In this document: piece by piece, positions 1-64,000 of the stretch
Numbering within the stretch: the stretch's first letter is position 1
Layout of the letters: the number at the start of each line of letters is the position of its first letter
Source of the DNA: Deltaproteobacteria bacterium
GTDB lineage: Bacteria; Myxococcota_A; UBA9160; UBA4427
Assembly (NCBI GenBank): GCA_002691205.1
Contig: NZHD01000007.1
Span: forward strand, 1-64,000
Reading direction: 5' to 3'
DNA: 64,000 nt
Made by a program: the position numbers and the translations under genes
Notes under the pieces: model-generated
The model's input: the letters and a program-made list of their open reading frames with translations, nothing else
Told to the model about the DNA's origin: nothing
Database searches by the model: none

Positions 1-207
1 GGGGCTCTCATGACTCATTTGAGTGATGCTAATCCCAAGCACTTCCAACCGATGAATGTGAACTTTGGACTTTTCCCGCCCCTGGATGAGCCTCTCAAGC
101 GAGGTCGGAAAAAGAGACCGAAGCGGGAGAAGAATGAGGCGCATGCCGCACGTGCCCTGGCTGCGATTACAGCTTATGTCCATCAAGAAGAGGCTCGCCC
201 AGCATGA
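1..207 (+). CDS. trmFO: TrmFO C-terminal end (partial, cut by window edge)
   Basis: The reading frame is open from the first base and holds only the last ~68 residues. The stretch PKHFQPMNVNFGLFPPL is the conserved C-terminal signature of TrmFO, the folate- and FAD-dependent enzyme that makes ribothymidine (m5U54) in tRNA. A basic tail (RGRKKRPKREK) follows, then a helix typical of the family end. The FAD-binding domain lies outside the window. Its stop overlaps the start of xerC in an ATGA, and trmFO-xerC-hslV-hslU is the same order as gid-codV-clpQ-clpY in Bacillus, which supports the call. Confidence 0.85.
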   Translation, partial: GALMTHLSDANPKHFQPMNVNFGLFPPLDEPLKRGRKKRPKREKNEAHAARALAAITAYVHQEEARPA

Positions 208-1232
208 ACTGGAAAAAGGCGATGGGCGATTTTGAGCGGCATCTCCGTGCAGAGCGCGGCTTTTCTGTTCATACGCGGCGCGCCTATCTTTCGGATGTGT
301 CCCAGCTTGCCGATTTTGCAACGGACTCTGTAGATCCGGATCAAGTGGATGCGGAGTTGATTCGGAATTGGCTCGCCAGCCTCTATGGCGCGCGGAGTCC
401 GTCGACTCTAGGCCGTCGTTTGGCGGGTGTGAGAGCTTTCTTTCGTTTTCTCCAGCGTGGTGAGCATGTGGCTTTGGATCCCACGGCTGGACTACCGGCT
501 CCCAAGACACCCAAAGGGGCGCCCCGGCCGCTTTCAGTGGATGATTGTTTTGCATTGGCCGACAAGGGGAAGTCACCCTCGGCCAAGAAGCCTTCTCCTC
601 GCCAAGCTCTGGCCGCTCTACGGGATAACGGGATCGTCGAATTGCTTTACGGCACAGGAATTCGCGTTGGCGAATTGGTGGCCCTCGATGTTCGAGATGT
701 AGATCTCAATCGAGGAGATGTTCGAGTCATGGGTAAGGGAGGGAAAGAGCGAATTGTTCCAATCCCCGAGCAGGCATTATTGGCACTCGAGAATTGGCTC
801 AAGGTGCGAAGCCGCCCAGGCGTTCTGTCGGAGCCTCTTTTTATCGTTTTAAGAAAGGTTGATGCTGCTGAAGTAAAGCGGTTGGGGGCTCGCGATATTC
901 GTAGAATGCTCGAGAAGCGCGGAAATCAGGGCGGCATACAGGACCGTGTCCATCCACATCGACTCCGTCACAGTTATGCGACTCATTTGTTGGACATGGG
1001 AGCGGATTTGCGGGAAATTCAAGAGTTATTGGGACACGCGAGTTTATCTACGACGCAGAAATACACGGCCGTATCAGTGGAACATTTGCGTCAAGTCTAC
1101 GATAGTGCACACCCTCGGGCCCGCGAAAGCATGAAGATCTCTGATGTGCGGCCGATTCGATCTTCGGAGTTCGAACAGGGAGCGGGTGAAGTGAAAAGAA
1201 AAAATACGAATAAGAGGGAGAAGTCGGAATGA
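204..1232 (+). CDS. xerC: Tyrosine recombinase XerC
   Basis: Site-specific recombinase expected to act with XerD at dif to resolve chromosome dimers. It has an N-terminal SAM-like core-binding domain (about residues 1-95) and a C-terminal catalytic domain. The catalytic set is visible: R154 (GTGIRVGEL), K178 (GKGGKER), H252 and R255 (HPHRLRHS), H278 (LGHAS) and the nucleophile Y287 (TTQKYTAVS). At 342 residues it is longer than the usual ~300. A Lys/Ser-rich insert around 120-140 and a ~35-residue charged C-terminal tail account for the difference. The tail is not a family feature and could be dispensable. The start overlaps trmFO by 4 bases and the stop overlaps hslV by 4, so translation is probably coupled. 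Confidence 0.93.
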
Positions 1233-1777
1233 GCCAGGGGACACCCCGGGTCCGGTCTACCACCGTCGTGGCGGTGTTGCGTGAAGGTCAAGTCGCTATG
1301 GCGGCTGATGGTCAAGTCACCGTGGGCGAGATGGTGATGAAGCAAGGCGCCGAGAAAGTGAGGAAGATCGCCAAAGGAAAGGCTGTCGTCGGTTTCGCCG
1401 GGGGCGTGGCCGATGCGCTGACGTTGCTCGAGCGTCTGGAGGGGAAATTTGAGACCTATCCAGGAAATGTTCGACGAGCTGCGGTGGAGCTTGCACGAGA
1501 CTGGCGTACGGATCGAATGCTACGCCGTCTCGAAGCAATGATGGTGGTGGCTGATTCGGAAACCCTTCTTGTCGTATCCGGAAATGGAGATGTGATTGAG
1601 CCTGATGATGGGGTAGCGGCGATTGGCTCCGGAGGCTCCTATGCTCTGGCCGCCGCGCGAGCCTTGTCGAGGCACACATCACTCTCAGCTGAAGAAATTG
1701 CATCGGAAGCCATTCGAATTGCTTCTGAAATTTGTATTTACACCAATGATTCGATTAAGGTAGAAATCCTCCCGTGA
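1229..1777 (+). CDS. hslV: ATP-dependent protease subunit HslV (ClpQ)
   Basis: Proteolytic subunit of the cytoplasmic HslUV machine, an N-terminal-nucleophile threonine protease related to proteasome beta subunits. The family core is clear: [69 protein letters not shown]. In E. coli the catalytic Thr follows the initiator Met directly. Here a 10-residue leader precedes T11, so self-processing between S10 and T11 (as proposed for ClpQ-like forms) or a different start must expose the nucleophile. The ATG overlaps the xerC stop (ATGA), and no closer in-frame start precedes the Thr. Length (182) is normal. Confidence 0.95.
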
Positions 1778-3126
1778 ATGAACTCCCTACTTTTACTCCA
1801 CGAGAAATTGTCTCTGAACTAGATCGTTATATTGTCGGACAGCGAGAGGCCAAGAGGGCAGTAGCGATTGCACTGCGTAACCGATGGCGACGTCGCCAAG
1901 TTCCAGAGGAATTAAGAGACGAGATCGCGCCCAAGAATATTATTATGATAGGGGCGACTGGCGTCGGGAAAACTGAAGTGGCCAGGCGCCTAGCTCGACT
2001 CGCACAAGCTCCATTTATTAAAGTTGAAGCCTCTAAGTTCACCGAGGTGGGGTATGTCGGACGAGATGTCGAGTCCATTATTCGAGATCTCATGGAGCTG
2101 TCGGTGGGCTTGGTGACGGAGGAACTAAAGAAGAGTGTTGTGGCGAAGGCGGAAGAGCGAGCCGAGGAGCGTATCCTTGATGCCTTGTTGCCGGCGCCCC
2201 CAGTGGCCGGCGTCGCCGATGATGCGGCTCAAGACCGGTCCAGTGCGACTCGCGAGAAGCTTGAAAAGTTGTTGAGACTGGGTGAACTCGATGAACGCGA
2301 AATTGAAGTCGAACTCACGGAAGAAGGGCCGGGCCCTTCTATGTCGATTATGACGCCGCAAGGGGTTGAGGAGATGGGCGTGCAGTTCAAAGATCTTCTC
2401 GGCGGAATGTTTCCGAGTCAGACCAAACAGAGACGTATGAGTGTCGCCGACGCACGAGTGGCTTACACGAATGAGGAAGCGACTCGACTTGTGGACCCGG
2501 ATGAAGTTCGTGACCTCGCGGTGACACGCGTCGAGCAGAGCGGGATCGTGTTTGTGGACGAGATCGACAAGGTGGCCGTAGGAAGCGGAGGCAAGCAGGG
2601 GCCGGATGTTTCACGTGAAGGTGTGCAGCGAGACCTGCTTCCCATCGTGGAAGGCTCAACCGTCCAGACAAAGCATGGCCCGGTGGTCACAGACCATATT
2701 TTGTTCATTGCAGCAGGGGCGTTTCATCTCGCGAAGCCCTCAGACCTGATTCCGGAACTCCAGGGCCGTTTTCCGATTCGAGTTGAGTTGGCCAGTTTGA
2801 CACGGGACGACCTCTTTAGAATTTTGACTGAGCCAACGAACTCCTTGGTTCGGCAGTACTCGGCTCTCATGGCGACTGAAGGGATCGACTTGGTCTTTGA
2901 AGACGATGGGGTCCACGCCATCGCCGATTTTGCGGCGAGCATCAATGAGAGAAATGCAGATATTGGCGCCCGGCGTCTACATACCGTGATGGAGCGTCTT
3001 TTGGACGACTTGAGCTTTGAGGCCCCGGACATGCCTCCTCGTCGTGTGACCATTGACTCAGACCACGTGAAAAATCGTCTGGGAGACCTAATCGAAGATC
3101 AGGATCTATCGCAGTATATTCTCTGA
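1774..3126 (+). CDS. hslU: ATP-dependent protease ATPase HslU (ClpY)
   Basis: AAA+ unfoldase that feeds substrates into HslV. The protein begins with the family segment [16 protein letters not shown]. Walker A is GATGVGKTE (about residue 60) followed by the pore-loop region [12 protein letters not shown] long charged I-domain occupies about 110-240, Walker B is VFVDEIDK (about 255), and the arginine-finger region [12 protein letters not shown] follows. The last residues LSQYIL match the C-terminal tail that docks into HslV pockets. It starts with GTG overlapping the hslV stop (GTGA), giving a coupled hslV-hslU pair. Length (450) is typical. Confidence 0.96.
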
Positions 3127-3169
3127 ACAGTCTTTGTGGCATGTTTTTCGGTTCATCTCTGGAGAGCGC

Positions 3170-4726
3170 ATGAGCGACGTCGATATGGAAATCCTGGTCA
3201 TTGATGACGAGCAGCATTATCGCGAGAGTATCCGCCAAACTCTCAGCGAAGCGGGTTTGCCTTGTCGCGTAGCGAGTTCCATGGGCGAAGCTCGTGAGAG
3301 AGCAGGGGTTTCGCCGCCTGCTTTGGTGCTTTTAGATCTGGGGTTGCCGAACTCTGACGGCCTTGAAAGCTTGGCTGAATGGCTCTTGGGAGCGAATGCG
3401 CCCAAAGTGATCGTGCTCTCTGATGTTTCTGCCCAAGGAGAGGTACTTGAGGCTTTGAGACGGGGGGCTTCCGACTATCTGGCTAAGCCTTTGCATGAAG
3501 AAGAGCTTTGTTTGGCGGTGAGACGGAATTTGGAGGCTTGGGCGGTCGCCCGAAATCTACGTAACCTTGAAACGCAACTTGAGACACTTGCGATACGAAG
3601 CGAGAGCCTTCACCGAGAGTCAGAGGCCACACCGGTGGCGGATGAGTTCATTCGGCAAGGCGTGGTTGATTTGGCATGTGACGTTCTGAAAGCGCAAAGA
3701 GCGTCATTATTACTTCTCGATACCGCGGGCAAGCACTTGGTTGTGGTGGCGCGATCAGGAACTTTGAGTTCCCGCGAAGGCATGGAACCCATTCCCTGTG
3801 GTGAGGGCGTGTCGGGCTTTGTCTTTTCGCGCGCAAAGCCGATGTGGGTGGAGGACATGGAGACCCATCCTGATCTGGCGACCCTTTCGAACCCTGGACG
3901 GTACCGAAGCAAGAGTTTTGTTGCGGTGCCTATTTTTCACGCAGAGTCTCTGCTGGGCCTCCTTTTTGTGTCCGAGCCAATGGGGCGCAAGGCTTTTGCA
4001 AAGGGCGATCTTTCACTTCTCAGGTGGGCCGCTCAGCCTTTGGCTGAGAACCTTCGTTCGTCCTCGGCTCATGGGCGGAATGGAGGGGGGCTGGATAAGG
4101 ACGGAAGCCGTTTTAGGGAATCGCTGAGGGAGGCTTCTCCGGCCCTGAATGCAGAGGTTCTGTCTAAGCCCGACTCAGACGGTGAAATGGAACTGGAATC
4201 GGAGATGGCACGAGAGATCTGCCAAGCGGTCGCAGATGAGATCGATCCGGCCAGGGTCATCGGAGTGGCACTGGGTCGAGTGGCTGCGCTGCTTCCTGCT
4301 GCACCGGTTTCTCTCTATCTAGCAGATTCAGTGAGTGGAGAATTGCGCTGTGAAGCGACTTTAGACGGGGGCGTGTGTGAGGACCGTCCAGATTTAGAGC
4401 TGCGGAGAGGTCTCACAGGCGTGGCCATTCAAACGGGTCAACTTGTGGCGAGTGAAGATCCCTCGTCAGACCCCAGGTTTGATGTTGAAGTGGATACGCC
4501 GATGGGAGGGAAGGCTCAGCCCATGATGTGTCTCCCCCTCAGATTGCGAGGTAAGTCTGTGGGCCTCTTTAGGGCGTTTCTGCCTGAAGGTGAGCCTGTT
4601 TCGCCTCGTACGGCCGAAGTGCTCTCCGCCGCCCTGTCAGCAGCACTTCGTAGTGTGCTTCTGTACCGTAGTCTCGTTGAGTCTATCGAAGAAGTGGCCG
4701 AGGCTCGCAAAGACAGGCGTAGCTAA
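3170..4726 (+). CDS. Receiver-GAF-GAF response regulator, no DNA-binding output
   Basis: Cytoplasmic signalling protein of 518 residues. Residues 7-125 form an intact receiver: acidic pair D12/D13, phosphoacceptor D56 (LVLLDLGLPNSDG), S84 and K106 (AKP). A short coiled-coil linker (about 135-160) leads to two GAF domains, about 165-300 and 370-505. The first has the usual GEGVSGFVF and SKSFVAVPIF segments and the second has RRGLTGVAI and MMCLPLRL. No HTH, kinase, GGDEF or phosphatase motif was seen, so the output is unknown. A start 36 bases upstream is possible, but the ATG chosen has GGAG six bases in front. It sits between hslU and argB with no obvious functional link to either. Confidence 0.85.
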   Translation: MSDVDMEILVIDDEQHYRESIRQTLSEAGLPCRVASSMGEARERAGVSPPALVLLDLGLPNSDGLESLAEWLLGANAPKVIVLSDVSAQGEVLEALRRGASDYLAKPLHEEELCLAVRRNLEAWAVARNLRNLETQLETLAIRSESLHRESEATPVADEFIRQGVVDLACDVLKAQRASLLLLDTAGKHLVVVARSGTLSSREGMEPIPCGEGVSGFVFSRAKPMWVEDMETHPDLATLSNPGRYRSKSFVAVPIFHAESLLGLLFVSEPMGRKAFAKGDLSLLRWAAQPLAENLRSSSAHGRNGGGLDKDGSRFRESLREASPALNAEVLSKPDSDGEMELESEMAREICQAVADEIDPARVIGVALGRVAALLPAAPVSLYLADSVSGELRCEATLDGGVCEDRPDLELRRGLTGVAIQTGQLVASEDPSSDPRFDVEVDTPMGGKAQPMMCLPLRLRGKSVGLFRAFLPEGEPVSPRTAEVLSAALSAALRSVLLYRSLVESIEEVAEARKDRRS

Positions 4727-4738
4727 GATCGATTTAAA

Positions 4739-4757
4739 TTTTGAATGCAATTCAAAA
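4739..4757. promoter_or_regulatory. Possible ARG-box-like operator upstream of argB
   Basis: Inverted repeat TTTTGAAT-GCA-ATTCAAAA with perfect 8-base arms, in an AT-rich gap 70 bases before argB. The half sites TGAAT...ATTCA are those of ArgR boxes. The spacing here is 3 instead of the classical 4, so the match is imperfect. No ArgR gene is in the window. The position in front of an arginine biosynthesis gene is what makes it worth noting. Confidence 0.4.
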
Positions 4758-4827
4758 AGAGAGTGGCATACAAAAGCGAGTTTGATTGGACTGATTTCGG
4801 TCTGAATCGAAGGAGAGATTTGAGAGC

Positions 4828-5682
4828 ATGAGGAGCCTTGTAGAGAAGGCTGAGGTCTTGATCGAGGCATTGCCGTATATCAGGCGTTTTTTCGGCAAGA
4901 CGATTGTGATCAAGTACGGCGGCCACGCCATGCTTGAAGCGGACTTGCGCGCTTCTTTCGCGGATGATGTCGTGCTGCTCAAGTATGTGGGTCTTCGGCC
5001 TGTCATTGTGCATGGGGGTGGGCCTCAAATCGCACGTCAGCTCGATCGAATCGGAAAGCAAGCCACTTTTGTGGATGGTCTCAGAGTCACCGATGACGAA
5101 ACGATGGAAGTCGTGGAGATGGTCCTCGGCGGAACGGTCAATCGAGAAATCGTAGGCTTGATCCAGGGGGCCGGAGGTCGAGCAGCGGGCCTTACGGGCT
5201 GCGATGGGAGCCTTCTTAGAGTAGAAAAGAAGATCATAGAGGGTCGGGATATTGGGCGAGTGGGGCAGGTCATCAATGTGGACCCAACGGCTCTTTCCGC
5301 GGTCTCCGAAGGTGGATTTGTTCCTGTGATCGCCCCGATCGGTCTTGATGAGTCCGGATTGACCTACAATGTGAACGCCGATGAGGCGGCCGGTGCGATC
5401 GCGGTGGCGCTGGGTGCCGAAAAATTTTTATTACTGACGGATGTGGAGGGCGTTCTCGATGGCCAAGGCGAACGCGTGAGCGAGATGACTCGGTCCTCGA
5501 CTCAGAAGCTGATAGAGGATGGCATCATTCTGGGCGGGATGATTCCGAAGGTTGAATGCTGCTTAAGCGCGCTTGCGGGAGGGGTGTCGAAGGCCCACAT
5601 CGTCGACGGTCGCGTTTCCCATGCGATTCTGCTCGAGATGTTTACAGACGATGCAGGTGTGGGAACGGTTTTTACTCCCTGA
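4828..5682 (+). CDS. argB: Acetylglutamate kinase
   Basis: Phosphorylates N-acetyl-L-glutamate with ATP, the second step of arginine synthesis. Amino-acid-kinase fold motifs are visible: IVIKYGGHAM with the phosphate-binding Lys (about residue 30), VIVHGGGPQI, an Asn/Asp-rich segment TYNVNADEAAGAIA, and GGMIPKVECCLSAL. The extra N-terminal helix (LVEKAEVLIEALPYIRRFFG) is typical of the hexameric, arginine-inhibited NAGKs, so feedback inhibition is likely. A strong AAGGAGAG lies ahead of the ATG. argF follows after 26 bases, with no argD between. Length (284) is normal. Confidence 0.95.
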   Translation: MRSLVEKAEVLIEALPYIRRFFGKTIVIKYGGHAMLEADLRASFADDVVLLKYVGLRPVIVHGGGPQIARQLDRIGKQATFVDGLRVTDDETMEVVEMVLGGTVNREIVGLIQGAGGRAAGLTGCDGSLLRVEKKIIEGRDIGRVGQVINVDPTALSAVSEGGFVPVIAPIGLDESGLTYNVNADEAAGAIAVALGAEKFLLLTDVEGVLDGQGERVSEMTRSSTQKLIEDGIILGGMIPKVECCLSALAGGVSKAHIVDGRVSHAILLEMFTDDAGVGTVFTP

Positions 5683-5708
5683 CGGGGTGCTCTTCGAAGG
5701 GAGCGGGT

Positions 5709-6638
5709 ATGCCTAAAGATTTTTTGACAGTGGCTGATTGGACGGCCAGCGAATTAGGAGAGATTCTTTCTCGCGCACAGACCTTGCGAGAATTGCATCG
5801 CGCAGGAGAGCGACCGCAAACGCTTTTGGGTCGGACCTTGGCAATGTATTTCGAAAAGCCCTCACTTCGAACACATGTGACGTTCGAAGCGGGAATCGAA
5901 CAACTGGGAGGCCACGCCGTTTTATTGCGGCCTGAACAGGTTGGTATCGGAACGAGAGAGAGCCCAAGAGATGTGGCCCTCAACCTTTCAAGATGGGTGG
6001 ATGGCTTGATGGCACGGACCTTCAGTCATGAACTTCTTGAGCAATTGGCGCAAGAGGCGTCGATTCCAGTCATCAATGGGCTAACGGATCTATTACATCC
6101 CTGTCAGGCAATGGCCGATCTACAGACGATCGCAGCCATCATGGAGCCTGGGGAAGCGGTTGTTGCTTTTGTCGGCGATGGAAACAATGTGTCTCATTCG
6201 TTGATGCTCTTGAGTGCCGTCATGGGTATGAAAATTCGAATCGCAACGCCTCAAGGTCATCAGCCCGCAGTTGAGATTCAGCGGCAGGCAGAGGGAATCG
6301 CCTCGAGTACCGGAGCGCAGATTTTGCTCACGGAGGATCCCTTCGAAGCCGTGATCGGGTCGAACTTTATCTACACCGATACGTGGACGAGTATGGGCCA
6401 AGAAGATGAGGCTGAGTTAAGGCGACAAATTTTTGCACCCTATCAGGTGAATCAAAAATTGGTTGAAGTGGCGCCGGAAGCTTGGTTGATGCACTGCTTG
6501 CCAGCCCATCGCGGCGAGGAGATCACGAGTGAACTCCTCGATGGGGGGCAAAGCCTGATTTACGAACAGGCGGAGAATCGTCTTCATGCCCAAAAGGCCG
6601 TGCTTGAGCGTCTACTCGTAGCCACGCCTCCCACATAG
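5709..6638 (+). CDS. argF: Ornithine carbamoyltransferase
   Basis: Transfers the carbamoyl group to ornithine to give citrulline. Carbamoyl-phosphate loop KPSLRTHVTFEAG (about residues 45-57), HPCQAMADLQT (about 125-135), the ornithine-binding FVGDGNNVSHSLM, and HCLPAHRGEEI near the C-terminus are all canonical for OTC rather than aspartate transcarbamoylase. Reading through an earlier in-frame start would overlap argB by over 100 bases. The chosen ATG (MPKDFLTVADW) gives the normal length of 309 and a GAGCGGG stretch upstream. Probably one operon with argB. Confidence 0.94.
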   Translation: MPKDFLTVADWTASELGEILSRAQTLRELHRAGERPQTLLGRTLAMYFEKPSLRTHVTFEAGIEQLGGHAVLLRPEQVGIGTRESPRDVALNLSRWVDGLMARTFSHELLEQLAQEASIPVINGLTDLLHPCQAMADLQTIAAIMEPGEAVVAFVGDGNNVSHSLMLLSAVMGMKIRIATPQGHQPAVEIQRQAEGIASSTGAQILLTEDPFEAVIGSNFIYTDTWTSMGQEDEAELRRQIFAPYQVNQKLVEVAPEAWLMHCLPAHRGEEITSELLDGGQSLIYEQAENRLHAQKAVLERLLVATPPT

Positions 6639-6799
6639 CCCCTCGGGGCCCATGCCTTTCCTTCTGATCACGCTTTTTCCCCGACTTCGGTGGATTGGGC
6701 TCTTCGCTCACGGTCTTCGCTCAGGTTCTTAGAGGACCGGCCGATATTTACTGATAGTGGGCGTGACATGATGGAATGGTCACGCCTCTGGAGGCGGCA

Positions 6800-7747
6800 A
6801 TGCAGGAGCAGGAAAGTGGGACAGCCGTGGGAAGGCGCGTTCTCAGGCTCGCACCGGGTTTTGATCCGGGCGGGATCAAGCCTTCGTCCGTGGAGTTCTT
6901 TCTTCTTTCCCGTATCGATGGGCGAACGCCTTGGCGTGTGTTGCGAGAGATGGGAGGCATGTCGGTCGAGGAGTCTGATTTGTGCCTTGAGAGTTGGTTG
7001 GCGGCTGGGTTCGTAGAAGTTTGTCACAGCGATTGCGGGGACCAGGGTCTTCGTAGGTCGCTCTCTTGCGAAGGGAGTACCAAAGTATCTGACTCACTTC
7101 GGGTTGATCCAAGTCTCGATCTCGACCTTCAAACACAGCGGCGGGTGACTGAATTACTCGGTCTGCTGGAAGGCCCTGATGCGCTGCTGTTGGGCGTGAG
7201 CGACGAGGCAAACGAGAAAGATCTGAAACGCGCATATTTCAAGTTGTCGCGAGAGTTTCACCCGGACCGCTACTTCAGGCGAAATTTAGGCCCCTATCGA
7301 AATCAGATCGAGATCATTTTTAAGGGAATTCAGAAAGCCTACGAAAATTTGTCTCGGCCTCCGCTGGCTTCATCTGTTGTCAGGGATGCTGTTCTCAGGA
7401 AAAAAGAGAATGGAATTTTGTCATCGGACTCAGGTCATTCGCAAGATGAGTCGACGCCTGGTGACTTTCAAGGTTTACGCTCAGAGCGCGAGCAGAGAGC
7501 GCGCGAGTTAATGCGGGCTGCGGCCCAAGCGATTTCACAGAATCACTTTTCGGAGGCTCGGAGGTGTCTAGAAATTGTTGCTGATTTCGAGCCTGAGACT
7601 CCCTTCCTTCGTCAAACTCTGGCTCACGTGCGCTCAAGGTCAGTTGATCCTGTTGAGGCCGTGGTAAAAGAAGAAGTAGGCCAAAGTCTATTTTCGTCAC
7701 CGAGTCGCAAATCGGAAACTCGTCATCGATATGTTCGGACGGGTTGA
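6800..7747 (+). CDS. J-domain protein, likely co-chaperone of the adjacent Hsp70
   Basis: The N-terminal ~95 residues contain a compact helical module (FFLLSRIDGRTPWRVLREM followed by LAAGFVEV) of the kind seen in PATAN/DUF4388 proteins. A J domain follows at about residues 130-185 with the HPD motif at 154-156 (SREFHPDRYF). The C-terminal part is helical and charged with a TPR-like stretch (ARELMRAAAQAISQNHFSEA). There is no Gly/Phe or zinc-finger region, so this is a type-III J protein, not DnaJ itself. The ATG has GGAGG five bases upstream; an ATG 24 bases earlier has none. The Hsp70 gene begins 12 bases after its stop. Confidence 0.82.
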   Translation: MQEQESGTAVGRRVLRLAPGFDPGGIKPSSVEFFLLSRIDGRTPWRVLREMGGMSVEESDLCLESWLAAGFVEVCHSDCGDQGLRRSLSCEGSTKVSDSLRVDPSLDLDLQTQRRVTELLGLLEGPDALLLGVSDEANEKDLKRAYFKLSREFHPDRYFRRNLGPYRNQIEIIFKGIQKAYENLSRPPLASSVVRDAVLRKKENGILSSDSGHSQDESTPGDFQGLRSEREQRARELMRAAAQAISQNHFSEARRCLEIVADFEPETPFLRQTLAHVRSRSVDPVEAVVKEEVGQSLFSSPSRKSETRHRYVRTG

Positions 7748-7759
7748 ATAAGGGATTGC

Positions 7760-9331
7760 ATGGGCAGAGTCATTGGAATTGACTTAGGTACGACCAATAG
7801 TTGTGTCGCCGTGTTTGAAGACGGGCGGCCTATCGTTGTTCCTAATTCTGGCGGATACAAGACAACCCCTTCCATGTTTGGTGTGGCCGATGACGGCAAG
7901 CGACTGGTCGGTCATCTCGCTAAACGACAAGCGATCACGAATGCTCGGCACACGGTCTTCGCGACGAAGAGGCTGATTGGTCGGCGTTTCGACGATACCG
8001 AAGCCCAAAGGACGCTTGAGTTTTCTCCATTTGAAATCGTGAGAGGTCCCAACGATGATCCTCGAGTTCGAATTGGAGAGAAAGCTTTCACGTGTCCGGA
8101 AATTGCTGGAATTATACTTCGGCGGATGAAGCGGGTCGCTGAGGAATATTTGGGCGAACCCGTTGAGGAAGCGGTCATTACCGTTCCTGCCTATTTCACG
8201 GATACGCAGAGGCAGTGCACTCGTGACGCTGGCAAAATTGCGGGACTCGAGGTGTTGCGCATTATTAACGAGCCCACAGCGGCCGCTCTGGCGTATGGCA
8301 TGACTCGACATGGCGATGAGAAAATTGCCGTCTACGACCTAGGAGGTGGAACCTTCGATATCTCTATTCTTGAGATGTCTTCGGGTGTTCTTGAGGTCTT
8401 GGCCACCGCTGGAAATACTTTTCTCGGAGGAGAGGATCTCGACCGCCGAATTGTCACACATCTTGTACAGGGCTTCGAAAAGACCGCCAAGATTGATCTC
8501 AAGGGTGATGCCATGGCTTTGCAGCGACTTAAGGATGCAGCTGAAAAAGCGAAATGTGACCTCTCGGTGCGAGAAGTCGCTGAAGTCAACTTGCCGTTTA
8601 TCACGAGTTCCGGTGGAGAGCCGCAACACTTGAATACGGAAATCAGTCGGGAGACCCTTGAAGATCTCGTCCAAGATATTGTAGAGGAGACTCTCAAGAG
8701 TGTTGATGAGTGCTTAGCTGATGCGGGGCTGTCGGCCTCTGAGGTGAATCAGGTCGTGATCGTAGGTGGACAAACGCGCATGCCCATGGTTCAGGAGGCG
8801 GTCACTCGTCATTTTGGCCGTCGACCGCATAAGGGCGTCAATCCAGATGAAGTCGTGGCATTGGGGGCGGTGCTTCATGCGCATATGCTGGTTGAGGAAG
8901 AAAAAGAGTTGCTGCTCTTGGACGTAACGCCTTTGTCTCTGGGGATCAGCACATTCGGCGGTCACTTTGCTCGTCTCATAGAACGAAATACCACTGTTCC
9001 TGTGACGAAGGCACATATCTTCACGACGACCCGAGATGATCAGTCGGCCGTTAAAATTCGTGTTCTTCAGGGCGAAAGTGATTTGGCGGAAGAGAATGAT
9101 CTTCTTGGAGAATTTATTCTGGCAGGCATACCTCTCGCTCCAAAGGGTGAGCCCGAGATCGAAGTCAGTTTTGATATTGACTCAAGCGGTATGGTGAGTG
9201 TCTCTGCGCGAGATTTGGCGACGGGGAGCGAGCAATCGATTGCCGTCAATTCAACGAGTACGTTGACCTCAGAAGAGCTTGAGCAACTCGTAGCCGACCA
9301 TGAAGCCGGTGAAGTTCGACTCAAGGGGTAG
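7760..9331 (+). CDS. Hsp70 family chaperone lacking the C-terminal lid
   Basis: Hsp70 paralogue of 523 residues, compared with ~640 for DnaK. The actin-like ATPase domain is complete: GIDLGTTNSCVAVFEDG (N-term), VITVPAYFTDTQRQ, INEPTAAALAYG, YDLGGGTFDISI (about 192) and VVIVGGQTRMPM (about 335). A beta-sandwich substrate-binding domain follows (LLLDVTPLSLGIST, about 385-505). The chain ends just after the first residues of the lid helix (LTSEELEQLVADHE), so most of the helical lid is missing. It is therefore unlikely to be the main DnaK. It probably acts with the J protein encoded 12 bases upstream. Convergent with the next gene, 10 bases apart. Confidence 0.9.
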   Translation: MGRVIGIDLGTTNSCVAVFEDGRPIVVPNSGGYKTTPSMFGVADDGKRLVGHLAKRQAITNARHTVFATKRLIGRRFDDTEAQRTLEFSPFEIVRGPNDDPRVRIGEKAFTCPEIAGIILRRMKRVAEEYLGEPVEEAVITVPAYFTDTQRQCTRDAGKIAGLEVLRIINEPTAAALAYGMTRHGDEKIAVYDLGGGTFDISILEMSSGVLEVLATAGNTFLGGEDLDRRIVTHLVQGFEKTAKIDLKGDAMALQRLKDAAEKAKCDLSVREVAEVNLPFITSSGGEPQHLNTEISRETLEDLVQDIVEETLKSVDECLADAGLSASEVNQVVIVGGQTRMPMVQEAVTRHFGRRPHKGVNPDEVVALGAVLHAHMLVEEEKELLLLDVTPLSLGISTFGGHFARLIERNTTVPVTKAHIFTTTRDDQSAVKIRVLQGESDLAEENDLLGEFILAGIPLAPKGEPEIEVSFDIDSSGMVSVSARDLATGSEQSIAVNSTSTLTSEELEQLVADHEAGEVRLKG

Positions 9332-9341
9332 ATCCGAACTC

Positions 9342-10700
9342 TTACTCTTTCCCGGCAAGGAATTGCAGGAGGTAGGGAGTCGAGATCTTCATTAAATCAA
9401 CTTGAGGATCGAGCTCTTCACCCAAGGCGAAGAGGTACGAAAGCGTTCGGGCGTAGAGAAGCAGATCGTTGGGGAGTTGAAGCCCGGGTGTGTTTTGGAG
9501 CAAGGCCTTGGCCTGGTCCTTCAAACCAAGGATTTGAGACCCAGATCGATTCAGAGGAGCGCCGGGATTCTCCGTGCTTTTAATCTTCTGGAACATCTCG
9601 GTGACAGCGGCCCGAACCTCCGCCTCTGCGTCGGGGTCGACGATGTCGAGTGCCTTCATGCAGGCTAGGAACTTCTCAAGATCTTGTTGCAAAAGAGCAT
9701 AAATACTTTGACGGAGTTCCTGGCGAAGGCTTTTTGAGAGCCTTTTGTGAAGGCCGAAGTCGACAAAAAGTACGCAAGGCTTTTGGGCGGCTTCGGGCTC
9801 GTCGATGACGAAGAGATTCCCTGGATGTGGGTCGGCATGGAAAAAACCATCGACGAAGACTTGCTTCGCATAGGCACGGGCCAGAATTTCAAGAATGGCC
9901 GTCGCGGAGACTCCGAGTCTCGCCAGTCCAGCGCGGTCGCTGACGTTGACACAAGGCTCATACTGCATTGTGAGAACTCTTTTTGAAGAATGAGAATGGA
10001 TGATGGAAGGCACTTTGACCTGTTTGTCATGGGCCAAATTTTTTGAGATTTCGATGGCGGCTTGAGCCTCTTGCTCAAAGTCGAGTTCATCCCGAAGGCC
10101 GGACTCAAACTCTGCGAAGAAGCGAGATCGGTCCACGTATTTGTGGTTTCTAAGCCTCGCTTTGAGAACGAGCCGGCTTATGAGACGCAGCCACATGAGG
10201 TCCCGAGAAAGGGAGGCTTGGATCCAGGGGTATTGAACCTTGATGATGACCTCAGAGCCATCCAAGAGTTTGGCACGATGGGCTTGGGCGATGGAGGCCG
10301 CCCCCATGGACTGGGTTTCGATGCTGAGGAAAAGCTGATCGAGAGGCGCTCCGAGTTCAGCGTGAATCACTTCCTCAACCCGATTAAACTCCATCGGGGG
10401 AACCTGATCCCGTAATTGGGCGAGGGATTGAGCAATGTCTGCGGGCACGAGATCGTGTCGAAGGGATGCAAATTGTCCCGCTTTAGCGAAAGCGCCTTTG
10501 AGATCTCCCAGAAGAAAAGTCCAATCGTCGATCAGGCGTCCTCGAAGAGCCTGTCGCCGATGGGTTCGGCGTGCCCGAGGAAGAGTCCAGCCTGTAAGCC
10601 GGTCCCACATCAAGGCGGCGAATGTATGCGCGGTTCTCCAAACAATGCGGACGCCTGCCCCCTCGTTGAAGCGTCTTCTGACTGCGTGGGGTTCGATCAA
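9342..10700 (-). CDS. ABC1/AarF (UbiB/COQ8-type) atypical kinase
   Basis: Member of the ABC1/UbiB family, which supports quinone or isoprenoid-lipid metabolism. The family signature KxGQ is present (KAGQ, residues 73-76). The Ala-rich loop replacing the P-loop is SMGAASIAQAH (131-141), the ATP-binding Lys is K154 (VIIKVQYP), the catalytic loop is HADPHPGN (288-295), and the metal-binding DFG is at 314-316. No C-terminal transmembrane pair typical of UbiB is obvious, and the C-terminus is only mildly hydrophobic. Start is TTG with no good Shine-Dalgarno. The frame stays open upstream without a better start codon, so the N-terminus is uncertain. Whether it serves ubiquinone or menaquinone cannot be told here. 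Confidence 0.88.
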   Translation of the reverse strand: MIEPHAVRRRFNEGAGVRIVWRTAHTFAALMWDRLTGWTLPRARRTHRRQALRGRLIDDWTFLLGDLKGAFAKAGQFASLRHDLVPADIAQSLAQLRDQVPPMEFNRVEEVIHAELGAPLDQLFLSIETQSMGAASIAQAHRAKLLDGSEVIIKVQYPWIQASLSRDLMWLRLISRLVLKARLRNHKYVDRSRFFAEFESGLRDELDFEQEAQAAIEISKNLAHDKQVKVPSIIHSHSSKRVLTMQYEPCVNVSDRAGLARLGVSATAILEILARAYAKQVFVDGFFHADPHPGNLFVIDEPEAAQKPCVLFVDFGLHKRLSKSLRQELRQSIYALLQQDLEKFLACMKALDIVDPDAEAEVRAAVTEMFQKIKSTENPGAPLNRSGSQILGLKDQAKALLQNTPGLQLPNDLLLYARTLSYLFALGEELDPQVDLMKISTPYLLQFLAGKE

Positions 10701-11225
10701 TGAATCATTTTTCCAATCGGCAAAGGACGCCTTTCCCCAGAGGGAATGCGTCGTATTTTGAGGGAGTGGCGGGCCTTTGAGTCCATGGGAGAGAGTGGGA
10801 AGAAACCCGGCCTAAGGATAGGGCTCTTTTCTTTGATTTCTATTGGTTTCGGGTGGGTGAGGTTCATCGAAAAGTGTCTTATTCCGAATTCCCAGGTGGG
10901 GTCGACTGATCCCCCGTTCTCTGACACTCAGTCGGCTAGTCTGATAGCATGATTTCGGACGCAAGGGCGAGGCCCAGCCATGAGGGGTGTCGAGCCAGAT
11001 CAATGAGCTTCTTCTTCGTAAAACGAGTTCTGACGAAGAGTCGCTTTGAGTATTCTGGGGTCGGTGGTCCTCAGGGATGTTTTGCCTCGACCTTTGTCAT
11101 CGAAGATTGAAACGAATGTCGGGGTTGGGTTGATCTTGAGTGTGTTTGTGAGTCGGTCACCTCGTTGATCGGCATTGGTTGAGAGAGAGAGACGGCGAGA
11201 ATTAGGGAGAGGAAGGAACATCAGG
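10701..11225. other. Intergenic stretch between AarF-like and DUF1329 genes
   Basis: About 525 bases between divergently oriented genes. No convincing protein-coding frame: open frames here are short, overlap each other and lack ribosome-binding sites. It should hold both promoters. An inverted repeat with 7-base arms (CGACTGA / TCAGTCG) lies at 10903-10909 and 10928-10934 and could be an operator or a hairpin. The 5' part of the DUF1329 transcript is rich in GAGAG just before the start. Confidence 0.5.
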
Positions 11226-12557
11226 ATGTTCGGAGTTTGCTTCAAGGCATTGATAATGCTCATGGCGATGGTTTTATTGGGGCTCACAGAGCCAGCCAAC
11301 GCACAACAGGATGCCGAAGGGGCAGCGCCCGCTTTCAAGGAAGGGGATGTCATCACGTATGAGAATATTGAAGCGCTTAAACCCTACCTCCCCAAGGAAT
11401 TTTGGAATAACCGCGACTTCTTTTTTTACGAAGGAATGCAGCTTGAGATAGGTCCTTTTCAGAGAGACTATTCTGGGGCGGACGCTTACAAAGCAGCGAC
11501 CGAGAAGTACCGAGGCCAGGCGAAGATTGGTCCCGATAATGATCTGATTAATTACACGGCGGGTCGCCCATTTCCCTTAGATGAGATCGACTGTGAGAAT
11601 GACCCTCAGGCAGGGGTCAAGATCATGTGGGATTTTGATTACGTTTGGCGTGGGAGCGGTGTGAACGCTTCTTTTTACTATTCGTATTGGGACCGAGGCG
11701 AAGAACTTCCTCTTTACTATGAGGGGAATGGTCGTGAGGTCTTCTTATCCCACCGACTTGAGCCTGAGCACCAGAAAAACAATGGAGATGTCTTCCGGAA
11801 GGAGAACAGGAAGTTTGCGTTTGGTGTGAATGTCGATGCACCGTTTGATGCGCGAGGGATCATGCTGATGAGCTATCGATATAAATCGGCCGACAACCCC
11901 CGCTCAGAGGCGAAGAATGATGATACCTGGGTCTATCTCCCAACTTTGCGTCGGGTGCGTCGGATCTCTACCGCGCAGAGGACGGATTCGATTTCAGGGA
12001 CAGACTTCACTTTTGATGATTTACGTAGCTTTGCGGGTATCGTTCCTCAGTATGAATGGGAGTGCCTTGGGGAGACGAAGCTCATAGGCCCCTCGAATAC
12101 CAAGGTCCAAGCATACCCCTATGATCGAGATCACAATTTTGGTCCCTATGGTCTTTCTTTTGCGGATGACCGCTGGGAGTTGCGAGACGTTTATGTGGTG
12201 CGTATGACTCCAAAAAATGAAGACCACCCCTATCATCATAAAGATATTTACATCGACAAAGAGACGATGACCGCCATGTATTCCTTCGCTTATGACCGGA
12301 AAGAAGAACTTTGGAAGATTCTTTGGCACAACAAGCGCTGGAGCGAAGATGTTCTGGTCGAAGGGGAGGATTACTTCCCAGGTTGGGAGGGAATCGAGGA
12401 GCCTCGAGTTCTTTCCATTGTGAGCGATATCATTGCGAATGTGCAGACCGGAACAGGAAATCGAATCGAGGTCTGGGATCTGGAGGGTTCTCCATTGAAG
12501 AGCAAAGGCAAGATACGTCGATTTATTGATGTCGGTCGATTGACGAAGGGCCGTTGA
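11226..12557 (+). CDS. DUF1329 family exported protein
   Basis: The chain begins MFGVCFKALIMLMAMVLLGL and has a predicted signal-peptide cut after EPANA, so it is exported, probably to the periplasm or outer-membrane inner face. The body (about 445 residues in all) matches DUF1329, a LolB-like half-barrel family found with RND/MMPL hydrophobic-compound transporters. Recognisable pieces are DDTWVYLPTLRRVRRIS, DFTFDDLRSFAG and EDHPYHHKDIYIDKETM. The first TTG of the frame is rejected because AGGAAGGA precedes this ATG. The Ycf48-like gene follows after 5 bases, the usual partner. No RND transporter gene is nearby, so the biochemical role is unassigned. Confidence 0.85.
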   Translation: MFGVCFKALIMLMAMVLLGLTEPANAQQDAEGAAPAFKEGDVITYENIEALKPYLPKEFWNNRDFFFYEGMQLEIGPFQRDYSGADAYKAATEKYRGQAKIGPDNDLINYTAGRPFPLDEIDCENDPQAGVKIMWDFDYVWRGSGVNASFYYSYWDRGEELPLYYEGNGREVFLSHRLEPEHQKNNGDVFRKENRKFAFGVNVDAPFDARGIMLMSYRYKSADNPRSEAKNDDTWVYLPTLRRVRRISTAQRTDSISGTDFTFDDLRSFAGIVPQYEWECLGETKLIGPSNTKVQAYPYDRDHNFGPYGLSFADDRWELRDVYVVRMTPKNEDHPYHHKDIYIDKETMTAMYSFAYDRKEELWKILWHNKRWSEDVLVEGEDYFPGWEGIEEPRVLSIVSDIIANVQTGTGNRIEVWDLEGSPLKSKGKIRRFIDVGRLTKGR

Positions 12558-12562
12558 TTTAG

Positions 12563-14020
12563 ATGGATCAATTTATTCGAGTCTGCGTTGTTTTTTTGGT
12601 TTTCGGTGTGTTGGCTTGCCACGATATCCATCTGGATTACACAGAGCGGCCGGGTGAAATCACTGTCCACGATGATCTTTATTCGGTTTCAGTGGTGGAT
12701 AATCAGAGTGCGGTTGCAGTGGGTTACTACGGGAGTGCCTACTTTACGCAGGATGGCGGTGAGACTTGGAAGCAGGGCGTAACCGGGACCATGAGTTCTC
12801 TGTATAACGTCTCCATGGCCACGCCTGAAGTAGGTTGGGCCGTTGGGCAGAGGGGATTGATTCTTAAAACTTCGGACGGCGGTCAAACTTGGGTGCGTCA
12901 GCCGAATCTGAAGGAAAACGAGGGCGCCCACTTGTTCGGAGTCGCTGCCATTGATGAGCAGACCGCATTGGCGATCGGCGAATGGGGAACTCGGATCAGG
13001 ACGGAAGACGGAGGAAAGACCTGGGTCGATAATTCGTTTACTGTGGATGAGGCCCATCCTATGTTTCAATGGCTGACCTCCCGTGAGCAGGACTTAGTGC
13101 GTGCGGGCGAGACAGTTTATGAAGATGTAAGTCTGAATGATATTTACTGTCTTGGGGCCCCGAGCCGGCGCTGTTGGCTCATCGGTGAATTTGGATACAT
13201 TTTTTACTCCGAGGATGGGGGGCAAACTTGGTTGCCATCCAAGATCTCGGGTGCCGGCGAAATTGCGCCGATCCAGTTGGGCTACAACGAAATCGAGTTT
13301 GACGCGGTTCATGAGCCCGCCATGCGTGAATTTGCTCAGGGAATACTGACGGACGCGCACCTGAATGTGGCCATCGAGGCGTTAGCGAGTCCAGAAGAAG
13401 TCCAGGTTCTCGGCCGTGAGGGTGACCCCTACGAATTCTTTGAATTGCTCGAAGCGCGTATGCAGGAGGTGCGTTCGGTTCTTGAAGATGCGGGACTCGA
13501 ATCAGAGAGAGTGCGCTTGCGGGGGCAGCCGCCGTGGGATTACGAAGAATATCTTGAAGAAGACCCAGAGTTCTTAGAGCGTTATTACGCGAGTCGTATC
13601 CATGAGACACCCGGAGTCAAGGCACGGGTCATTCAGAATCCTATTCTGTTTACGGTTCGATTCAGAGATGAGAACAACGGAATGATCTCTGGGCTCGGAG
13701 GCTTGACTCTGTATACAGAGGATGGTGGCCGGAGTTGGTCTTACAGCAATATCGACCGCACTCTCGCCGTCTTTTCTGTGGATTCGGTGCCGGGTCGGGT
13801 TGTCGCAGTGGGCGAGAAGGGGTTGGTTCGAGTCTCGAGCGACAACGGTCGAAGCTGGCAGATGCCTGAGCCAGGAGAATTTCCGGAAGTGTTTACCTTT
13901 ATGCGAGATGTCGCTTTCGACCCGACGGGCGAAGTGGGTTTCGTTGTAGGTCAAACGGGACGGATTATGAAGTCAGACGATCAAGGTCAAGAATGGCGCA
14001 TAGTCTTACCGAGGTCTTGA
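12563..14020 (+). CDS. Ycf48/BNR-repeat beta-propeller lipoprotein
   Basis: Secreted beta-propeller with a likely lipobox (FGVLAC, Cys19). Seven Asp-box-type repeats are visible as variants of S/T-x-DGG-x-T/S-W: TQDGGETW, TSDGGQTW, TEDGGKTW, SEDGGQTW, TEDGGRSW, SSDNGRSW, SDDQGQEW. Between the fourth and fifth lies an insertion of about 110 acidic residues (about 245-355, including QVLGREGDPYEFFELLEARM) that does not follow the repeat pattern. Ycf48-like proteins outside photosynthetic organisms commonly pair with DUF1329 and an RND pump; here only DUF1329 is present, 5 bases upstream. A role in assembly or cargo handling in the outer envelope is an inference. Confidence 0.84.
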   Translation: MDQFIRVCVVFLVFGVLACHDIHLDYTERPGEITVHDDLYSVSVVDNQSAVAVGYYGSAYFTQDGGETWKQGVTGTMSSLYNVSMATPEVGWAVGQRGLILKTSDGGQTWVRQPNLKENEGAHLFGVAAIDEQTALAIGEWGTRIRTEDGGKTWVDNSFTVDEAHPMFQWLTSREQDLVRAGETVYEDVSLNDIYCLGAPSRRCWLIGEFGYIFYSEDGGQTWLPSKISGAGEIAPIQLGYNEIEFDAVHEPAMREFAQGILTDAHLNVAIEALASPEEVQVLGREGDPYEFFELLEARMQEVRSVLEDAGLESERVRLRGQPPWDYEEYLEEDPEFLERYYASRIHETPGVKARVIQNPILFTVRFRDENNGMISGLGGLTLYTEDGGRSWSYSNIDRTLAVFSVDSVPGRVVAVGEKGLVRVSSDNGRSWQMPEPGEFPEVFTFMRDVAFDPTGEVGFVVGQTGRIMKSDDQGQEWRIVLPRS

Positions 14021-14142
14021 GTGCACATTTCGGCTGATGAGCTGGGCGGTTTTTGAACTTTCAGGTTCGGAGAGGGGTCTGTGTTCACACGAAATGTTCT
14101 TCATGGAGCGCTTGAGGTGGGTTCTCTGTAGGGAGTGAGATC

Positions 14143-15528
14143 GTGGAAGATCGCATAAGGGCTCTACTGGTGGATCCGGGAGGTCTTCTAGGGCCTCGCG
14201 TGGAGGAGTCCGAGCTCTCTGAGGTTGATTGGTCTCCCCGTAATTCTTTTGATTGGCTTACTTCGGAGGCCGATTCGTCCCGTTTCGACATCGCGGTCGT
14301 GGTCTTAGAGCCTTCCGGCGTTGAGGCGTTTGTGGAGGCCAAGAGTCGGCTTTCGTCGGAGTGGGAAGATGTAAAATGGCTCTCTTTGATTTCGGAGGCG
14401 AATGATCAGAGCCGGCTCTCTCTTCGAAGATGCGGGGTCGAAGAATGCTTATCCAGCCCGTGGGATCTCTCAGCCTTGAGAGAGTCGATACTCAAAATTT
14501 GCGAGCTGGGTCGCCTCATTCGGGCGAATCGGGCCTTGGCTCAAACCGTGGAAGTGATGAACGGTTGCCAGGCACTCACCGCTTGCTTGGAGTTCGATCA
14601 GCTTTATCCGGAACTTCTCGACACGTTGCTCCATGCTCTGGGCCGAGAGAAGGGGGTTGCTCTTTTTCCCCAAGAGCATCCTATGCAGGGTTGGCGTGTG
14701 GCCGCGAGAGGACTCGTTGATCGAAATGTTTCAGAACTCGCGAGTGCGCTGCTCGATGAAGGGAAGCCATTCCATGCAGATTTGAATCAGGTAAAAACGG
14801 TGGATGGAGGCCCGCTTGCGAACCTGTTCAATGAGCTTGCAGATCAATCGACGTCTGTGCTTGTTGTGCCCTTAGGTTCTTTGAGTGATGGAAGAGGGCG
14901 TCTCTTTGTTCTTCAAGAGGACAAGGAGTTTCGTCGTTCGGATATCGAGAGGGCTGAGCTCGTCGCTCGCTACGGGCTTCAGGGATTGAAGAATGCCGAA
15001 CTGTACGCGTCGGCTAAAGAGCGAGCTTTGATCGACGACGTGACTGGAATTTACAATGTCCGTTATTTTCTAGGGACGTGCGAAAATGAGATTCGCCGCT
15101 CCGAGAGGTACGAGTCTCCGCTTTCGCTTCTCTTTATGGACCTCGATCAGTTTAAGAGCGTCAACGAGGAATTCGGTCACCTCACGGGGTCTCGGATCCT
15201 CCGTCGCCTTTGCGCGCTACTTCGAAGCGAAGTTCGTGAGGTGGATACACTGGCTCGCTACGGGGGCGATGAGTTCGCCATTCTGTTAGTGGATACAGAT
15301 CACGCTGAGGCGATGTCGGTGGCGAACCGGATCTTGAAGAGTGTCGCTAAAACGAACTTTGGGGATGATGAGAAACGGCGTATGGACCTGACCTTGTCTA
15401 TCGGCGTCGCGACGTACCCGAATCATGCTTCGAATCGAGACGATCTGATTCACGTTTCTGACCAAGCGATGTATCGAGCTAAGTCGAAGGGGCGCAATCG
15501 GATTTCCTCCGTGGCGGATCTTCTTTGA
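14143..15528 (+). CDS. Diguanylate cyclase with degenerate receiver and GAF domains
   Basis: Makes cyclic di-GMP. Residues 1-125 resemble a receiver but lack a clear phosphoacceptor pattern (ALLVDPGG start, VVVLEPSGVEAF in the middle). About 145-285 is GAF-like (QLYPELLDTLLHALGREKGV through LVARYGLQGLKNAELY). The C-terminal GGDEF domain (about 295-461) has an intact GGDEF active site near residue 374. An RxxD inhibitory site (REVD) lies five residues before it, so product inhibition is expected. GTG start with GGGAG upstream. No transmembrane segment, so cytoplasmic. Its neighbours do not reveal the input signal. Confidence 0.88.
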   Translation: MEDRIRALLVDPGGLLGPRVEESELSEVDWSPRNSFDWLTSEADSSRFDIAVVVLEPSGVEAFVEAKSRLSSEWEDVKWLSLISEANDQSRLSLRRCGVEECLSSPWDLSALRESILKICELGRLIRANRALAQTVEVMNGCQALTACLEFDQLYPELLDTLLHALGREKGVALFPQEHPMQGWRVAARGLVDRNVSELASALLDEGKPFHADLNQVKTVDGGPLANLFNELADQSTSVLVVPLGSLSDGRGRLFVLQEDKEFRRSDIERAELVARYGLQGLKNAELYASAKERALIDDVTGIYNVRYFLGTCENEIRRSERYESPLSLLFMDLDQFKSVNEEFGHLTGSRILRRLCALLRSEVREVDTLARYGGDEFAILLVDTDHAEAMSVANRILKSVAKTNFGDDEKRRMDLTLSIGVATYPNHASNRDDLIHVSDQAMYRAKSKGRNRISSVADLL

Positions 15529-15700
15529 TTAAGGCTGCGGTAGAGGGCATGCCCAAAACGCTGAGTCGTTAGAAATCTTGACACCGTGCTTGGCGACTGC
15601 TACCCAAACTCCTGATTTTGCTTGTATTTTTCTGATTACTCCGCGCTTGAGGTTCACGAACCAAAGATGGACCAAGCGCACCAACTGAGGCAAAGCGGGC

Positions 15701-17512
15701 ATGACGGCGGACGGCACTGAACTTGAAGGAATGGGTACGCTGCGTCGTTCTCATAGCTGCGGCGAGATCGATGCGTCTCGGGTTGGAGACGAAGTCGTCG
15801 TGGCGGGCTGGGCCCACCGGCGTCGAGATCATGGGGGTGTGATCTTTGTTGATCTGCGTGATCAGAAAGGCCTAGTACAGATCGTTTTTCGACCCGAGAC
15901 CTCCACCGAGGCTCATCAAAGCGCAGGCGATGTGCGCAGTGAATGGGTTCTTCTTGTGAGAGGAGTGGTAGAAGCCCGTTCGGCGGAGACCGTGAACAGC
16001 AAGATGGTCACTGGCGAGATCGAGATTAACGTACATGAATTACGGATCCTTAATTCGGCTACGCCTCCTCCCTTTGCCATTGAGGAAGAGGCGGGGGCCG
16101 ATGAGGCGGTTCGGATGAAGTATCGGATTCATGATCTCCGTAGGCCTCCTCTTCAACGAGCCCTTGCGGTGCGAGACCGCTTATCCACAGCCCTCCGGGC
16201 TTCCTTCGGCCGACAGGGGTTCATGGAGATCGAGACCCCAATGTTGGCGCGAGCCACGCCCGAGGGAGCACGCGATTTCCTCGTACCAAGCCGACTGCAT
16301 GCGGGTTCTTTTTATGCTCTCCCGCAATCTCCTCAGATCATGAAACAGCTTTTGATGGTCTCTGGGTTTGAACGTTACTATCAAATTGCGCGTTGCTTCC
16401 GCGATGAAGATCAACGGGCTGATCGTCAGCTTGAGTTCACACAAGTTGACTTGGAAATGTCTTTCGTAGGTGTTGAAGAGGTTCTCGAAGTCCTTCAGCA
16501 ACTCACGCTCGACGGTTGCCGAGATGCGGCCGGGGTTGAATTGCCTATGCCGTTTCCTCGAATGTCTTACAAAGAAGCAATGGAGCGATTTGGCTGTGAT
16601 CGTCCGGATACTCGAATTCTACTCGAGTTGGTCGATCTCACAGATCTTTTTGCGACCAGCGGATTCAAGGCCTTTAGAGGGGCAGTGGATCAGGGCGGAA
16701 TTGTGAAGTGCTTGCCCGTCCATGACGCGGATGGGGTTTCTCGGAGTGAAATTGACCGTCTCGAGTCTTTTGTTCGTAAAGAGTTAGGCGCGCGGGGGTT
16801 GGGCTGGATTCGTATTGCTGAAGACGGCGAATGGCGTTCTCCCATCGTCAAGTTCCTCACCGATGAGGAACGGGCGGAGATCGTGAAGCAGACGGATGCC
16901 CGACCGGGTTCACTTCTTTTCTTTCAGGCGGATGCACCGGATAAGGCCAACGCCATTTTGTCGCGATTGCGCATTGATTTGGGCGAGAAACTAGGGCGAG
17001 TGGATGGTCGCGAGTGGGATGTTCTGTTCGTTGTGGATTTCCCGCTCTTCGAGCGGGACGACAAGGGGCAGCTGACGTATGTCCATCAACCCTTTGTGGC
17101 GCCTCTTGAAGAAGATATTCCCCTCCTGGAGACCGATCCTGAGGCGGTGCGAGGCACCCACTACGATGTGATTATGAACGGGACCGAACTTGGTTCAGGG
17201 AGCTTGAGAAACCATCGGGCAGACATCCAGCGTCAGATTCTGAAGGTCCTGGGTTACTCGGATGAAGAAATGAAGCAGAGTTTCGGTTTCATGCTGGACG
17301 CCCTTGAGTTGGGCGCTCCGCCGCACGGTGGCTTTGCCTTTGGTTTCGATCGGATGGTGATGGTTTTGGCCCATGCGGAGAGTCTGAGGGATGTGGTGGC
17401 CTTTCCGAAGACGCAACGGGGGCAGGACCTGCTGATGCAAGCCCCGTCCCCGGTGGCGGCGGAGTCATTGGACGAACTCTCTATTCGTGTTCGGGCTCCT
17501 AAACCCGAATAG
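15701..17512 (+). CDS. aspS: Aspartyl-tRNA synthetase (bacterial type, GAD domain)
   Basis: Class II synthetase that charges tRNA-Asp. It has an N-terminal OB anticodon-binding domain (about 15-125; AHRRRDHGGVIFVDLRD), class II motif 2 (CFRDEDQRADRQLEFTQVD), an inserted GAD domain (about 300-425) and motif 3 (GFAFGFDRMVMVLA). 603 residues is the normal bacterial length. The His in RRDHGG is a position linked in Pseudomonas-type enzymes to relaxed specificity (charging tRNA-Asn too). That would need GatCAB elsewhere in the genome. An ATG 30 bases downstream (MGTLRRSHSCGEI) is an alternative start, but AAGGA touches it too closely. Confidence 0.95.
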   Translation: MTADGTELEGMGTLRRSHSCGEIDASRVGDEVVVAGWAHRRRDHGGVIFVDLRDQKGLVQIVFRPETSTEAHQSAGDVRSEWVLLVRGVVEARSAETVNSKMVTGEIEINVHELRILNSATPPPFAIEEEAGADEAVRMKYRIHDLRRPPLQRALAVRDRLSTALRASFGRQGFMEIETPMLARATPEGARDFLVPSRLHAGSFYALPQSPQIMKQLLMVSGFERYYQIARCFRDEDQRADRQLEFTQVDLEMSFVGVEEVLEVLQQLTLDGCRDAAGVELPMPFPRMSYKEAMERFGCDRPDTRILLELVDLTDLFATSGFKAFRGAVDQGGIVKCLPVHDADGVSRSEIDRLESFVRKELGARGLGWIRIAEDGEWRSPIVKFLTDEERAEIVKQTDARPGSLLFFQADAPDKANAILSRLRIDLGEKLGRVDGREWDVLFVVDFPLFERDDKGQLTYVHQPFVAPLEEDIPLLETDPEAVRGTHYDVIMNGTELGSGSLRNHRADIQRQILKVLGYSDEEMKQSFGFMLDALELGAPPHGGFAFGFDRMVMVLAHAESLRDVVAFPKTQRGQDLLMQAPSPVAAESLDELSIRVRAPKPE

Positions 17513-17724
17513 CCGGGCCTTTCGGCCAGACCTTGCATCCAGTCGACCCGCGGGAATTTAGGGGCGAGGCAGGATCGGCATCACGTGGTGATCGCATGGG
17601 GTTGGCGAGATCGTTCGGAATTCCGTACAAACACTTCCCGAGCTAACCGTCCTGTGAGAACCGAAACAGGTTGGGAGAGGGCTGAATGACCTAGTGGGTC
17701 GGCCTGATCTCAGAGGTGAGCTGA

Positions 17725-18684
<960 letters not shown>

Positions 18685-18715
18685 AACGGCAAGTCGCTCA
18701 GCGGCTGGAGGATTC

Positions 18716-19888
18716 ATGAACGTTCACGAGTATCAAGCAAAAGCACTGCTTCACGAATTTGGTGTGCCCGTACCAGAGGGGCACTTGGCGACGACGCCTG
18801 AAGAAGCCGAGAAGGCTGCGCGTTCCTTGGGAACGCCCGTGGTTGTAGTGAAGGCTCAGGTCCACGCTGGAGGCCGAGGCAAGGCCGGAGGCGTCAAAGT
18901 TGTGAAGTCGCCAGGTGAAGCGAAACAGGCAGCCAGCGAAATTTTAGGAATGACGTTACATACTCCGCAGACCCCGCCTGAAGGCAAGCTGGTTCGGAAG
19001 GTGTATGTCGAGGCCGGCTCATCCATTGCTGACGAGCTTTATCTCGCCGTTTTGTTTGATCGTGCCGTGGAGAAGTTCGCACTCGTGGCCTCGACTGAAG
19101 GTGGGATGGAGATCGAGGAGGTCGCCGAGCGAACCCCTGAGAAGATCCTGACGGTCCATGTCGACCCCAACGAGGGGCTTCAGGATCATCAGGCCCGTGG
19201 GTTGGGTTTTGACCTGGGCCTCCCTGGAGATCAAGTCGGCCGTTTCGTGTCCTTCGTTCGGGGTCTTTTTGATCTTTTCTTGGCTCGAGATTGTAGCCAA
19301 GTCGAGATTAACCCTCTCGTGGTGACTGAGACCGGCGAGATTTTGGCGCTTGATGGAAAAATTAATTTTGACGATAACGCTTTGTATCGGCACCCGGACG
19401 TAGTGGCTATGCGTGACCCGGAAGAAGAAGATGTGCGCGAACGAGCCGCCCAAGAAATTGATCTGGCGTATGTCGGCCTCGATGGAAATATTGGCTGCAT
19501 GGTCAATGGTGCTGGATTGGCCATGGCTACCCTCGACATGATTCATCACTGCGGTGGATCGCCTGCAAATTTCTTGGACGCGGGCGGCGGGGCAGACAAA
19601 GAGAAGGTGAAGGAAGCTTTTAAATTGATTCTTCGCGACCCGAATGTTGAAGCCATCTTGGTGAATATCTTTGGGGGTATTGTTCGTTGTGATCTGATTG
19701 CCGAAGGCGTAGTGGCCGCCGCTCAGGAACTGGGTGTCGAAGTCCCGCTGGTGGTTAGGCTGCAGGGCACGATGTCTGTGGAAGGCCGAGCGATATTGGC
19801 GGATTCCGGACTTAATATCACACCCGCGGAAACACTCGCGGATGCAGGGCAGATGGCCGTCGCCGCCGTCGATAAAGGGAGTAAGTGA
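18716..19888 (+). CDS. sucC: Succinyl-CoA synthetase beta subunit
   Basis: Binds nucleotide and, with SucD, makes ATP or GTP from succinyl-CoA. It opens with the family hallmark MNVHEYQAKALLHEFGVPVPEG. The ATP-grasp domain (about 1-235) includes VVVKAQVHAGGRGKAGGVK. The C-terminal ligase domain has GLDGNIGCMVNGAGLAMATL and the switch region VNIFGGIVRCD. Length (390) is standard. GGAGGATTC precedes the ATG. Only 3 bases separate its stop from sucD. Confidence 0.96.
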   Translation: MNVHEYQAKALLHEFGVPVPEGHLATTPEEAEKAARSLGTPVVVVKAQVHAGGRGKAGGVKVVKSPGEAKQAASEILGMTLHTPQTPPEGKLVRKVYVEAGSSIADELYLAVLFDRAVEKFALVASTEGGMEIEEVAERTPEKILTVHVDPNEGLQDHQARGLGFDLGLPGDQVGRFVSFVRGLFDLFLARDCSQVEINPLVVTETGEILALDGKINFDDNALYRHPDVVAMRDPEEEDVRERAAQEIDLAYVGLDGNIGCMVNGAGLAMATLDMIHHCGGSPANFLDAGGGADKEKVKEAFKLILRDPNVEAILVNIFGGIVRCDLIAEGVVAAAQELGVEVPLVVRLQGTMSVEGRAILADSGLNITPAETLADAGQMAVAAVDKGSK

Positions 19889-19891
19889 GCC

Positions 19892-20770
19892 ATGGCAATC
19901 CTGTGTGATCGAAATACGAAATTACTTATCCAAGGTGTGGGTCGAATGGGGCAGTTTCATGCGAAACTGTCTCTTGAATACGGAACCCAAGTGGTGGGTG
20001 GTGTGGCGCCTGGCAAAGGTGGACAGGAAAAGGAAGGTTTTCCGATCTTCGATACCGTGGCCGAAGCTGTTCGGGAGACGGGTGCAGATGCTTCGGTCAT
20101 TTTTGTGCCGCCTCCAGGTGCGGCGGACGCCATTCTTGAAGCGGCAGCGGCAGACCTTCGGTTGGCTGTTTGTATCACGGAGGGCATCCCGGTCTTGGAT
20201 ATGGCACGAGCCAAGAGCGCTTTGGCCGATTCGGACATGCGCTTGGTCGGTCCCAATTGCCCGGGGGTCGTGACGCCCGAGCAGTGCCGAATTGGCATTA
20301 TGCCGGCGGCCATTACGCGACCAGGTCCAGTGGGTGTGATCTCTCGGTCAGGCACATTGACCTATGAGGCGGTGGACCAGCTTTCACGATTGGGTATCGG
20401 TCAGTCGACCTGCGTCGGAATCGGCGGAGATCCTGTGATTGGAACAAGCTTTATTGATGCTCTGTCCTTGTTTGAAGCTGACCCCGAGACGAGCGCCGTC
20501 GTCATGATTGGGGAGATCGGTGGCTCTGCAGAGGAAGAAGCCGCCGAGTTTGTGAAATCGAATATGACGAAACCGGTTGCAGCTTTTATCGCAGGGCAGA
20601 ATGCGCCCCCCGGAAAGCGTATGGGGCATGCGGGCGCGATCATCGCAGGAGGCAAGGGCAAGGCCAGCGACAAGATTGCTGCGCTTGAGGCGAACGGTGT
20701 ATCCGTTGCGCCTTCTCCGGCCGATATCGGTTCGACTCTCGCCCAGGCTGCTCCCGACCTCTTGGGATAG
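19892..20770 (+). CDS. sucD: Succinyl-CoA synthetase alpha subunit
   Basis: Carries the CoA-binding Rossmann domain ([18 protein letters not shown], about residues 13-30) and the phosphohistidine loop. The active-site His sits in [16 protein letters not shown] near residue 246. [11 protein letters not shown] and [12 protein letters not shown] are also canonical. At the end of the cluster the message runs into a strong hairpin 17 bases past the stop. The gene converges on korB, so both halves of the 2-oxoglutarate to succinate step sit face to face. Confidence 0.96.
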
Positions 20771-20787
20771 TCATGATGGAGATCAGG

Positions 20788-20816
20788 GGTTGGAGTTCGT
20801 CGGAACTCCAACCTTT
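20788..20816 (+). terminator. Hairpin terminator after sucD
   Basis: Perfect 11-base stem GGTTGGAGTTC / GAACTCCAACC with a GTCG tetraloop, followed by TTT. The U-tract is short, so efficiency is uncertain, but the stem is the strongest between the two convergent operons. On the opposite strand no T-run follows, so it suits sucD rather than korB. Confidence 0.7.
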
Positions 20817-20868
20817 GAACGTTCCCTTGCTTCTTCTTTAACGCCTAGGGAGAGAGTGGGGCTTTTCG

Positions 20869-21897
20869 TTAGCTCACGGTCCAGGTGTCGCCCGAGTGGA
20901 GAAGGGCGTGTAGGTCGCCTGCGCCTTTTTGGTCGACGGCTTCTTTGATTTGATCTTCCAAGAGTTCTTCATAGCAAGTCTTCTCGACCTCTCGAATCAC
21001 ACCGACAGGAAGCGGAAAATCAGGTCGGGTGAGGGTGGCCAAGGCCGAAGCGTACGAAGGCGTCTCTAGCTTTTCGTCGTGGATGACAACGCCTCGTTCT
21101 TTTGGATCGTCGTCGTCAGCTAGGTCGATGACTTGGGGTCGCCCATCTTGCATCAGAATGCCTTTGCGCTCGCCCTCGGAGCCAAAGACCAGCGGCTCAC
21201 CGTGTTCAAGCACCAAGGTATTTTTGGCGCGCGTTTTTCGGTCCTCTACGTCCTCCCAGATGCCATCGTTAAACACAGGACAGTTTTGGAGGATCTCGAT
21301 GAAGGAAGTGCCCTTGTGGTCATGGGCCCGCTTCAGTACTTGCTGCATGTGCTTTGCGTCCACATCAATGGTTCGCGCAACGAAGGTCGCTCCGCATCCA
21401 AGCGCGTACGAAATCGGGTCGACAGGGTGGTCGATGGAGCCTTGAGGAGAGGATTTGCTTCGCATTCCTAGGGCTGAAGTGGGTGAGTACTGTCCTTTGG
21501 TCAAGCCATAGACTTGATTGTTGAAGAGCAGGATCTGGATATCAAGATTTCGACGAATCGTATGGAGGAGATGATTGCCTCCAATGGAGAGACCGTCGCC
21601 GTCTCCTGTGACAACCCATACAGAAAGATTTGGATTGGCCGCTTTCGCTCCAGTCGCAAAGGCGGGGGCTCGTCCGTGGATGGTATGGAAGCCATAGGTA
21701 TCCATGTAGTAGGGGAACCGGCTTGAGCACCCGATGCCAGAGATAAAAACGATATTTTCACGAGGAACACCGAGTTCAGGCATCACGCGTTGAACATTGG
21801 CCAGAATTGAGTAGTCGCCGCATCCGGGGCACCACCGAACTTCTTGATCCGCGACGAAGTCTTTACGAGTGAGTTTGGGGGCAACTTCAGCAGCCAT
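20869..21897 (-). CDS. korB: 2-oxoglutarate:ferredoxin oxidoreductase beta subunit
   Basis: TPP-binding subunit that decarboxylates 2-oxoglutarate (or another 2-oxoacid) and passes electrons to ferredoxin. N-terminal RWCPGCGDYSIL, GIGCSSRFPYYMDTYGFHTI and HGRAPAFATG are typical, and the TPP motif is GDGDGLSIGGNHLLHTIRRN to LLFNN. At 342 residues it resembles the two-subunit KorAB of mycobacteria and many deltaproteobacteria. Its ATG overlaps the korA stop by one base (TAATG). The opposing sucCD supports 2-oxoglutarate as substrate; substrate choice is not provable from motifs alone. Confidence 0.9.
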   Translation of the reverse strand: MAAEVAPKLTRKDFVADQEVRWCPGCGDYSILANVQRVMPELGVPRENIVFISGIGCSSRFPYYMDTYGFHTIHGRAPAFATGAKAANPNLSVWVVTGDGDGLSIGGNHLLHTIRRNLDIQILLFNNQVYGLTKGQYSPTSALGMRSKSSPQGSIDHPVDPISYALGCGATFVARTIDVDAKHMQQVLKRAHDHKGTSFIEILQNCPVFNDGIWEDVEDRKTRAKNTLVLEHGEPLVFGSEGERKGILMQDGRPQVIDLADDDDPKERGVVIHDEKLETPSYASALATLTRPDFPLPVGVIREVEKTCYEELLEDQIKEAVDQKGAGDLHALLHSGDTWTVS

Positions 21898-23801
21898 TAG
21901 GACTTCTCCGTGAGGAACGAGTCAATTCGCTCCCGAATTTCTTGAACTTTAAAGGGTTGGCCCGCCACTTTTGAGAACGACTGAACGTCCACCAAAAATC
22001 GACTTCGTAGAAGCATGGCGAGCTGACCTTCGTTGAGTTCGGGACAAAGGACGTGTTTAAAGCTGGTTAAGACTTCTTTGAGGTTGGATGGGAATGGATT
22101 GAGATGCCGGATGTACGCTTGAGAGACCGATAACCCGTCCTCTCGAGCGCTTTCCACAGCGGCTGTAATGGCTCCTCGTGTGCCGCCCCAACCGATGACA
22201 AGGAGCTCTCCGCTGTCGGGACCTTCTACTTCAAGGGGCGGAATGTCTTCGGCGATTCGGGCGACTTTCGCGGCCCGCAGGTCGACCATGCGTTGATGGT
22301 TCTCCGCGGTATAAACCACATTTCCGCTGATGTCTTCTTTGGTGAGTCCACCGATTCGATGTTCCAAGCCTGGCGTGCCCGGGATGGCCCACGGCCTTGC
22401 GAGTGTGGCTGGATCTCTTCGGTAGGGCTCGAATTCCGTATCCGCCCCCATCGTCTCGCGACCGGCAAAGTTTACAGTGCTTCTTGGAAGTGAGTCGACA
22501 TCTGGGATTTTCCAGGGCTCTGCACTGTTCGCAAGGTAGCCATCGGAGAGAACTACGACGGGCGTCATGTATTTTGTTGCGATGTGGAAGGCTTCAAGGA
22601 CGATGTGGAAACAATCACCGGGTGTGCTGGCCGCGAGAACGGGCACAGGGCTTTGAGAATGTCGCCCAAAGAGAACGGCGAGGAGGTCCCCTTGTTCTGT
22701 TTTCGTGGGTGACCCCGTAGCTGGACCTGCACGCTGTACGTTGATCGCCACCAAAGGCAACTCGACCATCACAGCCAGGCCTAGAGCCTCTTGCTTCAGT
22801 ATAAATCCCGGTCCACTTGAGATCGTGACACCGAGCTGGCCGGCGAAAGCGGCTCCAATGGTGGAACTGACCGCGGCCATTTCGTCTTCCGCTTGAAACG
22901 TCTTGATTCCAAATTCATGATGTCGAGAGACTTCATGAAGAACATCACTGGCGGGCGTAATGGGGTAAGCACCCAGAAAGACAGGCATGGATAACTGCTT
23001 GCCTGCAGCCAAAATTCCCCATGCGAGGGCAGAGTTGCCCGTGATGTTTCGATAGGTTCCAGCCTCGATTTTTGCGGATGGGATTGTGTAATGAACGGGG
23101 AAGAGTTCTGTGGTCTCGCCGAAAGCAAAGCCGGCTCGCAGCGTCGTCAGGTTCGCTTGGAGAACATCGCCTTTAAATTTCCCCGCAAGCCAGCGCTCGG
23201 TCGCTTCAGTAGGTCGGCAATACAGCCAGCAGAGAAGGCCTAGGGCAAAGAAATTTTTACACCGGTCGGCTTCTCGCTGAGAGAGGGAAAGGCCCTGGAG
23301 AGCCTCTCGGTTGAGTCGCGTCAGCGGGATCTCGACGAGGGCGTAGCGTGTTTTGAGCTCCTCTCTTGGATCCTCTTCGTAGCCTGCGCGGGTGAGTGCT
23401 TTTTGGGTGAAGGCGTCGCTGTTGATGACAACCATGCCCTGTGAACGAACATCTTCCAGGTTGGCACGAAGTGCGGCTGGATTGAAGGCAATGAGAAGGT
23501 CGACTCGATCCGCGGGTGTGTGAATGTCATGGGAAGAAAAATGAATCTGAAAACCGGAGACGCCTGCCATGGTGCCCGCCGGCGCACGGATTTCAGCCGG
23601 GAAGTCAGGAAATGTGGAAAGGTCATTTCCAGCCATGGCTGTCTCATCGGTGAACTTAGTTCCCGTGAGCTGCATTCCATCGCCTGAGTCTCCGGCAAAA
23701 CGGATCGCGACATCATCAATTTCGGTCGTGGGCTTCAAGTCGGTCTTCCCATCACTGTCCCCAGAGGTTGGGCCTTGGGGTTCGCTGGTCTTGCTGGACA
23801 T
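21897..23801 (-). CDS. korA: 2-oxoglutarate:ferredoxin oxidoreductase alpha subunit (gamma-alpha fusion)
   Basis: 634-residue fusion of the gamma and alpha domains. A ~25-residue polar N-terminal tail precedes the gamma domain (about 30-210; AIRFAGDSGDGMQLTGTKFT). The alpha domain starts near 255 (GNSALAWGILAAGKQL, GAYPITPASDVLHEVSRH, TISSGPGFILKQEALGLAVM). The C-terminal domain has LLVIGWGGTRGAITAAVESA. No ferredoxin domain and no CxxC cluster motifs were seen, as in mycobacterial KorA. With KorB it replaces the NAD-linked 2-oxoglutarate dehydrogenase complex, at least potentially. Confidence 0.9.
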   Translation of the reverse strand: MSSKTSEPQGPTSGDSDGKTDLKPTTEIDDVAIRFAGDSGDGMQLTGTKFTDETAMAGNDLSTFPDFPAEIRAPAGTMAGVSGFQIHFSSHDIHTPADRVDLLIAFNPAALRANLEDVRSQGMVVINSDAFTQKALTRAGYEEDPREELKTRYALVEIPLTRLNREALQGLSLSQREADRCKNFFALGLLCWLYCRPTEATERWLAGKFKGDVLQANLTTLRAGFAFGETTELFPVHYTIPSAKIEAGTYRNITGNSALAWGILAAGKQLSMPVFLGAYPITPASDVLHEVSRHHEFGIKTFQAEDEMAAVSSTIGAAFAGQLGVTISSGPGFILKQEALGLAVMVELPLVAINVQRAGPATGSPTKTEQGDLLAVLFGRHSQSPVPVLAASTPGDCFHIVLEAFHIATKYMTPVVVLSDGYLANSAEPWKIPDVDSLPRSTVNFAGRETMGADTEFEPYRRDPATLARPWAIPGTPGLEHRIGGLTKEDISGNVVYTAENHQRMVDLRAAKVARIAEDIPPLEVEGPDSGELLVIGWGGTRGAITAAVESAREDGLSVSQAYIRHLNPFPSNLKEVLTSFKHVLCPELNEGQLAMLLRSRFLVDVQSFSKVAGQPFKVQEIRERIDSFLTEKS

Positions 23802-23944
23802 TTTAAAAGTCTCCGTCGGAGCCCGGGCTCCGATGGGTCTGTTTGATCTGATTCAGCTTAAATTTGAACGCCGGGAAGGCAATTTATCGCTTCATCCTCG
23901 CTGCGTACTGGCGCTTGCCAGAGACAGGCGAAGTGTATCCTGAG

Positions 23945-24376
23945 ATGCCGAAGTGGAAAGCCCCCGGAGGCGATTGTCGACCGCTTTCTTTAGGGGATTC
24001 TTTGAGCTGGAGTCGAGTTGAGCCTTGGTTTCAGGATCAAGCAAAGAGTCTCAAGGCTTTGGGACTTAAACCCGATAAAACGAGCATGGCTTTTGAAACG
24101 ACAGAGCAAGAGAATCAACAACCGATTGGAGAAGCTGGGGCCCCTTTTGCGCTTGAGGGTGCGCCTTTGGTCGTGTCGAAGGGCGGCGTCCGGCCTCCAT
24201 CGAGTGAGGTCTTGAGCCGCTTCCGACTTCAAGGCGAGTCGGCCTCAGCAGGCAGTCCCCAAGGGGCCAGGAGGGCTAAGCCTTTGGCTCGCATCGATCT
24301 GCAGTCCAGACGAGACCCGGGCGGGAGTCCGCAGGAGACGAGATTCCTCTTGATGCGGTTGCGGGCTGATTTCTAG
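23945..24376 (+). CDS. Hypothetical protein, unrecognised
   Basis: Open frame of 143 residues from this ATG (a TTG 81 bases upstream would lengthen it). No family recognised. The middle is Ser/Pro/Gly-rich and low in hydrophobics (EVLSRFRLQGESASAGS). The end is basic (RIDLQSRRDPGGSPQETRF). No signal peptide or membrane segment. Codon choice looks like neighbouring genes, but no good Shine-Dalgarno precedes the start. It lies between divergent korA and the TPR lipoprotein gene, 24 bases before the latter. It may be a real gene or chance open frame. Confidence 0.4.
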   Translation: MPKWKAPGGDCRPLSLGDSLSWSRVEPWFQDQAKSLKALGLKPDKTSMAFETTEQENQQPIGEAGAPFALEGAPLVVSKGGVRPPSSEVLSRFRLQGESASAGSPQGARRAKPLARIDLQSRRDPGGSPQETRFLLMRLRADF

Positions 24377-24400
24377 CCAAGTTGCTCTAAAAGGAAAAAA

Positions 24401-25243
24401 ATGAATAATATCAATAACTTGAATAAATATTTTCGGACGAAAACCCCTGATTCGAAGGGCTTCGCGGTCTTCGTTGTGATTCTGGTGGGTGCTCTCGGTT
24501 TAGGTTGCATGACTTCGGGGCCGGCCCCTTATGAGCCCAACGAGAAACGCTTAGCGGCTTCCGTTCGGGACGTCGGGATCGATCTCCTTAACCAAGGTCG
24601 AACCGCAATGGCGATTCGCAAATTACAGGAAGCGAACGCTCGGGATCCTGAAGACCCGATTACATATCTCTCCCTCGGAGAGGCATATCGGCGCAAGGGG
24701 CTCCTGGATAAGGCCAAGGAAAATCTGTTGATATCGCTGGAATTGAATCAGGATTCCCAGGATTACAACCACCAAGAAACCCGTCTTAATTTGTCGGCCT
24801 TGTACATCCAATTGGGTCAATATGAGTTGGCTCGGAGGGAGTGTGAGAAGTTGGTCGCTGATCCTACGTTTTCAACGCCCTGGCGGGCATTAACAAATCA
24901 GGGTTGGGCCGATTACAAGCTTGGAGCTTTCGACCGCGCTCGAGTGAGTTTTGAGGAGGCGCTTGAGTTTTATCCCCGGTACGCACCGGCTCATTTGAAC
25001 CTCGGAATGCTCGATCAGCGGGAGCAGCATTGGCTGGCCGCGATCAGGCACTATCAGCAAGCCGCTGAATCTAACCGTATGGGGCCTGATGCCATTGCGG
25101 AAGCTAATTTTCATATCGCTGAAATTTACGTGTCAATGGGTGAGCGAGATCAGGCGATCTCTCATTTTGATCTGGCGCTTCAAGGATCTCCCTATGGCCA
25201 ATGGGGTGAACAATCCCAATCATATCTGGAGCTCCTTCGTTAG
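24401..25243 (+). CDS. PilF/PilW-like TPR lipoprotein
   Basis: 280 residues with a long N-terminal stretch, a hydrophobic segment and a lipobox LGLGC (Cys36). The mature part is tetratricopeptide repeats: RDVGIDLLNQGRTAMAIRK, TYLSLGEAYRRKGLLDKAKE, LNLSALYIQLGQYELARRE, GWADYKLGAFDRARVSFEE, LNLGMLDQREQHWLAAIRH, FHIAEIYVSMGERDQAISH. This layout matches PilF/PilW pilotins, outer-membrane lipoproteins needed for PilQ secretin assembly. A RodZ-like gene follows, the same neighbour pilF has in gammaproteobacteria. Other pil genes lie 10 kb away. AAGG-A-rich ribosome site ahead of the ATG. Confidence 0.75.
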   Translation: MNNINNLNKYFRTKTPDSKGFAVFVVILVGALGLGCMTSGPAPYEPNEKRLAASVRDVGIDLLNQGRTAMAIRKLQEANARDPEDPITYLSLGEAYRRKGLLDKAKENLLISLELNQDSQDYNHQETRLNLSALYIQLGQYELARRECEKLVADPTFSTPWRALTNQGWADYKLGAFDRARVSFEEALEFYPRYAPAHLNLGMLDQREQHWLAAIRHYQQAAESNRMGPDAIAEANFHIAEIYVSMGERDQAISHFDLALQGSPYGQWGEQSQSYLELLR

Positions 25244-25305
25244 AATCTGGCCCCGAAGCGTTTTCCTCGCTCAGTGCATCGTGGAAAGCGTTGGAGGAGC
25301 TAGGT

Positions 25306-25920
25306 TTGGACGACTCGGAACAAAATCATAGGCGACGCGGGCTCTTACGCGCTGACGAGGATTCTAAACCCGAAAAGGCGACGAGCTCGATTCCAAAAGC
25401 GAGTTTGATTGGCGCTTATTTGAAAGGCCAGAGAGAGCTTCGTGGAGTCTCCATCGATGAGTTGGGGGCCTTGACGCGGATCCCGATTCGCTCGCTCCAG
25501 AGGCTTGAGGATGGCCATTTTGACGGCGAAGTGGATGGCTTTTCTCGGGGCTTTGTTCGGACAGTCGCCCTAGGTCTGGGGCTGGATGCCGATGATACGG
25601 TGGCGCGGATGCTCCCCGAGCCCGTACGCGATGAGCGTGTTTTGTTTAAACTTTCAAAACGCTGGCCTTGGGCTCTGCTGAGTTTGGTTCTCGTGATGGC
25701 CTTTTTTTTGCTTTTTTGGGCCGTCAAAGAGTGGCCGCAGAAAGAGGCTCATTGGCCGCGCGGTGAGCTAGATGAAACCGTTCAGCGTAGGGATCCTGTC
25801 CGCGATCTGGCCGCGGCTCAAGGGGGTCTGAAATCATTGGATTCGCGGAGCCATTCCGTCTCCTTGGACGATGGTGACCTGGAAAGGGAAAGTGAGTCAC
25901 CAAAGACGAGTCCGCCCTGA
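25306..25920 (+). CDS. RodZ-like helix-turn-helix membrane protein
   Basis: Cytoplasmic HTH_25 domain (about residues 30-105; LKGQRELRGVSIDELGALT ... RSLQRLEDGHF) with a single transmembrane segment near 120-140 (WALLSLVLVMAFFLLFWAV) and a polar periplasmic tail of ~65 residues. RodZ couples MreB to the cell-wall elongation machine. The usual periplasmic DUF4115 domain is absent, so this is a short form. A TTG start is chosen because GGAGGAG lies six bases ahead; an earlier in-frame TTG would place that site inside the gene. Located between the PilF-like gene and recO. Confidence 0.78.
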   Translation: MDDSEQNHRRRGLLRADEDSKPEKATSSIPKASLIGAYLKGQRELRGVSIDELGALTRIPIRSLQRLEDGHFDGEVDGFSRGFVRTVALGLGLDADDTVARMLPEPVRDERVLFKLSKRWPWALLSLVLVMAFFLLFWAVKEWPQKEAHWPRGELDETVQRRDPVRDLAAAQGGLKSLDSRSHSVSLDDGDLERESESPKTSPP

Positions 25921-25937
25921 GGCCCTAGACTCTGGCC

Positions 25938-26711
25938 ATGGCCAGTCTGGAAGGAGAAGCGATCGTTTTAAGAGTCGTTGAATACGGCGAGTCGGATCTA
26001 GTCGCTCATCTCCTAATGCCTGAAATCGGGCGATTAACAGTGATCGCCAAGCATGCGCGAAAGAGTCGTCGTCGATTTCCCGGGTCATTGGATATTTTTA
26101 ATCATCTGACGGTCAGAATATCGCGTCGGCGTCAGAGCGATTTAGGCTTTCTCGAGCAGGCGATTCTGCGCTCGCCTTTTCTCAATCTCCGGCACGGCGT
26201 TCGGCACTACGCCCTCGCCAGTTATCTCGTCGAGCTGCTTGACCGGATGGCGCCTGAGGCGGGGGTCGCGCCCGACATGGATCGCCTTTTTGACTTTGCT
26301 TTATCGGCCCTCGGGGTGATTGGGGAACTTGAGCCGGACCTAAAGCTTCGTTGTTTCATGGAATTAAAGGCGTTTGATGCTTTGGGCCTTAGGCCTGAAC
26401 TTGAGCAGTGCGTTCGATGCGGGGATCCTCCTCGTGGACCCAAGGTGGGCTTTTCGGTTCCGGAGGGCGGGGTCCTTTGCGGCGTACACAGTCTGGCCGG
26501 GGGGAGCAACTTACTCTCGGTTCATCTCGGGACTTTACGGGTTCTGCGTCAGGCTCTGATTTACGATCTGAAGCACCTAGGGCGCCTAGGCTTGAGTGGA
26601 GAAGCCCTCGCCGAGGCGAGCAATGTCGTTTTTCGCTTTCAGAGATTCCATTTGGGGTTTGAATTAAAAAGTGAACGTTTTCTAGAAGAAAGCCTCAGGG
26701 GAGTCGCTTGA
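25938..26711 (+). CDS. recO: DNA repair protein RecO
   Basis: Recombination mediator that helps RecF/RecR load RecA on gapped DNA. The N-terminal OB fold (GEAIVLRVVEYGESDLVAHLLMP, about 5-80) is followed by the helical domain. The zinc site is present as CVRCGD...LCGVH, with His in place of the last Cys of the usual four. Length (257) is normal. GGAAGGAG surrounds the region just after the ATG, and the upstream site is weak. 17 bases after the RodZ-like gene. Confidence 0.88.
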   Translation: MASLEGEAIVLRVVEYGESDLVAHLLMPEIGRLTVIAKHARKSRRRFPGSLDIFNHLTVRISRRRQSDLGFLEQAILRSPFLNLRHGVRHYALASYLVELLDRMAPEAGVAPDMDRLFDFALSALGVIGELEPDLKLRCFMELKAFDALGLRPELEQCVRCGDPPRGPKVGFSVPEGGVLCGVHSLAGGSNLLSVHLGTLRVLRQALIYDLKHLGRLGLSGEALAEASNVVFRFQRFHLGFELKSERFLEESLRGVA

Positions 26712-26845
26712 CACCAGCGGCTGCATGGGTGGATACTCCGCCCGGAGCTCTTGCCCTCCGAGCCAGAATGAGTGACGCGTTCATAAATGATGCACCTATC
26801 GATGGTCGATTTTGTTCGGCCACGAGCAAATAGACGAAAAGAGAT

Positions 26846-28222
26846 ATGTCCGAGCAATCCAAAGACGATCTAGAAAACCAAGCCGAAGACTCTGAGCGTC
26901 ACCCCCTTTCGATGGAGACCCTCGTCGCTTTTTGTGCGAGTCGCGGATTTATGTTCCCTTCAAGCGAAATTTATGGGGGAATCAATGGGTTCTGGGATTA
27001 TGGACCTCTGGGTGTTGAATTAAAGAACAACCTCAAGGCGGTTTGGTGGCAGAGGATGGTTCGAGAACGGACTGATGTGGTGGGCATTGACAGTGCGATT
27101 ATCAGTCACGCTCGGACTTGGGAAGCATCTGGACATGTCGAACATTTCAGCGACCCCATGGTGGACTGTCGGCGTTGCAAGAAACGTTTTAGAGCCGATC
27201 AGCTTCCTGACGACTTCTGTTCAGAGACGGTCAAGAAAGATGCAGACCGTTCCTGTGATTTTACCGAGGCACGCGACTTTAATCTCATGCTTCAGACGGA
27301 AGTGGGTGCATCTGCGGACGGTCGGGCCGTAGCTTATCTTCGGCCCGAAACGTGTCAGCCGATTTTTACTGATTTTAAGCGTGTTCGAGAGTCGGCCCGT
27401 CAGAAGGTTCCGTTCGGAATCGCACAGACAGGAAAAGCTTTTCGAAACGAGATCACTCCTCGGAACTTTACTTTCCGATCGCGAGAATTTGAACAAGCTG
27501 AGATGGAGTTCTTTTGTCACCCGTCTGAGCGTGAAGCTTGGTATGAACGTTGGAGAACCGAGAGGGTTCGCTTTCATCGTGATCTTGGCTTTGAGGAATC
27601 GAACATTCGGATGCGCCCTCACGCCGACGATGAATTGGCTCACTATGCAAATGCGGCGGAGGACGTGGAGTTCCGGTTTCCGTTTGGTTGGCAAGAAATT
27701 GAAGGTGTTCACGATCGAGGAGATTGGGACTTGTCTCGGCACAGTGAATTTTCCGGCAAAGACTTGATTGTGACAGATGAGGAGACGAAAGAGCGATTTA
27801 CCCCAATGGTGATCGAAACGTCCATGGGAGTGGATCGAACGTGTCTCGCTCTTCTGGTCAATGCGTATTGCGAAGAGTCTCTGGAGGGTGGAGAGACCCG
27901 GACAGTCATGCGAATCGCGCCAGCCTTGGCGCCAGTGAAGGTGGCCGTCCTGCCATTGTCGAAGAAGTTGTCTGAACCTGCTCGAGCTCTGCATTCCGAC
28001 TTGGCTCGACACGTCAACGCCTTTTACGATGAATCGGGAAATATTGGTCGGAGATATCGCAGGCAGGATGAAATCGGGACGCCTTTTTGTGTCACCGTAG
28101 ATTTTGACTCGCTCGATGATAGTCAGGTCACGATCCGGAATCGAGATGACATGAGCCAAGAGCGGGTCTCGATGGATGGCTTGGGTGCTTGGATTCGAGA
28201 CAGAGTAGGGACAGCTCTTTGA
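26846..28222 (+). CDS. glyQS: Glycyl-tRNA synthetase (single-chain, homodimeric type)
   Basis: Class IIa synthetase that charges tRNA-Gly; the eukaryote/Thermus-like single-chain type, not the alpha2beta2 GlyQ/GlyS form. Visible: FMFPSSEIYGGINGFWDYGP, a zinc-type insertion CRRCKKRFRADQL, YLRPETCQPIF, motif 2 FGIAQTGKAFRNEITPRNF, motif 3 MVIETSMGVDRT, and the anticodon domain PVKVAVLPLSKK. 458 residues. Its stop overlaps the TTG of ppdK (TTGA). The glycyl-tRNA synthetase-ppdK neighbourhood is common in deltaproteobacteria. Confidence 0.95.
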   Translation: MSEQSKDDLENQAEDSERHPLSMETLVAFCASRGFMFPSSEIYGGINGFWDYGPLGVELKNNLKAVWWQRMVRERTDVVGIDSAIISHARTWEASGHVEHFSDPMVDCRRCKKRFRADQLPDDFCSETVKKDADRSCDFTEARDFNLMLQTEVGASADGRAVAYLRPETCQPIFTDFKRVRESARQKVPFGIAQTGKAFRNEITPRNFTFRSREFEQAEMEFFCHPSEREAWYERWRTERVRFHRDLGFEESNIRMRPHADDELAHYANAAEDVEFRFPFGWQEIEGVHDRGDWDLSRHSEFSGKDLIVTDEETKERFTPMVIETSMGVDRTCLALLVNAYCEESLEGGETRTVMRIAPALAPVKVAVLPLSKKLSEPARALHSDLARHVNAFYDESGNIGRRYRRQDEIGTPFCVTVDFDSLDDSQVTIRNRDDMSQERVSMDGLGAWIRDRVGTAL

Positions 28223-31020
28223 CTCCGTCTAAGAAAAAAAGTGCGAGTCGTCGAAATCAAACGGTGACCTCTAAGCCCAAGTCTCGTAGGAAAGTTGCCG
28301 CAAAGAAGAAGGCCTCAAGACGTAAATCTCGAGGCCAAACTCGAGAGAGCGCGAGGCGCGTTTTTTTCTTTGGCGATGGAAAGGCCGATGGAGACAGTCA
28401 ATTGCGCGAACTCCTAGGTGGCAAAGGGGCCAACCTAGCGGAGATGACGAATCTCGGTGTTCCTGTCCCGCCAGGATTTACTCTTTCGACGGAAGTTTGC
28501 ATCGAATACCGAAAGAAAAAGTCGAAGTTGGCGGCTGCGGTGAAGGCGGATGTTCTGACGGCATTAGCTGGAGTCGAACGGGTGCGAGGCCGACGCTTTG
28601 GAGACGCAGCCAACCCCCTGTTGGTTTCTGTTCGCTCGGGCGCACGAGTTTCTATGCCTGGGATGATGGATACGATTCTGAACCTCGGCTTGAACAGCGA
28701 GACCGTAGAGGGTTTGGCAAAGCAGATCGACGAGAGATTCGCGTTTGATAGCTATCGTCGTTTTATTCAGATGTATTCCGATGTTGTTCTGCAGGTGCCT
28801 CTCGATCGTTTTGAGTATTGCTTGGAAAATGCCAAGCTAAATAAGGGTGTGGAACTTGACACGGAACTTGAGGGGAGTGACTGGCGGGCGCTCGTAGATG
28901 AGTACCTGGAACTGGTGGAGCAGCACAGCGGCGAACCCTTCCCACAGGACCCGAAAGAGCAACTTTGGGGGGCCATTTCGGCTGTTTTCGATTCTTGGGA
29001 TAACGCGCGAGCCCAGGCTTATCGCAGACTCCACGGCATCGACGACGATTGGGGAACGGCGGTCAATGTTCAGTCGATGGTCTTCGGAAATATGGGAGAG
29101 GGGTGTGCGACCGGAGTGGCCTTCACTCGGAATCCCTCTACCGGAGAGAATCAGTTTTACGGAGAATATCTAGAGAATGCGCAAGGAGAGGACGTTGTGG
29201 CCGGCGTTCGAACCCCTCAGCCGATTAACGATTCAAGTCGTACGGCTGAGACTTCGGAGATGCCCGTGCTGGCTGAGGAGATGCCGAGCGTCTACGCCGA
29301 GTTGGTGCAGATCTACCGAAGGTTGGAGAAGCATTATCGGGATATGCAAGATCTTGAGTTCACCATTGAGCAAGGAGAGCTTTGGATTCTGCAAACCCGA
29401 TCTGGTAAGCGGACCACTCAGGCGGCCGTTCAGATTGCGGTGGACATGGCCCACGAGAAACTCATCACCCGAAAAGAGGCGGTCATGCGAGTGGATCCCA
29501 CTTCGCTCGACCAACTTCTTCATCCCACTTTGGATCGAACCGTCGCCCTTGAGGTGATTGCCACCGGCCTCCCGGCCTCCCCGGGAGCTGCCGTGGGGCG
29601 TGTCGTTTTTTCTGCTGAGGAAGCTGAAGTTCGCGCCAAAGCGGGAGAGCGAGTGATCTTGGTTCGGATCGAGACTTCGCCCGAGGATATTTTAGGGATG
29701 TATGCGGCTCAGGGTATCTTGACCGCACGAGGAGGAATGACTTCTCACGCAGCGGTCGTGGCGCGCGGCATGGGCAAATGTTGCGTGGCTGGCTGCGGGG
29801 CTTTGGCCATCGACTATGGAGCTCGAGAGATTCGGGTCGGCGACCGTGTGATTCGTGCAGGGGATTGGATCACTGTGGATGGATCAACCGGGGACGTGGT
29901 TCTGGGTCAGTTGCCTACGGTGGTTCCTGAGTTGGGCGTTTCTTTCAAGGAACTGATGAAATGGTCGGATCGGATTCGCAAGCTCAAGGTTCGCACGAAC
30001 GCGGATACTCCAGACGACGCCGAGCTCGCCCGCAGTTTTGGCGCTGAAGGGATCGGGCTTTGCCGAACTGAACATATGTTTTTCGAAGAGGAGCGTATTT
30101 TGGCCGTGCGTCAGATGATTCTGGCCAACGATACGGCGTCTAGAGAGATGGCTCTCTCTAAATTGCTCCCGATGCAGCGGCTAGATTTTGAAGGCATTTT
30201 TAGGGCCATGGACGGCTTGCCTGTCACCGTGAGGCTTTTGGACCCGCCTCTGCATGAATTTTTACCGCATCAGGATGATGAAGTGCCTGTCGTGGCAAAG
30301 GCGTTGGGTATCTCTGTGGCGGAACTTCGTGCCAAGCTTGATTCACTCCACGAGTTTAATCCAATGTTAGGCCACCGAGGCTGTCGTCTGGGGGTCAGCT
30401 TTCCAGAGATTTACAGAATGCAAGTTCAGGCTATTGCCGAAGCGGCTTGCGAGGTCAGCGCGGAAGGCGTCAAGGTGAGGCCAGAGATTATGGTTCCCCT
30501 TGTGACTCATCCGGGTGAACTTTCCCTGCTCCGCGAAGAAATTCAGGGCGTGATTGCGCAAGTCCGAAGTCGTTATCCCGGAACGCGAGTTCGGCCGAGT
30601 ATTGGCACGATGATTGAGGTGCCGCGAGCTGCCTTGACCGCAGATGTAATCGCGGAGCATGCCGATTTCTTTTCTTTCGGAACCAACGATCTCACTCAGA
30701 TGGGGTACGCGCTTTCTCGGGACGATGCAGGAAGTTTTCTTCCTACATACGTCGAAAAAGGGATTTTGAAAGATGATCCTTTCGTCTCCATTGATGAAGA
30801 GGGGATCGGCCAATTGGTTCGACTCGGGAGTGATCTCGGGCGCTCGACGCGTCCACGCTTAAAAGTCGGTGTGTGCGGAGAGCATGGAGGCGACCCGCAA
30901 AGCGTGCGGTTTTTTGCTCGGATCGGAGTCGATTATGTTTCGTGTTCTCCCTACCGAGTGCCCGCGGCCCGATTGGCCGCGGCCCAAGCCGAAGTGGAGC
31001 AGATGGAGGCTCTCGGATGA
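28219..31020 (+). CDS. ppdK: Pyruvate, phosphate dikinase
   Basis: Interconverts pyruvate + ATP + Pi with PEP + AMP + PPi, used in gluconeogenesis or glycolysis. The N-terminal ATP-grasp begins with RVFFFGDGKADGDSQLR and LLGGKGANLAEMTNLGVPVP. The phosphohistidine domain has GGMTSHAAVVARGMGKCC with the catalytic His. The C-terminal PEP/pyruvate barrel has GLCRTEHMFF, MLGHRGCRLG, GTMIEVPRAALTAD, FSFGTNDLTQM and VCGEHGGDP. About 45 Lys/Arg/Ser-rich residues precede the core, which is unusual. The TTG start overlaps the synthetase stop by 4 bases; starting further upstream would run deep into that gene. Confidence 0.95.
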   Translation: MTPSKKKSASRRNQTVTSKPKSRRKVAAKKKASRRKSRGQTRESARRVFFFGDGKADGDSQLRELLGGKGANLAEMTNLGVPVPPGFTLSTEVCIEYRKKKSKLAAAVKADVLTALAGVERVRGRRFGDAANPLLVSVRSGARVSMPGMMDTILNLGLNSETVEGLAKQIDERFAFDSYRRFIQMYSDVVLQVPLDRFEYCLENAKLNKGVELDTELEGSDWRALVDEYLELVEQHSGEPFPQDPKEQLWGAISAVFDSWDNARAQAYRRLHGIDDDWGTAVNVQSMVFGNMGEGCATGVAFTRNPSTGENQFYGEYLENAQGEDVVAGVRTPQPINDSSRTAETSEMPVLAEEMPSVYAELVQIYRRLEKHYRDMQDLEFTIEQGELWILQTRSGKRTTQAAVQIAVDMAHEKLITRKEAVMRVDPTSLDQLLHPTLDRTVALEVIATGLPASPGAAVGRVVFSAEEAEVRAKAGERVILVRIETSPEDILGMYAAQGILTARGGMTSHAAVVARGMGKCCVAGCGALAIDYGAREIRVGDRVIRAGDWITVDGSTGDVVLGQLPTVVPELGVSFKELMKWSDRIRKLKVRTNADTPDDAELARSFGAEGIGLCRTEHMFFEEERILAVRQMILANDTASREMALSKLLPMQRLDFEGIFRAMDGLPVTVRLLDPPLHEFLPHQDDEVPVVAKALGISVAELRAKLDSLHEFNPMLGHRGCRLGVSFPEIYRMQVQAIAEAACEVSAEGVKVRPEIMVPLVTHPGELSLLREEIQGVIAQVRSRYPGTRVRPSIGTMIEVPRAALTADVIAEHADFFSFGTNDLTQMGYALSRDDAGSFLPTYVEKGILKDDPFVSIDEEGIGQLVRLGSDLGRSTRPRLKVGVCGEHGGDPQSVRFFARIGVDYVSCSPYRVPAARLAAAQAEVEQMEALG

Positions 31021-31535
31021 GCCGGAGTTCCTCTATCAAACATCTACTTCTCGTGGCGCTGATGCTGCCTGCCTTTTGCAGCGGATGTGCATCCTGGTCG
31101 CCTCAAGAGTGGGGCCAGTACGCTCAATACGAGGGCTTCGATCCTTCCTCGCTCAATCGAGGAGGCTCAGGGGACTTCACAATCTTGGTTCCTCTCACCA
31201 AGGTCTTCTACGATCGCGTCACCGCGCGGCGCTTTAACAGCTTAGCGACCTATGAGGATCCGGCGCTCCGGGAGTTCTTTCGTACTCAAGAGTCCTTCTC
31301 GGACTATTATGCGGCCTTTGCCGAAGCGCTTGACCGCGCGAATTTCGAATACAATCGCCCGACTGCGGTTCGTCTTGAGTCGATTAAGCGCGGGGCCCTT
31401 AACAGGGTCGAGGTGCGGGTTTACTTTCGAGGTGAGAATGCCAAGCCCCTGCGCTTTTGGTCCACCCATGTGATGAGGGTGGATCAATGGGAGTTTTCCG
31501 GGGGCCGTTGGTGGGTGGTTCCAGGGAAGGTCTGA
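31017..31535 (+). CDS. Lipoprotein of unknown function
   Basis: 172 residues with a signal peptide and lipobox (LPAFCSGC, Cys24), so a predicted envelope lipoprotein. No family recognised. The mature part is mixed alpha/beta, with a central helix-rich stretch (FSDYYAAFAEALDRANFEY) and a beta C-terminus (RVEVRVYFRGEN, QWEFSGGRWWVV) that looks like a small cystatin/NTF2-like fold, which is only a guess. ATG overlaps the ppdK stop (ATGA), so it is coupled to ppdK. An earlier in-frame start would lie inside ppdK and is rejected. Confidence 0.72.
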   Translation: MSRSSSIKHLLLVALMLPAFCSGCASWSPQEWGQYAQYEGFDPSSLNRGGSGDFTILVPLTKVFYDRVTARRFNSLATYEDPALREFFRTQESFSDYYAAFAEALDRANFEYNRPTAVRLESIKRGALNRVEVRVYFRGENAKPLRFWSTHVMRVDQWEFSGGRWWVVPGKV

Positions 31536-31702
31536 CGGCGCGCAATTTCCTGCGGGGCACCTGAGAGGAAGGGAACTTGGGTTCTGGATAGTGGAAAAGA
31601 AATACCCCCCGTCTATTTCTCCTTTAATCTAAAAGGCCTTTAAGATGGGAATTTTCTTTACAAATCGCATGATTATCGTGCACAATTGTCTGGCATTTTA
31701 GA

Positions 31703-31718
31703 TGGCATGGGTTTTGCT
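31703..31718 (+). promoter_or_regulatory. Sigma-54 (-24/-12) promoter
   Basis: TGGCATGGGTTTTGCT compared with the consensus TGGCACG-N4-TTGCW. All fixed positions match except C to T at the sixth base, and the GG-to-GC distance is exact. It points towards the ECF sigma gene 248 bases downstream. A sigma-54 promoter also needs an enhancer-binding activator; no such gene is in the window. The A/T-rich upstream flank is compatible. Confidence 0.68.
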
Positions 31719-31816
31719 TATCTCATGGTCTGAAAACAACTCTTGAAAAAAACGAGCAAACTCGCGAAATGATGAAAGAAAGGGGTCAGAGAAGAAAGTG
31801 ATTCTGTAGGTCGGGT

Positions 31817-31841
31817 GAGAGTATGCAGGGAACATACTTTC
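31817..31841 (+). ncRNA. Leader hairpin with AGGGA loop
   Basis: Stem GAGAGTATG / CATACTTTC (nine pairs, one G-T) closes a seven-base loop CAGGGAA. An ANGGA in the loop of a hairpin is the recognition pattern of CsrA/RsmA proteins, so post-transcriptional control is possible. It lies about 90 bases downstream of the predicted sigma-54 start and 125 before the sigma gene. Whether it is part of an mRNA leader or a separate RNA cannot be told. Confidence 0.4.
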
Positions 31842-31966
31842 GGAATCTTCAGTCCGGCCCTCGATGATCTTTGAATCTCTGTATTTCTTTCGCCAACAAA
31901 GCCGACGAACGCATGGCCCGATTGGACATCCTCTCGCTGGGAAGCTCAGGAAAAGCGAGGCTGTGA

Positions 31967-32548
31967 ATGTCGACCTCTCAGAAAAGCTGGGGCTCAGACC
32001 AAGAACTGGTCGAGCGAATCATGTCCGGAAGTCAAACCGACTTTAACCTGCTTTACGATGCCTACTTTAATCGGGTGTATCGATTTGCCCTCAAAAGGTT
32101 ACGGGATTGTGCAGAGGCTGAGGATGTCGCTCAGGAAGTCTTCATGACTCTTCTGACCGCTCTGCCTTCCTATCAAGGGCAGTCATCTCTCCTCGTTTGG
32201 ATTTTTGGGATTACGAAGAATAAGGTCAATCGGCGTTTCCGACGTCCCAAGCCCATTCTTGAGCCCCTTGAAGAAGGGGGCGCTTTAGACGTCGAGGGCA
32301 AAGAGGTCGGAGTGGAGGAATCCATCGAAGCGCGACGGGTGCTGACCCGGTGCCAAGAAGTGATCGATGAAGAGTTCACGGAGACTCAGCGCGCTATTTT
32401 TGACCTGAAGCACCGTCGACATCAACCCATTCGGACCATCGCAAAAACTTTGGGTAAATCCGAAGATGCCGTGAAGGCCAACCTTTACCGAATGAGGCGA
32501 GTGATCAATCAGAGTACGCCAGGCTTAAAAGCAATTCTGGATCACTAA
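31967..32548 (+). CDS. RNA polymerase sigma factor, ECF type
   Basis: 193 residues with sigma region 2 (about 20-95; FNLLYDAYFNRVYRFAL, AEDVAQEVFMTLLTALPSY, LLVWIFGITKNKVNRR) and region 4 (about 130-180; EFTETQRAIFDLKHRRHQP, IRTIAKTLGKSEDAVKANLYRMRR). The region 2-4 linker is acidic. No sigma region 3, so group 4. No recognised anti-sigma factor (no ZAS zinc motif or membrane protein) is next to it. The following small protein could act as partner, but that is inference. Start ATG with GCGAGG nearby. Preceded by the sigma-54 promoter. Confidence 0.9.
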   Translation: MSTSQKSWGSDQELVERIMSGSQTDFNLLYDAYFNRVYRFALKRLRDCAEAEDVAQEVFMTLLTALPSYQGQSSLLVWIFGITKNKVNRRFRRPKPILEPLEEGGALDVEGKEVGVEESIEARRVLTRCQEVIDEEFTETQRAIFDLKHRRHQPIRTIAKTLGKSEDAVKANLYRMRRVINQSTPGLKAILDH

Positions 32549-32801
32549 ACAAAGTCCGGGTCTCGGTTCGCACGAAAAGTTGGGTTTTCTCTCCCAGTGT
32601 GGAGACGAGTCTGGGGTGATTTAACCTCTTTGATGCTCTCGTTTAAACACCTTTGACACAGTTGCATCAAGGGAGCCACTCACCCCCAAAGCAGGCGTTT
32701 TGGCCCCACTGCGGCCGGCTTCAGCGGTGTATACTGAGGCCCGGCTGAACTGGGGGGCAGGAGGCATCTGTTCCAAAGAAAAGAAGTTGGGGGGTCCAGT
32801 C
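32549..32801. other. Gap between sigma factor and small protein gene
   Basis: About 250 bases without a credible gene. A TATACT hexamer at about 32727 could be a -10 element but has no good -35 partner. No strong terminator hairpin was seen, so read-through from the sigma gene is possible. Confidence 0.35.
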
Positions 32802-33122
32802 GTGAGTCGTGATAGCTCTGGAGTAAGTTCGCGCGTGAGTCGGAGTGCTTCGCGGAGTCAAGCCGGTTCTCCAAAGTCCCCACCCGTAGAATCCGAACCG
32901 AGCAGCCCGGGAGCGAGTAGGGCAGGCCAACCCGCATGGACTCGCATTGATCTGGATTCTGTCCAGGAGGCCATCGATCCGATTGAACTACAGGAATTTC
33001 TGGAGGCGGATCGGAGCCACATTCAGGCAAATCCTGTTTTCAAGAATCGGCTTCGGGGACAGCTGTGGCGTCTTATTCAGTCGATGCAGAGTGACAAAGA
33101 GGGTGGTTCCTCATCGTCGTAG
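32802..33122 (+). CDS. Small Ser-rich protein next to the sigma factor
   Basis: 106 residues from a GTG start (the frame is open 100 bases further up, which gives a composition unlike the rest). The first ~55 residues are Ser/Pro-rich and probably disordered (SRVSRSASRSQAGSPKSPP). The C-terminal part has a helical pattern, QEFLEADRSHIQANPVFKNR then LRGQLWRLIQSM. Similar EFL-x-D...DP-x-F-x4-LR-x2-LW tails occur in unnamed deltaproteobacterial proteins near sigma factors (from memory). No cysteines, no membrane segment. It may regulate the sigma factor; function unknown. Confidence 0.5.
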   Translation: MSRDSSGVSSRVSRSASRSQAGSPKSPPVESEPSSPGASRAGQPAWTRIDLDSVQEAIDPIELQEFLEADRSHIQANPVFKNRLRGQLWRLIQSMQSDKEGGSSSS

Positions 33123-33199
33123 ATCTGACTCGAATCGGCCTGAGCCGCTGCCTACCAGATACATTTGGCCTCCTCGACTCCTCTTGATAAGTTTGAACC

Positions 33200-33784
33200 G
33201 TGCGTAATCCAATCCGCTTAAAGAATTTGAGCTCACGGCTCCTCCCGATCTACTTCATCGGCGCGGTTTTTTTCTTTCTTGCTCATCCGACGTTGGGTTC
33301 TTTCTGCTTCGGGCTCCCTGCGCTGGTCGCGGGCCTTTTCTTGCGTGCCTGGGGAGTGGGTCATTTGGTGAAAACAGAACGACTCACTGTGAGCGGACCT
33401 TATGCGCATGTTCGAAACCCTTTGTACTTGGGAACCCTCCTCGTTGGGTTGGGCTTCTCGCTCATGCTCAGTGGATGGGTGGGTTGGGGAAGCTTGTCGG
33501 TACTGCTGCTTTGGTTTGGCCTAGTTTATTTTCCACGAAAGGAGCAGATTGAATCCAACCGCTTGCGGGATCGTTATGGCGAAACCTATCAGGCGTATTA
33601 CGAAGCGGTCCCGGCGATCTTGCCTCGTCAAAAGGCTTGGCGCGCCGAGTTTCCGCTCGCCAATGAAATAGATCAGAGCCTCAAGTGGTCCTTTGAGCGC
33701 TATGACGCCAACAATGAGTTGGGGACGTTTTTAGCGTGTGTTCTCGGCGTGGGGTTGGTGGTTCTGCGGGCCATGGCTGCCTAG
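33200..33784 (+). CDS. Isoprenylcysteine methyltransferase / phospholipid methyltransferase-like membrane protein
   Basis: 194 residues with about five membrane segments (LLPIYFIGAVFFFLAHPTLG, FGLPALVAGLFLRAWGV, GTLLVGLGFSLMLSGWVGW, SVLLLWFGLVYF, and FLACVLGVGLVVLRAM at the end). The family signature is GPYAHVRNPLYLG followed by the RYGETYQAYYEAVPAILPR cofactor segment. These enzymes methylate small lipid or peptide substrates with SAM; the substrate here is unknown. GTG start. The kinase-like gene follows after 13 bases. Confidence 0.78.
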   Translation: MRNPIRLKNLSSRLLPIYFIGAVFFFLAHPTLGSFCFGLPALVAGLFLRAWGVGHLVKTERLTVSGPYAHVRNPLYLGTLLVGLGFSLMLSGWVGWGSLSVLLLWFGLVYFPRKEQIESNRLRDRYGETYQAYYEAVPAILPRQKAWRAEFPLANEIDQSLKWSFERYDANNELGTFLACVLGVGLVVLRAMAA

Positions 33785-33797
33785 ATGAGAGTCTAAG

Positions 33798-34418
33798 GTG
33801 AGTAAATCTAGATCAGCTTCTGAGCACTCCACTTCCGATTTAACTCTTCATTTGGACCGCGCGGGTTTTGAGGCTCGGGTCGAGCGGACTCTTCGGCGGG
33901 GGGGACTGGGGAATCCAGATGTCTTTTTAGTGCGCTTGGATCAGCGTTGGGTCGTGGTCAAAGATTTTGCGCCTCGGCCGTTTTGGTTGAGGGAGAGCTT
34001 GGGGGCATGGCTGACGGCTCGTGAGCAGAAGGCCTATCAAGCTTTAGAGGATGTCGACTTAGTCCCACGTCTGCTGGGCCGTGTCGATCGGCATGCCTTT
34101 GTTCTTGAATATCGCCCTGGTCGCCTTTTATCGCGTTCTCTGCGTGACGAACTCCCGGATCGCTTTTTAGATGAACTTGAGCGAGGGGTTTCGGAGATGC
34201 ATGATCTGGGGGTGGTTCACTTGGATCTGAGTCACCGAAGCAATGTTCTTCTGGGAGAAGACGGTCGCCCTGTGCTCTTAGATTTTGCCTCGGCGATTCG
34301 TTTAGCCCCCATGGGTCGAATTGGGAATCCTTTGTTTCGCTGGCTCGCTCGGGCAGATTATCGAGCTCTCGCAAAATGGAGAAGAAAACTAGGCACTCCA
34401 AGCGATGAGACGATCTGA
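33798..34418 (+). CDS. Small RIO/LPS-kinase-like protein
   Basis: 206-residue atypical kinase fold. Nucleotide-binding Lys K55 (RWVVVKDFAP), hinge-like FVLEYRPGRLL, catalytic loop HLDLSHRSN (141-149) and metal site LDFASA (D162). It lacks the activation segment and C-lobe helices of Ser/Thr kinases, as in RIO and WaaP/KdkA kinases. Two oddities: the catalytic Asp to Asn spacing is six residues instead of five, and DFG is DFA. The target could be a protein or a lipid/sugar; not determinable. Ends directly against the convergent exonuclease gene. Confidence 0.7.
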   Translation: MSKSRSASEHSTSDLTLHLDRAGFEARVERTLRRGGLGNPDVFLVRLDQRWVVVKDFAPRPFWLRESLGAWLTAREQKAYQALEDVDLVPRLLGRVDRHAFVLEYRPGRLLSRSLRDELPDRFLDELERGVSEMHDLGVVHLDLSHRSNVLLGEDGRPVLLDFASAIRLAPMGRIGNPLFRWLARADYRALAKWRRKLGTPSDETI

Positions 34419-35039
34419 CTAGGAAAGCGCCTCATCTTTGTCTTCTTGCGGACTGGTTTTCTCAGGAATGATCTCACTGAGTTCACGGGGCGAAAGGCGG
34501 CCTATGTAATGCCGAAAAGTCTCAAGAGTGAGACGCGCATCGGCCAGTGCTCTGTGTTGAACATTTGCGCCGTGGAGAAGTCCGGCCTCAGTGGCGGCTT
34601 GTCTGAGTGACAGAGACTTGATGCGTTCTCCGGCGACAAGGGACCAAGAGTAGAAAAGCGTGGCGAGATCGATGACGTGATAGTCGAACGGGTAGGGGAT
34701 GCCGCATTTTTTGTAGGCGCGTTCCAAGAAGATGACGTCCATCCGGACATTTTGACCGGCTGGAACGACCACCTTATCGGCGGGCATCATGGCGGAGATC
34801 TCGGTGAGGACCTGACGCACCGGCGGAGCGACGCTCCAGAGCTCTTCGTCGTATCCGAATATCTTCGCAGCTTCCGCGCTGATTCGTTCAGGCCTGGCTC
34901 TGACGCGCCACTGATCTTCCGCAAGCTCAACGAGCCGATAGTCGGTGAGAATGATCCCAACCTCGGTGAGGTCGTGGATTTCTACATCAAGTCCTCCGAA
35001 CTCGCAGTCGAGAAAAGCAAAAACGAGCTCGGGCGGCAT
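34419..35039 (-). CDS. DEDDh 3'-5' exonuclease (DnaQ/RNase T-like)
   Basis: 206 residues. Exo I motif D11 and E13 (FLDCEFGG), Exo II GQNVRMD (D101), Exo III QHRALADARLT (H162 and D167), so all four DEDD residues plus the catalytic His are present. Closest in layout to stand-alone DnaQ-like nucleases. It lacks the clamp-binding motif that would mark it as polymerase epsilon with certainty. Substrate could be DNA or RNA. Zero bases separate its stop from that of the kinase on the other strand. Confidence 0.8.
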   Translation of the reverse strand: MPPELVFAFLDCEFGGLDVEIHDLTEVGIILTDYRLVELAEDQWRVRARPERISAEAAKIFGYDEELWSVAPPVRQVLTEISAMMPADKVVVPAGQNVRMDVIFLERAYKKCGIPYPFDYHVIDLATLFYSWSLVAGERIKSLSLRQAATEAGLLHGANVQHRALADARLTLETFRHYIGRLSPRELSEIIPEKTSPQEDKDEALS

Positions 35040-35139
35040 TGATTTGGGGGTCCCTCTTGAGTGGTTTTTTCGAGTGAATAGGGTTTGACGAGCGATCCAG
35101 AGGCTTTGCGTAGTTTCGGCAAGGCCCGAGGCCAGAGTA

Positions 35140-35215
35140 TGGTGCTCCCAACGGGACTCGAACCCGTGTTTCAGCCTTGAGAGGGCCGCGTCCTAGGCCT
35201 CTAGACGATGGGAGC
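35140..35215 (-). tRNA. tRNA-Glu (CTC)
   Basis: Cloverleaf read on the minus strand: acceptor GCTCCCA pairs with TGGGAGC, D-arm GTCTAGAGGCCTAGGAC, anticodon loop CTCTCAA with CTC, T-arm around GGTTCGAGTCC, and an encoded CCA end. Length 76. The D-arm and the GCCTAGGAC stretch resemble E. coli tRNA-Glu. A CTC anticodon reads GAG. Flanked by a DEDDh exonuclease gene and, on the other side, by a promoter of its own. Confidence 0.94.
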
Positions 35216-35559
35216 ACTGACGAGCGCCGAACTTTGCCAATTGGCTGAGGCAATGTCAACCGATGCCGTCTCTTCTTGCCGGATCCGCTGATCCAGGAGA
35301 CCCCCGAGGATTCGTCGAGGTGAGAAACTCCTCCCTGGACCCCTCTGAGACTCCCCGCCGGGCGTGCCTTTCCATTCTCTTTTTGTGAGGCGGAAAAGGG
35401 GTTTTCCGATTCAAACCCTCAAGGTTTAGACCTGAGGTTGCCGATAGAAGACCAAAAGGTTTTTTCCTGTTTTTGAAGACAGGTCATTTGGGTGGAACGG
35501 TGTCTCGGAAATATTTTTGGATAGCCAGCGAGCCAGGAACGGATCAAGGAGGAACCAGG
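35216..35559. other. Intergenic stretch between tRNA-Glu and the pilin gene
   Basis: 344 bases. The tRNA-proximal end holds the tRNA-Glu promoter (minus strand). On the pilin side are a 7-base hairpin (CGGAAAA / TTTTCCG, GGGG loop, at 35391-35408), an imperfect hairpin around CCTGT...ACAGG near 35467, and T-rich tracts. No clear sigma-54 or sigma-70 promoter for the pilin could be fixed. No protein-coding frame stands out. Confidence 0.5.
35231..35259 (-). promoter_or_regulatory. Promoter of tRNA-Glu
   Basis: Minus strand -35 TTGACA is perfect, with a 17-base spacer to CAAAGT as a weak -10 (three of six matches). A GC-rich discriminator (CGGCGC) follows, typical of stringently controlled stable-RNA promoters. 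The start would fall about 8 bases before the mature tRNA. The weak -10 keeps the confidence moderate. Confidence 0.5.
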
Positions 35560-36132
35560 ATGAAAGTCCGATGCCTAAATCGGTCGCAAAAGGCCTTTAC
35601 GTTGATTGAACTCATGATCGTGGTGGCTCTGATCGGAGTTTTGGCCAGTTTGGCGATCCCTTCATTCAGGACCTATCAAATGAAGAGCAAACGAGCTGAG
35701 GCTTTTGGGAATTTGGCGACCTTGGCCCAGACACAAAAATCGTATTTTGCAGAGTTCAGTGGTTTCGTGGCTGCTGCGCCCGAGCCTGGTGCGACTACGG
35801 GTGAAGTGCCCACCAGCACAAAGAGAAGTGTGGCCCCGATCTCGGCCGCCTACGCGTCCTTGGGTTGGACCCCGGAAGGTGATGTCTTCTTCGACTATGA
35901 CACCAGCGTGCCCGGTTTCGGAGACTGTAGTTGCACGGCGTGTTTTACCGCGACAGCGTACGGAGACTTGGATTCCTCAGGTACGATGAGCGAGATTACA
36001 TTTTTTCATCCTGACTCCAACGGTGGGTTCTGTACGGTGGGCGTCAGTGGTCATGGTCCACCCACTGACGGCGTGACCAGCCAGGTGATTTGGAATTCAC
36101 CCGTTCGTCATCCATCGTCAGATTTTTTCTGA
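35560..36132 (+). CDS. pilA: Type IV pilin / pseudopilin
   Basis: Prepilin of 190 residues. After a basic leader (MKVRCLNRSQKA) comes the class III signal FTLIELMIVVALIGVLASLA with Glu5 of the mature chain; methylated Phe1 is expected. Cleavage would follow Ala12, whereas most prepilins have Gly there. The globular part has three close Cys (GDCSCTACF) plus one near the C-terminus (GGFCTVG), so disulfides are likely. AAGGAGGA lies ahead of the ATG; an ATG upstream in frame gives a poor leader and is rejected. Placed first in pilA-G-H-I-D order. Confidence 0.8.
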   Translation: MKVRCLNRSQKAFTLIELMIVVALIGVLASLAIPSFRTYQMKSKRAEAFGNLATLAQTQKSYFAEFSGFVAAAPEPGATTGEVPTSTKRSVAPISAAYASLGWTPEGDVFFDYDTSVPGFGDCSCTACFTATAYGDLDSSGTMSEITFFHPDSNGGFCTVGVSGHGPPTDGVTSQVIWNSPVRHPSSDFF

Positions 36133-36177
36133 TTAGGGCTTGAGCGTAAAACAAGGAAGTGGTCCTGGAGGGGAACC

Positions 36178-37203
36178 ATGTACTTAGATCAATCAGAAAA
36201 AGAGAGAGCACTCGACAGACGGGCGAAGTCGGTGAGGTGGCCTATGCGCTTCATGGGTCTTGTTGCTTTTATGCTTGTTGTCCTCTTAATTGGACTTTCC
36301 CATTCTCGGATTCCCGTAAAGAATGATTTGGGTCAGGCTGGGGCTCTGGTCCCAGAGCCCCAGGTTGCGCGGGTGATGTCCATGGGGTTTGAGGCCCTTG
36401 TTTCAGATTATTATTGGCTGAAGGCTGTTCAGGTCGCCGGAGGGAATCGCAGTACCGGGCGAGAGGAATATGGAAATTATCTCGCGCGTCTTGTCGATTT
36501 GGTGACGAGCCTGAATCCGCACGTGGGTCACGCTTATCGGTTTGCGGCAGTCTGGTTAACGCAAAGTGAGCAAGAGGTTCGCGAAGCGAATCGATTGTTA
36601 AGAAGAGGAATCGAGCACCATCCAGAAGATTGGCGGAACTGGTTTTATCTTGGATTTAATCAATTTTATTATCTAGGTGAGAATGAAAAGGCAGCGGATA
36701 CAATCGCTGTGGCCAGTGATTTGCCTCGGGCCCCAGCTTATCTCTCTCGCTTAGTGGCTCGGCTGAAGGCTGAGTCAGGTGGACTTGAGGTGGCCGAAGT
36801 TCTGTTGCGTCAGATGGTTGAAGATGCGAAGGACGACACCTCTCGGAGAGGCTATCTCTCGGCCTTGGATGAGATCGAGATCGAACGCAGGGCTCGCTTT
36901 TTAGATTCTGCTCGAGAAAGATTTAAAGAGCTCCAGGGGCGCGATCTCGGCTCTGTGAGTGAGTTAGTGCTTTTGGCTGACCCGGTTTTATTGGGCTTGC
37001 CCGAGGCCTATCCAAGTTCAATGGATGTCAGTCCTGGGGAGAACTTCCGCTGGGAGATTGACTCGGATACAGGTCTGATCGTTTCAAGTTATTACGGGCG
37101 AAGGTACGCCTTGAATTTTACGCCTGATCGTGCCGTTCGACTCCAGGAGTGGAGAGAGTCGAAAGAGCGCGGGGTGCACATAGGACCAGAGGAGCATTCG
37201 TGA
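36178..37203 (+). CDS. pilG: PilG-like TPR membrane protein
   Basis: 341 residues with one N-terminal transmembrane segment (residues ~24-43; MGLVAFMLVVLLIGLSHSRI) and a mostly helical, TPR-like exterior part (HVGHAYRFAAVWLTQSE, NWFYLGFNQFYYLGENEKAA). Sequence family not recognised from motifs alone. Its position, between the pilin and an ABC ATPase/permease pair followed by pilD, matches Myxococcus pilG, which with PilH and PilI is required for type IV pilus assembly. The symbol rests on this synteny. Stop overlaps the pilH ATG by one base. Confidence 0.6.
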   Translation: MYLDQSEKERALDRRAKSVRWPMRFMGLVAFMLVVLLIGLSHSRIPVKNDLGQAGALVPEPQVARVMSMGFEALVSDYYWLKAVQVAGGNRSTGREEYGNYLARLVDLVTSLNPHVGHAYRFAAVWLTQSEQEVREANRLLRRGIEHHPEDWRNWFYLGFNQFYYLGENEKAADTIAVASDLPRAPAYLSRLVARLKAESGGLEVAEVLLRQMVEDAKDDTSRRGYLSALDEIEIERRARFLDSARERFKELQGRDLGSVSELVLLADPVLLGLPEAYPSSMDVSPGENFRWEIDSDTGLIVSSYYGRRYALNFTPDRAVRLQEWRESKERGVHIGPEEHS

Positions 37204-38165
37204 TGAGGATGAATGTGAAGGAAGATCGCGTTCGTGTTGAGGGTCTGGTTAAGGACTTTAGGCCTGGCCTGGGTCTCCGTAAGAAAAGAATTCTGAAGGA
37301 TGTTTCATTTTCGGTTCGCGAAGGAGAGATTTATGGCTTTGTGGGACCGAACGGAGCAGGGAAAACGACGACCCTTAAAATTTTGATGGGTTTGATTCGG
37401 CCAACGGCCGGCACAGCCAGCATTTTGGGTCATGACGTCTCAGAAAGCGAGTTCAGGCAGCAGATTGGCTTCTTGCCTGAAAATCCCTACTTCTATTCTT
37501 TTTTGACGGCGCGTGAAATTCTCGATTTCTATGGACGTCTCTCAGGTCTAGATAGCGCGACCCGAAAAAAGAGAGTCGCGGACTTGCTTTCGAGTGTTGG
37601 GCTTGAATACGCCGCCGATTCGCGTCTCAAAACCTACTCCAAAGGGATGCTTCAGCGAGTTGGGATTGCCCAGGCTTTAGTTCACGACCCGCGTGTTGTC
37701 TTTCTGGATGAGCCTATGAGCGGGCTCGATCCCATCGGTCGCAAGGAAATTAGAGATATTATTCTGAGGCTGCGTTCTGAGGGGCGAACGGTTTTTATGA
37801 ATACTCATATTCTGAATGATGTAGAAATGATTTGTGACCGGGTGGCTATCATCGTTCAAGGACGCATCCAGTATGAAGGTGATATTTCTGACCTCTTGTC
37901 AGGTGACAGCATGGACAGCGATGTCGTCTTGTCCCAGTTGTCCGCTGAGTTCGGCGCCCATCTTCAGGAACGTTATGGGAGTCGGGTGAAGGGCATGGGG
38001 GATAGGATTGAAGTTCAGGTTCGAGATAAAGAGGTGAGTTCTCTGCTCTCGGCCGCCTTGGGCTCAGGGGCCGAGGTTGTGTCTGTAACGCGAAATCGGA
38101 ATTCTCTGGAGAACGTATTTCTTCAGGCTGTTCGTCTTGATCATGAAAAGGAGAGCATGGCGTGA
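37203..38165 (+). CDS. pilH: ABC transporter ATP-binding protein, PilH-like
   Basis: Walker A GPNGAGKTTT, Q-loop region QIGFLPENPYFYSFLTAREI, signature TYSKGMLQRVGIAQAL (degenerate LSGGQ), Walker B VVFLDEPMSGLD and the switch His in NTHILND. About 85 C-terminal residues form an extra accessory domain common in ABC-2 exporter ATPases. GAGGAG sits eight bases before the ATG; a GTG three bases earlier would also fit. Pairs with the downstream permease via a GTGA overlap. Order pilA-G-H-I-D supports a role in pilus assembly. Confidence 0.82.
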   Translation: MRMNVKEDRVRVEGLVKDFRPGLGLRKKRILKDVSFSVREGEIYGFVGPNGAGKTTTLKILMGLIRPTAGTASILGHDVSESEFRQQIGFLPENPYFYSFLTAREILDFYGRLSGLDSATRKKRVADLLSSVGLEYAADSRLKTYSKGMLQRVGIAQALVHDPRVVFLDEPMSGLDPIGRKEIRDIILRLRSEGRTVFMNTHILNDVEMICDRVAIIVQGRIQYEGDISDLLSGDSMDSDVVLSQLSAEFGAHLQERYGSRVKGMGDRIEVQVRDKEVSSLLSAALGSGAEVVSVTRNRNSLENVFLQAVRLDHEKESMA

Positions 38166-38941
38166 TCGCATCGGCTCATCGGGTTTGGCCCATCGCAATG
38201 AATACGCTTCGTGAAGCAATTCGGAATCGTCTTCTTTATGCACTCGTCTTTTTTGGCTTGGCTGTGATCGGCACATCTGTGCTGGTTGCGAGTCTTTCTT
38301 ATGTTGAAGGCGAAAGGATTATTCAAGACATTGGTCTTGCTGCAATGCAGATCTTTAGCGTGGGAATTGCCATTTTCGTCGGAATTGGCTTGATTCATGG
38401 CGAAGTCGAGCGGCGCACCGTGTATACCATTTTGTCGAAGGCGGTGACTCGAAGTGAATTTCTGCTGGGTAAATATTTAGGGCTGCTCTTGACGGTTTGG
38501 ATGCAACTCGGCCTGATGGCATTGGCCTTCGCAGGTGTTTCAACAGCGGCGGGAGCTCCTCTTTCTTTGGCGCATGCAGCGGCCGTATTGCTGATTGGGG
38601 TCGAGATGGCCGTGGTCGTTGCGGTGGCGACACTTTTTTCGACTTTTACAACTCCCATGCTCGCCGCGCTCTTTTCTTTGGGCGTGTACTGCATTGGTCA
38701 TTTAACTCGCGATCTCAATGCTTTAGGCGGACAGGTCGAAGACTCGGCATTGAGAGCGCTCTCTCACGGGCTTTATCGAGTTCTTCCTGATTTAGACAGT
38801 TTCGATCTCTCCGCTGTCGCTATCCACGGATTGCCTCTTACTTCAGCCGATGTGGGGTGGCCTATTCTTTACGGCTTGGGCTATGTCTTGGCATTGCTCT
38901 GGGTGGCGACCTATGTTTTCCGAGTGCGTGATCTGAAATAA
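38162..38941 (+). CDS. pilI: ABC-2 type permease, PilI-like
   Basis: 259 residues, about six transmembrane helices: LYALVFFGLAVIGTSVLVASL, IFSVGIAIFVGIGL, GLLLTVWMQLGLMALAFAG, AAAVLLIGVEMAVVVAVATL, MLAALFSLGVYCIGHL, and ILYGLGYVLALLWVATYVF at the end. ABC-2 membrane component of the PilH ATPase, the substrate being unknown in Myxococcus as well. The GTG start overlaps the pilH stop by four bases. GHI probably act as one complex with the preceding PilG-like protein. Confidence 0.8.
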   Translation: MIASAHRVWPIAMNTLREAIRNRLLYALVFFGLAVIGTSVLVASLSYVEGERIIQDIGLAAMQIFSVGIAIFVGIGLIHGEVERRTVYTILSKAVTRSEFLLGKYLGLLLTVWMQLGLMALAFAGVSTAAGAPLSLAHAAAVLLIGVEMAVVVAVATLFSTFTTPMLAALFSLGVYCIGHLTRDLNALGGQVEDSALRALSHGLYRVLPDLDSFDLSAVAIHGLPLTSADVGWPILYGLGYVLALLWVATYVFRVRDLK

Positions 38942-38981
38942 GGATCGAGTCCATTCTGGGCTTTAGGAGCATTGGGCAAAT

Positions 38982-39860
38982 ATGCTGGAGAGCGAAAGCC
39001 TCGGCCCCGGTTTTTTGTATTCGGTTGTGGTGATCTTCGGACTTCTCGTAGGTTCGTTTTTGAATGTGGTGATTTATCGCCTCCCGCGTGGAGAATCCAT
39101 TGTTTTTCCGGGTTCACACTGCCCCGCTTGCTCGGTGGCCGTGAAGCCATGGGATAATCTTCCGGTGCTTTCCTATTTGCTCTTGCGAGGTCGCTGCCGC
39201 TCCTGCGGCGGAGCGATCTCTCTTCGCTACCCAGCTGTTGAGTTAATCACCGGCTTGCTTTTTGGGGCTGTTCTTTGGTTCTTTGGGGCAACCTGGACCG
39301 CTCCAGTCATGATGGTTTTTGTTGCCGGTTTGTTGGTGGCTGCATTGGTGGATCTAGATCATCAGATCATTCCAGATTCCATCTCGATGGGTGGGTGTGG
39401 GTTCGGCTTAATTTTTGTGCCTTGGGTGACCGCTCAGGCAGGGGCCCCGTACGTCGCTTCTTTGAGTTACAGCTTGATGGGTGCCATCGTGGGAGGGGGC
39501 TCTCTTTGGTTAGTGGGCTTTTTGCACGCTCGTCTCTCTGTGGCTTTAGGTCGAGAGTTTCCCCACTGGCCGGATGAAGGAGAAGCTCCGCCGAAGCCCT
39601 CTGAGGCGGATTATTGGCTCTGGTTTCCAGGCCTTGGCCTCGGCGACGTAAAGCTATTGGCGATGGTCGGTGCGTTTCTTGGGCCTCTCGGTGCATTGGA
39701 TACCATCGTGGCCGCCTCAATCCTTGGCCTGCTTCTGGGTGGCCTTTGGGCTTTAACTCGCGGCGACTGGAACAGTCCGTTTGGTTTTGGGCCCGCCATC
39801 GCAATTGGGGCCCTGTGTTCCGTTTTTATCCCCGTGCATCGCTTGCTTTTGATGGTTTAG
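38982..39860 (+). CDS. pilD: Prepilin leader peptidase / N-methyltransferase
   Basis: Aspartic membrane protease that cuts prepilins and methylates the new N-terminus. N-terminal cytoplasmic zinc-type cysteines HCPAC (about 47-50) and RCRSC (about 72-75) mark the methyltransferase part. The two catalytic Asp are in ALVDLDHQIIPD and GLGLGDVKLLAM. Many hydrophobic helices. 292 residues. The substrate is most likely the pilin 3 kb upstream. AGGAG precedes the ATG. Ends 62 bases before tRNA-Gln on the opposite strand. Confidence 0.93.
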   Translation: MLESESLGPGFLYSVVVIFGLLVGSFLNVVIYRLPRGESIVFPGSHCPACSVAVKPWDNLPVLSYLLLRGRCRSCGGAISLRYPAVELITGLLFGAVLWFFGATWTAPVMMVFVAGLLVAALVDLDHQIIPDSISMGGCGFGLIFVPWVTAQAGAPYVASLSYSLMGAIVGGGSLWLVGFLHARLSVALGREFPHWPDEGEAPPKPSEADYWLWFPGLGLGDVKLLAMVGAFLGPLGALDTIVAASILGLLLGGLWALTRGDWNSPFGFGPAIAIGALCSVFIPVHRLLLMV

Positions 39861-39922
39861 GCGGGAAAGCAGGCAGCCTACACCCTCGCGAGACGCTGAA
39901 GAGGCGATGGATGTACGGTACT

Positions 39923-39996
39923 TGGTTCCCCAGCATGGATTCGAACCATGATTCGCGGATTCAGAGTCCGCTGTCCTACCGTTAGACGACCGGGGA
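39923..39996 (-). tRNA. tRNA-Gln (CTG)
   Basis: Minus-strand cloverleaf: acceptor TCCCCGG with CTGGGGA (U1-A72 pair, typical of tRNA-Gln), D-arm GTCTAACGGTAGGAC, anticodon stem GCGGA/TCCGC around loop CTCTGAA (anticodon CTG), T-loop GTTCGAATC and an encoded CCA. Length 74. It lies 90 bases downstream of gltX on the same strand, so co-transcription is possible. The partner in charging may be GluRS plus GatCAB or a GlnRS elsewhere. Confidence 0.93.
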
Positions 39997-40086
39997 GCAT
40001 GTAACCGAAGTGGCGGGAGTAAGGCCTGTGACTCACTTGCTTTGCCGAAGTTCCGCCTGGCAATCATAGTGCGGCTTAGCGAAATC

Positions 40087-41517
40087 TCAATCCACTTTGG
40101 CCGACTGTATACGTTTCTGGACCAGGGCGATGGCCTCTTCAAGCCGATGGAGACTTCTGGCCTGGCCGATCACTTCAAGGGTTTCGAAGATGCCAGGTGA
40201 GTTAGGGCCTCCCGTAACAGCCACACGCACCGGCTGTGCGATTTTTCCGAGCTTCAGATCGTCATGATCGGCCGAGACGTCGTCAAACAGTTGCGAGAGA
40301 GAATCTTCTTTCCACTCGGGAATGGATTGGGCTTTCTCGAGCACCGATTCGAGAATGGGGAGAGCGGCCGGTTTGAGGTGTTTCTTGACCGCTTTTTCGT
40401 CGTAATCCAGGTCTTCGCGGAGTTGCCAGCGAGCAAGAGTGGCCATTTGGACCAGAGTTGTACTTCGTTCCCGTAAAAGGTCTAGGAGGCGACGAAGGGC
40501 AGGCGTGTCCTTGACGGGCCTTCCAGCTTCTCGCTCGAGATGCGGATAGACGCGTTGAAACAGGTCATCCGAATCAAGTTCCTTGATGTAGTGCTGGTTG
40601 AGCCACTCGAGTTTGGCGGGGTCGGCCCCAGCCGGGCTTCGTCCGATTCCTTCGAGAGAGAAAGAGTGCTTGAGGTCGTTCAGGGAAAAAAATTCGTTGT
40701 CTCCTTGACTCCACCCTAATCGAACGATCCAGTTATCGAGGGCCTCCTGCAAGTAGCCCTCTTCGCGAAATTGTTGGACCGACACGTTATTACGACGCTT
40801 CGAGAGCTTTTTCCCTTGTTCATCGACGATCAGAGGGACGTGAGCCATGATCGGTCGTTCGGCACCCAGAGCGTCGTAAAGTGCGAGCTGGAGAACGCAA
40901 TTGGCCTGGTGGTCTGCGCCCCGGATCACATGTGTGATCTCCATATCGATGTCATCCACGACCACCGCCAAATTATACAGCGGGGTTCCATCGCTTCGCT
41001 GAATGATCGCGTCTCCCATCTGGCTTGCATCCTGACCACTCGGGCCGAAGACGGCGTCCTCCCATCCGATCAGGCCTTCTTCGGGCAATCGCAGGCGTAC
41101 GGTGTGTTCACCGCAGTCAGGCCCCAAATCCAAGTCGCGGCAGTGACCGTCATACGTTCCCGGGCCTCCTGCGGCTAAATCGCGCTGTTTGCCGGCCTCC
41201 ACCGATTCTCGTGAGCAGTTGCACCGGTACGCATGCCCTGAGGCCAGAAGTTCGCGGGTGGCGGCGAGGTGCCGTTCGCGACGCTCGCTTTGCCGGATGA
41301 CCTCTCCGTCCCAGTCCAGCCCGAGCCAGCGCATTCCCTCAAGGACGGCTTCTTCATATTCGCCGCGGGAGCGATCAAGGTCCGTATCTTCGATTCGGAG
41401 CTTGAATTCGCCTCCCTGATGGCGCGCGAAGGCCCAGTTAAACAGGGCGGTCCGGGCGCTCCCGAGGTGAAGGTACCCCGTGGGGCTTGGTGCAAAGCGA
41501 GTGCGGATTAGAGTCAT
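40087..41517 (-). CDS. gltX: Glutamyl-tRNA synthetase
   Basis: Class Ic synthetase. HIGH-like PSPTGYLHLGSARTALFNW near the N-terminus, LRIEDTDLDRS, and KLSKR (KMSKS-like) in the middle. An all-helical anticodon-binding domain makes up the C-terminal ~160 residues. The usual GDDHxxNT segment reads RGADHQANC, a variant worth noting. 476 residues, normal length. Discriminating (tRNA-Glu only) versus non-discriminating cannot be decided; the adjacent tRNA-Gln makes the question relevant. Confidence 0.94.
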   Translation of the reverse strand: MTLIRTRFAPSPTGYLHLGSARTALFNWAFARHQGGEFKLRIEDTDLDRSRGEYEEAVLEGMRWLGLDWDGEVIRQSERRERHLAATRELLASGHAYRCNCSRESVEAGKQRDLAAGGPGTYDGHCRDLDLGPDCGEHTVRLRLPEEGLIGWEDAVFGPSGQDASQMGDAIIQRSDGTPLYNLAVVVDDIDMEITHVIRGADHQANCVLQLALYDALGAERPIMAHVPLIVDEQGKKLSKRRNNVSVQQFREEGYLQEALDNWIVRLGWSQGDNEFFSLNDLKHSFSLEGIGRSPAGADPAKLEWLNQHYIKELDSDDLFQRVYPHLEREAGRPVKDTPALRRLLDLLRERSTTLVQMATLARWQLREDLDYDEKAVKKHLKPAALPILESVLEKAQSIPEWKEDSLSQLFDDVSADHDDLKLGKIAQPVRVAVTGGPNSPGIFETLEVIGQARSLHRLEEAIALVQKRIQSAKVD

Positions 41518-41663
41518 GAGGCGCGCAGTCTACCCCAGGGTTCGTGGCGGGGCCCACAGTCGTTTGCTATTCCCTGGCGCGCCTCAGCAATCGAGGGACA
41601 TTGGCAACCTCTTGGAATCAAACAAGGAATGAGACGAGTGGGCTCCATTTCAGGAGGTCGACA

Positions 41664-42239
41664 ATGAAGATCTGGGTTGATCGACTCAAAAGCGAGCCTG
41701 AACCGATTTCGTACGCGCCAGGAGCGGAATGGTGGCGTGAGCGTTTTGAGGAGGATTCTGGAGGCGAAATTTGCTTGGTGGAGCCGCCTGTTTTCCAGGC
41801 CTCTGTGGCTCTTAAGGGCGATGAGGTTGATTTGCGAGGTGGATTTGAGGCGACTCTCGAGACGGAATGCGGTCGCTGTCTCAGGCGCTATCGTCTGCCA
41901 CTTCAAGATTCATTCCATCTGGGTTTGGACCCTTATGGAGAGAGTGTTGATCTTGATCCCGAAGGGCTGCAGAGCCTAGCGAAGGTTGGGATCTGTTTAG
42001 GAGAGGAGCTCGATTCGGGCTGGTATAAAGGGAATGAGCTGGAGCTAGATGGCTTTTTGACGGAGTTGATCTCGCTGGCCTTACCTCTTCAATTTATATG
42101 CAGTGAAGATTGTTTAGGGCTTTGTTCTCAGTGTGGAATCGATCGCAGCCAGGCGAGCTGCGAATGTAAAATGCCAAAACCAAAGTCACCTTTTGCAGTG
42201 CTTGAGGCGCTGCGCGAAAAAGAAACAGGGAGTTCGTGA
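41664..42239 (+). CDS. yceD: DUF177/YceD family protein
   Basis: 191 residues, the usual gene ahead of rpmF. An N-terminal strand-rich part ([21 protein letters not shown] with a CxxC) precedes an acidic helical stretch and a C-terminal [13 protein letters not shown] ... CECK cluster that could bind zinc. YceD homologues are linked to 23S rRNA or ribosome maturation. AGGAGG four to five bases upstream decides the start; the frame is open a further 120 bases. 1 base separates its stop from rpmF. Confidence 0.88.
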
Positions 42240-42240
42240 G

Positions 42241-42423
42241 ATGGCGGTACCCAAACGTAAAACTTCGAAAGCGAAACGAGATAAGAGACGTTCCCACGAT
42301 TCATTGGTCGCTCCGGCTCGGAGCACGTGTCCACAGTGTGGCGCCCCAAAGCGTCCGCATCGCGTGTGCGGGGCTTGTGGCACATACAAGGGACGGACCA
42401 TCATTGAAACGGATGAGGACTGA
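42241..42423 (+). CDS. rpmF: Ribosomal protein bL32
   Basis: 60 residues, beginning [20 protein letters not shown], the family signature. Zinc-ribbon cysteines are retained (CPQCG...CGACG), so this is the C+ form. Very short gap to yceD and 8 bases to fabD. GGGAG upstream. Part of yceD-rpmF-fabD; plsX and fabH, usually next, are missing here. Confidence 0.97.
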
Positions 42424-42431
42424 GTCGTAGC

Positions 42432-43373
42432 GTGTTGGCTTTGCTTTTTCCCGGTCAGGGATCCCAAGAAATCGGTATGGGGAAGGATGTCTTTGAGGCA
42501 TCCAAGGCCGCACGTGCAGTGTATGAGTCAGCGGACGAAGCTCTCGGGTTTTCGATTTCCGAGCTTTGCTTTAACGGCCCTGACGAGACATTGAGACGGA
42601 CAGAAATCCAGCAACCCGCTTTGCTCACCACAAGCGTTGCTCTCTTAAGAGCTCTGGAAGAGCGGGTTGATTTGAAGATGGATTTTGTAGCGGGCCACAG
42701 CCTAGGCGAGTATTCGGCGCTGGTGGCTGCCAGGGCTCTAAGTCTTGAAGAGGCCGTTCTGACCGTTCATCGACGGGGTGGCTATATGCAAGAAGCCGTG
42801 CCCGAGGGCCTCGGAGCCATGGCGGCGATTATCGGATCGGCCCCAGAGGCTGTTGCAGAGGTGTGTTCTGAGGTGAGCATTGAGACGGGTCGAATCGTTT
42901 CCCCTGCTAATTATAATTCCCCCCAGCAGACCGTGATCGCGGGGGAAGCTGAAGGTGTTAAACAGGCTGGCGAGCTCCTTCTCGAGGGGGTGGCCAAAAG
43001 AGTAGTTCCGCTCGAGGTTTCGGCCCCCTTTCATTGCTCGTTGATGGCGCCTGCCGCCGAAAAGCTTCAAGTTGACTTGGCGGCTCTTCATTTTCAAACA
43101 CCGTCGGTGCCCGTTGTGACGAACGTGGAAGCGAGGCCGAATACAGATTCCTCACGCATGGCCCAGCTTCTCTATGAGCAGGTCACAGCCCCTGTTCGAT
43201 TTACCGAAATGGCGAAGTATTTGGTGGGCGCTGGAGTGACACGCTTCCTTGAAGTAGGGGCGGGGCGAGTTCTGAGTAGCTTGCTGGCACGAATTGAGCG
43301 ACGGAGCCAGAGGGCGCGATTTGGGGGTCTAGAAGACCTTGAAGGCGTTCAAGAGTTTTTACAGAAAAGCTGA
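42432..43373 (+). CDS. fabD: Malonyl-CoA:ACP transacylase
   Basis: Loads malonyl on ACP for fatty acid synthesis. LFPGQGSQEIGMG at the N-terminus, the nucleophile Ser in GHSLGEYSALVAA (about residue 92), and the catalytic His in SAPFHCSLM (about 201). Substrate Arg is in the AVLTVHRRGGYM stretch and Gln in FPGQGSQ. 313 residues. GTG start without a strong Shine-Dalgarno, so coupling to rpmF is likely. Followed by acpP and fabF. Confidence 0.95.
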   Translation: MLALLFPGQGSQEIGMGKDVFEASKAARAVYESADEALGFSISELCFNGPDETLRRTEIQQPALLTTSVALLRALEERVDLKMDFVAGHSLGEYSALVAARALSLEEAVLTVHRRGGYMQEAVPEGLGAMAAIIGSAPEAVAEVCSEVSIETGRIVSPANYNSPQQTVIAGEAEGVKQAGELLLEGVAKRVVPLEVSAPFHCSLMAPAAEKLQVDLAALHFQTPSVPVVTNVEARPNTDSSRMAQLLYEQVTAPVRFTEMAKYLVGAGVTRFLEVGAGRVLSSLLARIERRSQRARFGGLEDLEGVQEFLQKS

Positions 43374-43479
43374 TTCTTTGTGCGGTTCGCGGGCGTGGGC
43401 GGTTGCGCATTCCGTCTGAAAGCACCACGATTCGTATCTCACACGTATATAGGGCAATTCGTTCGGAGGTTATATATTT

Positions 43480-43713
43480 ATGTCACTTGAAACGAGGATG
43501 ACGGATTTGATCGTCGAGCAACTGGGTGTGGCACGCGAGGAGGTTGTCATGAAAGCCTCTTTCGTTGATGACCTAGGAGCCGACTCGTTGGATATTGTCG
43601 AGTTGGTGATGTGCATCGAAGAATCCTTTGAGATCGAAATCCCTGACGAAGACGCCGAAAAAATTCAGACCATCGGCGATGCTGTCGAATATGTGGAAAA
43701 ACACGTGGAGTAG
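43480..43713 (+). CDS. acpP: Acyl carrier protein
   Basis: 77 residues, strongly acidic. The phosphopantetheine Ser is in [16 protein letters not shown] (about residue 37). Recognition helix II ([18 protein letters not shown]) is typical of fatty-acid ACP. GGAGG upstream, ten bases from ATG. A 106-base gap separates it from fabD and may hold a promoter; only 3 bases separate it from fabF. Confidence 0.97.
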
Positions 43714-43716
43714 TTC

Positions 43717-44979
43717 GTGCCTTCAGGGAGTTCCTATGGTCGAGGTCGAGTGGTTGTCACGGGGTTCGGCTGTGTCACTCCACTCGGATCGAACTTTGAT
43801 CTGACTTTCGAAGCGGCGGCGGCGGGTCGATCCGGCGCCGGCCCAATCACGCTCTTTGACGCATCGGACCAATCCTGCCAGATTGCCGCAGAATGCGTAG
43901 CCACTCTTGAGCCCGCCGTTCTGCCGAAGAAGGAATTGCGTCGAACGGACCGATGCGTGCTTTTTGCGTTGGAGGCGGCGGGAGAGGCTTTGGCCCACTC
44001 GGGTCTTTCGGCAGGTCATTTTGACTCGGAGCGAGTGGGTGTTGGAATTGGGTCCGGAATCGGGGGACTCGGTACGATCTTGGCGAACGAGACGATCTTA
44101 CGCGAGAAGGGAGCGCGGCGGGTTTCTCCTTTCACGATTCCAATGGGAATTGCCAATATGCCCTCTGGCCTGGTTTCGCTTTACCATGACCTGAAAGGTC
44201 CGAATCTGTGTCATGTCAGTGCGTGCGCGACGGGGTCTCATGCCATCGGTGAGGGGGCGCGCATTATTCGCGAGGGACGGGCGGATGTGATGGTCGTCGG
44301 GGGCACAGAGGCTCCAATTTTAGGGGTGGCTGTCGCAGGATTTGCATCCATGAAAGCGCTGAGCGTACGAAACGAAGAACCCCAAAAGGCGAGTCGACCC
44401 TTTGATACCGATAGGAGTGGCTTTCTGATTGGGGAGGGGGCAGGGGTTCTGGTGCTTGAGTCTCTTGAACATGCCGTGGGTCGGGGCGCAACCATTCGAG
44501 CGGAGGTCCTGGGCTATGCAGCCAATGCCGACGCGCATCATATGGTGGCGCCTGATCCAGAGGGGCAGGGCTCCTCTCGGTGCATGACTCAGGCTCTGGA
44601 GGATGGGGGGTTGTCTCCCTCCGATGTAGAGGCCATCAACGCGCATGCGACGGGAACTCCGGCGGGCGATCCCGCCGAAGTGCTAGCGATTCGACGTACT
44701 TTTGGTGGACATGCAGAAAAGCTGGCGGTTTCAGCGACGAAATCCATGACAGGCCATCTCTTGGGCGCCGCGGGAGCCGTTGAGGCGATTCTGAGCATCG
44801 GTTCCATGGAGCAGGGCCTTTTGCTGCCGACGATTAACCTGGATCAAGTCGACTCCGGTTGTGAACTGGATCACGTCAAGGGGCAGGGGAGGCCGGCCCA
44901 ACCTTCCGTGATCCTCTCTAATTCTTTTGGATTTGGGGGGACCAACGCCTCTTTGATCCTGGGGACCTTTAAGGGTTGA
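43717..44979 (+). CDS. fabF: 3-oxoacyl-ACP synthase II
   Basis: KAS II, the elongating condensing enzyme. Active-site Cys in VSACATGSHAIGEGARII, both catalytic His in NAHATGTPAGDPAE (usually NAHGTST) and KSMTGHLLGAAGA, and the C-terminal SNSFGFGGTNASLIL. 420 residues. GTG start. No fabG or fabH lies in this cluster; they must be elsewhere. The NAHATGTP substitution is conservative in length and keeps the His. Confidence 0.95.
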   Translation: MPSGSSYGRGRVVVTGFGCVTPLGSNFDLTFEAAAAGRSGAGPITLFDASDQSCQIAAECVATLEPAVLPKKELRRTDRCVLFALEAAGEALAHSGLSAGHFDSERVGVGIGSGIGGLGTILANETILREKGARRVSPFTIPMGIANMPSGLVSLYHDLKGPNLCHVSACATGSHAIGEGARIIREGRADVMVVGGTEAPILGVAVAGFASMKALSVRNEEPQKASRPFDTDRSGFLIGEGAGVLVLESLEHAVGRGATIRAEVLGYAANADAHHMVAPDPEGQGSSRCMTQALEDGGLSPSDVEAINAHATGTPAGDPAEVLAIRRTFGGHAEKLAVSATKSMTGHLLGAAGAVEAILSIGSMEQGLLLPTINLDQVDSGCELDHVKGQGRPAQPSVILSNSFGFGGTNASLILGTFKG

Positions 44980-45146
44980 GACCGTGAGGGCGGGGTGCTG
45001 GCGAACCTTCTCACGAAGTTTCAGCCAGACCGGCGCGACGTCGCTATTCTCTAGGGCGAAAGCTTTGGGCAAGTACACTCGAGGTTCGATTTTTTCTGAA
45101 ATAGGTATCTTTCAGGATGCCTGATTGAGGGGTTCGGAGAACGGTA

Positions 45147-46418
45147 ATGGCTGAATCAATGACACCGGCGGTTGACCAAGTCGACGCTGAAATAGGCAAT
45201 TTGTTGCGTCAGGAGACGCGACGCCAAGCACTCTCCATTGAGTTGATCGCTTCTGAAAATTTCGTCTCTGAAGCCGTTCTTGAGGCGGTTGGGAGTGCGT
45301 TGACGAACAAGTATGCGGAAGGCTATCCGGGTCGCCGCTACTACGGTGGCTGTGAAGTCGTCGACGAGGTTGAGAATTTGGCTCGAGATCGAGCGTGTGC
45401 TCTTTTTGGCGCTGACCATGCCAACGTACAACCTCACTCCGGGTCTCAAGCGAATGCGGCCGTTTATCACGCGTTACTTGATCCAGGCGACACGCTATTG
45501 GCGATGAATCTGGATCACGGAGGGCACTTAACTCACGGAAGCCCGGTGAATTTTTCGGGCAAGACCTATCACGTGATTCCGTATGGAGTCAATCGGGAAA
45601 CAGAGCGAATTGATCTGGATGAGTTGAGGAAGTTGGCTCTTGAGCATCGCCCCAAGATGATTCAGTGTGGTGCCACGGCCTACTCGCGGGAGATTGATTT
45701 TGCGGCCTTTCGATCTATCGCCGATGAGGTGGGGGCATTGGTTTTTGCAGACATTGCTCACATTTCAGGTTTGGTCGCGGCCGGAGTACATGCCTCGCCG
45801 CAGGGGCATGCTCATGTGTATGCAACCACGACTCACAAAACGTTGCGCGGACCCCGAGGTGGATTAATTTTGTGCCAGTCGGATTTTGCGAAGAAAATCG
45901 ACAGTGCAATCTTTCCTGGTTTGCAGGGGGGGCCTTTGATGCATGTGATTGCCGGCAAGGCCGTCGCCTTTAAAGAAGCGCTCTCCGCTGAGTTTAAAGA
46001 CTACAGTCAGCAAATCGTGAATAACGCCCAGTCGTTGGCTTCGGCTGTGCACGGGCACGGGTACACGATTGTTTCGGGTGGAACAGATAACCATTTGTTC
46101 TTGTTGTCGCTGGTTGACCGCGAGACCACCGGGAAAGTCGCCCAGGTAACACTCGACAGGGCAGGGATTACCGCCAATAAAAATATGGTCCCCTTTGATC
46201 CGCGTAAGCCCATGGTGACATCTGGGCTGCGAGTCGGGACGCCCGCGGTCACGACGAGGGGGATGAAAGAGCCCGAAATGGAAGCGATTGCGGAATTTAT
46301 TCATCGAGTTCTAAAGAACCCAGACGATTCTCAGGAAATCGATCACGTGCGGTCTGAAGTTGAGGCCTTGAGCGCGAAATTCCCGCTGTATCCCACGCGC
46401 TGGAGAGAGCAGGTTTAG
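45147..46418 (+). CDS. glyA: Serine hydroxymethyltransferase
   Basis: Converts serine and THF to glycine and methylene-THF. PLP Lys in [12 protein letters not shown] (about residue 230). N-terminal [34 protein letters not shown], and the His stretch [16 protein letters not shown] are canonical. 423 residues. Upstream ~165 bases hold no recognised glycine riboswitch. GGAGAACGG precedes the ATG. 3 bases to nrdR, suggesting an operon glyA-nrdR-ribD-ribH-nusB. Confidence 0.96.
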
Positions 46419-46421
46419 TTC

Positions 46422-46889
46422 GTGCGTTGTCCTTCCTGCGGCGATGAAACGACGCGTGTGATCGACACCCGCGTGAGTCGGGAAGGGGATGAGATCCGTC
46501 GACGTCGAACCTGCGAAGAGTGCGGGAGGCGCTTTACCACTCGTGAGAGGTGCGAGCTTCAACTGCCTAAGATCATTAAGGCAGACAAGCGTCGAGAGGA
46601 ATTTGATCGCTCGAAGCTACTCAAGGGAATCACACTGGCCTGTGTTAAACGTCCGGTTTCTGTGGACGCAACCGAACGGTTGGTCGACCGATTGGAAGGG
46701 TGGTTGCATGAGACCGGTCAACGTGAAGTCGATTCGCGAGAGATTGGGGACCGTGTGATGCGCGAGTTGCGTGTCCTTGACCGAATGGCGGCCATTCGCT
46801 TCGCCTCGGTCTATCAGTCGTTCGACACGGCCGATGATTACGCGGCCTTTATGGCCAGCTTTGATGTGTCCTCTGAGGAGGGGTTTTAG
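46422..46889 (+). CDS. nrdR: Transcriptional repressor NrdR
   Basis: Zinc-ribbon plus ATP-cone repressor of ribonucleotide reductase genes, which senses ATP/dATP. Cys3, Cys6 (MRCPSCG), Cys31 and Cys34 (CEECGRRF) hold zinc, and the ATP-cone spans about 48-138 (PKIIKADKRREEFDRSKLLK). No NrdR box or nrd gene is visible here. GTG start; stop overlaps ribD by one base. glyA-nrdR-rib is a common order in proteobacteria. Confidence 0.95.
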   Translation: MRCPSCGDETTRVIDTRVSREGDEIRRRRTCEECGRRFTTRERCELQLPKIIKADKRREEFDRSKLLKGITLACVKRPVSVDATERLVDRLEGWLHETGQREVDSREIGDRVMRELRVLDRMAAIRFASVYQSFDTADDYAAFMASFDVSSEEGF

Positions 46890-48025
46890 TGGCTCGAGGC
46901 TTGAAACCGGATCATTTTATGAGTCTGGCATTGCAGAGTGCACGAGCAAAGATGGGGAAGACCTTTCCGAACCCGAGCGTGGGGGCCGTGATCTGGAAAG
47001 GGGGAAGGGTTCTCGCTCGAGGTGCGACCCAGCCGCCCGGAGGCCCTCATGCAGAGAGGGTCGCCTTGTCGGCCGCTCTCAGGCGACATGGTCGTGCCAT
47101 GCTCAGAGGGGCGTCCATGGCTGTGACCCTTGAGCCGTGTTGCTTTGAGGGGCGAACAGGGCCCTGCACAGAGGCCATCATCGAGGCCGGGGTGAAAAAG
47201 GTCTATGTCGGTGCACAAGATCCCCACAAGCGCGTTTCGGGTCGCGGAATCAAAAGGCTTCGCAAAGCGGGTGTGGAGGTCGTTCTTGGCGTTCGGGGCG
47301 AGGCTTGTTCCGAGCACCACCGAGGCTTCTTCTCGCTGTGCGAACGAGCTCGTCCCTTTGTCACTTTGAAGCTTGCCTCGTCTCTGGACGGACGCATCGC
47401 CACACGGTCAGGAGAGTCTCGTTGGATTACTGGGCCCGAAGCACGGGCCTGGGTTCACCGACTGAGAGCCCGGAGTGATGGCGTCATGGTGGGTTCTGAG
47501 ACCGCCGTGGTTGATGATCCCGAGCTGACCGCTCGTCGTGGAGGGCGGATCGTGTCGCGTCCTGTGCGTATCTTGGTGGACTCCCGTTTGCGTGTTTCTC
47601 CGCAGGCTAAGCTTTTTCAGCCGGCTGAAGGAGCTCGAACCCTGGTTTTGACTCGCGCAGCGGCTCGAGGGCGTACTTTACGCGAATCGCAGGGGGCAGA
47701 ATTGATTGATTTGCCCGGCAAGGTGGGTGCACTTGATTTAAGATCGGGCCTAGAGAGTTTGGGCCAATTGGGTTTGACCACTGTTTTGGTGGAAGGGGGA
47801 GGCGGGCTTGCGGCTGCGCTTCTGCGTGCCAATCTGGTTGACGAGATACATTGGATTTTGGCAGCCCGCCTGATCGGTGGAGATGGTCGCTCTGCGCTGG
47901 GTTCTCTAGGCGTGGAGCAACTTTGCTCGACACCGGAGTTTGAGTGGCAGAGCGAGCGTAAATTGGGAGCGGACCTGCATATTCAGGTGCGTCCCGTACG
48001 AGGGAAGCGGAAGGGGAGTTCGTGA
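46889..48025 (+). CDS. ribD: Bifunctional riboflavin deaminase/reductase RibD
   Basis: N-terminal cytidine-deaminase-like domain (about 1-145) with PHAERVAL and the zinc site EPCCFEGRTGPC. The C-terminal NADPH reductase domain (about 150-365) has FVTLKLASSLDGRIATRSGES and TTVLVEGGGGLAAALL. Catalyses steps two and three of riboflavin synthesis. GTG start overlaps nrdR by one base and the stop overlaps ribH by four. The usual ribE and ribBA genes are not between ribD and ribH. Confidence 0.95.
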   Translation: MARGLKPDHFMSLALQSARAKMGKTFPNPSVGAVIWKGGRVLARGATQPPGGPHAERVALSAALRRHGRAMLRGASMAVTLEPCCFEGRTGPCTEAIIEAGVKKVYVGAQDPHKRVSGRGIKRLRKAGVEVVLGVRGEACSEHHRGFFSLCERARPFVTLKLASSLDGRIATRSGESRWITGPEARAWVHRLRARSDGVMVGSETAVVDDPELTARRGGRIVSRPVRILVDSRLRVSPQAKLFQPAEGARTLVLTRAAARGRTLRESQGAELIDLPGKVGALDLRSGLESLGQLGLTTVLVEGGGGLAAALLRANLVDEIHWILAARLIGGDGRSALGSLGVEQLCSTPEFEWQSERKLGADLHIQVRPVRGKRKGSS

Positions 48026-48510
48026 ACGTATATGCCCCCAGTTTAGAAGTGGGTGATGAATGCTTTGCGGTCGTGGTTTCTCGTTACAACCAGTTGATCA
48101 GCGTAGCTTTACTGGAATCGTGTGAGCAGACGCTCGTTCAGCACGGTGCGAGTTCGAGTCAGATCGATGTCGCCTGGGTGCCTGGAGCCTTCGAAATTCC
48201 TCAAGCGGCTCGCGCTCTGGCTGAGACCGGTCGTTATGCGGCCATTATTACGCTTGGCTCGGTGATTCGAGGAGGGACACCCCACTTTGATTACGTTTGT
48301 GATGGAGTCATGCAAGGTGTTCGGGAAGTGATTCGAGATACTTCGGTCCCAGTGGCGTTCGGTGTTCTGACCACAGACGATCTCGAGCAAGCCCTGGCGC
48401 GCAGCGGTGGAGAGCACGGAAACAAGGGCGAGGAAGCCGCTTTGGCAGCCTTAGAGATGGTGGGCCTCGGGCCGCTTCTTTCGAGTCGCCCAGAAGGGAC
48501 GGCGAATTGA
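48022..48510 (+). CDS. ribH: Lumazine synthase
   Basis: 6,7-dimethyl-8-ribityllumazine synthase. WVPGAFEIPQAARALAE, GSVIRGGTPHFDYVCDGVMQG with the catalytic His, PVAFGVLTTDDLEQAL and NKGEEAALAALEM are canonical. 162 residues, normal for the icosahedral or pentameric forms. GTG start overlaps ribD (GTGA). nusB is next, the standard order. Confidence 0.95.
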   Translation: MNVYAPSLEVGDECFAVVVSRYNQLISVALLESCEQTLVQHGASSSQIDVAWVPGAFEIPQAARALAETGRYAAIITLGSVIRGGTPHFDYVCDGVMQGVREVIRDTSVPVAFGVLTTDDLEQALARSGGEHGNKGEEAALAALEMVGLGPLLSSRPEGTAN

Positions 48511-48995
48511 TCGACAAGCTGCCCGGCTCATCTCGACGCCGTGGGCGTGAGGTGGCGCTCCAGGTGCTCTACGCCCTGGATGTCTCGTCATGGAAGGATG
48601 CACTGCCCGAAGGGGAAGAGGCCAATGGTTCTCCTGCGATCGATGAGGGGCCCGCTGTCCAGGATGCCTTTGCAGCGGTTGAGGAGAGCTTTGAGATGCC
48701 GCCGGGGGCTCGCGACTTTGCACAGCTTTTAGTGACTGAGGTTCGAGACCAAATGCCGTCACTGGATGCTCCCATCAGAGCCCATTCGGCAAATTGGCGA
48801 ATCGAGCGAATGGCCATTGTGGATCGCAATATCTTGCGGCTGGGGGCCTACGAACTTTTAAGAACTGACACGCCCCTTCAGATCGTGTTGAACGAGGCGG
48901 TGGACCTGGCTTGGCGCTTTGGAAGCGACCCCTCGCCGGCCTTCGTAAATGGCATCCTCGACGCTTTGGCTGCAAGCCTACGGGAGCCGGCCTGA
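48507..48995 (+). CDS. nusB: Transcription antitermination factor NusB
   Basis: RNA-binding factor of the rRNA antitermination complex with NusE (S10). The helical core is RRRGREVALQVLYALD, a central acidic insertion, then RIERMAIVDRNILRLGAYELL and QIVLNEAVDLAWRFG. 162 residues including an extra acidic loop (about 33-55). TTG start overlaps the ribH stop (TTGA) with no separate Shine-Dalgarno, so coupling is expected. Confidence 0.93.
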   Translation: MIDKLPGSSRRRGREVALQVLYALDVSSWKDALPEGEEANGSPAIDEGPAVQDAFAAVEESFEMPPGARDFAQLLVTEVRDQMPSLDAPIRAHSANWRIERMAIVDRNILRLGAYELLRTDTPLQIVLNEAVDLAWRFGSDPSPAFVNGILDALAASLREPA

Positions 48996-49642
48996 TGAAG
49001 AAAACGGCCCACTTACATTTCCTTCGTGAGCCGGTCGATCGAGTCCCGGCGGATGTGGTGGTGGTTGGTTTTTTTCGGGAGGACCGCCCCTTGCGAGGCG
49101 GGGCGGGGCGTTTGGATTGGCGCCTGTGTGGTCAGCTCTCCGGAATGCTCAGTGCCGGCTGGTTGAGTGGCGAGTTTGAAAGCGCAGCTCTCTTGCCGGG
49201 AGGAGGGCCTATTGCAGCTTACCGAGTTCTTTTGCTTGGACTTGGGGATCGGTCTGAGTTTACCGTTCGCCGTGCTGAGGAAGTGACCCAGGATGCGGTG
49301 AGTCGTTGTCTGAGACTAGGCGCAGAGTCGATTGCGTTGGCGCCGATTGGAATTGCACCGGATGACTTTGCGCGGCACTCGGAGGCGGTGATTGCGGGGT
49401 TGAGTCAGGCCTTACTCGGTGTCGAAGCTGACTCAGGCTTGGATCTATCGAAAAGTCTTCAGGTTCGAATGTCGCTCACGGAGCATCAAATGAGAGACGC
49501 TAAAGCCACTTTGCCCGAACTCGTTACGCGTTTTGATGATCCTCAGATACGAATCGGGGCTGATTCCCAGGATGGGGGTCTTCAGCAAATGTCCCTGAGA
49601 GGGCCTAGGCCTTTAGATCCCTCGCACCCAGACCTGAGTTGA
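48995..49642 (+). CDS. Stand-alone leucyl-aminopeptidase N-terminal-like domain
   Basis: 215 residues. About 20-150 resembles the macro-like N-terminal domain of M17 aminopeptidases: ADVVVVGFFREDRPLRGGAG, LDWRLCGQLSGMLSAGWLSG, RVLLLGLGDRSEFTV, EEVTQDAVSRCLRLGAESIA. The metal-binding catalytic domain is entirely absent, so it cannot be a peptidase. ATG overlaps the nusB stop by one base (TGATG). Function unknown; M17 N-domains in E. coli PepA bind DNA, so a nucleic-acid or ligand-binding role is conceivable. Confidence 0.6.
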   Translation: MKKTAHLHFLREPVDRVPADVVVVGFFREDRPLRGGAGRLDWRLCGQLSGMLSAGWLSGEFESAALLPGGGPIAAYRVLLLGLGDRSEFTVRRAEEVTQDAVSRCLRLGAESIALAPIGIAPDDFARHSEAVIAGLSQALLGVEADSGLDLSKSLQVRMSLTEHQMRDAKATLPELVTRFDDPQIRIGADSQDGGLQQMSLRGPRPLDPSHPDLS

Positions 49643-49810
49643 TTCTCTGTTTTTTTGTTTTGCCTAGCCGCTGCATATTTCCTCTGAGAGGACAATAAGT
49701 GTCACTCGAGTTCCCGTTCAAAAGGGTGCGGGGCTCAAGAAAAATATGCGTGACCCGAAAAGAGGCAAGGGTCTTCAGATGAGAGAAAAGATGAACAGGA
49801 GCGTGTGAGG
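49643..49810. other. Gap before zinc-ribbon gene
   Basis: About 170 bases. It opens with a T-rich tract (a run of seven Ts) 16 bases past the stop and a short hairpin CCTCTGAGAGG at 49680. No good terminator or promoter could be pinned down. No gene seen. Confidence 0.35.
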
Positions 49811-50749
49811 ATGATCGCCGCTTGTCCGCATTGCGAGGCTCGATACCGCCTCGATGAGTCTCGGGTCGGGCCCGAGGGAGCACGCTTGCGCTGTGCGCGC
49901 TGTCGAAGTCTATTTCGTTTGCCGAGCCATGCCTTTTCCCCGGCTTCTCAAGAAGTCTCTGGACCGTCATTGGTGGAGGGGGAGGCGGGAGAAAGCCCTT
50001 CTCGGGCCAACCCTCTAGAAGTTTTTGTTGTCGATGCGCAGCCTCAGCGTGCGCGTGAAACGACTCTTCGCCTTGAGTCGCTCGGAATCTCGGTTGTCCT
50101 TGAGTCAGACGGCGTGGAGGCTTTGCTTCGTTTGCAGCAAACGAAGTGTTCACTGGTTGTGGTGGCCTCTGATGTGTCGCGGATTTCGGGCTGGGATCTT
50201 TGTGAAATCATCAAGTCGAGCGCCCATTTGGAGCCTATGGGCGTGGTTCTTCTAGCCGATAGATCAACCCGGCCGGAGCCCTCCGGGGTGAAGCGTCTGA
50301 ACGTAGAACCCGATCTTTTGATCGACAGTCCCGCTTCTTGGTCGGGGTTGAATTCGGTTCTTGATCGCTATGGGATCCCTCATTCGGATCGGGGAAACGA
50401 TACGCCGATCACTCACTCTTCCGTGGAGCCCAAAACTCTAATCGAGACGGCTTTAGCTCAACCCGATCCACGATCCTGGGAAAAGTCTGAACCGCTCGTG
50501 TCGGGCTTGGATGCCGAGCGGGGAAAGGCGGAGAGGCTGTCTCGAATTGTGGTCTCGGATATGCTGCTTTATCACCCGGATCGTTTCGATCGGGTTTCGG
50601 ATGAAAAAGAATTGCTCGCTATCTTTGAATCTGAACTTCTCGAGGGAACGGCGCTTTTGGAAAAGCGAGTCAAAGCCGCGGTGCTGTGTGAGCGTGATTT
50701 TCTGCGTGAAGAGCTTCTGCGTGCGGCTCTACAGCGTTCGCAGGGCTGA
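49811..50749 (+). CDS. Zinc-ribbon pseudo-receiver protein
   Basis: 312 residues. An MJ0042-type zinc ribbon opens the chain (C5, C8, C28, C31; CPHC...CARC). About 70-190 has a receiver fold (LEVFVVDAQPQRARETTLRL). The phosphoacceptor position is Ala119 (VVVASDVSRISGWDL), and the conserved Lys-Pro is replaced by IDSP, so it cannot be phosphorylated in the normal way. A ~100-residue charged helical tail (LSRIVVSDMLLYHPDRFDRV) ends the chain. AGGAG nine bases before this ATG; the GTG six bases upstream is an alternative. Such zinc-ribbon receivers occur in Myxococcota; function unknown. Confidence 0.72.
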   Translation: MIAACPHCEARYRLDESRVGPEGARLRCARCRSLFRLPSHAFSPASQEVSGPSLVEGEAGESPSRANPLEVFVVDAQPQRARETTLRLESLGISVVLESDGVEALLRLQQTKCSLVVVASDVSRISGWDLCEIIKSSAHLEPMGVVLLADRSTRPEPSGVKRLNVEPDLLIDSPASWSGLNSVLDRYGIPHSDRGNDTPITHSSVEPKTLIETALAQPDPRSWEKSEPLVSGLDAERGKAERLSRIVVSDMLLYHPDRFDRVSDEKELLAIFESELLEGTALLEKRVKAAVLCERDFLREELLRAALQRSQG

Positions 50750-50807
50750 ATTCGTCCACAGGAGCTCTTTCAGAGAGGCCGCGGCTCGCTTCTGCTATTG
50801 ATCTGCC

Positions 50808-51341
50808 GTGTATATGCGAACGCTATTTTTCGGTCTCTTGGTTCTCGGACTCAGTGTGAGCTGTGGCTATCGCCTTTCGGGCTTGCCTCGGCCAGGCGAG
50901 GCACCCAAGACCATCGCGGTTTCAACCTTCGAAAATAGTAGTTTTGAGCCGGGCATTGAGCTTATGTTAGGCAGCGCGGTACGTCGTCAGTTCTCTCGAC
51001 CCGGGGTGGTGGAAGAGGTTAATCAATCCGTCTCACCCGAGTATCTCCTGAGCGGAAGGGTGCTCGGGGTTCGGACGGCCAGTCGAACGCTGACACAGAA
51101 GATTCAGGCGATCGAGTTCACGGTGACCGTAACGATTGTTCCTGTTCTGACCCGGGACTCGGATGGCAAAACTTTCAAATTTGACAGACTCGCGCGTTCG
51201 GCTTCAGAGGTTTATCTCGCGAGTTTTGACCTTGAAGTCAGTCGCAAGAATCGAGAAGAGGCACTCCGTCAGATTACGGCGGTTTTAGCCAGTCGGATTT
51301 ATGATGAAGTTGTTTTTCTGACAGCGGAGGCTGAATCGTGA
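50808..51341 (+). CDS. lptE: LPS-assembly lipoprotein LptE
   Basis: 177 residues with lipobox (LGLSVSC, Cys19) and the LptE-like start CGYRLSGLPRPG, followed by TIAVSTFENSSFEPGIELML. It should plug LptD and help insert LPS in the outer membrane. lptE-holA is the usual gene pair. GTG start; an in-frame ATG six bases on is an alternative. Stop overlaps holA by 4. lptD not seen in the window. Confidence 0.85.
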   Translation: MYMRTLFFGLLVLGLSVSCGYRLSGLPRPGEAPKTIAVSTFENSSFEPGIELMLGSAVRRQFSRPGVVEEVNQSVSPEYLLSGRVLGVRTASRTLTQKIQAIEFTVTVTIVPVLTRDSDGKTFKFDRLARSASEVYLASFDLEVSRKNREEALRQITAVLASRIYDEVVFLTAEAES

Positions 51342-52318
51342 AATTGACAGAGCTTCAAAAAGAGCTGAGCAAAGAAAAACTAAGACCTGCTTACCTTTTG
51401 GCGGGCACAGAACCTCTTCTTCAGGAGGAGGCATTGGCTGCGATTCGCGCCGTCGCGCTTGAATCCACCGCCGCTGATTTCAATCTTGATCGTCTTCACG
51501 GAGCGGAGACTTCGGCCATTCAACTCGAGGATAGTTTGCGTGTTCTGCCCGTGATGGCCGCTCGACGTTTAGTGATCCTGACTGAACCCGAGCATCGTCG
51601 AGGAAAAGCCTCCAAGGCCCTCACCGAACTTTTGGCAAAAGAAGTGGCGGATTGTGCTGATTGGGAGCAGACGGTGTTGGTCGTGAGTGCCACGAAGCTC
51701 GATCGTCGCTCGCGCTGGGTGAAAGCCTTCAAGGCACCGGCTGTCGAGGTGGACTGCGCCCCGCCTAAGCCGGGCAAGGCCGTTCTGGCTTTCATTGCGG
51801 ACGAGGCGGCACGCCAACGTGTGGTATTGGGGCCAGGGGCGGCGCAGGTCTTGTCCGAGCGGATTGGGCCTCAGCTTTTACTGATGCGTCAGGAACTCGC
51901 AAAAGTGAGCTTGCTCGTGGGCGAAGGGGAGACGGTGAGTCGAGAACAGGTGATGCTGTCCGCGCACGATATCTCCGAGCAGCCGATTTGGGATCTAACG
52001 GATGCCATTGGCGCAGGGCAATCTGCTGATGCCATCTCTCAATTGGGTCGACTCATGGGTTCGGGGGCTCCGGGGCCGGTGATCCTTGCGACGCTGGCCG
52101 GACACTTTCGACGCCTAGCTCGGGTCAGGGAAGGTCACCCCGTTCCGGGGCCACCGTTCGTGGTTCGAAAGTTGGAAAAGCAGGCCCAGAGATATAGTTT
52201 ATTGGGGCTGCGTCGCTGCATTGAGTCGATTCACGGTGTCGACTTGGCCCTCAAAGGCGCGGGAGACCTGCCCGACCACGTGGCTCTGGAGAGCCTCGTG
52301 CTTGACTTGACGCACTGA
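51338..52318 (+). CDS. holA: DNA polymerase III delta subunit
   Basis: Clamp-loader delta subunit, 326 residues. An N-terminal AAA+-like domain without functional Walker A (RPAYLLAGTEPLLQEEAL), RRLVILTEPEHRRGK, middle helices, and the C-terminal collar (GLRRCIESIHGVDLALKGAG). GTG start overlaps lptE by four. Converges on rpsT 145 bases away. Typical lptE-holA-rpsT arrangement. Confidence 0.9.
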   Translation: MKLTELQKELSKEKLRPAYLLAGTEPLLQEEALAAIRAVALESTAADFNLDRLHGAETSAIQLEDSLRVLPVMAARRLVILTEPEHRRGKASKALTELLAKEVADCADWEQTVLVVSATKLDRRSRWVKAFKAPAVEVDCAPPKPGKAVLAFIADEAARQRVVLGPGAAQVLSERIGPQLLLMRQELAKVSLLVGEGETVSREQVMLSAHDISEQPIWDLTDAIGAGQSADAISQLGRLMGSGAPGPVILATLAGHFRRLARVREGHPVPGPPFVVRKLEKQAQRYSLLGLRRCIESIHGVDLALKGAGDLPDHVALESLVLDLTH

Positions 52319-52462
52319 AACTCTTGCCCCCGTCGCGTAGAGCTTAGTCGCCGAGATTCCTCTCAATAGACGAGTCGCACTTCGACTGAGAGCTTCGCCG
52401 GTAGAAATGAGCGGTTAACGGAGAAGTCCCTTTAGGGTCTCTCCTCTCGCGGAGTGTTCGAA

Positions 52463-52729
52463 CTACTGGCCTAGAGCGTTTAGGTTTTTGGCGAGCGCAC
52501 TCACTCGACGATCTGCGCGCTTCTTAGGGATGAGTCCATTGGTTGCTGCTCGCCGGAGCGTGCGTTCCGTCAAGCGAAACTCCTTCTGCGCGGCAGCGGC
52601 ATCGCCGGATTCAAGGCTTTCCAGAAACTTTTTGATCTGCGTGCGCATTCCACTGCGAGCGTGCTGGTTTCTTTGGCGACGTCTTTCGGTTTGACGGATG
52701 CGCTTGATGGCAGACTTATGATTGGCCAA
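52463..52729 (-). CDS. rpsT: Ribosomal protein bS20
   Basis: 88 residues, basic and helical, beginning MANHKSAIKRIRQTERRRQR, the family signature. The start codon is TTG, the same unusual choice E. coli uses for rpsT, which is autoregulated there. AAAGGAG lies nine bases ahead on the minus strand. Downstream of the stop an imperfect hairpin (GGAGA...TCTCC, 52420-52445) could terminate the message but lacks a clear U-run. Confidence 0.95.
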   Translation of the reverse strand: MANHKSAIKRIRQTERRRQRNQHARSGMRTQIKKFLESLESGDAAAAQKEFRLTERTLRRAATNGLIPKKRADRRVSALAKNLNALGQ

Positions 52730-52752
52730 GGCCCTGTTCTCCTTTGGTGTAT

Positions 52753-52782
52753 TGCAATTACCGCTTTGGGCGCCGGATAATA
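52753..52782 (+). promoter_or_regulatory. Possible sigma-70 promoter for the TPR membrane gene
   Basis: TTGCAA and GATAAT with an 18-base spacer (four and five of six consensus matches). It points to the plus strand, between divergent rpsT and the TPR gene. The predicted start lies near 52790, leaving a ~140-base leader to the chosen TTG, or almost none to an ATG at 52798, so it bears on the start-site question. Confidence 0.4.
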
Positions 52783-52929
52783 CTCCGCCGAGCGTTCATG
52801 TCGAGCGTTGGGCGTGAATTCAATGATGCCCCCAGGGGCAAGGCCTTTACGCGTGCCGAGGTTCAGGAGTTTGAAAATTGGCCGATAGAGAGGGAGCCGA
52901 CCCGTTTTGAACGGGAGGAGGAAACCTGT

Positions 52930-54744
52930 TTGCCTGGCCCGTCCGTTCAGATTTTACTTTTTGTTTCGCTCAGTGGACTTCTGTGTATTCCGGCCGCTTC
53001 CGAGGACCTTCATTCGACTCCGTCCGTCGAGTTCGCAGTGATCTTCGAGGGGGGCGCCCCAGCCTCAAGCTCATCGAGCGTAAGAGAGGCTCTTTTTAAT
53101 CCATTGGCTTTGGCCCGGGAGCAAGTGGAGATTCCTGCCCGGGCTTTGGTGCTCGACCGAACGGGGGAGAAAAGCTCAGAGCGCGCCAGCCGGGCGGTGG
53201 AACTCTCGCCGGGGTTACCCCTTGTTCACTTTTCCCTTGCTCAAGAGCTCTACGAGGAGGGTAAATTTACCTCTGCATTCCATTCGGGACTCCGTGGGCT
53301 CAACGTCCTTCCCCATCATCTCGAAGCTCGCCTTTGGTGGCTCGGGTCGGTGGGGACCCTCGTTTCTCTTGTGATGATTTTAAGTGGCCTGATTTCTATT
53401 TTGGCGATCGGTTTGACGTTCTTTCGAAGTGCCGCTCACGATCTGGCCGACTTGGTTTCGTTGAGAATGCCTTCGTTCGCGCGAGCCGCTCTCCTGTCCG
53501 CATGTTTGCTCGTCCCTTTCTCTATGGGCGAAGGTTTTTTGGGTTTGAGTTTGGCTTTTTTTGCCATAGGCGTGTTGTACGGAGGGGCACGTCATCGCAG
53601 AATGTTAATCTTCGCATCGACCTGCCTTGTGATCGGAATTTTCCCAGCGATGGAGTGGTCCGGGCGTGCTCTGACCGCAATCGATGCAGATCTCATTGCG
53701 AGTTCCAGCTTGGCCACAGTACGGGGTCGTGAGACTCCGGATCAATTGAGCACGCTCGAGGAGGCGGCAAGGGAAAACGATGATGCCTTGGCCATGCGAA
53801 GCTTGGCCTTACACGCGGTTCGGCGTGGAGACGAGGAAAGCGCACGGGCATATCTGAAGGACTTGCTGGTAAAGCAATCCGAGGATTATATGGCCCTCGT
53901 TATCCTGGGGAATCTTGCTTTTAACTCAGGAAGAGATGAAGAGTCCATCGCCTTTTATCGCCGGGCTCGTGCTCAGTCAGATCTTTTCGAAGCCAATTTT
54001 AATCTTGCCCAGGCCTATGCGCGTACCTTTAAGATTCGTGAATTCGAATCAGCCATGGCTCGAACCCAGAGGCTTGACTCAGAGCGAGCATCAGACTTGG
54101 CTCGACTGGCCAATCCGAATCACGTGCTTCATCCGCCGTTCGGGATGGATTTGATTCGCAAGCGCATGTGGTCCAGCGCTGATGGCAGTCCATGGGTTCT
54201 GTTTGCCTCGTCCTTTGTGGCGCCAGGATGGATGGGAGAGCAGGTCTGGCACGCGCTCGGCGCCTTTCTGATGGTTTTTCTGTTCGCTTCCATGGCAAAG
54301 GGTCGATATCGGCATTCCGGATGTTGTGAGCGGTGTGGCTCGACGATCTGTTCCCGATGCGACGGCAGCATTTGGAGCAGTGAGGTTTGCGAAAGCTGCC
54401 ATTTCCTTTTCAGTCGACCCCAGGCGGCCGATCCGATTCTTCGTCGGCAACGGATTCAAGCTTTGTGGCTTAGGGATCGCAGAATGGGTTACTTGGCCGC
54501 TTTTCTCTCGGCTCTCATACCTGGCTATGCAGGACTTCATGCAAAGAGGCCTGATCTCATGGGAGTCTCGCTTTTTTGTTTTTTGGGTTCAGTTGTCTTT
54601 TTTATATTCCGGGGTGGACTCGTTCCAGAACCGCTCGCCACAGGAGAGGTTTCACGCGCGATCTTCATCGCAGTTTCCATTGGTCTTTTCTTTTTTTACG
54701 TGATCTTGTCAGGAAGAGGCTTCCTCGCGGCGAGGCGTCGGTGA
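52930..54744 (+). CDS. TPR and zinc-ribbon membrane protein, unrecognised
   Basis: 604 residues from a TTG with AGGAGG eight bases upstream. A possible signal/TM segment (VQILLFVSLSGLLCIPA) opens it. Two TPR-like stretches (PLVHFSLAQELYEEGKFTSA, MALVILGNLAFNSGRDEES) flank a block of four to five membrane helices (about 140-255). A cysteine-rich ribbon CCERCGSTICSRC...CESC (about 495-520) precedes two more membrane helices at the C-terminus. An ATG at 52798 would add 44 polar residues. No family recognised. The PATAN gene follows after one base, so they probably function together. Confidence 0.6.
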   Translation: MPGPSVQILLFVSLSGLLCIPAASEDLHSTPSVEFAVIFEGGAPASSSSSVREALFNPLALAREQVEIPARALVLDRTGEKSSERASRAVELSPGLPLVHFSLAQELYEEGKFTSAFHSGLRGLNVLPHHLEARLWWLGSVGTLVSLVMILSGLISILAIGLTFFRSAAHDLADLVSLRMPSFARAALLSACLLVPFSMGEGFLGLSLAFFAIGVLYGGARHRRMLIFASTCLVIGIFPAMEWSGRALTAIDADLIASSSLATVRGRETPDQLSTLEEAARENDDALAMRSLALHAVRRGDEESARAYLKDLLVKQSEDYMALVILGNLAFNSGRDEESIAFYRRARAQSDLFEANFNLAQAYARTFKIREFESAMARTQRLDSERASDLARLANPNHVLHPPFGMDLIRKRMWSSADGSPWVLFASSFVAPGWMGEQVWHALGAFLMVFLFASMAKGRYRHSGCCERCGSTICSRCDGSIWSSEVCESCHFLFSRPQAADPILRRQRIQALWLRDRRMGYLAAFLSALIPGYAGLHAKRPDLMGVSLFCFLGSVVFFIFRGGLVPEPLATGEVSRAIFIAVSIGLFFFYVILSGRGFLAARRR

Positions 54745-54745
54745 T

Positions 54746-55864
54746 ATGAGTGCGGTTCTACATGGGAATCTGAAGGATTTTGGAATTGCGGACGTCTTTC
54801 AACTTATAGGCCAACAACGTAAGACGGGATTGTTGGAGGTTCAGAATGAAGAGGGAGGCATAGAAATTGGATTCAAGAAAGGCCTCATTATTTCCGCGGC
54901 GCCTAAGCGAGAAATTCCCTTCCTGGCTCTAGGTGAGTCTCTAGTCGGCAGAGGTTTGCTCTCGTGCTCTGAATTTGAAAGCAGCGTGAGCCAGAGTCGA
55001 AGCTCGGCATGTCCTCTTCCTGCTCTTTGGCTTCAGTGCACAGGGGTCGACCAAGACGTACTCGATCAGATGAATGAAAAGGTGAGGCAGGACAGTTTGT
55101 TCAATGTCATGCGTTGGTCATCGGGAACGTTCCATTTTTCACCCTTAACATTGAGAGACTCTGACTTGACCGGTTCTCCGCTTGGGGTGGAGCAGGCGCT
55201 GATGGAGGGACTGCGTACTCTCGATGAATGGCGGACTTTCCCTGTTGAGGTGCGCCGGCCGGAGAGTCGATTCCGATTGACGAATGCAACCGTAGTCGGT
55301 GATCCAGACTCTGAGACGACCGTCGAGGGTCTCCAAATAAAACAGATTCTCGATCTTTTGGATGGTGTTCGATGTGTTGAGCAAGTAGCGGGTCGGTCCG
55401 GCTTGACCCAATTCGAAGTAGCGCGTGGTCTGACCGAGTTGTTTCGAGGCGGTCGAGTGGAACGAGTCGAATTGGCTGATTTAGAGACAAGACAAGCTTC
55501 AGGAAGTTCCAGATCGCCGATTCTGAGTGCGCTCCGTACATCGGGAGCGGCGATTTTCCCTGTTCTTGTACTTGTACTCGTCGTTTGGCTTTCTTTTGTC
55601 TGGAATGCCCCTCAAATCCGCTACGACGCGTTGATCGATGGGAAAAGTCCATGGGCTGAGGCCAGGTGGAGGTACTCGAAAAGGCGCCTGGAGCGCGTGC
55701 GAGAGGCTCACGAATATTCATTCGATCATGTGATTTCACAGGCCCGTTCTCAAGTGATGCCCGAGACTTCCCTCGATTTTGGGGAATTGGCGCCAGATTC
55801 GTCTGGCGCGTATCCTCAGACCGAGCAGAAGCACACTTCCGTGCTCGCTGCTTCGAGGCGTTGA
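54746..55864 (+). CDS. PATAN/DUF4388-domain membrane-anchored protein
   Basis: 372 residues. N-terminal PATAN domain (about 1-135) with HGNLKDFGIADVFQLIGQQ, KTGLLEVQNEEGGIEIGFKK and the helical SLFNVMRWSSGTFHF. About 195-250 holds a helical module (IKQILDLLDGVRCVEQVAGR). A single transmembrane segment lies near 275-295 (AAIFPVLVLVLVVWLSFVW), then a helical tail. PATAN proteins act in gliding, polarity and regulatory networks in deltaproteobacteria. Its stop overlaps the phoH TTG. 1 base after the TPR membrane gene. Confidence 0.75.
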   Translation: MSAVLHGNLKDFGIADVFQLIGQQRKTGLLEVQNEEGGIEIGFKKGLIISAAPKREIPFLALGESLVGRGLLSCSEFESSVSQSRSSACPLPALWLQCTGVDQDVLDQMNEKVRQDSLFNVMRWSSGTFHFSPLTLRDSDLTGSPLGVEQALMEGLRTLDEWRTFPVEVRRPESRFRLTNATVVGDPDSETTVEGLQIKQILDLLDGVRCVEQVAGRSGLTQFEVARGLTELFRGGRVERVELADLETRQASGSSRSPILSALRTSGAAIFPVLVLVLVVWLSFVWNAPQIRYDALIDGKSPWAEARWRYSKRRLERVREAHEYSFDHVISQARSQVMPETSLDFGELAPDSSGAYPQTEQKHTSVLAASRR

Positions 55865-56886
55865 ATCGCAGGAGTTCCCCTCTGGCCGAGGACAGCAGCA
55901 GGCAAGTTCTTTCATTTGAAGACAATCTGACGGCCGCCGAACTTTATGGGACGAGGGAGTCGCATCTTCGTTTGCTTCAAAGCGAGTTGGGGGTAGAGGT
56001 CCACGCTCGAGGAAACGAGGTCCGGCTTTCGGGGACGGAAGAATCCGTTGAGGTCGCTCGGGTCGTCCTTGAGCAGCTTTACGGCGTGTTGCGCTCAGGG
56101 CGAACGGTGAGGTCTCGCGATGTTCGAGAGGCCATCGGAATGGTGGTTGAAAAACCTGATGTGGATCTCAAGCAGGTCTATGAAGACGTTCTGAGTCATG
56201 TGGGCTCGCGCCGCATGATCCGCGCGAAGAACCTTTCTCAACGTCGATACGTTGAATTGATTCGCAGCCATGATGTCGCGATTGCGACTGGGCCCGCAGG
56301 GACGGGAAAGACTTACTTGGCCATGGCGATGGCGATCGCTGCGCTCAATAGAAAAGAGGTCGCGCGAGTTATCTTGACTCGACCCGCGGTGGAGGCCGGC
56401 GAACGGTTAGGTTTTCTTCCGGGCGATCTGGCTGAAAAAGTGAACCCATATATGCGGCCTCTCTATGACGCTTTACATGATATGATGGATTTTGAGCGCG
56501 TGACGCGCCTGTCGCAGAGAGATGTCATCGAAGTTGCGCCCCTCGCGTTTATGCGTGGACGTACTCTAAATGACTCGTTTGTGATTTTAGATGAAGCTCA
56601 GAATACGACGACGGAACAGATGAAGATGTTTTTGACTCGTCTAGGCTATGGTTCAAAGGCTGTCATTACAGGTGATGTGACTCAGGTAGACCTTCCCACC
56701 GGCACGGCCAGTGGGCTGTCGGAGGCGGTTCGAATCCTCAAAGGAGTGAAGGGAATTGGTCTGATGAACTTTTCCCGAGCTGATGTCGTACGGCACCCGC
56801 TTGTTCAGTCGATTATTGAGGCCTACGAGAGCAACAGCTCCACTGAAGCATCGAAGCGTGGGCCCGCTGCGCCCAAAGCGGATTGA
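55861..56886 (+). CDS. phoH: PhoH family ATPase
   Basis: Predicted cytoplasmic ATPase/helicase-like protein linked to RNA handling with YbeY. An N-terminal KH-like part (about 15-95; EVHARGNEVRLSGTEESVEV) and the PhoH ATPase domain with GPAGTGKTYLAMAM (Walker A), ILTRPAVEAGERLGFLPGD, and FVILDEAQNTTTEQMKMFL (Walker B). 341 residues from the TTG overlapping the preceding stop (TTGA); reading from farther upstream would overlap the PATAN gene by 200 bases. phoH-ybeY is a standard pair. Confidence 0.9.
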   Translation: MNRRSSPLAEDSSRQVLSFEDNLTAAELYGTRESHLRLLQSELGVEVHARGNEVRLSGTEESVEVARVVLEQLYGVLRSGRTVRSRDVREAIGMVVEKPDVDLKQVYEDVLSHVGSRRMIRAKNLSQRRYVELIRSHDVAIATGPAGTGKTYLAMAMAIAALNRKEVARVILTRPAVEAGERLGFLPGDLAEKVNPYMRPLYDALHDMMDFERVTRLSQRDVIEVAPLAFMRGRTLNDSFVILDEAQNTTTEQMKMFLTRLGYGSKAVITGDVTQVDLPTGTASGLSEAVRILKGVKGIGLMNFSRADVVRHPLVQSIIEAYESNSSTEASKRGPAAPKAD

Positions 56887-57335
56887 TGCCGGTTGAAATC
56901 GTGGGCCCGCCAGTGAATGTTCGAGGGGGCCGAGTGGACCCTGTTCTACTCCGTAAAAGAGCCGCTCGGATGCTCGCCTGTATCGGCCATTCCAAATCGG
57001 AACTCTCCATCGCGCTTGTGGACGATTCCGAGATGCGTGTCTTAAATCGGGATTGGCGTAAAAAAGACCGGCCTACAGATGTCCTCTCGTTTTCTTTGCT
57101 GGAAGGGGAGGGTGTAGATCTGCCTGGGGCTTTGATGGGCGATGTTGTGGTGAGCGTAGAGACCGCGGCCAGTCAGGCATCGAGCCGTCATCGTGGGCTC
57201 GATGAAGAGGTCGCTCGCCTGGTCATTCATGGGGTTCTGCATATCGTGGGCTTCGATCATGAAGATGCTTCTGAGGCCCGAGAAATGCGCCGTGAACAGC
57301 GCCGATTGTGGCGAGAGGCCTGTTCCGAGGCCTGA
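56886..57335 (+). CDS. ybeY: Endoribonuclease YbeY
   Basis: 16S rRNA 3'-end processing and quality-control RNase. The zinc motif HGVLHIVGFDH (H-x3-H-x5-H) is near residue 117, and LNRDWRKKDRPTDVLSF and GDVVVSVETA are family hallmarks. 149 residues. ATG overlaps the phoH stop by one base; the TTG three bases earlier (TTGATG) is the alternative. lnt, often between ybeY and prfB, is absent. Confidence 0.92.
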   Translation: MPVEIVGPPVNVRGGRVDPVLLRKRAARMLACIGHSKSELSIALVDDSEMRVLNRDWRKKDRPTDVLSFSLLEGEGVDLPGALMGDVVVSVETAASQASSRHRGLDEEVARLVIHGVLHIVGFDHEDASEAREMRREQRRLWREACSEA

Positions 57336-57449
57336 AGGTGATTCCAAGTCATGGCGCGGCGCCGTATGAGCTTCTAGGATCCGGCGCACGCGTAGAACTT
57401 CTGTATTTTGTTCTGCTGCAAGCCATCTGTGACCAGAGAGGAACAGCTA

Positions 57450-58593
57450 ATGCCCAATAGTGAAGTGATGAATGCAGACTCAAGTGAAGTGGCCGAGAGG
57501 CTTCAAGGTCTGAGGGTTCGATTCGATGAGTTCCGGGGGCGTCTTTGACCCGACGGGCTTACGTCGACGGCATGAAGAACTTGAAGCGCAGATGGCTCGT
57601 CCTGATCTTTGGGATGATCGGGAGAAAGCGGAGACAATCGCGCGAGACAAGAGCGCTTTGGAATCTGAGCTTCGACTTTACGATCAACTAGAGTCAGCCA
57701 TTGATGATGCGACGGTTCTGCTTGAGCTTGCGAATGAGGCCGATGACGAAGAGACTCGGCTTGAGGCGGCGGTCAAGTGCGATGAAATTCGTGATGCGCT
57801 TGAGGAGGTTGAGTTGCATGAACTACTCGGCGGACCTCACGATAATTCTCCAGCCATTGTTTCTATTAATTCGGGTGCCGGCGGAACCGATGCGTGTGAT
57901 TGGGCGGAGATGCTCTTGCGTATGTACCTTAGGTGGTCAGAGCGGCACGGATTCAAGGCGGATGTGTTAGATATTCAAGATGCCGATGAGGCAGGTATTC
58001 GAAGCGCCACTCTTTCGATTGCAGGCGACTACGCATACGGGTACTTAAATGCTGAACAAGGGGTCCATCGGCTCGTCAGGATCTCTCCTTTTGATTCTCA
58101 GGCCAGACGCCATACGGCCTTTGCGAGTGTGACGGCGGTGCCCGAGATTGACGATGCGGTGGAGGTCGACATTGACGATAGCGATCTGAGGATCGACACT
58201 TATCGTTCAAGTGGGGCCGGAGGGCAGCATGTGAATAAAACGGATTCTGCGGTGCGTATCACTCACATGCCCAGCGGAATCGTGGTGCAATGTCAGAATG
58301 AACGATCCCAGCATAAGAATAAGGCCACGGCGATGAAAGTGTTGCGGGCTCAACTTTTTGAAAAATCTCGCCGAGAGCAAGAGGTTCGTCTTAAAGAGAT
58401 CGCGGGCGAGAAACGTGAAATTGGTTTTGGGAGTCAAATTCGCTCGTATACACTCCATCCTCAACAGCGAGTAAAGGATCACCGGACAGACATGGAAGTG
58501 GGTAACGTGGCGGGCATTTTGGATGGCGACCTAGATGGCCTTATCCGTGCGGCGCTTCTTCTGCATTCGACGGAGAACCGAACGGAAGCCTAG
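57450..58593 (+). CDS. prfB: Peptide chain release factor 2, via programmed +1 frameshift
   Basis: RF2, which terminates at UGA and UAA. Translation starts at ATG (AGAGAGGAA upstream), reads 32 codons in one frame to an in-frame TGA, then shifts +1 to the long frame. After the shift the chain has the RF2 body, SPF-like codon-recognition motif (RISPFDSQARRH) and GGQ loop (SSGAGGQHVNKTDS). Total about 380 residues. The TGA is the classic autoregulatory site, so low RF2 favours the shift. It is intact and not a pseudogene. Confidence 0.93.
57534..57549 (+). promoter_or_regulatory. RF2 programmed +1 frameshift site
   Basis: CGG GGG CGT CTT TGA C. The slippery CTT-TGA-C and the Shine-Dalgarno-like GGGGG three bases before CTT match the E. 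coli prfB site (AGGGGGTATCTTTGAC). The Leu tRNA moves +1 from CTT to TTT, and decoding resumes at GAC. The frame before the site (ERLQGLRVRFDEFRGRL) is RF2-like. Confidence 0.93.
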
Positions 58594-58673
58594 GTCTCGG
58601 AGTGGGTCACTAGGTCGTGGAGCACAGTGAGATGAGCCGGCTCAGATAGAGGGAGGGAAAGTGAGGCAGTTGA

Positions 58674-60635
58674 GTGAGTGATGTACTTTCCGCCTTCCCT
58701 TCGTTGGGAGGTGGCTTGGCGCTGCTGTTTATCGTCGGCCTCGCCACGGCGATCGCGTCCCTTTCAATTGTTTTTGTAGGGTCCGCGGCCATCGTCCTAG
58801 AGCGGTTAGCGCGGGCCTCGAGCCGAAGGTTGAGTCGTTTCTGTTCGGGTTTGATAGTGACGTGTGTTGCGACCTTGATCATCCGTGAGATCTCTCCGCT
58901 TGCTCTTGGGATAAACGAGGCTGGCGTTCAAAATCAACTTGGCTTTTGGTTGACCGTAGCCGTCGCTGGGTTCATGACATTCTTGAGCATGATGGGGGTT
59001 GATTTTCTCTTGCGTCACCTGAGGGCTGATCGTTTCGAGTCTTCTGTTTTTTTGTTTGTGGTCACAGGGGGTGTCTTTGGGGCGGGGTCGGCGGGGTTGC
59101 CCGCTTGGTCGGGGGTCGCGACTTTGGCCTTGGTGGGCGTAGGGTTCGGGTTCGCTTGGCGGCGGGGTCGGGGTACTCTGCAATCGTTTGAAATGTGGAT
59201 CTGGATTCTCGCCTTGGCAGCCCTTTTGGTGACGGGAGTTAGCCTTTTAGCCGAGAATCAGAGGGTCTGGTTTGGGGTTGTTGGGGATGGCTTCATGTAT
59301 GCCGTTGCGGCTTTTTTTGGGTTGGGTCTCCTGCCCTTGGCCATGTCCGGATTGGCCGACCTGCGTGGTTCGGCCGAGTGGTTTATTGCTTTCCGGTACC
59401 TCATCGCTCGTCGGCGTCAGGTCTTTATCTCTGCGATTACGATGATCTGCATTGTGGGCATCGCGGCCGGAGTCTGGTTAATTTTGGTTGTTCTGTCGGT
59501 GATGAATGGCTTTGAAGAAACGTGGCGTGAGGAAATTTTGGGGCATCGTGCTCATTTTGTCGTTCATGCAGACGGCGAACTCATTTCGGATTTTATGGCG
59601 GTGACGGACGCAGTGAGCGCTGTACCCGGTGTGACTGCGGTTTCCCCTTTCTTGGATGCAGATGCCATGGTACGAGGGCGACTGGGTGAAATTCATGGCT
59701 TAAGGTTACGCGGCGTGGAGGCGGAGCGGATCGGTCGGGTGAGTCAGCTCGAGGAGGATCTTATCTTTGGATCGCTGGAATCTCTTGAGACAGAATCCGA
59801 CAGCCAAGAGAGCGGAGCGCCGGTGATCGTGATTGGGAATCGTTTAGCGATGGCTATGGGGATCGATCTAGGCGACGACTTGCGGGTGATTTCGCCCTTT
59901 GGAGGCGCACCCACTCCATTTGGGCCAGCTCCGAGGTTGATGAACTTTGTGGTCGGGGGGATTTTTCGATCGAGTTTTCAGCAATACGACGAGGCGTATG
60001 CGTACGTTAATCTGGAGGCCGCTCAGGCGTTTCGACGTGTCGGTCCCGTGATCGATGGGATCGAAGCGCGTACTTCGGATCATTACCGATCTAACGGAGT
60101 CGGTGAAGCGGTGGTGTCTGCTCTCGGGCCCCCCTTTCAGGTGCGAGATTGGAAGGAGTACTTTCCTGCGTTCTTCCAGGCTCTCAAGACCGAGAGAATT
60201 ATGATGTTTCTTCTGTTGACCATGATTATGGTTGTGGCTGCATTTGTGATTGTCGCAACATTGATGATGATGATTATGGAGAAGTCAAGTGACATCGCGA
60301 TTCTGAAGGCGATGGGTGCGCGGGACTCTCTGATCGAGAGAATTTTTGCTCTAGAAGGGACACTGATCGGTGTCGCGGGTACGGTGCTTGGCGTCGTTGC
60401 AGCTTTGGCGGTAACACACCGAATCAGCTGGATTCAGGACCGCATCGAAATGATTACAGGCGTAGATGCTTTGCCTGAGACGGTCTATCAGTTCTCCAGT
60501 CTTCCGTCTCGTGTGGACCCTTTGCAAGTTTTAATCGTGATGGGAATTGCTTTAGTCCTCTCGCTCGGAGCCACTTTGCTGCCCAGTCGGCAGGGGGCCA
60601 ATCTAGACCCAGTGGAGGGATTGCGGCATGAATAA
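58674..60635 (+). CDS. lolC: LolC/LolE-type permease with an extra N-terminal membrane domain
   Basis: Lipoprotein-releasing ABC permease, 653 residues where LolC/E is ~410. Residues ~236-653 are LolC-like: AFRYLIARRRQVFISAITMI, a periplasmic domain with VSPFLDADAMVRGRLG, and C-terminal FtsX-type helices (KSSDIAILKAMGARDSLIE). Residues 1-230 add about seven extra membrane segments (LALLFIVGLATAIASLSIV, LGFWLTVAVAGFMTFLSMM) with no recognised domain. lolD overlaps by eight bases, and bamA follows. GTG start with GGGAGG nearby. Fusion not a frameshift artefact: the frame is continuous. Confidence 0.85.
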   Translation: MSDVLSAFPSLGGGLALLFIVGLATAIASLSIVFVGSAAIVLERLARASSRRLSRFCSGLIVTCVATLIIREISPLALGINEAGVQNQLGFWLTVAVAGFMTFLSMMGVDFLLRHLRADRFESSVFLFVVTGGVFGAGSAGLPAWSGVATLALVGVGFGFAWRRGRGTLQSFEMWIWILALAALLVTGVSLLAENQRVWFGVVGDGFMYAVAAFFGLGLLPLAMSGLADLRGSAEWFIAFRYLIARRRQVFISAITMICIVGIAAGVWLILVVLSVMNGFEETWREEILGHRAHFVVHADGELISDFMAVTDAVSAVPGVTAVSPFLDADAMVRGRLGEIHGLRLRGVEAERIGRVSQLEEDLIFGSLESLETESDSQESGAPVIVIGNRLAMAMGIDLGDDLRVISPFGGAPTPFGPAPRLMNFVVGGIFRSSFQQYDEAYAYVNLEAAQAFRRVGPVIDGIEARTSDHYRSNGVGEAVVSALGPPFQVRDWKEYFPAFFQALKTERIMMFLLLTMIMVVAAFVIVATLMMMIMEKSSDIAILKAMGARDSLIERIFALEGTLIGVAGTVLGVVAALAVTHRISWIQDRIEMITGVDALPETVYQFSSLPSRVDPLQVLIVMGIALVLSLGATLLPSRQGANLDPVEGLRHE

Positions 60636-61341
60636 AGAACAGGCTCCGCTTATTGAGACCCGTGGATTGGTGAAACGTTTTGGCCAGCCAGAGGTGGCGA
60701 TTGAGGTGCTGAAGTCGATTGATTTGCGGCTTGACGAAGGGGACCGAGTCGCGGTTGTCGGTCAATCGGGCGTCGGTAAATCCACTCTCCTTCATATCTT
60801 GGGTACTTTGGATCGACCCACAGCGGGTCAAGTTCTCTTTAAGGGGGTGGACGTATTTAGTCAGACCTCAGATGAATTAGCGCAACTTCGGAATCGGTTT
60901 TTAGGCTTTGTTTTTCAATTTCATCACTTGCTTCCAGAATTTAGTGCCATCGAAAATGTGATGATGCCCGGCCTACTTCAGTCGAAGGGGTCGGCGGAGA
61001 TGCGTGAGCGGGCTCAAGCGATTTTGCAAGAGGTGGGTCTAGGGCATCGTCTGGACCATGCTGTGGGGAAAATGTCCGGGGGGGAGCGTCAGCGAGTGGC
61101 TGTGGCACGTGCTTTGGTCCTCGATCCCGCAGTGGTCCTGGCGGATGAGCCTACGGGCAACTTGGACCCTGAGACAGGCGAACAGGTCGCCGACCTTTTG
61201 CTTCAGATGAATCAAGAGCACGGGACAACTCTGATTGTCGTCACTCACAGTGCCCGAATGGCCGAAAAGCTGGGCCGGACTCTGGTTCTTGAGGATGGGC
61301 TTTTAGTGGATGAAGCGAAGGCTCGAGTCGAACTAATTTAG
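60628..61341 (+). CDS. lolD: Lipoprotein-releasing ABC ATPase LolD
   Basis: 237 residues. Walker A VGQSGVGKSTLLH, Q-loop FVFQFHHLLPEFSAIEN, signature KMSGGERQRVAVARAL, Walker B VVLADEPTGNLD and H-loop VVTHSARMAE. FVFQFHHLLPEF is a LolD hallmark. It powers release of lipoproteins from the inner membrane to LolA. The ATG overlaps the end of the permease gene. Confidence 0.95.
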   Translation: MNKEQAPLIETRGLVKRFGQPEVAIEVLKSIDLRLDEGDRVAVVGQSGVGKSTLLHILGTLDRPTAGQVLFKGVDVFSQTSDELAQLRNRFLGFVFQFHHLLPEFSAIENVMMPGLLQSKGSAEMRERAQAILQEVGLGHRLDHAVGKMSGGERQRVAVARALVLDPAVVLADEPTGNLDPETGEQVADLLLQMNQEHGTTLIVVTHSARMAEKLGRTLVLEDGLLVDEAKARVELI

Positions 61342-61601
61342 TCTAGTGCACGACAAACGAAGTTCTGACACCGTAGGTGTCCTTTCGGTTGCATTTATTT
61401 AGAGGTCCGCAAAAAGGGGCCTAAGTGGCCGGTCAACCCAGGGAAACCGCAGTTCGCCCCTTGTCTATGAATGGGCTGAAGACTAAAATCGCGGGGGCTC
61501 GGATCAGGGGGAATCGGGCTGCTGATTGCGGTGTCCCTTCGTCAATTTTTCCTGAAAAGTAGAGGTTGTCCAGCTAGGGCGATCTTGATCGGAGCATTTT
61601 G
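61342..61601. other. Intergenic stretch between lolD and bamA
   Basis: About 260 bases, no gene. A 6-base hairpin GACACC-GTA-GGTGTC at 61367-61381 followed by CTTTCGG may be a weak terminator for lolD. A GGAG lies at 61591-61594, seven bases before the chosen bamA start. A bamA promoter of sigma-E type was looked for but not found. Confidence 0.45.
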
Positions 61602-64000
61602 TTGCGCTTAAAGCGTCAGGTCGCAGTCCATAGACTCGCCTCCTTCGTAGGCGTAGCTTTTTTGACTCTTGGATTTATGAGTGTGCCTTCGGCTTGGGGG
61701 CAGGGTGCTCCGCCTCCACCGCAGGAGGTGCCTGAGTCGACGTCGACGGAGGCACCGGCCGGTCTCGTTTCGGATGAAACCGTCGTTGCGATTTTGCCGT
61801 TTGAGATTAACAGCGCGCGGCCTCTTAAGCACTTGGTGGATGCTTTGCCGAGCCTACTCTCGGCGAAGCTGCAGGCGACCGGGAAAATTGCGGTGGTGGA
61901 GCAGTCGCAGGTGGCTGAAGCGATTCCTGAGTCTGGCATTGTTGCTCTCTCGGATGCGAAGCTCAGAGACTTGGCTGTCAAATTGAATGCGTCAGGGGTC
62001 GTGCTCGCGAGTGTCACGGAGCTCGCTGGACGCTTCAGTCTCGATGTTCGATTCACGCCAGCCGACCCTGGGCTGCGGAGTCGAAGTCTGGCTTATACAG
62101 CCGCGAGCGAAAAGGCCTTGATTGCTCAGTTGGGCAAAGTCTCAGAACAGGTGGTGGCAGCGGTTTCTGGCGATGAGGCCGATCGTATCATTGGTGTAGA
62201 AGTTTTGGGTGCGGGAAATCTAGAACCAAAATTCCGTTCCCTCTTAAAGTCACTCGCGGGTACGGAGTACGAACCAGATCAGGTGGAAGCTGACCGAAAG
62301 CTCTTGAGTACTCAAGAGAGAGTGGCCCAGGTCACGGTTGATACAGAGCGGCGATCGGGCGGGATTGTTTTGTCTTTTACGGTAGTTCGCACCGAAGCGA
62401 TCGGTGCGGGGGCCGTAGCTGGAACTGTCCGGTCAGGCGAGGTGGTGTCAGAGGTTCGGATTCGAGGCAACCGCAGGATCGAGTCGGATGCGATTCGGAG
62501 TCGGATTCAGACCCGTGCGGGCGATCCTTTGAATCGTGCGAAAGTCGCGGGAGATGTTCGAGAGATTCAGTCTCTCGGTTTCTTTCAGGATGTTTGGGTT
62601 TACTCGACGAAGACACCTGAAGGCGTTCGGTTGACGTTTGAAGTGAAGGAAAATCCTGTGATCAGGCAAATCTCCATCACAGGGAACGAGAGCCTCGATA
62701 CGGATAAAGTGGAAGAAGTACTTACTCTGACAACGGGCTCGACTCTCGACTATCCGCTCTTGCACGAAAACGATGAGCGGATTACTCAACTATACAAACA
62801 ACAGGGCTTCTATCTGGCGAAGGTTAAATTTAAGATCAGTCCTGAGAAGGACGGTGCGGTCTCAATCGATTTTGATGTTAAGGAAGGTAAGAAGCTCAAG
62901 CTGCGTGACGTTGAATTTGTAGGGAATGAGGCTTTTTCCGATAAAGAGCTGAAAGCTAAATTCCAGACAAAAACCTGGAAGTGGTATTCGCACGCGACAA
63001 GCTGGCTTGATAAAACAGGGACATATTCTGAGCCGATTTTCATGCGCGATCGCCATGAAGTCGAGACCATGTATATGGACAACGGCTATTTACAGGTTGA
63101 TATTGGTGAGCCAGAGATTGATGCGAAGGAAGAGGGGCTTTACGTTCGTCTGACGATTAATGAGGGACCGCAATTTCATGTTGGCGCGATTGATGTGGTC
63201 GGCGATTCAACCATGGACCTGTCAGCGCTTCGCGAAAAGGTCATGCTTGATGATGGGGATGTCTTTAATCGTTCGTATTTGACCCAAGATGTCGAGATTT
63301 TAGAGCGTCATTACACGGACCGAGGTTTCTTTTTGGCCAGTGTAAGGCCCCAGACCCGGCTTTCTCAGGAGGATCTGACGGTCGACGTCGAGTTTGTCGT
63401 TGAAAAAGGACCTCTTTATTTCGTTCGAAATGTGAATATCTCGGGCAATACTCGAACCATCGACCCGGTGATTCGACGAGAGATGAAGGTGGTCGAGGGG
63501 CAGCTGTATTCGGCTCGCGGCGTTCGCCTCAGTTCATCAAGAATTCGAAGGCTGGGGTTCTTTGAGGATGTGGCTTTCGAGTCTGAGCCTACCGATGACC
63601 CGTCTCAACTTGATATGGATGTGAGAGTGGTTGAGCGACCTACGGGCTCGTTTAGTTTTGGAGCGGGATACTCTTCTCAGGATGGCTTGGTCGGAACGGC
63701 TTCCCTTGCGCAATCAAACCTCTTTGGCAGAGGGTATGCAGTCAACCTGTCCGTAGACATCGGTAGCCGAACGGATCGTTATGTGGCGTCGATTTCGGAT
63801 CCGTATTTCATGGGGACGACGTTTAGTCTCTCTGGATCGATTTACATAACGGATATGAATTACGAATCATTTCGGATGAATCAGAAGGGCATCAGTCTTT
63901 ATATTGGTCATTCGCTGGCGGAGGATAATTCGGCCACAGGATCATTGAGTTACTCCTGGCGAAGTCGAAGCGTTGAGCAGGTGTTCGGAAGAAACGCCGC
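61602..64000 (+). CDS. bamA: BamA outer-membrane assembly factor with extra N-terminal domain (partial)
   Basis: Runs off the right edge after ~800 residues. A signal peptide (ASFVGVAFLTLGFMSVPSAWG) is followed by a CsgG/TolB-N-like domain (about 55-270; VVAILPFEINSARPLKHLVD ... KIAVVEQSQVAEAI) that standard BamA lacks. Five POTRA domains start near 280, 354, 434, 526 and 607 (VRIRGNRRIESDAIRSRI, ISITGNESL, VEFVGNEAF, IDVVGDSTM, VNISGNTRT). The beta-barrel begins at ~682 (FSFGAGYSSQDGLVGTASL). TTG start; an adjacent TTG three bases up is possible. The N-terminal extension may be a deltaproteobacterial variant. Confidence 0.9.
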   Translation, partial: MRLKRQVAVHRLASFVGVAFLTLGFMSVPSAWGQGAPPPPQEVPESTSTEAPAGLVSDETVVAILPFEINSARPLKHLVDALPSLLSAKLQATGKIAVVEQSQVAEAIPESGIVALSDAKLRDLAVKLNASGVVLASVTELAGRFSLDVRFTPADPGLRSRSLAYTAASEKALIAQLGKVSEQVVAAVSGDEADRIIGVEVLGAGNLEPKFRSLLKSLAGTEYEPDQVEADRKLLSTQERVAQVTVDTERRSGGIVLSFTVVRTEAIGAGAVAGTVRSGEVVSEVRIRGNRRIESDAIRSRIQTRAGDPLNRAKVAGDVREIQSLGFFQDVWVYSTKTPEGVRLTFEVKENPVIRQISITGNESLDTDKVEEVLTLTTGSTLDYPLLHENDERITQLYKQQGFYLAKVKFKISPEKDGAVSIDFDVKEGKKLKLRDVEFVGNEAFSDKELKAKFQTKTWKWYSHATSWLDKTGTYSEPIFMRDRHEVETMYMDNGYLQVDIGEPEIDAKEEGLYVRLTINEGPQFHVGAIDVVGDSTMDLSALREKVMLDDGDVFNRSYLTQDVEILERHYTDRGFFLASVRPQTRLSQEDLTVDVEFVVEKGPLYFVRNVNISGNTRTIDPVIRREMKVVEGQLYSARGVRLSSSRIRRLGFFEDVAFESEPTDDPSQLDMDVRVVERPTGSFSFGAGYSSQDGLVGTASLAQSNLFGRGYAVNLSVDIGSRTDRYVASISDPYFMGTTFSLSGSIYITDMNYESFRMNQKGISLYIGHSLAEDNSATGSLSYSWRSRSVEQVFGRNA

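Follow-up and report, generated by a model that had tools for sequence, protein, structure and literature searches.

The ECF sigma factor gene described here very probably forms the second tier of a two-tier sigma switch, in which an enhancer-binding protein (bEBP) would drive sigma-54-dependent synthesis of a leader-bearing mRNA and the ECF factor made from it would act on targets of its own, with further control exerted through the leader by something other than CsrA. The promoter, the predicted enhancer, the locus and the leader elements are recognized by comparison across relatives, and from their arrangement we infer binding, transcription start, co-transcription, leader regulation and downstream targets. 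A bEBP encoded elsewhere would bind an inverted repeat at 31590-31609 and, once bound, activate sigma-54 RNA polymerase at a -24/-12 promoter; the mRNA would start near 31729 and would carry a leader of ~238 nt, the ECF gene, in relatives often a second ECF gene, and the coding sequence of a conserved small protein. In turn, the ECF factor could switch on its own gene set, and the structured, non-coding leader most probably governs how stable the ECF mRNA is or how well it is translated, via a partner other than CsrA. All positions refer to the window, that is, the whole 64-kb stretch of DNA that was analysed, which belongs to a genome of 4.55 Mb that is 94% complete.

The ECF sigma gene and its neighbourhood

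The gene order is ppdK, a predicted lipoprotein gene (called from its own sequence, without a family match), 431 nt of intervening sequence, and the ECF sigma gene at 31967-32548 on the forward strand, the ATG of which, at 31967, comes immediately after an in-frame TGA. The 193-aa product has the size (~190 aa) and make-up expected of an ECF sigma factor, which retains only regions 2 and 4. It scores 55.1 bits against Pfam Sigma70_r2 and 74.7 against NCBIfam sigma70-ECF, above the respective cut-offs of 24 and 42.9, which bears out the ECF-type assignment made in the initial annotation; against Sigma70_r4_2 its score of 23.9 is slightly under the cut-off of 25.7. Orthologs with 56-82% identity are present in 48 related genomes, or in 49 of the 60 genomes searched when the window's own is included, its entry being the window gene itself; in 11 of the 60 there is no ortholog above 50% identity. 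The ortholog set was drawn from the searched genomes plus named contigs, with duplicates, defined as loci sharing identical ECF residues 21-150, removed and one locus (L015) put back by hand. Another locus, L133, the start of which is misplaced, was left out of the counts over 53 leaders and over 48 genomes.

The neighbourhood is well kept, with the lipoprotein gene upstream of the ECF gene in 28/28 longer loci checked and ppdK in 25/28. A second ECF gene directly follows the first in 12/28 of the longer loci and in 13/18 further loci (the genomes partly overlap), and none is found downstream of the first in the window or in L033, the nearest relative, which belongs to the same genus as the window's genome. 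This second paralog, ~32-42% identical to the window's ECF factor, was seen in L037, L041, L044, L046, L047, L052, L054 and others. A small ORF lies downstream of the ECF gene at 32700-33122 on the forward strand, its start codon uncertain and its C-terminal motif, ELREFLxADxxxVxADPxFKERLRxxLWxxV, conserved; related ORFs come after the ECF gene, or after the second ECF gene, in 26/28 loci, two of them recovered via the second search round only. Its product is a candidate partner or anti-sigma factor of the ECF sigma. Neither Pfam nor NCBIfam has a match to this ORF, and the earlier statement that no anti-sigma factor of known type is adjacent is right as far as these two collections show.

The sigma-54 promoter

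Promoters recognized by sigma-54 share the core TGGCAY-N5-TTGC, with the -24 GG and the -12 GC at fixed spacing. The sequence TGGCATGGGTTTTGCT at 31703-31718 on the forward strand matches this consensus, with GG at 31704-31705 and GC at 31716-31717, and lies 248 nt upstream of the ATG, just where a near-consensus promoter had been noted in an annotated stretch that starts at 31691, 12 nt ahead of it. It is the sole zero-mismatch match to TGGCAYN5TTGCW within the 64-kb window. At up to one mismatch there are 3 such matches against 3.24 expected, which is chance level, so that conservation, and not the bare match, carries the case for a promoter.

That conservation is complete among the orthologs compared. 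A -24/-12 element, defined as at least 10/13 positions with GG and GC fixed, stands upstream of 39/39 distinct orthologs; with L015 added (n=40), scores of 10, 11, 12 and 13 are found in 5, 9, 19 and 7 orthologs, respectively, and 14 further distinct orthologs likewise carry the element, for a total of 54/54. The comparison across relatives that the initial annotation had proposed for the promoter is thus decided in its favour. Dinucleotide-shuffled regions reach at least 10 in 12% of cases, at least 11 in 2% and at least 12 in 0/800, on the reverse strand of these regions a score of 10 is attained in 5/40, and among other 1-kb segments from the same loci (n=432) scores of 10 and 12 are attained in 15.7% and 2.3%, respectively. 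Five of the first 40 promoters are weak, scoring only 10/13, the value that chance gives in 12% of regions, and these five are supported by enhancers at the right spacing. No -24/-12 promoter precedes either of the two ECF paralogs of the window's genome that were examined. From the position of the promoter, transcription would begin at ~31729, 12 nt after the -12 C.

The window's genome encodes rpoN (E 1.6e-63). Together with the 54/54 promoters and the near-fixed enhancer described below, this strongly supports a predicted sigma-54-to-ECF cascade of the kind that the initial annotation had suggested, on evidence that is comparative throughout.

The predicted enhancer and the reach of the proposed switch

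Enhancers of sigma-54 promoters are expected at about -80 to -200. The regions upstream of the orthologs share an inverted repeat, GGGAAAA-N3-TTTCYC (a.gGGAAAA...TTTCtC.c), which was modelled from a seed picked by eye in the orthologs' own upstream regions and then refined. Leave-one-out scores of at least 10 are obtained in 48/54 upstream regions as against 1/270 shuffled regions, and in 47/54 the best site, whatever its score, lies 104-114 bp ahead of the -24 G. As a conserved sequence at this distance the repeat has the character of an upstream enhancer. The predicted enhancer of the window, AGTGGAAAAGAAATACCCCC at 31590-31609 on the forward strand, has its centre 105 bp ahead of the -24 G and a leave-one-out score of 16.7 at -105; it departs from the strict pattern (TAC for TTC), which we count against the two-tier switch. 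In L033 the enhancer is weak: with this locus left out of training its best site is at -127 with a score of 8.6, and with it included the model places the site at -106.

Two loci outside the training set but of the same order, L257 and L258, both have the promoter, with enhancers at -110 and -109; their leaders bear the hairpin together with a variant form of the motif treated below. In a further genome of that order (G050), the closest homolog of which is 47% identical, the promoter scores 11/13 and the enhancer is absent. The sister order is more distant, with a homolog ~41% identical in 5/6 genomes seen, and in all five the homolog adjoins lipoprotein and methyltransferase homologs. Here the -24/-12 element is found at 12 or 13 of 13 positions in 5/5 syntenic homologs and an enhancer-like site (score at least 7.5) at -104 to -107 in 4/5, but the promoters lie 11-82 nt ahead of the aligned ECF start, so that the leader is short or absent. 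The leader is therefore not essential to the switch; the switch itself seems to extend across the class, and the long leader to be particular to the window's order.

The genome has what a sigma-54 promoter requires, rpoN and enhancer-binding proteins, the latter represented by 19 matches to bEBP domains, of which 11 are nearly full-length and none lies inside the 64-kb window.

Related promoters and PEP-CTERM genes

A composite pattern of GGAA-N6-TTC, 90-115 nt and TGGCAY-N5-TTGC has 73 matches in 40/60 genomes, and its reversed control has 0. By our own count 28 of the 73 are at the ECF locus. Once one overlapping duplicate and one further copy of the ECF leader, from a different contig, are left out, 43 other sites remain, 6 of them cut by contig ends, and a PEP-CTERM protein follows at 17, a raw count that is a by-eye correction of 18 script calls (false tails removed at L238 and L249, a missed tail added at L187). 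The window's genome has one match to the pattern, downstream of a two-component bEBP gene. At L191 (G000:C77:55500-64500) a partial bEBP/kinase-like gene and a bEBP gene are followed by an enhancer and a -24/-12 element, the promoter ending near locus base 4613, and then by a 176-aa gene and, as judged by eye, tatA- and tatC-like genes.

The recurrence of the same enhancer-promoter pair ahead of a PEP-CTERM protein at 17 of 43 other places in relatives invites the reading that PrsR, the PEP-CTERM response regulator, serves as the activator. The PrsR/sigma-54 promoters of PEP-CTERM genes are indeed alike in having an enhancer and a -24/-12 element upstream (Haft 2006; PMC1569441), and in Aquincola a PEP-CTERM gene has been shown to depend on RpoN (PMC9850573). 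The PrsR system nonetheless differs in enhancer sequence and spacing, its published site ending in TTTACA and lying a mean 62.8 nt from the promoter motif (PMC1569441), whereas the repeat here is GGGAAAA-N3-TTTCYC with a gap near 100; it differs too in its targets, every orthologous locus examined here having kept an ECF gene as the target. The PrsR model TIGR02915 is over its cut-off in 1/60 genomes, and that one is not the window's, so that neither a PrsR equivalog nor a TTTACA-ending site ~63 nt upstream accompanies this promoter. The window's genome has 31 PEP-CTERM matches, 27 of them over the cut-off, from which 20 loci were taken and 17 scanned, and at these 17 there is no enhancer with a good -24/-12 element; one has a weak 10/13 promoter-like match with GGAA-N6-TTC at -101 and an enhancer score of 4.8. 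Taken together, we regard PrsR as quite an improbable activator, and favour a different bEBP as the upper tier of the two-tier switch. As possible targets of the ECF factor, 17 PEP-CTERM genes of this genome were searched upstream for a two-box motif, the best of which occurs in 4/17, with shuffles reaching 3-4. Four of the PEP-CTERM genes of this genome lie close together on contig C45. Among the relatives, L161, L200-L204, L206, L207, L209 and others have PEP-CTERM genes after GGAA-N6-TTC and a -24/-12 element, an arrangement unlike the published PrsR site. A common enhancer would thus link the ECF gene to genes of PEP-CTERM surface proteins in relatives.

Comparison with known sigma cascades

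Cascades that run from sigma-54 to an ECF factor are best known from HrpL; RpoS, the second sigma factor of the comparable pathway in Borrelia burgdorferi, is not an ECF sigma. In Pseudomonas syringae (HrpRS, RpoN, then HrpL) sigma-54 and enhancer-binding proteins likewise drive an ECF gene (PMC8228185). HrpL serves type III secretion and has its activators HrpRS in the same cluster, whereas the locus here is ppdK-lipoprotein-ECF, with no bEBP domain in the window and with a leader that has conserved elements of its own. Effects of RsmA have been reported for the HrpL system (PMC8228185), and these are not transferable to the present locus, since csrA was not found. The Rrp2-RpoN-RpoS pathway of B. 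burgdorferi is similar in that sigma-54 leads to a second sigma factor, and BosR, an RNA-binding protein, acts there on rpoS RNA (PMC11109971). None of the papers listed gives, in its title or the opening of its abstract, an account of such an arrangement in Myxococcota or with PEP-CTERM, which is no proof of absence, and the available portions of three further papers make no mention of it (PMC12316311; PMC3162934; PMC12655853).

Comparison suggests that nearly every relative with the ECF gene has kept the sigma-54-to-ECF arrangement, and in this uncultured group of Myxococcota the cascade has the appearance of a core regulator passed on vertically. The site of its activator can be read from sequence, and the activator and its regulon should therefore be findable.

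The predicted leader RNA

The predicted 5' untranslated leader of ~238 nt (31729-31966, forward strand), its start read off the promoter and with a stop directly before the ATG, contains two recognizable elements. The conserved motif ACTCTTGAAAA at 31739-31749 on the forward strand matches the consensus ACTYTTGAAAAGCC at 11/14 positions, and further downstream GAGAGTATG-CAGGGAA-CATACTTTC at 31817-31841, also on the forward strand, forms the hairpin that the initial annotation had described as 9 bp with an AGGGA loop. That description holds: the arms at 31817-31825 and 31833-31841 make nine pairs, one of them G-U, around the loop CAGGGAA. A 9-bp hairpin of any kind arises in 88 of 2000 dinucleotide-shuffled leaders, one whose loop includes GGA in 8, and one whose loop includes AGGGA in 2, the test being post hoc. 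The overall stability of the window's leader is not above that of shuffles (z -0.42), and a hairpin covering the ribosome-binding site, present in the folds of several relatives, is not robust in the window. Searches against Rfam gave three sub-threshold matches in the window at 31500-32100 (E<=5), none at the gathering score, and 0 matches in the loci of 20 relatives.

In relatives the leaders are ~150-700 nt long, a several-fold range, with several hairpins, and most are predicted to begin with a further element. A 5' hairpin with a stem score of at least 5.5 is found in 36/53 leaders compared with 6.5% of shuffles; 42 of the 43 stems found start 13-17 nt after the -12 C, and ACTYTTGAAAAGCC follows the hairpin with at least 11/14 positions in 38/53 leaders compared with 4/2650 shuffles. 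Covariation was evaluated in two sets chosen for equal spacing from 37 stem-bearing crops. In 14 gap-free sequences two pairs change on both sides, with a score reached by 0/500 shuffles; the second set, of seven sequences from a single genus, has three such pairs and a score reached by 3/500. A plain count of doubly changed pairs is less telling, as 156 and 25 of 500 shuffles, respectively, attain it. The window's own leader keeps the motif ACTCTTGAAAA and the CAGGGA hairpin and lacks the 5' hairpin, an absence that we count against the two-tier switch: a covariance model of the 5' element, applied to 29000-36000, leaves the leader unmatched and finds one weak match elsewhere, and the window's genus has either lost this hairpin or never had one.

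The hexamer CAGGGA occurs 33 times in 40 leaders against 6.0 expected, is present in 23/40, and stands in strong hairpin loops at 10/43 sites against 3.7 expected. In one genus the loop AGTTCAGGGA is invariant in 7/8 orthologs and 5/8 stem pairs change on both sides, the covariation score being reached by 0/500 shuffles and the pair number by 26/500. The eighth ortholog, L053, has the variant loop TTCAGGGC and was left out of this comparison, as were L033 and L038, which belong to other genera. As to the stem conservation that the initial annotation had asked relatives to show, hairpins with CAGGGA loops do recur, but the window's exact stem has, by eye, no positional counterpart in L033. The related proposal of control through a structured leader finds support in that such a leader is conserved in relatives, but as a mechanism it is not supported.

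A reading of the shared motif as coding, within a leader peptide, was rejected on account of indels of 1-2 nt between close relatives, seen by eye. By these comparisons the leader is probably a conserved, non-coding element, and probably a new cis-acting RNA element. We tentatively suggest, rating the chance as somewhat less than even, that it represents a new cis-regulatory RNA family of one Myxococcota order, composed of the 5'-terminal hairpin, ACUYUUGAAAAGCC and hairpins with CAGGGA loops, through which a protein other than CsrA, or a ligand, would gate the cascade.

Other readings of the leader

Two simpler accounts of the interval between promoter and ECF gene deserve consideration. The leader may be a mere spacer, its motifs leftovers or DNA sites and control exerted wholly at the promoter, a reading with which the several-fold variation in leader length, the ability of the sister order to manage without a leader, and the missing 5' hairpin in the window's own genus would all agree. 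Compensatory stem changes around an invariant loop are hard to reconcile with it, as is the placement of the motif near the predicted start site in 38/53 leaders, and we consider it unlikely, though not so much so as to carry no weight. Small RNAs driven by sigma-54 are known in other bacteria, and the length of the leaders and their several hairpins could likewise suit a separate small RNA that ends before the ECF gene, which would then be transcribed from elsewhere. No evidence was obtained for such an RNA, which the initial annotation had offered as an alternative. Strong matches to the 5'-element model are almost confined to the ECF locus (13/14 places with E<0.01 in 40 genomes, in a scan that scored 150 candidates per genome, returned mostly training sequences and missed many ECF loci), no terminator-like site is present on the plus strand of the window's leader, and in the sister order the promoter is so near the aligned ECF start that it could hardly serve a separate RNA there. 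We hold this account to be highly improbable, and retain the two-tier switch with a leader that is part of the ECF mRNA.

The remaining proposal, that CsrA/RsmA binds the AGGGA hairpin and controls ECF translation, originated with the initial annotation and has an evident appeal. The loop CAGGGA, which we take to fit the CsrA pattern, places GGA in a hairpin loop as in CsrA-bound leaders, the hexamer and its occurrence in strong loops are enriched as given above, and csrA is present in 19/60 genomes. Against it, csrA has 0 matches at E<=10 in the window's 94%-complete genome and is likewise undetected in the genome of the same genus. Leaders with CAGGGA occur in 9/16 genomes with csrA and 20/32 without it (Fisher p 0.76, over 48 related and hence non-independent genomes), and the invariant TTCAGGGA hairpin of one genus is found in three csrA-bearing genomes and in four without the gene. 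In the leaders the looser ANGGA does not exceed chance (80 observed, 79.6 expected). Gaps in the drafts may account for some of the missing csrA genes, but hardly for the whole twenty. We therefore give very little credence to CsrA as the controller, and prefer a different partner for the leader within the two-tier switch. The presence of CsrA-like loops in genomes without detectable csrA raises the testable question of whether such loops have other readers. In the window, GGA is also visible near the ECF start codon.
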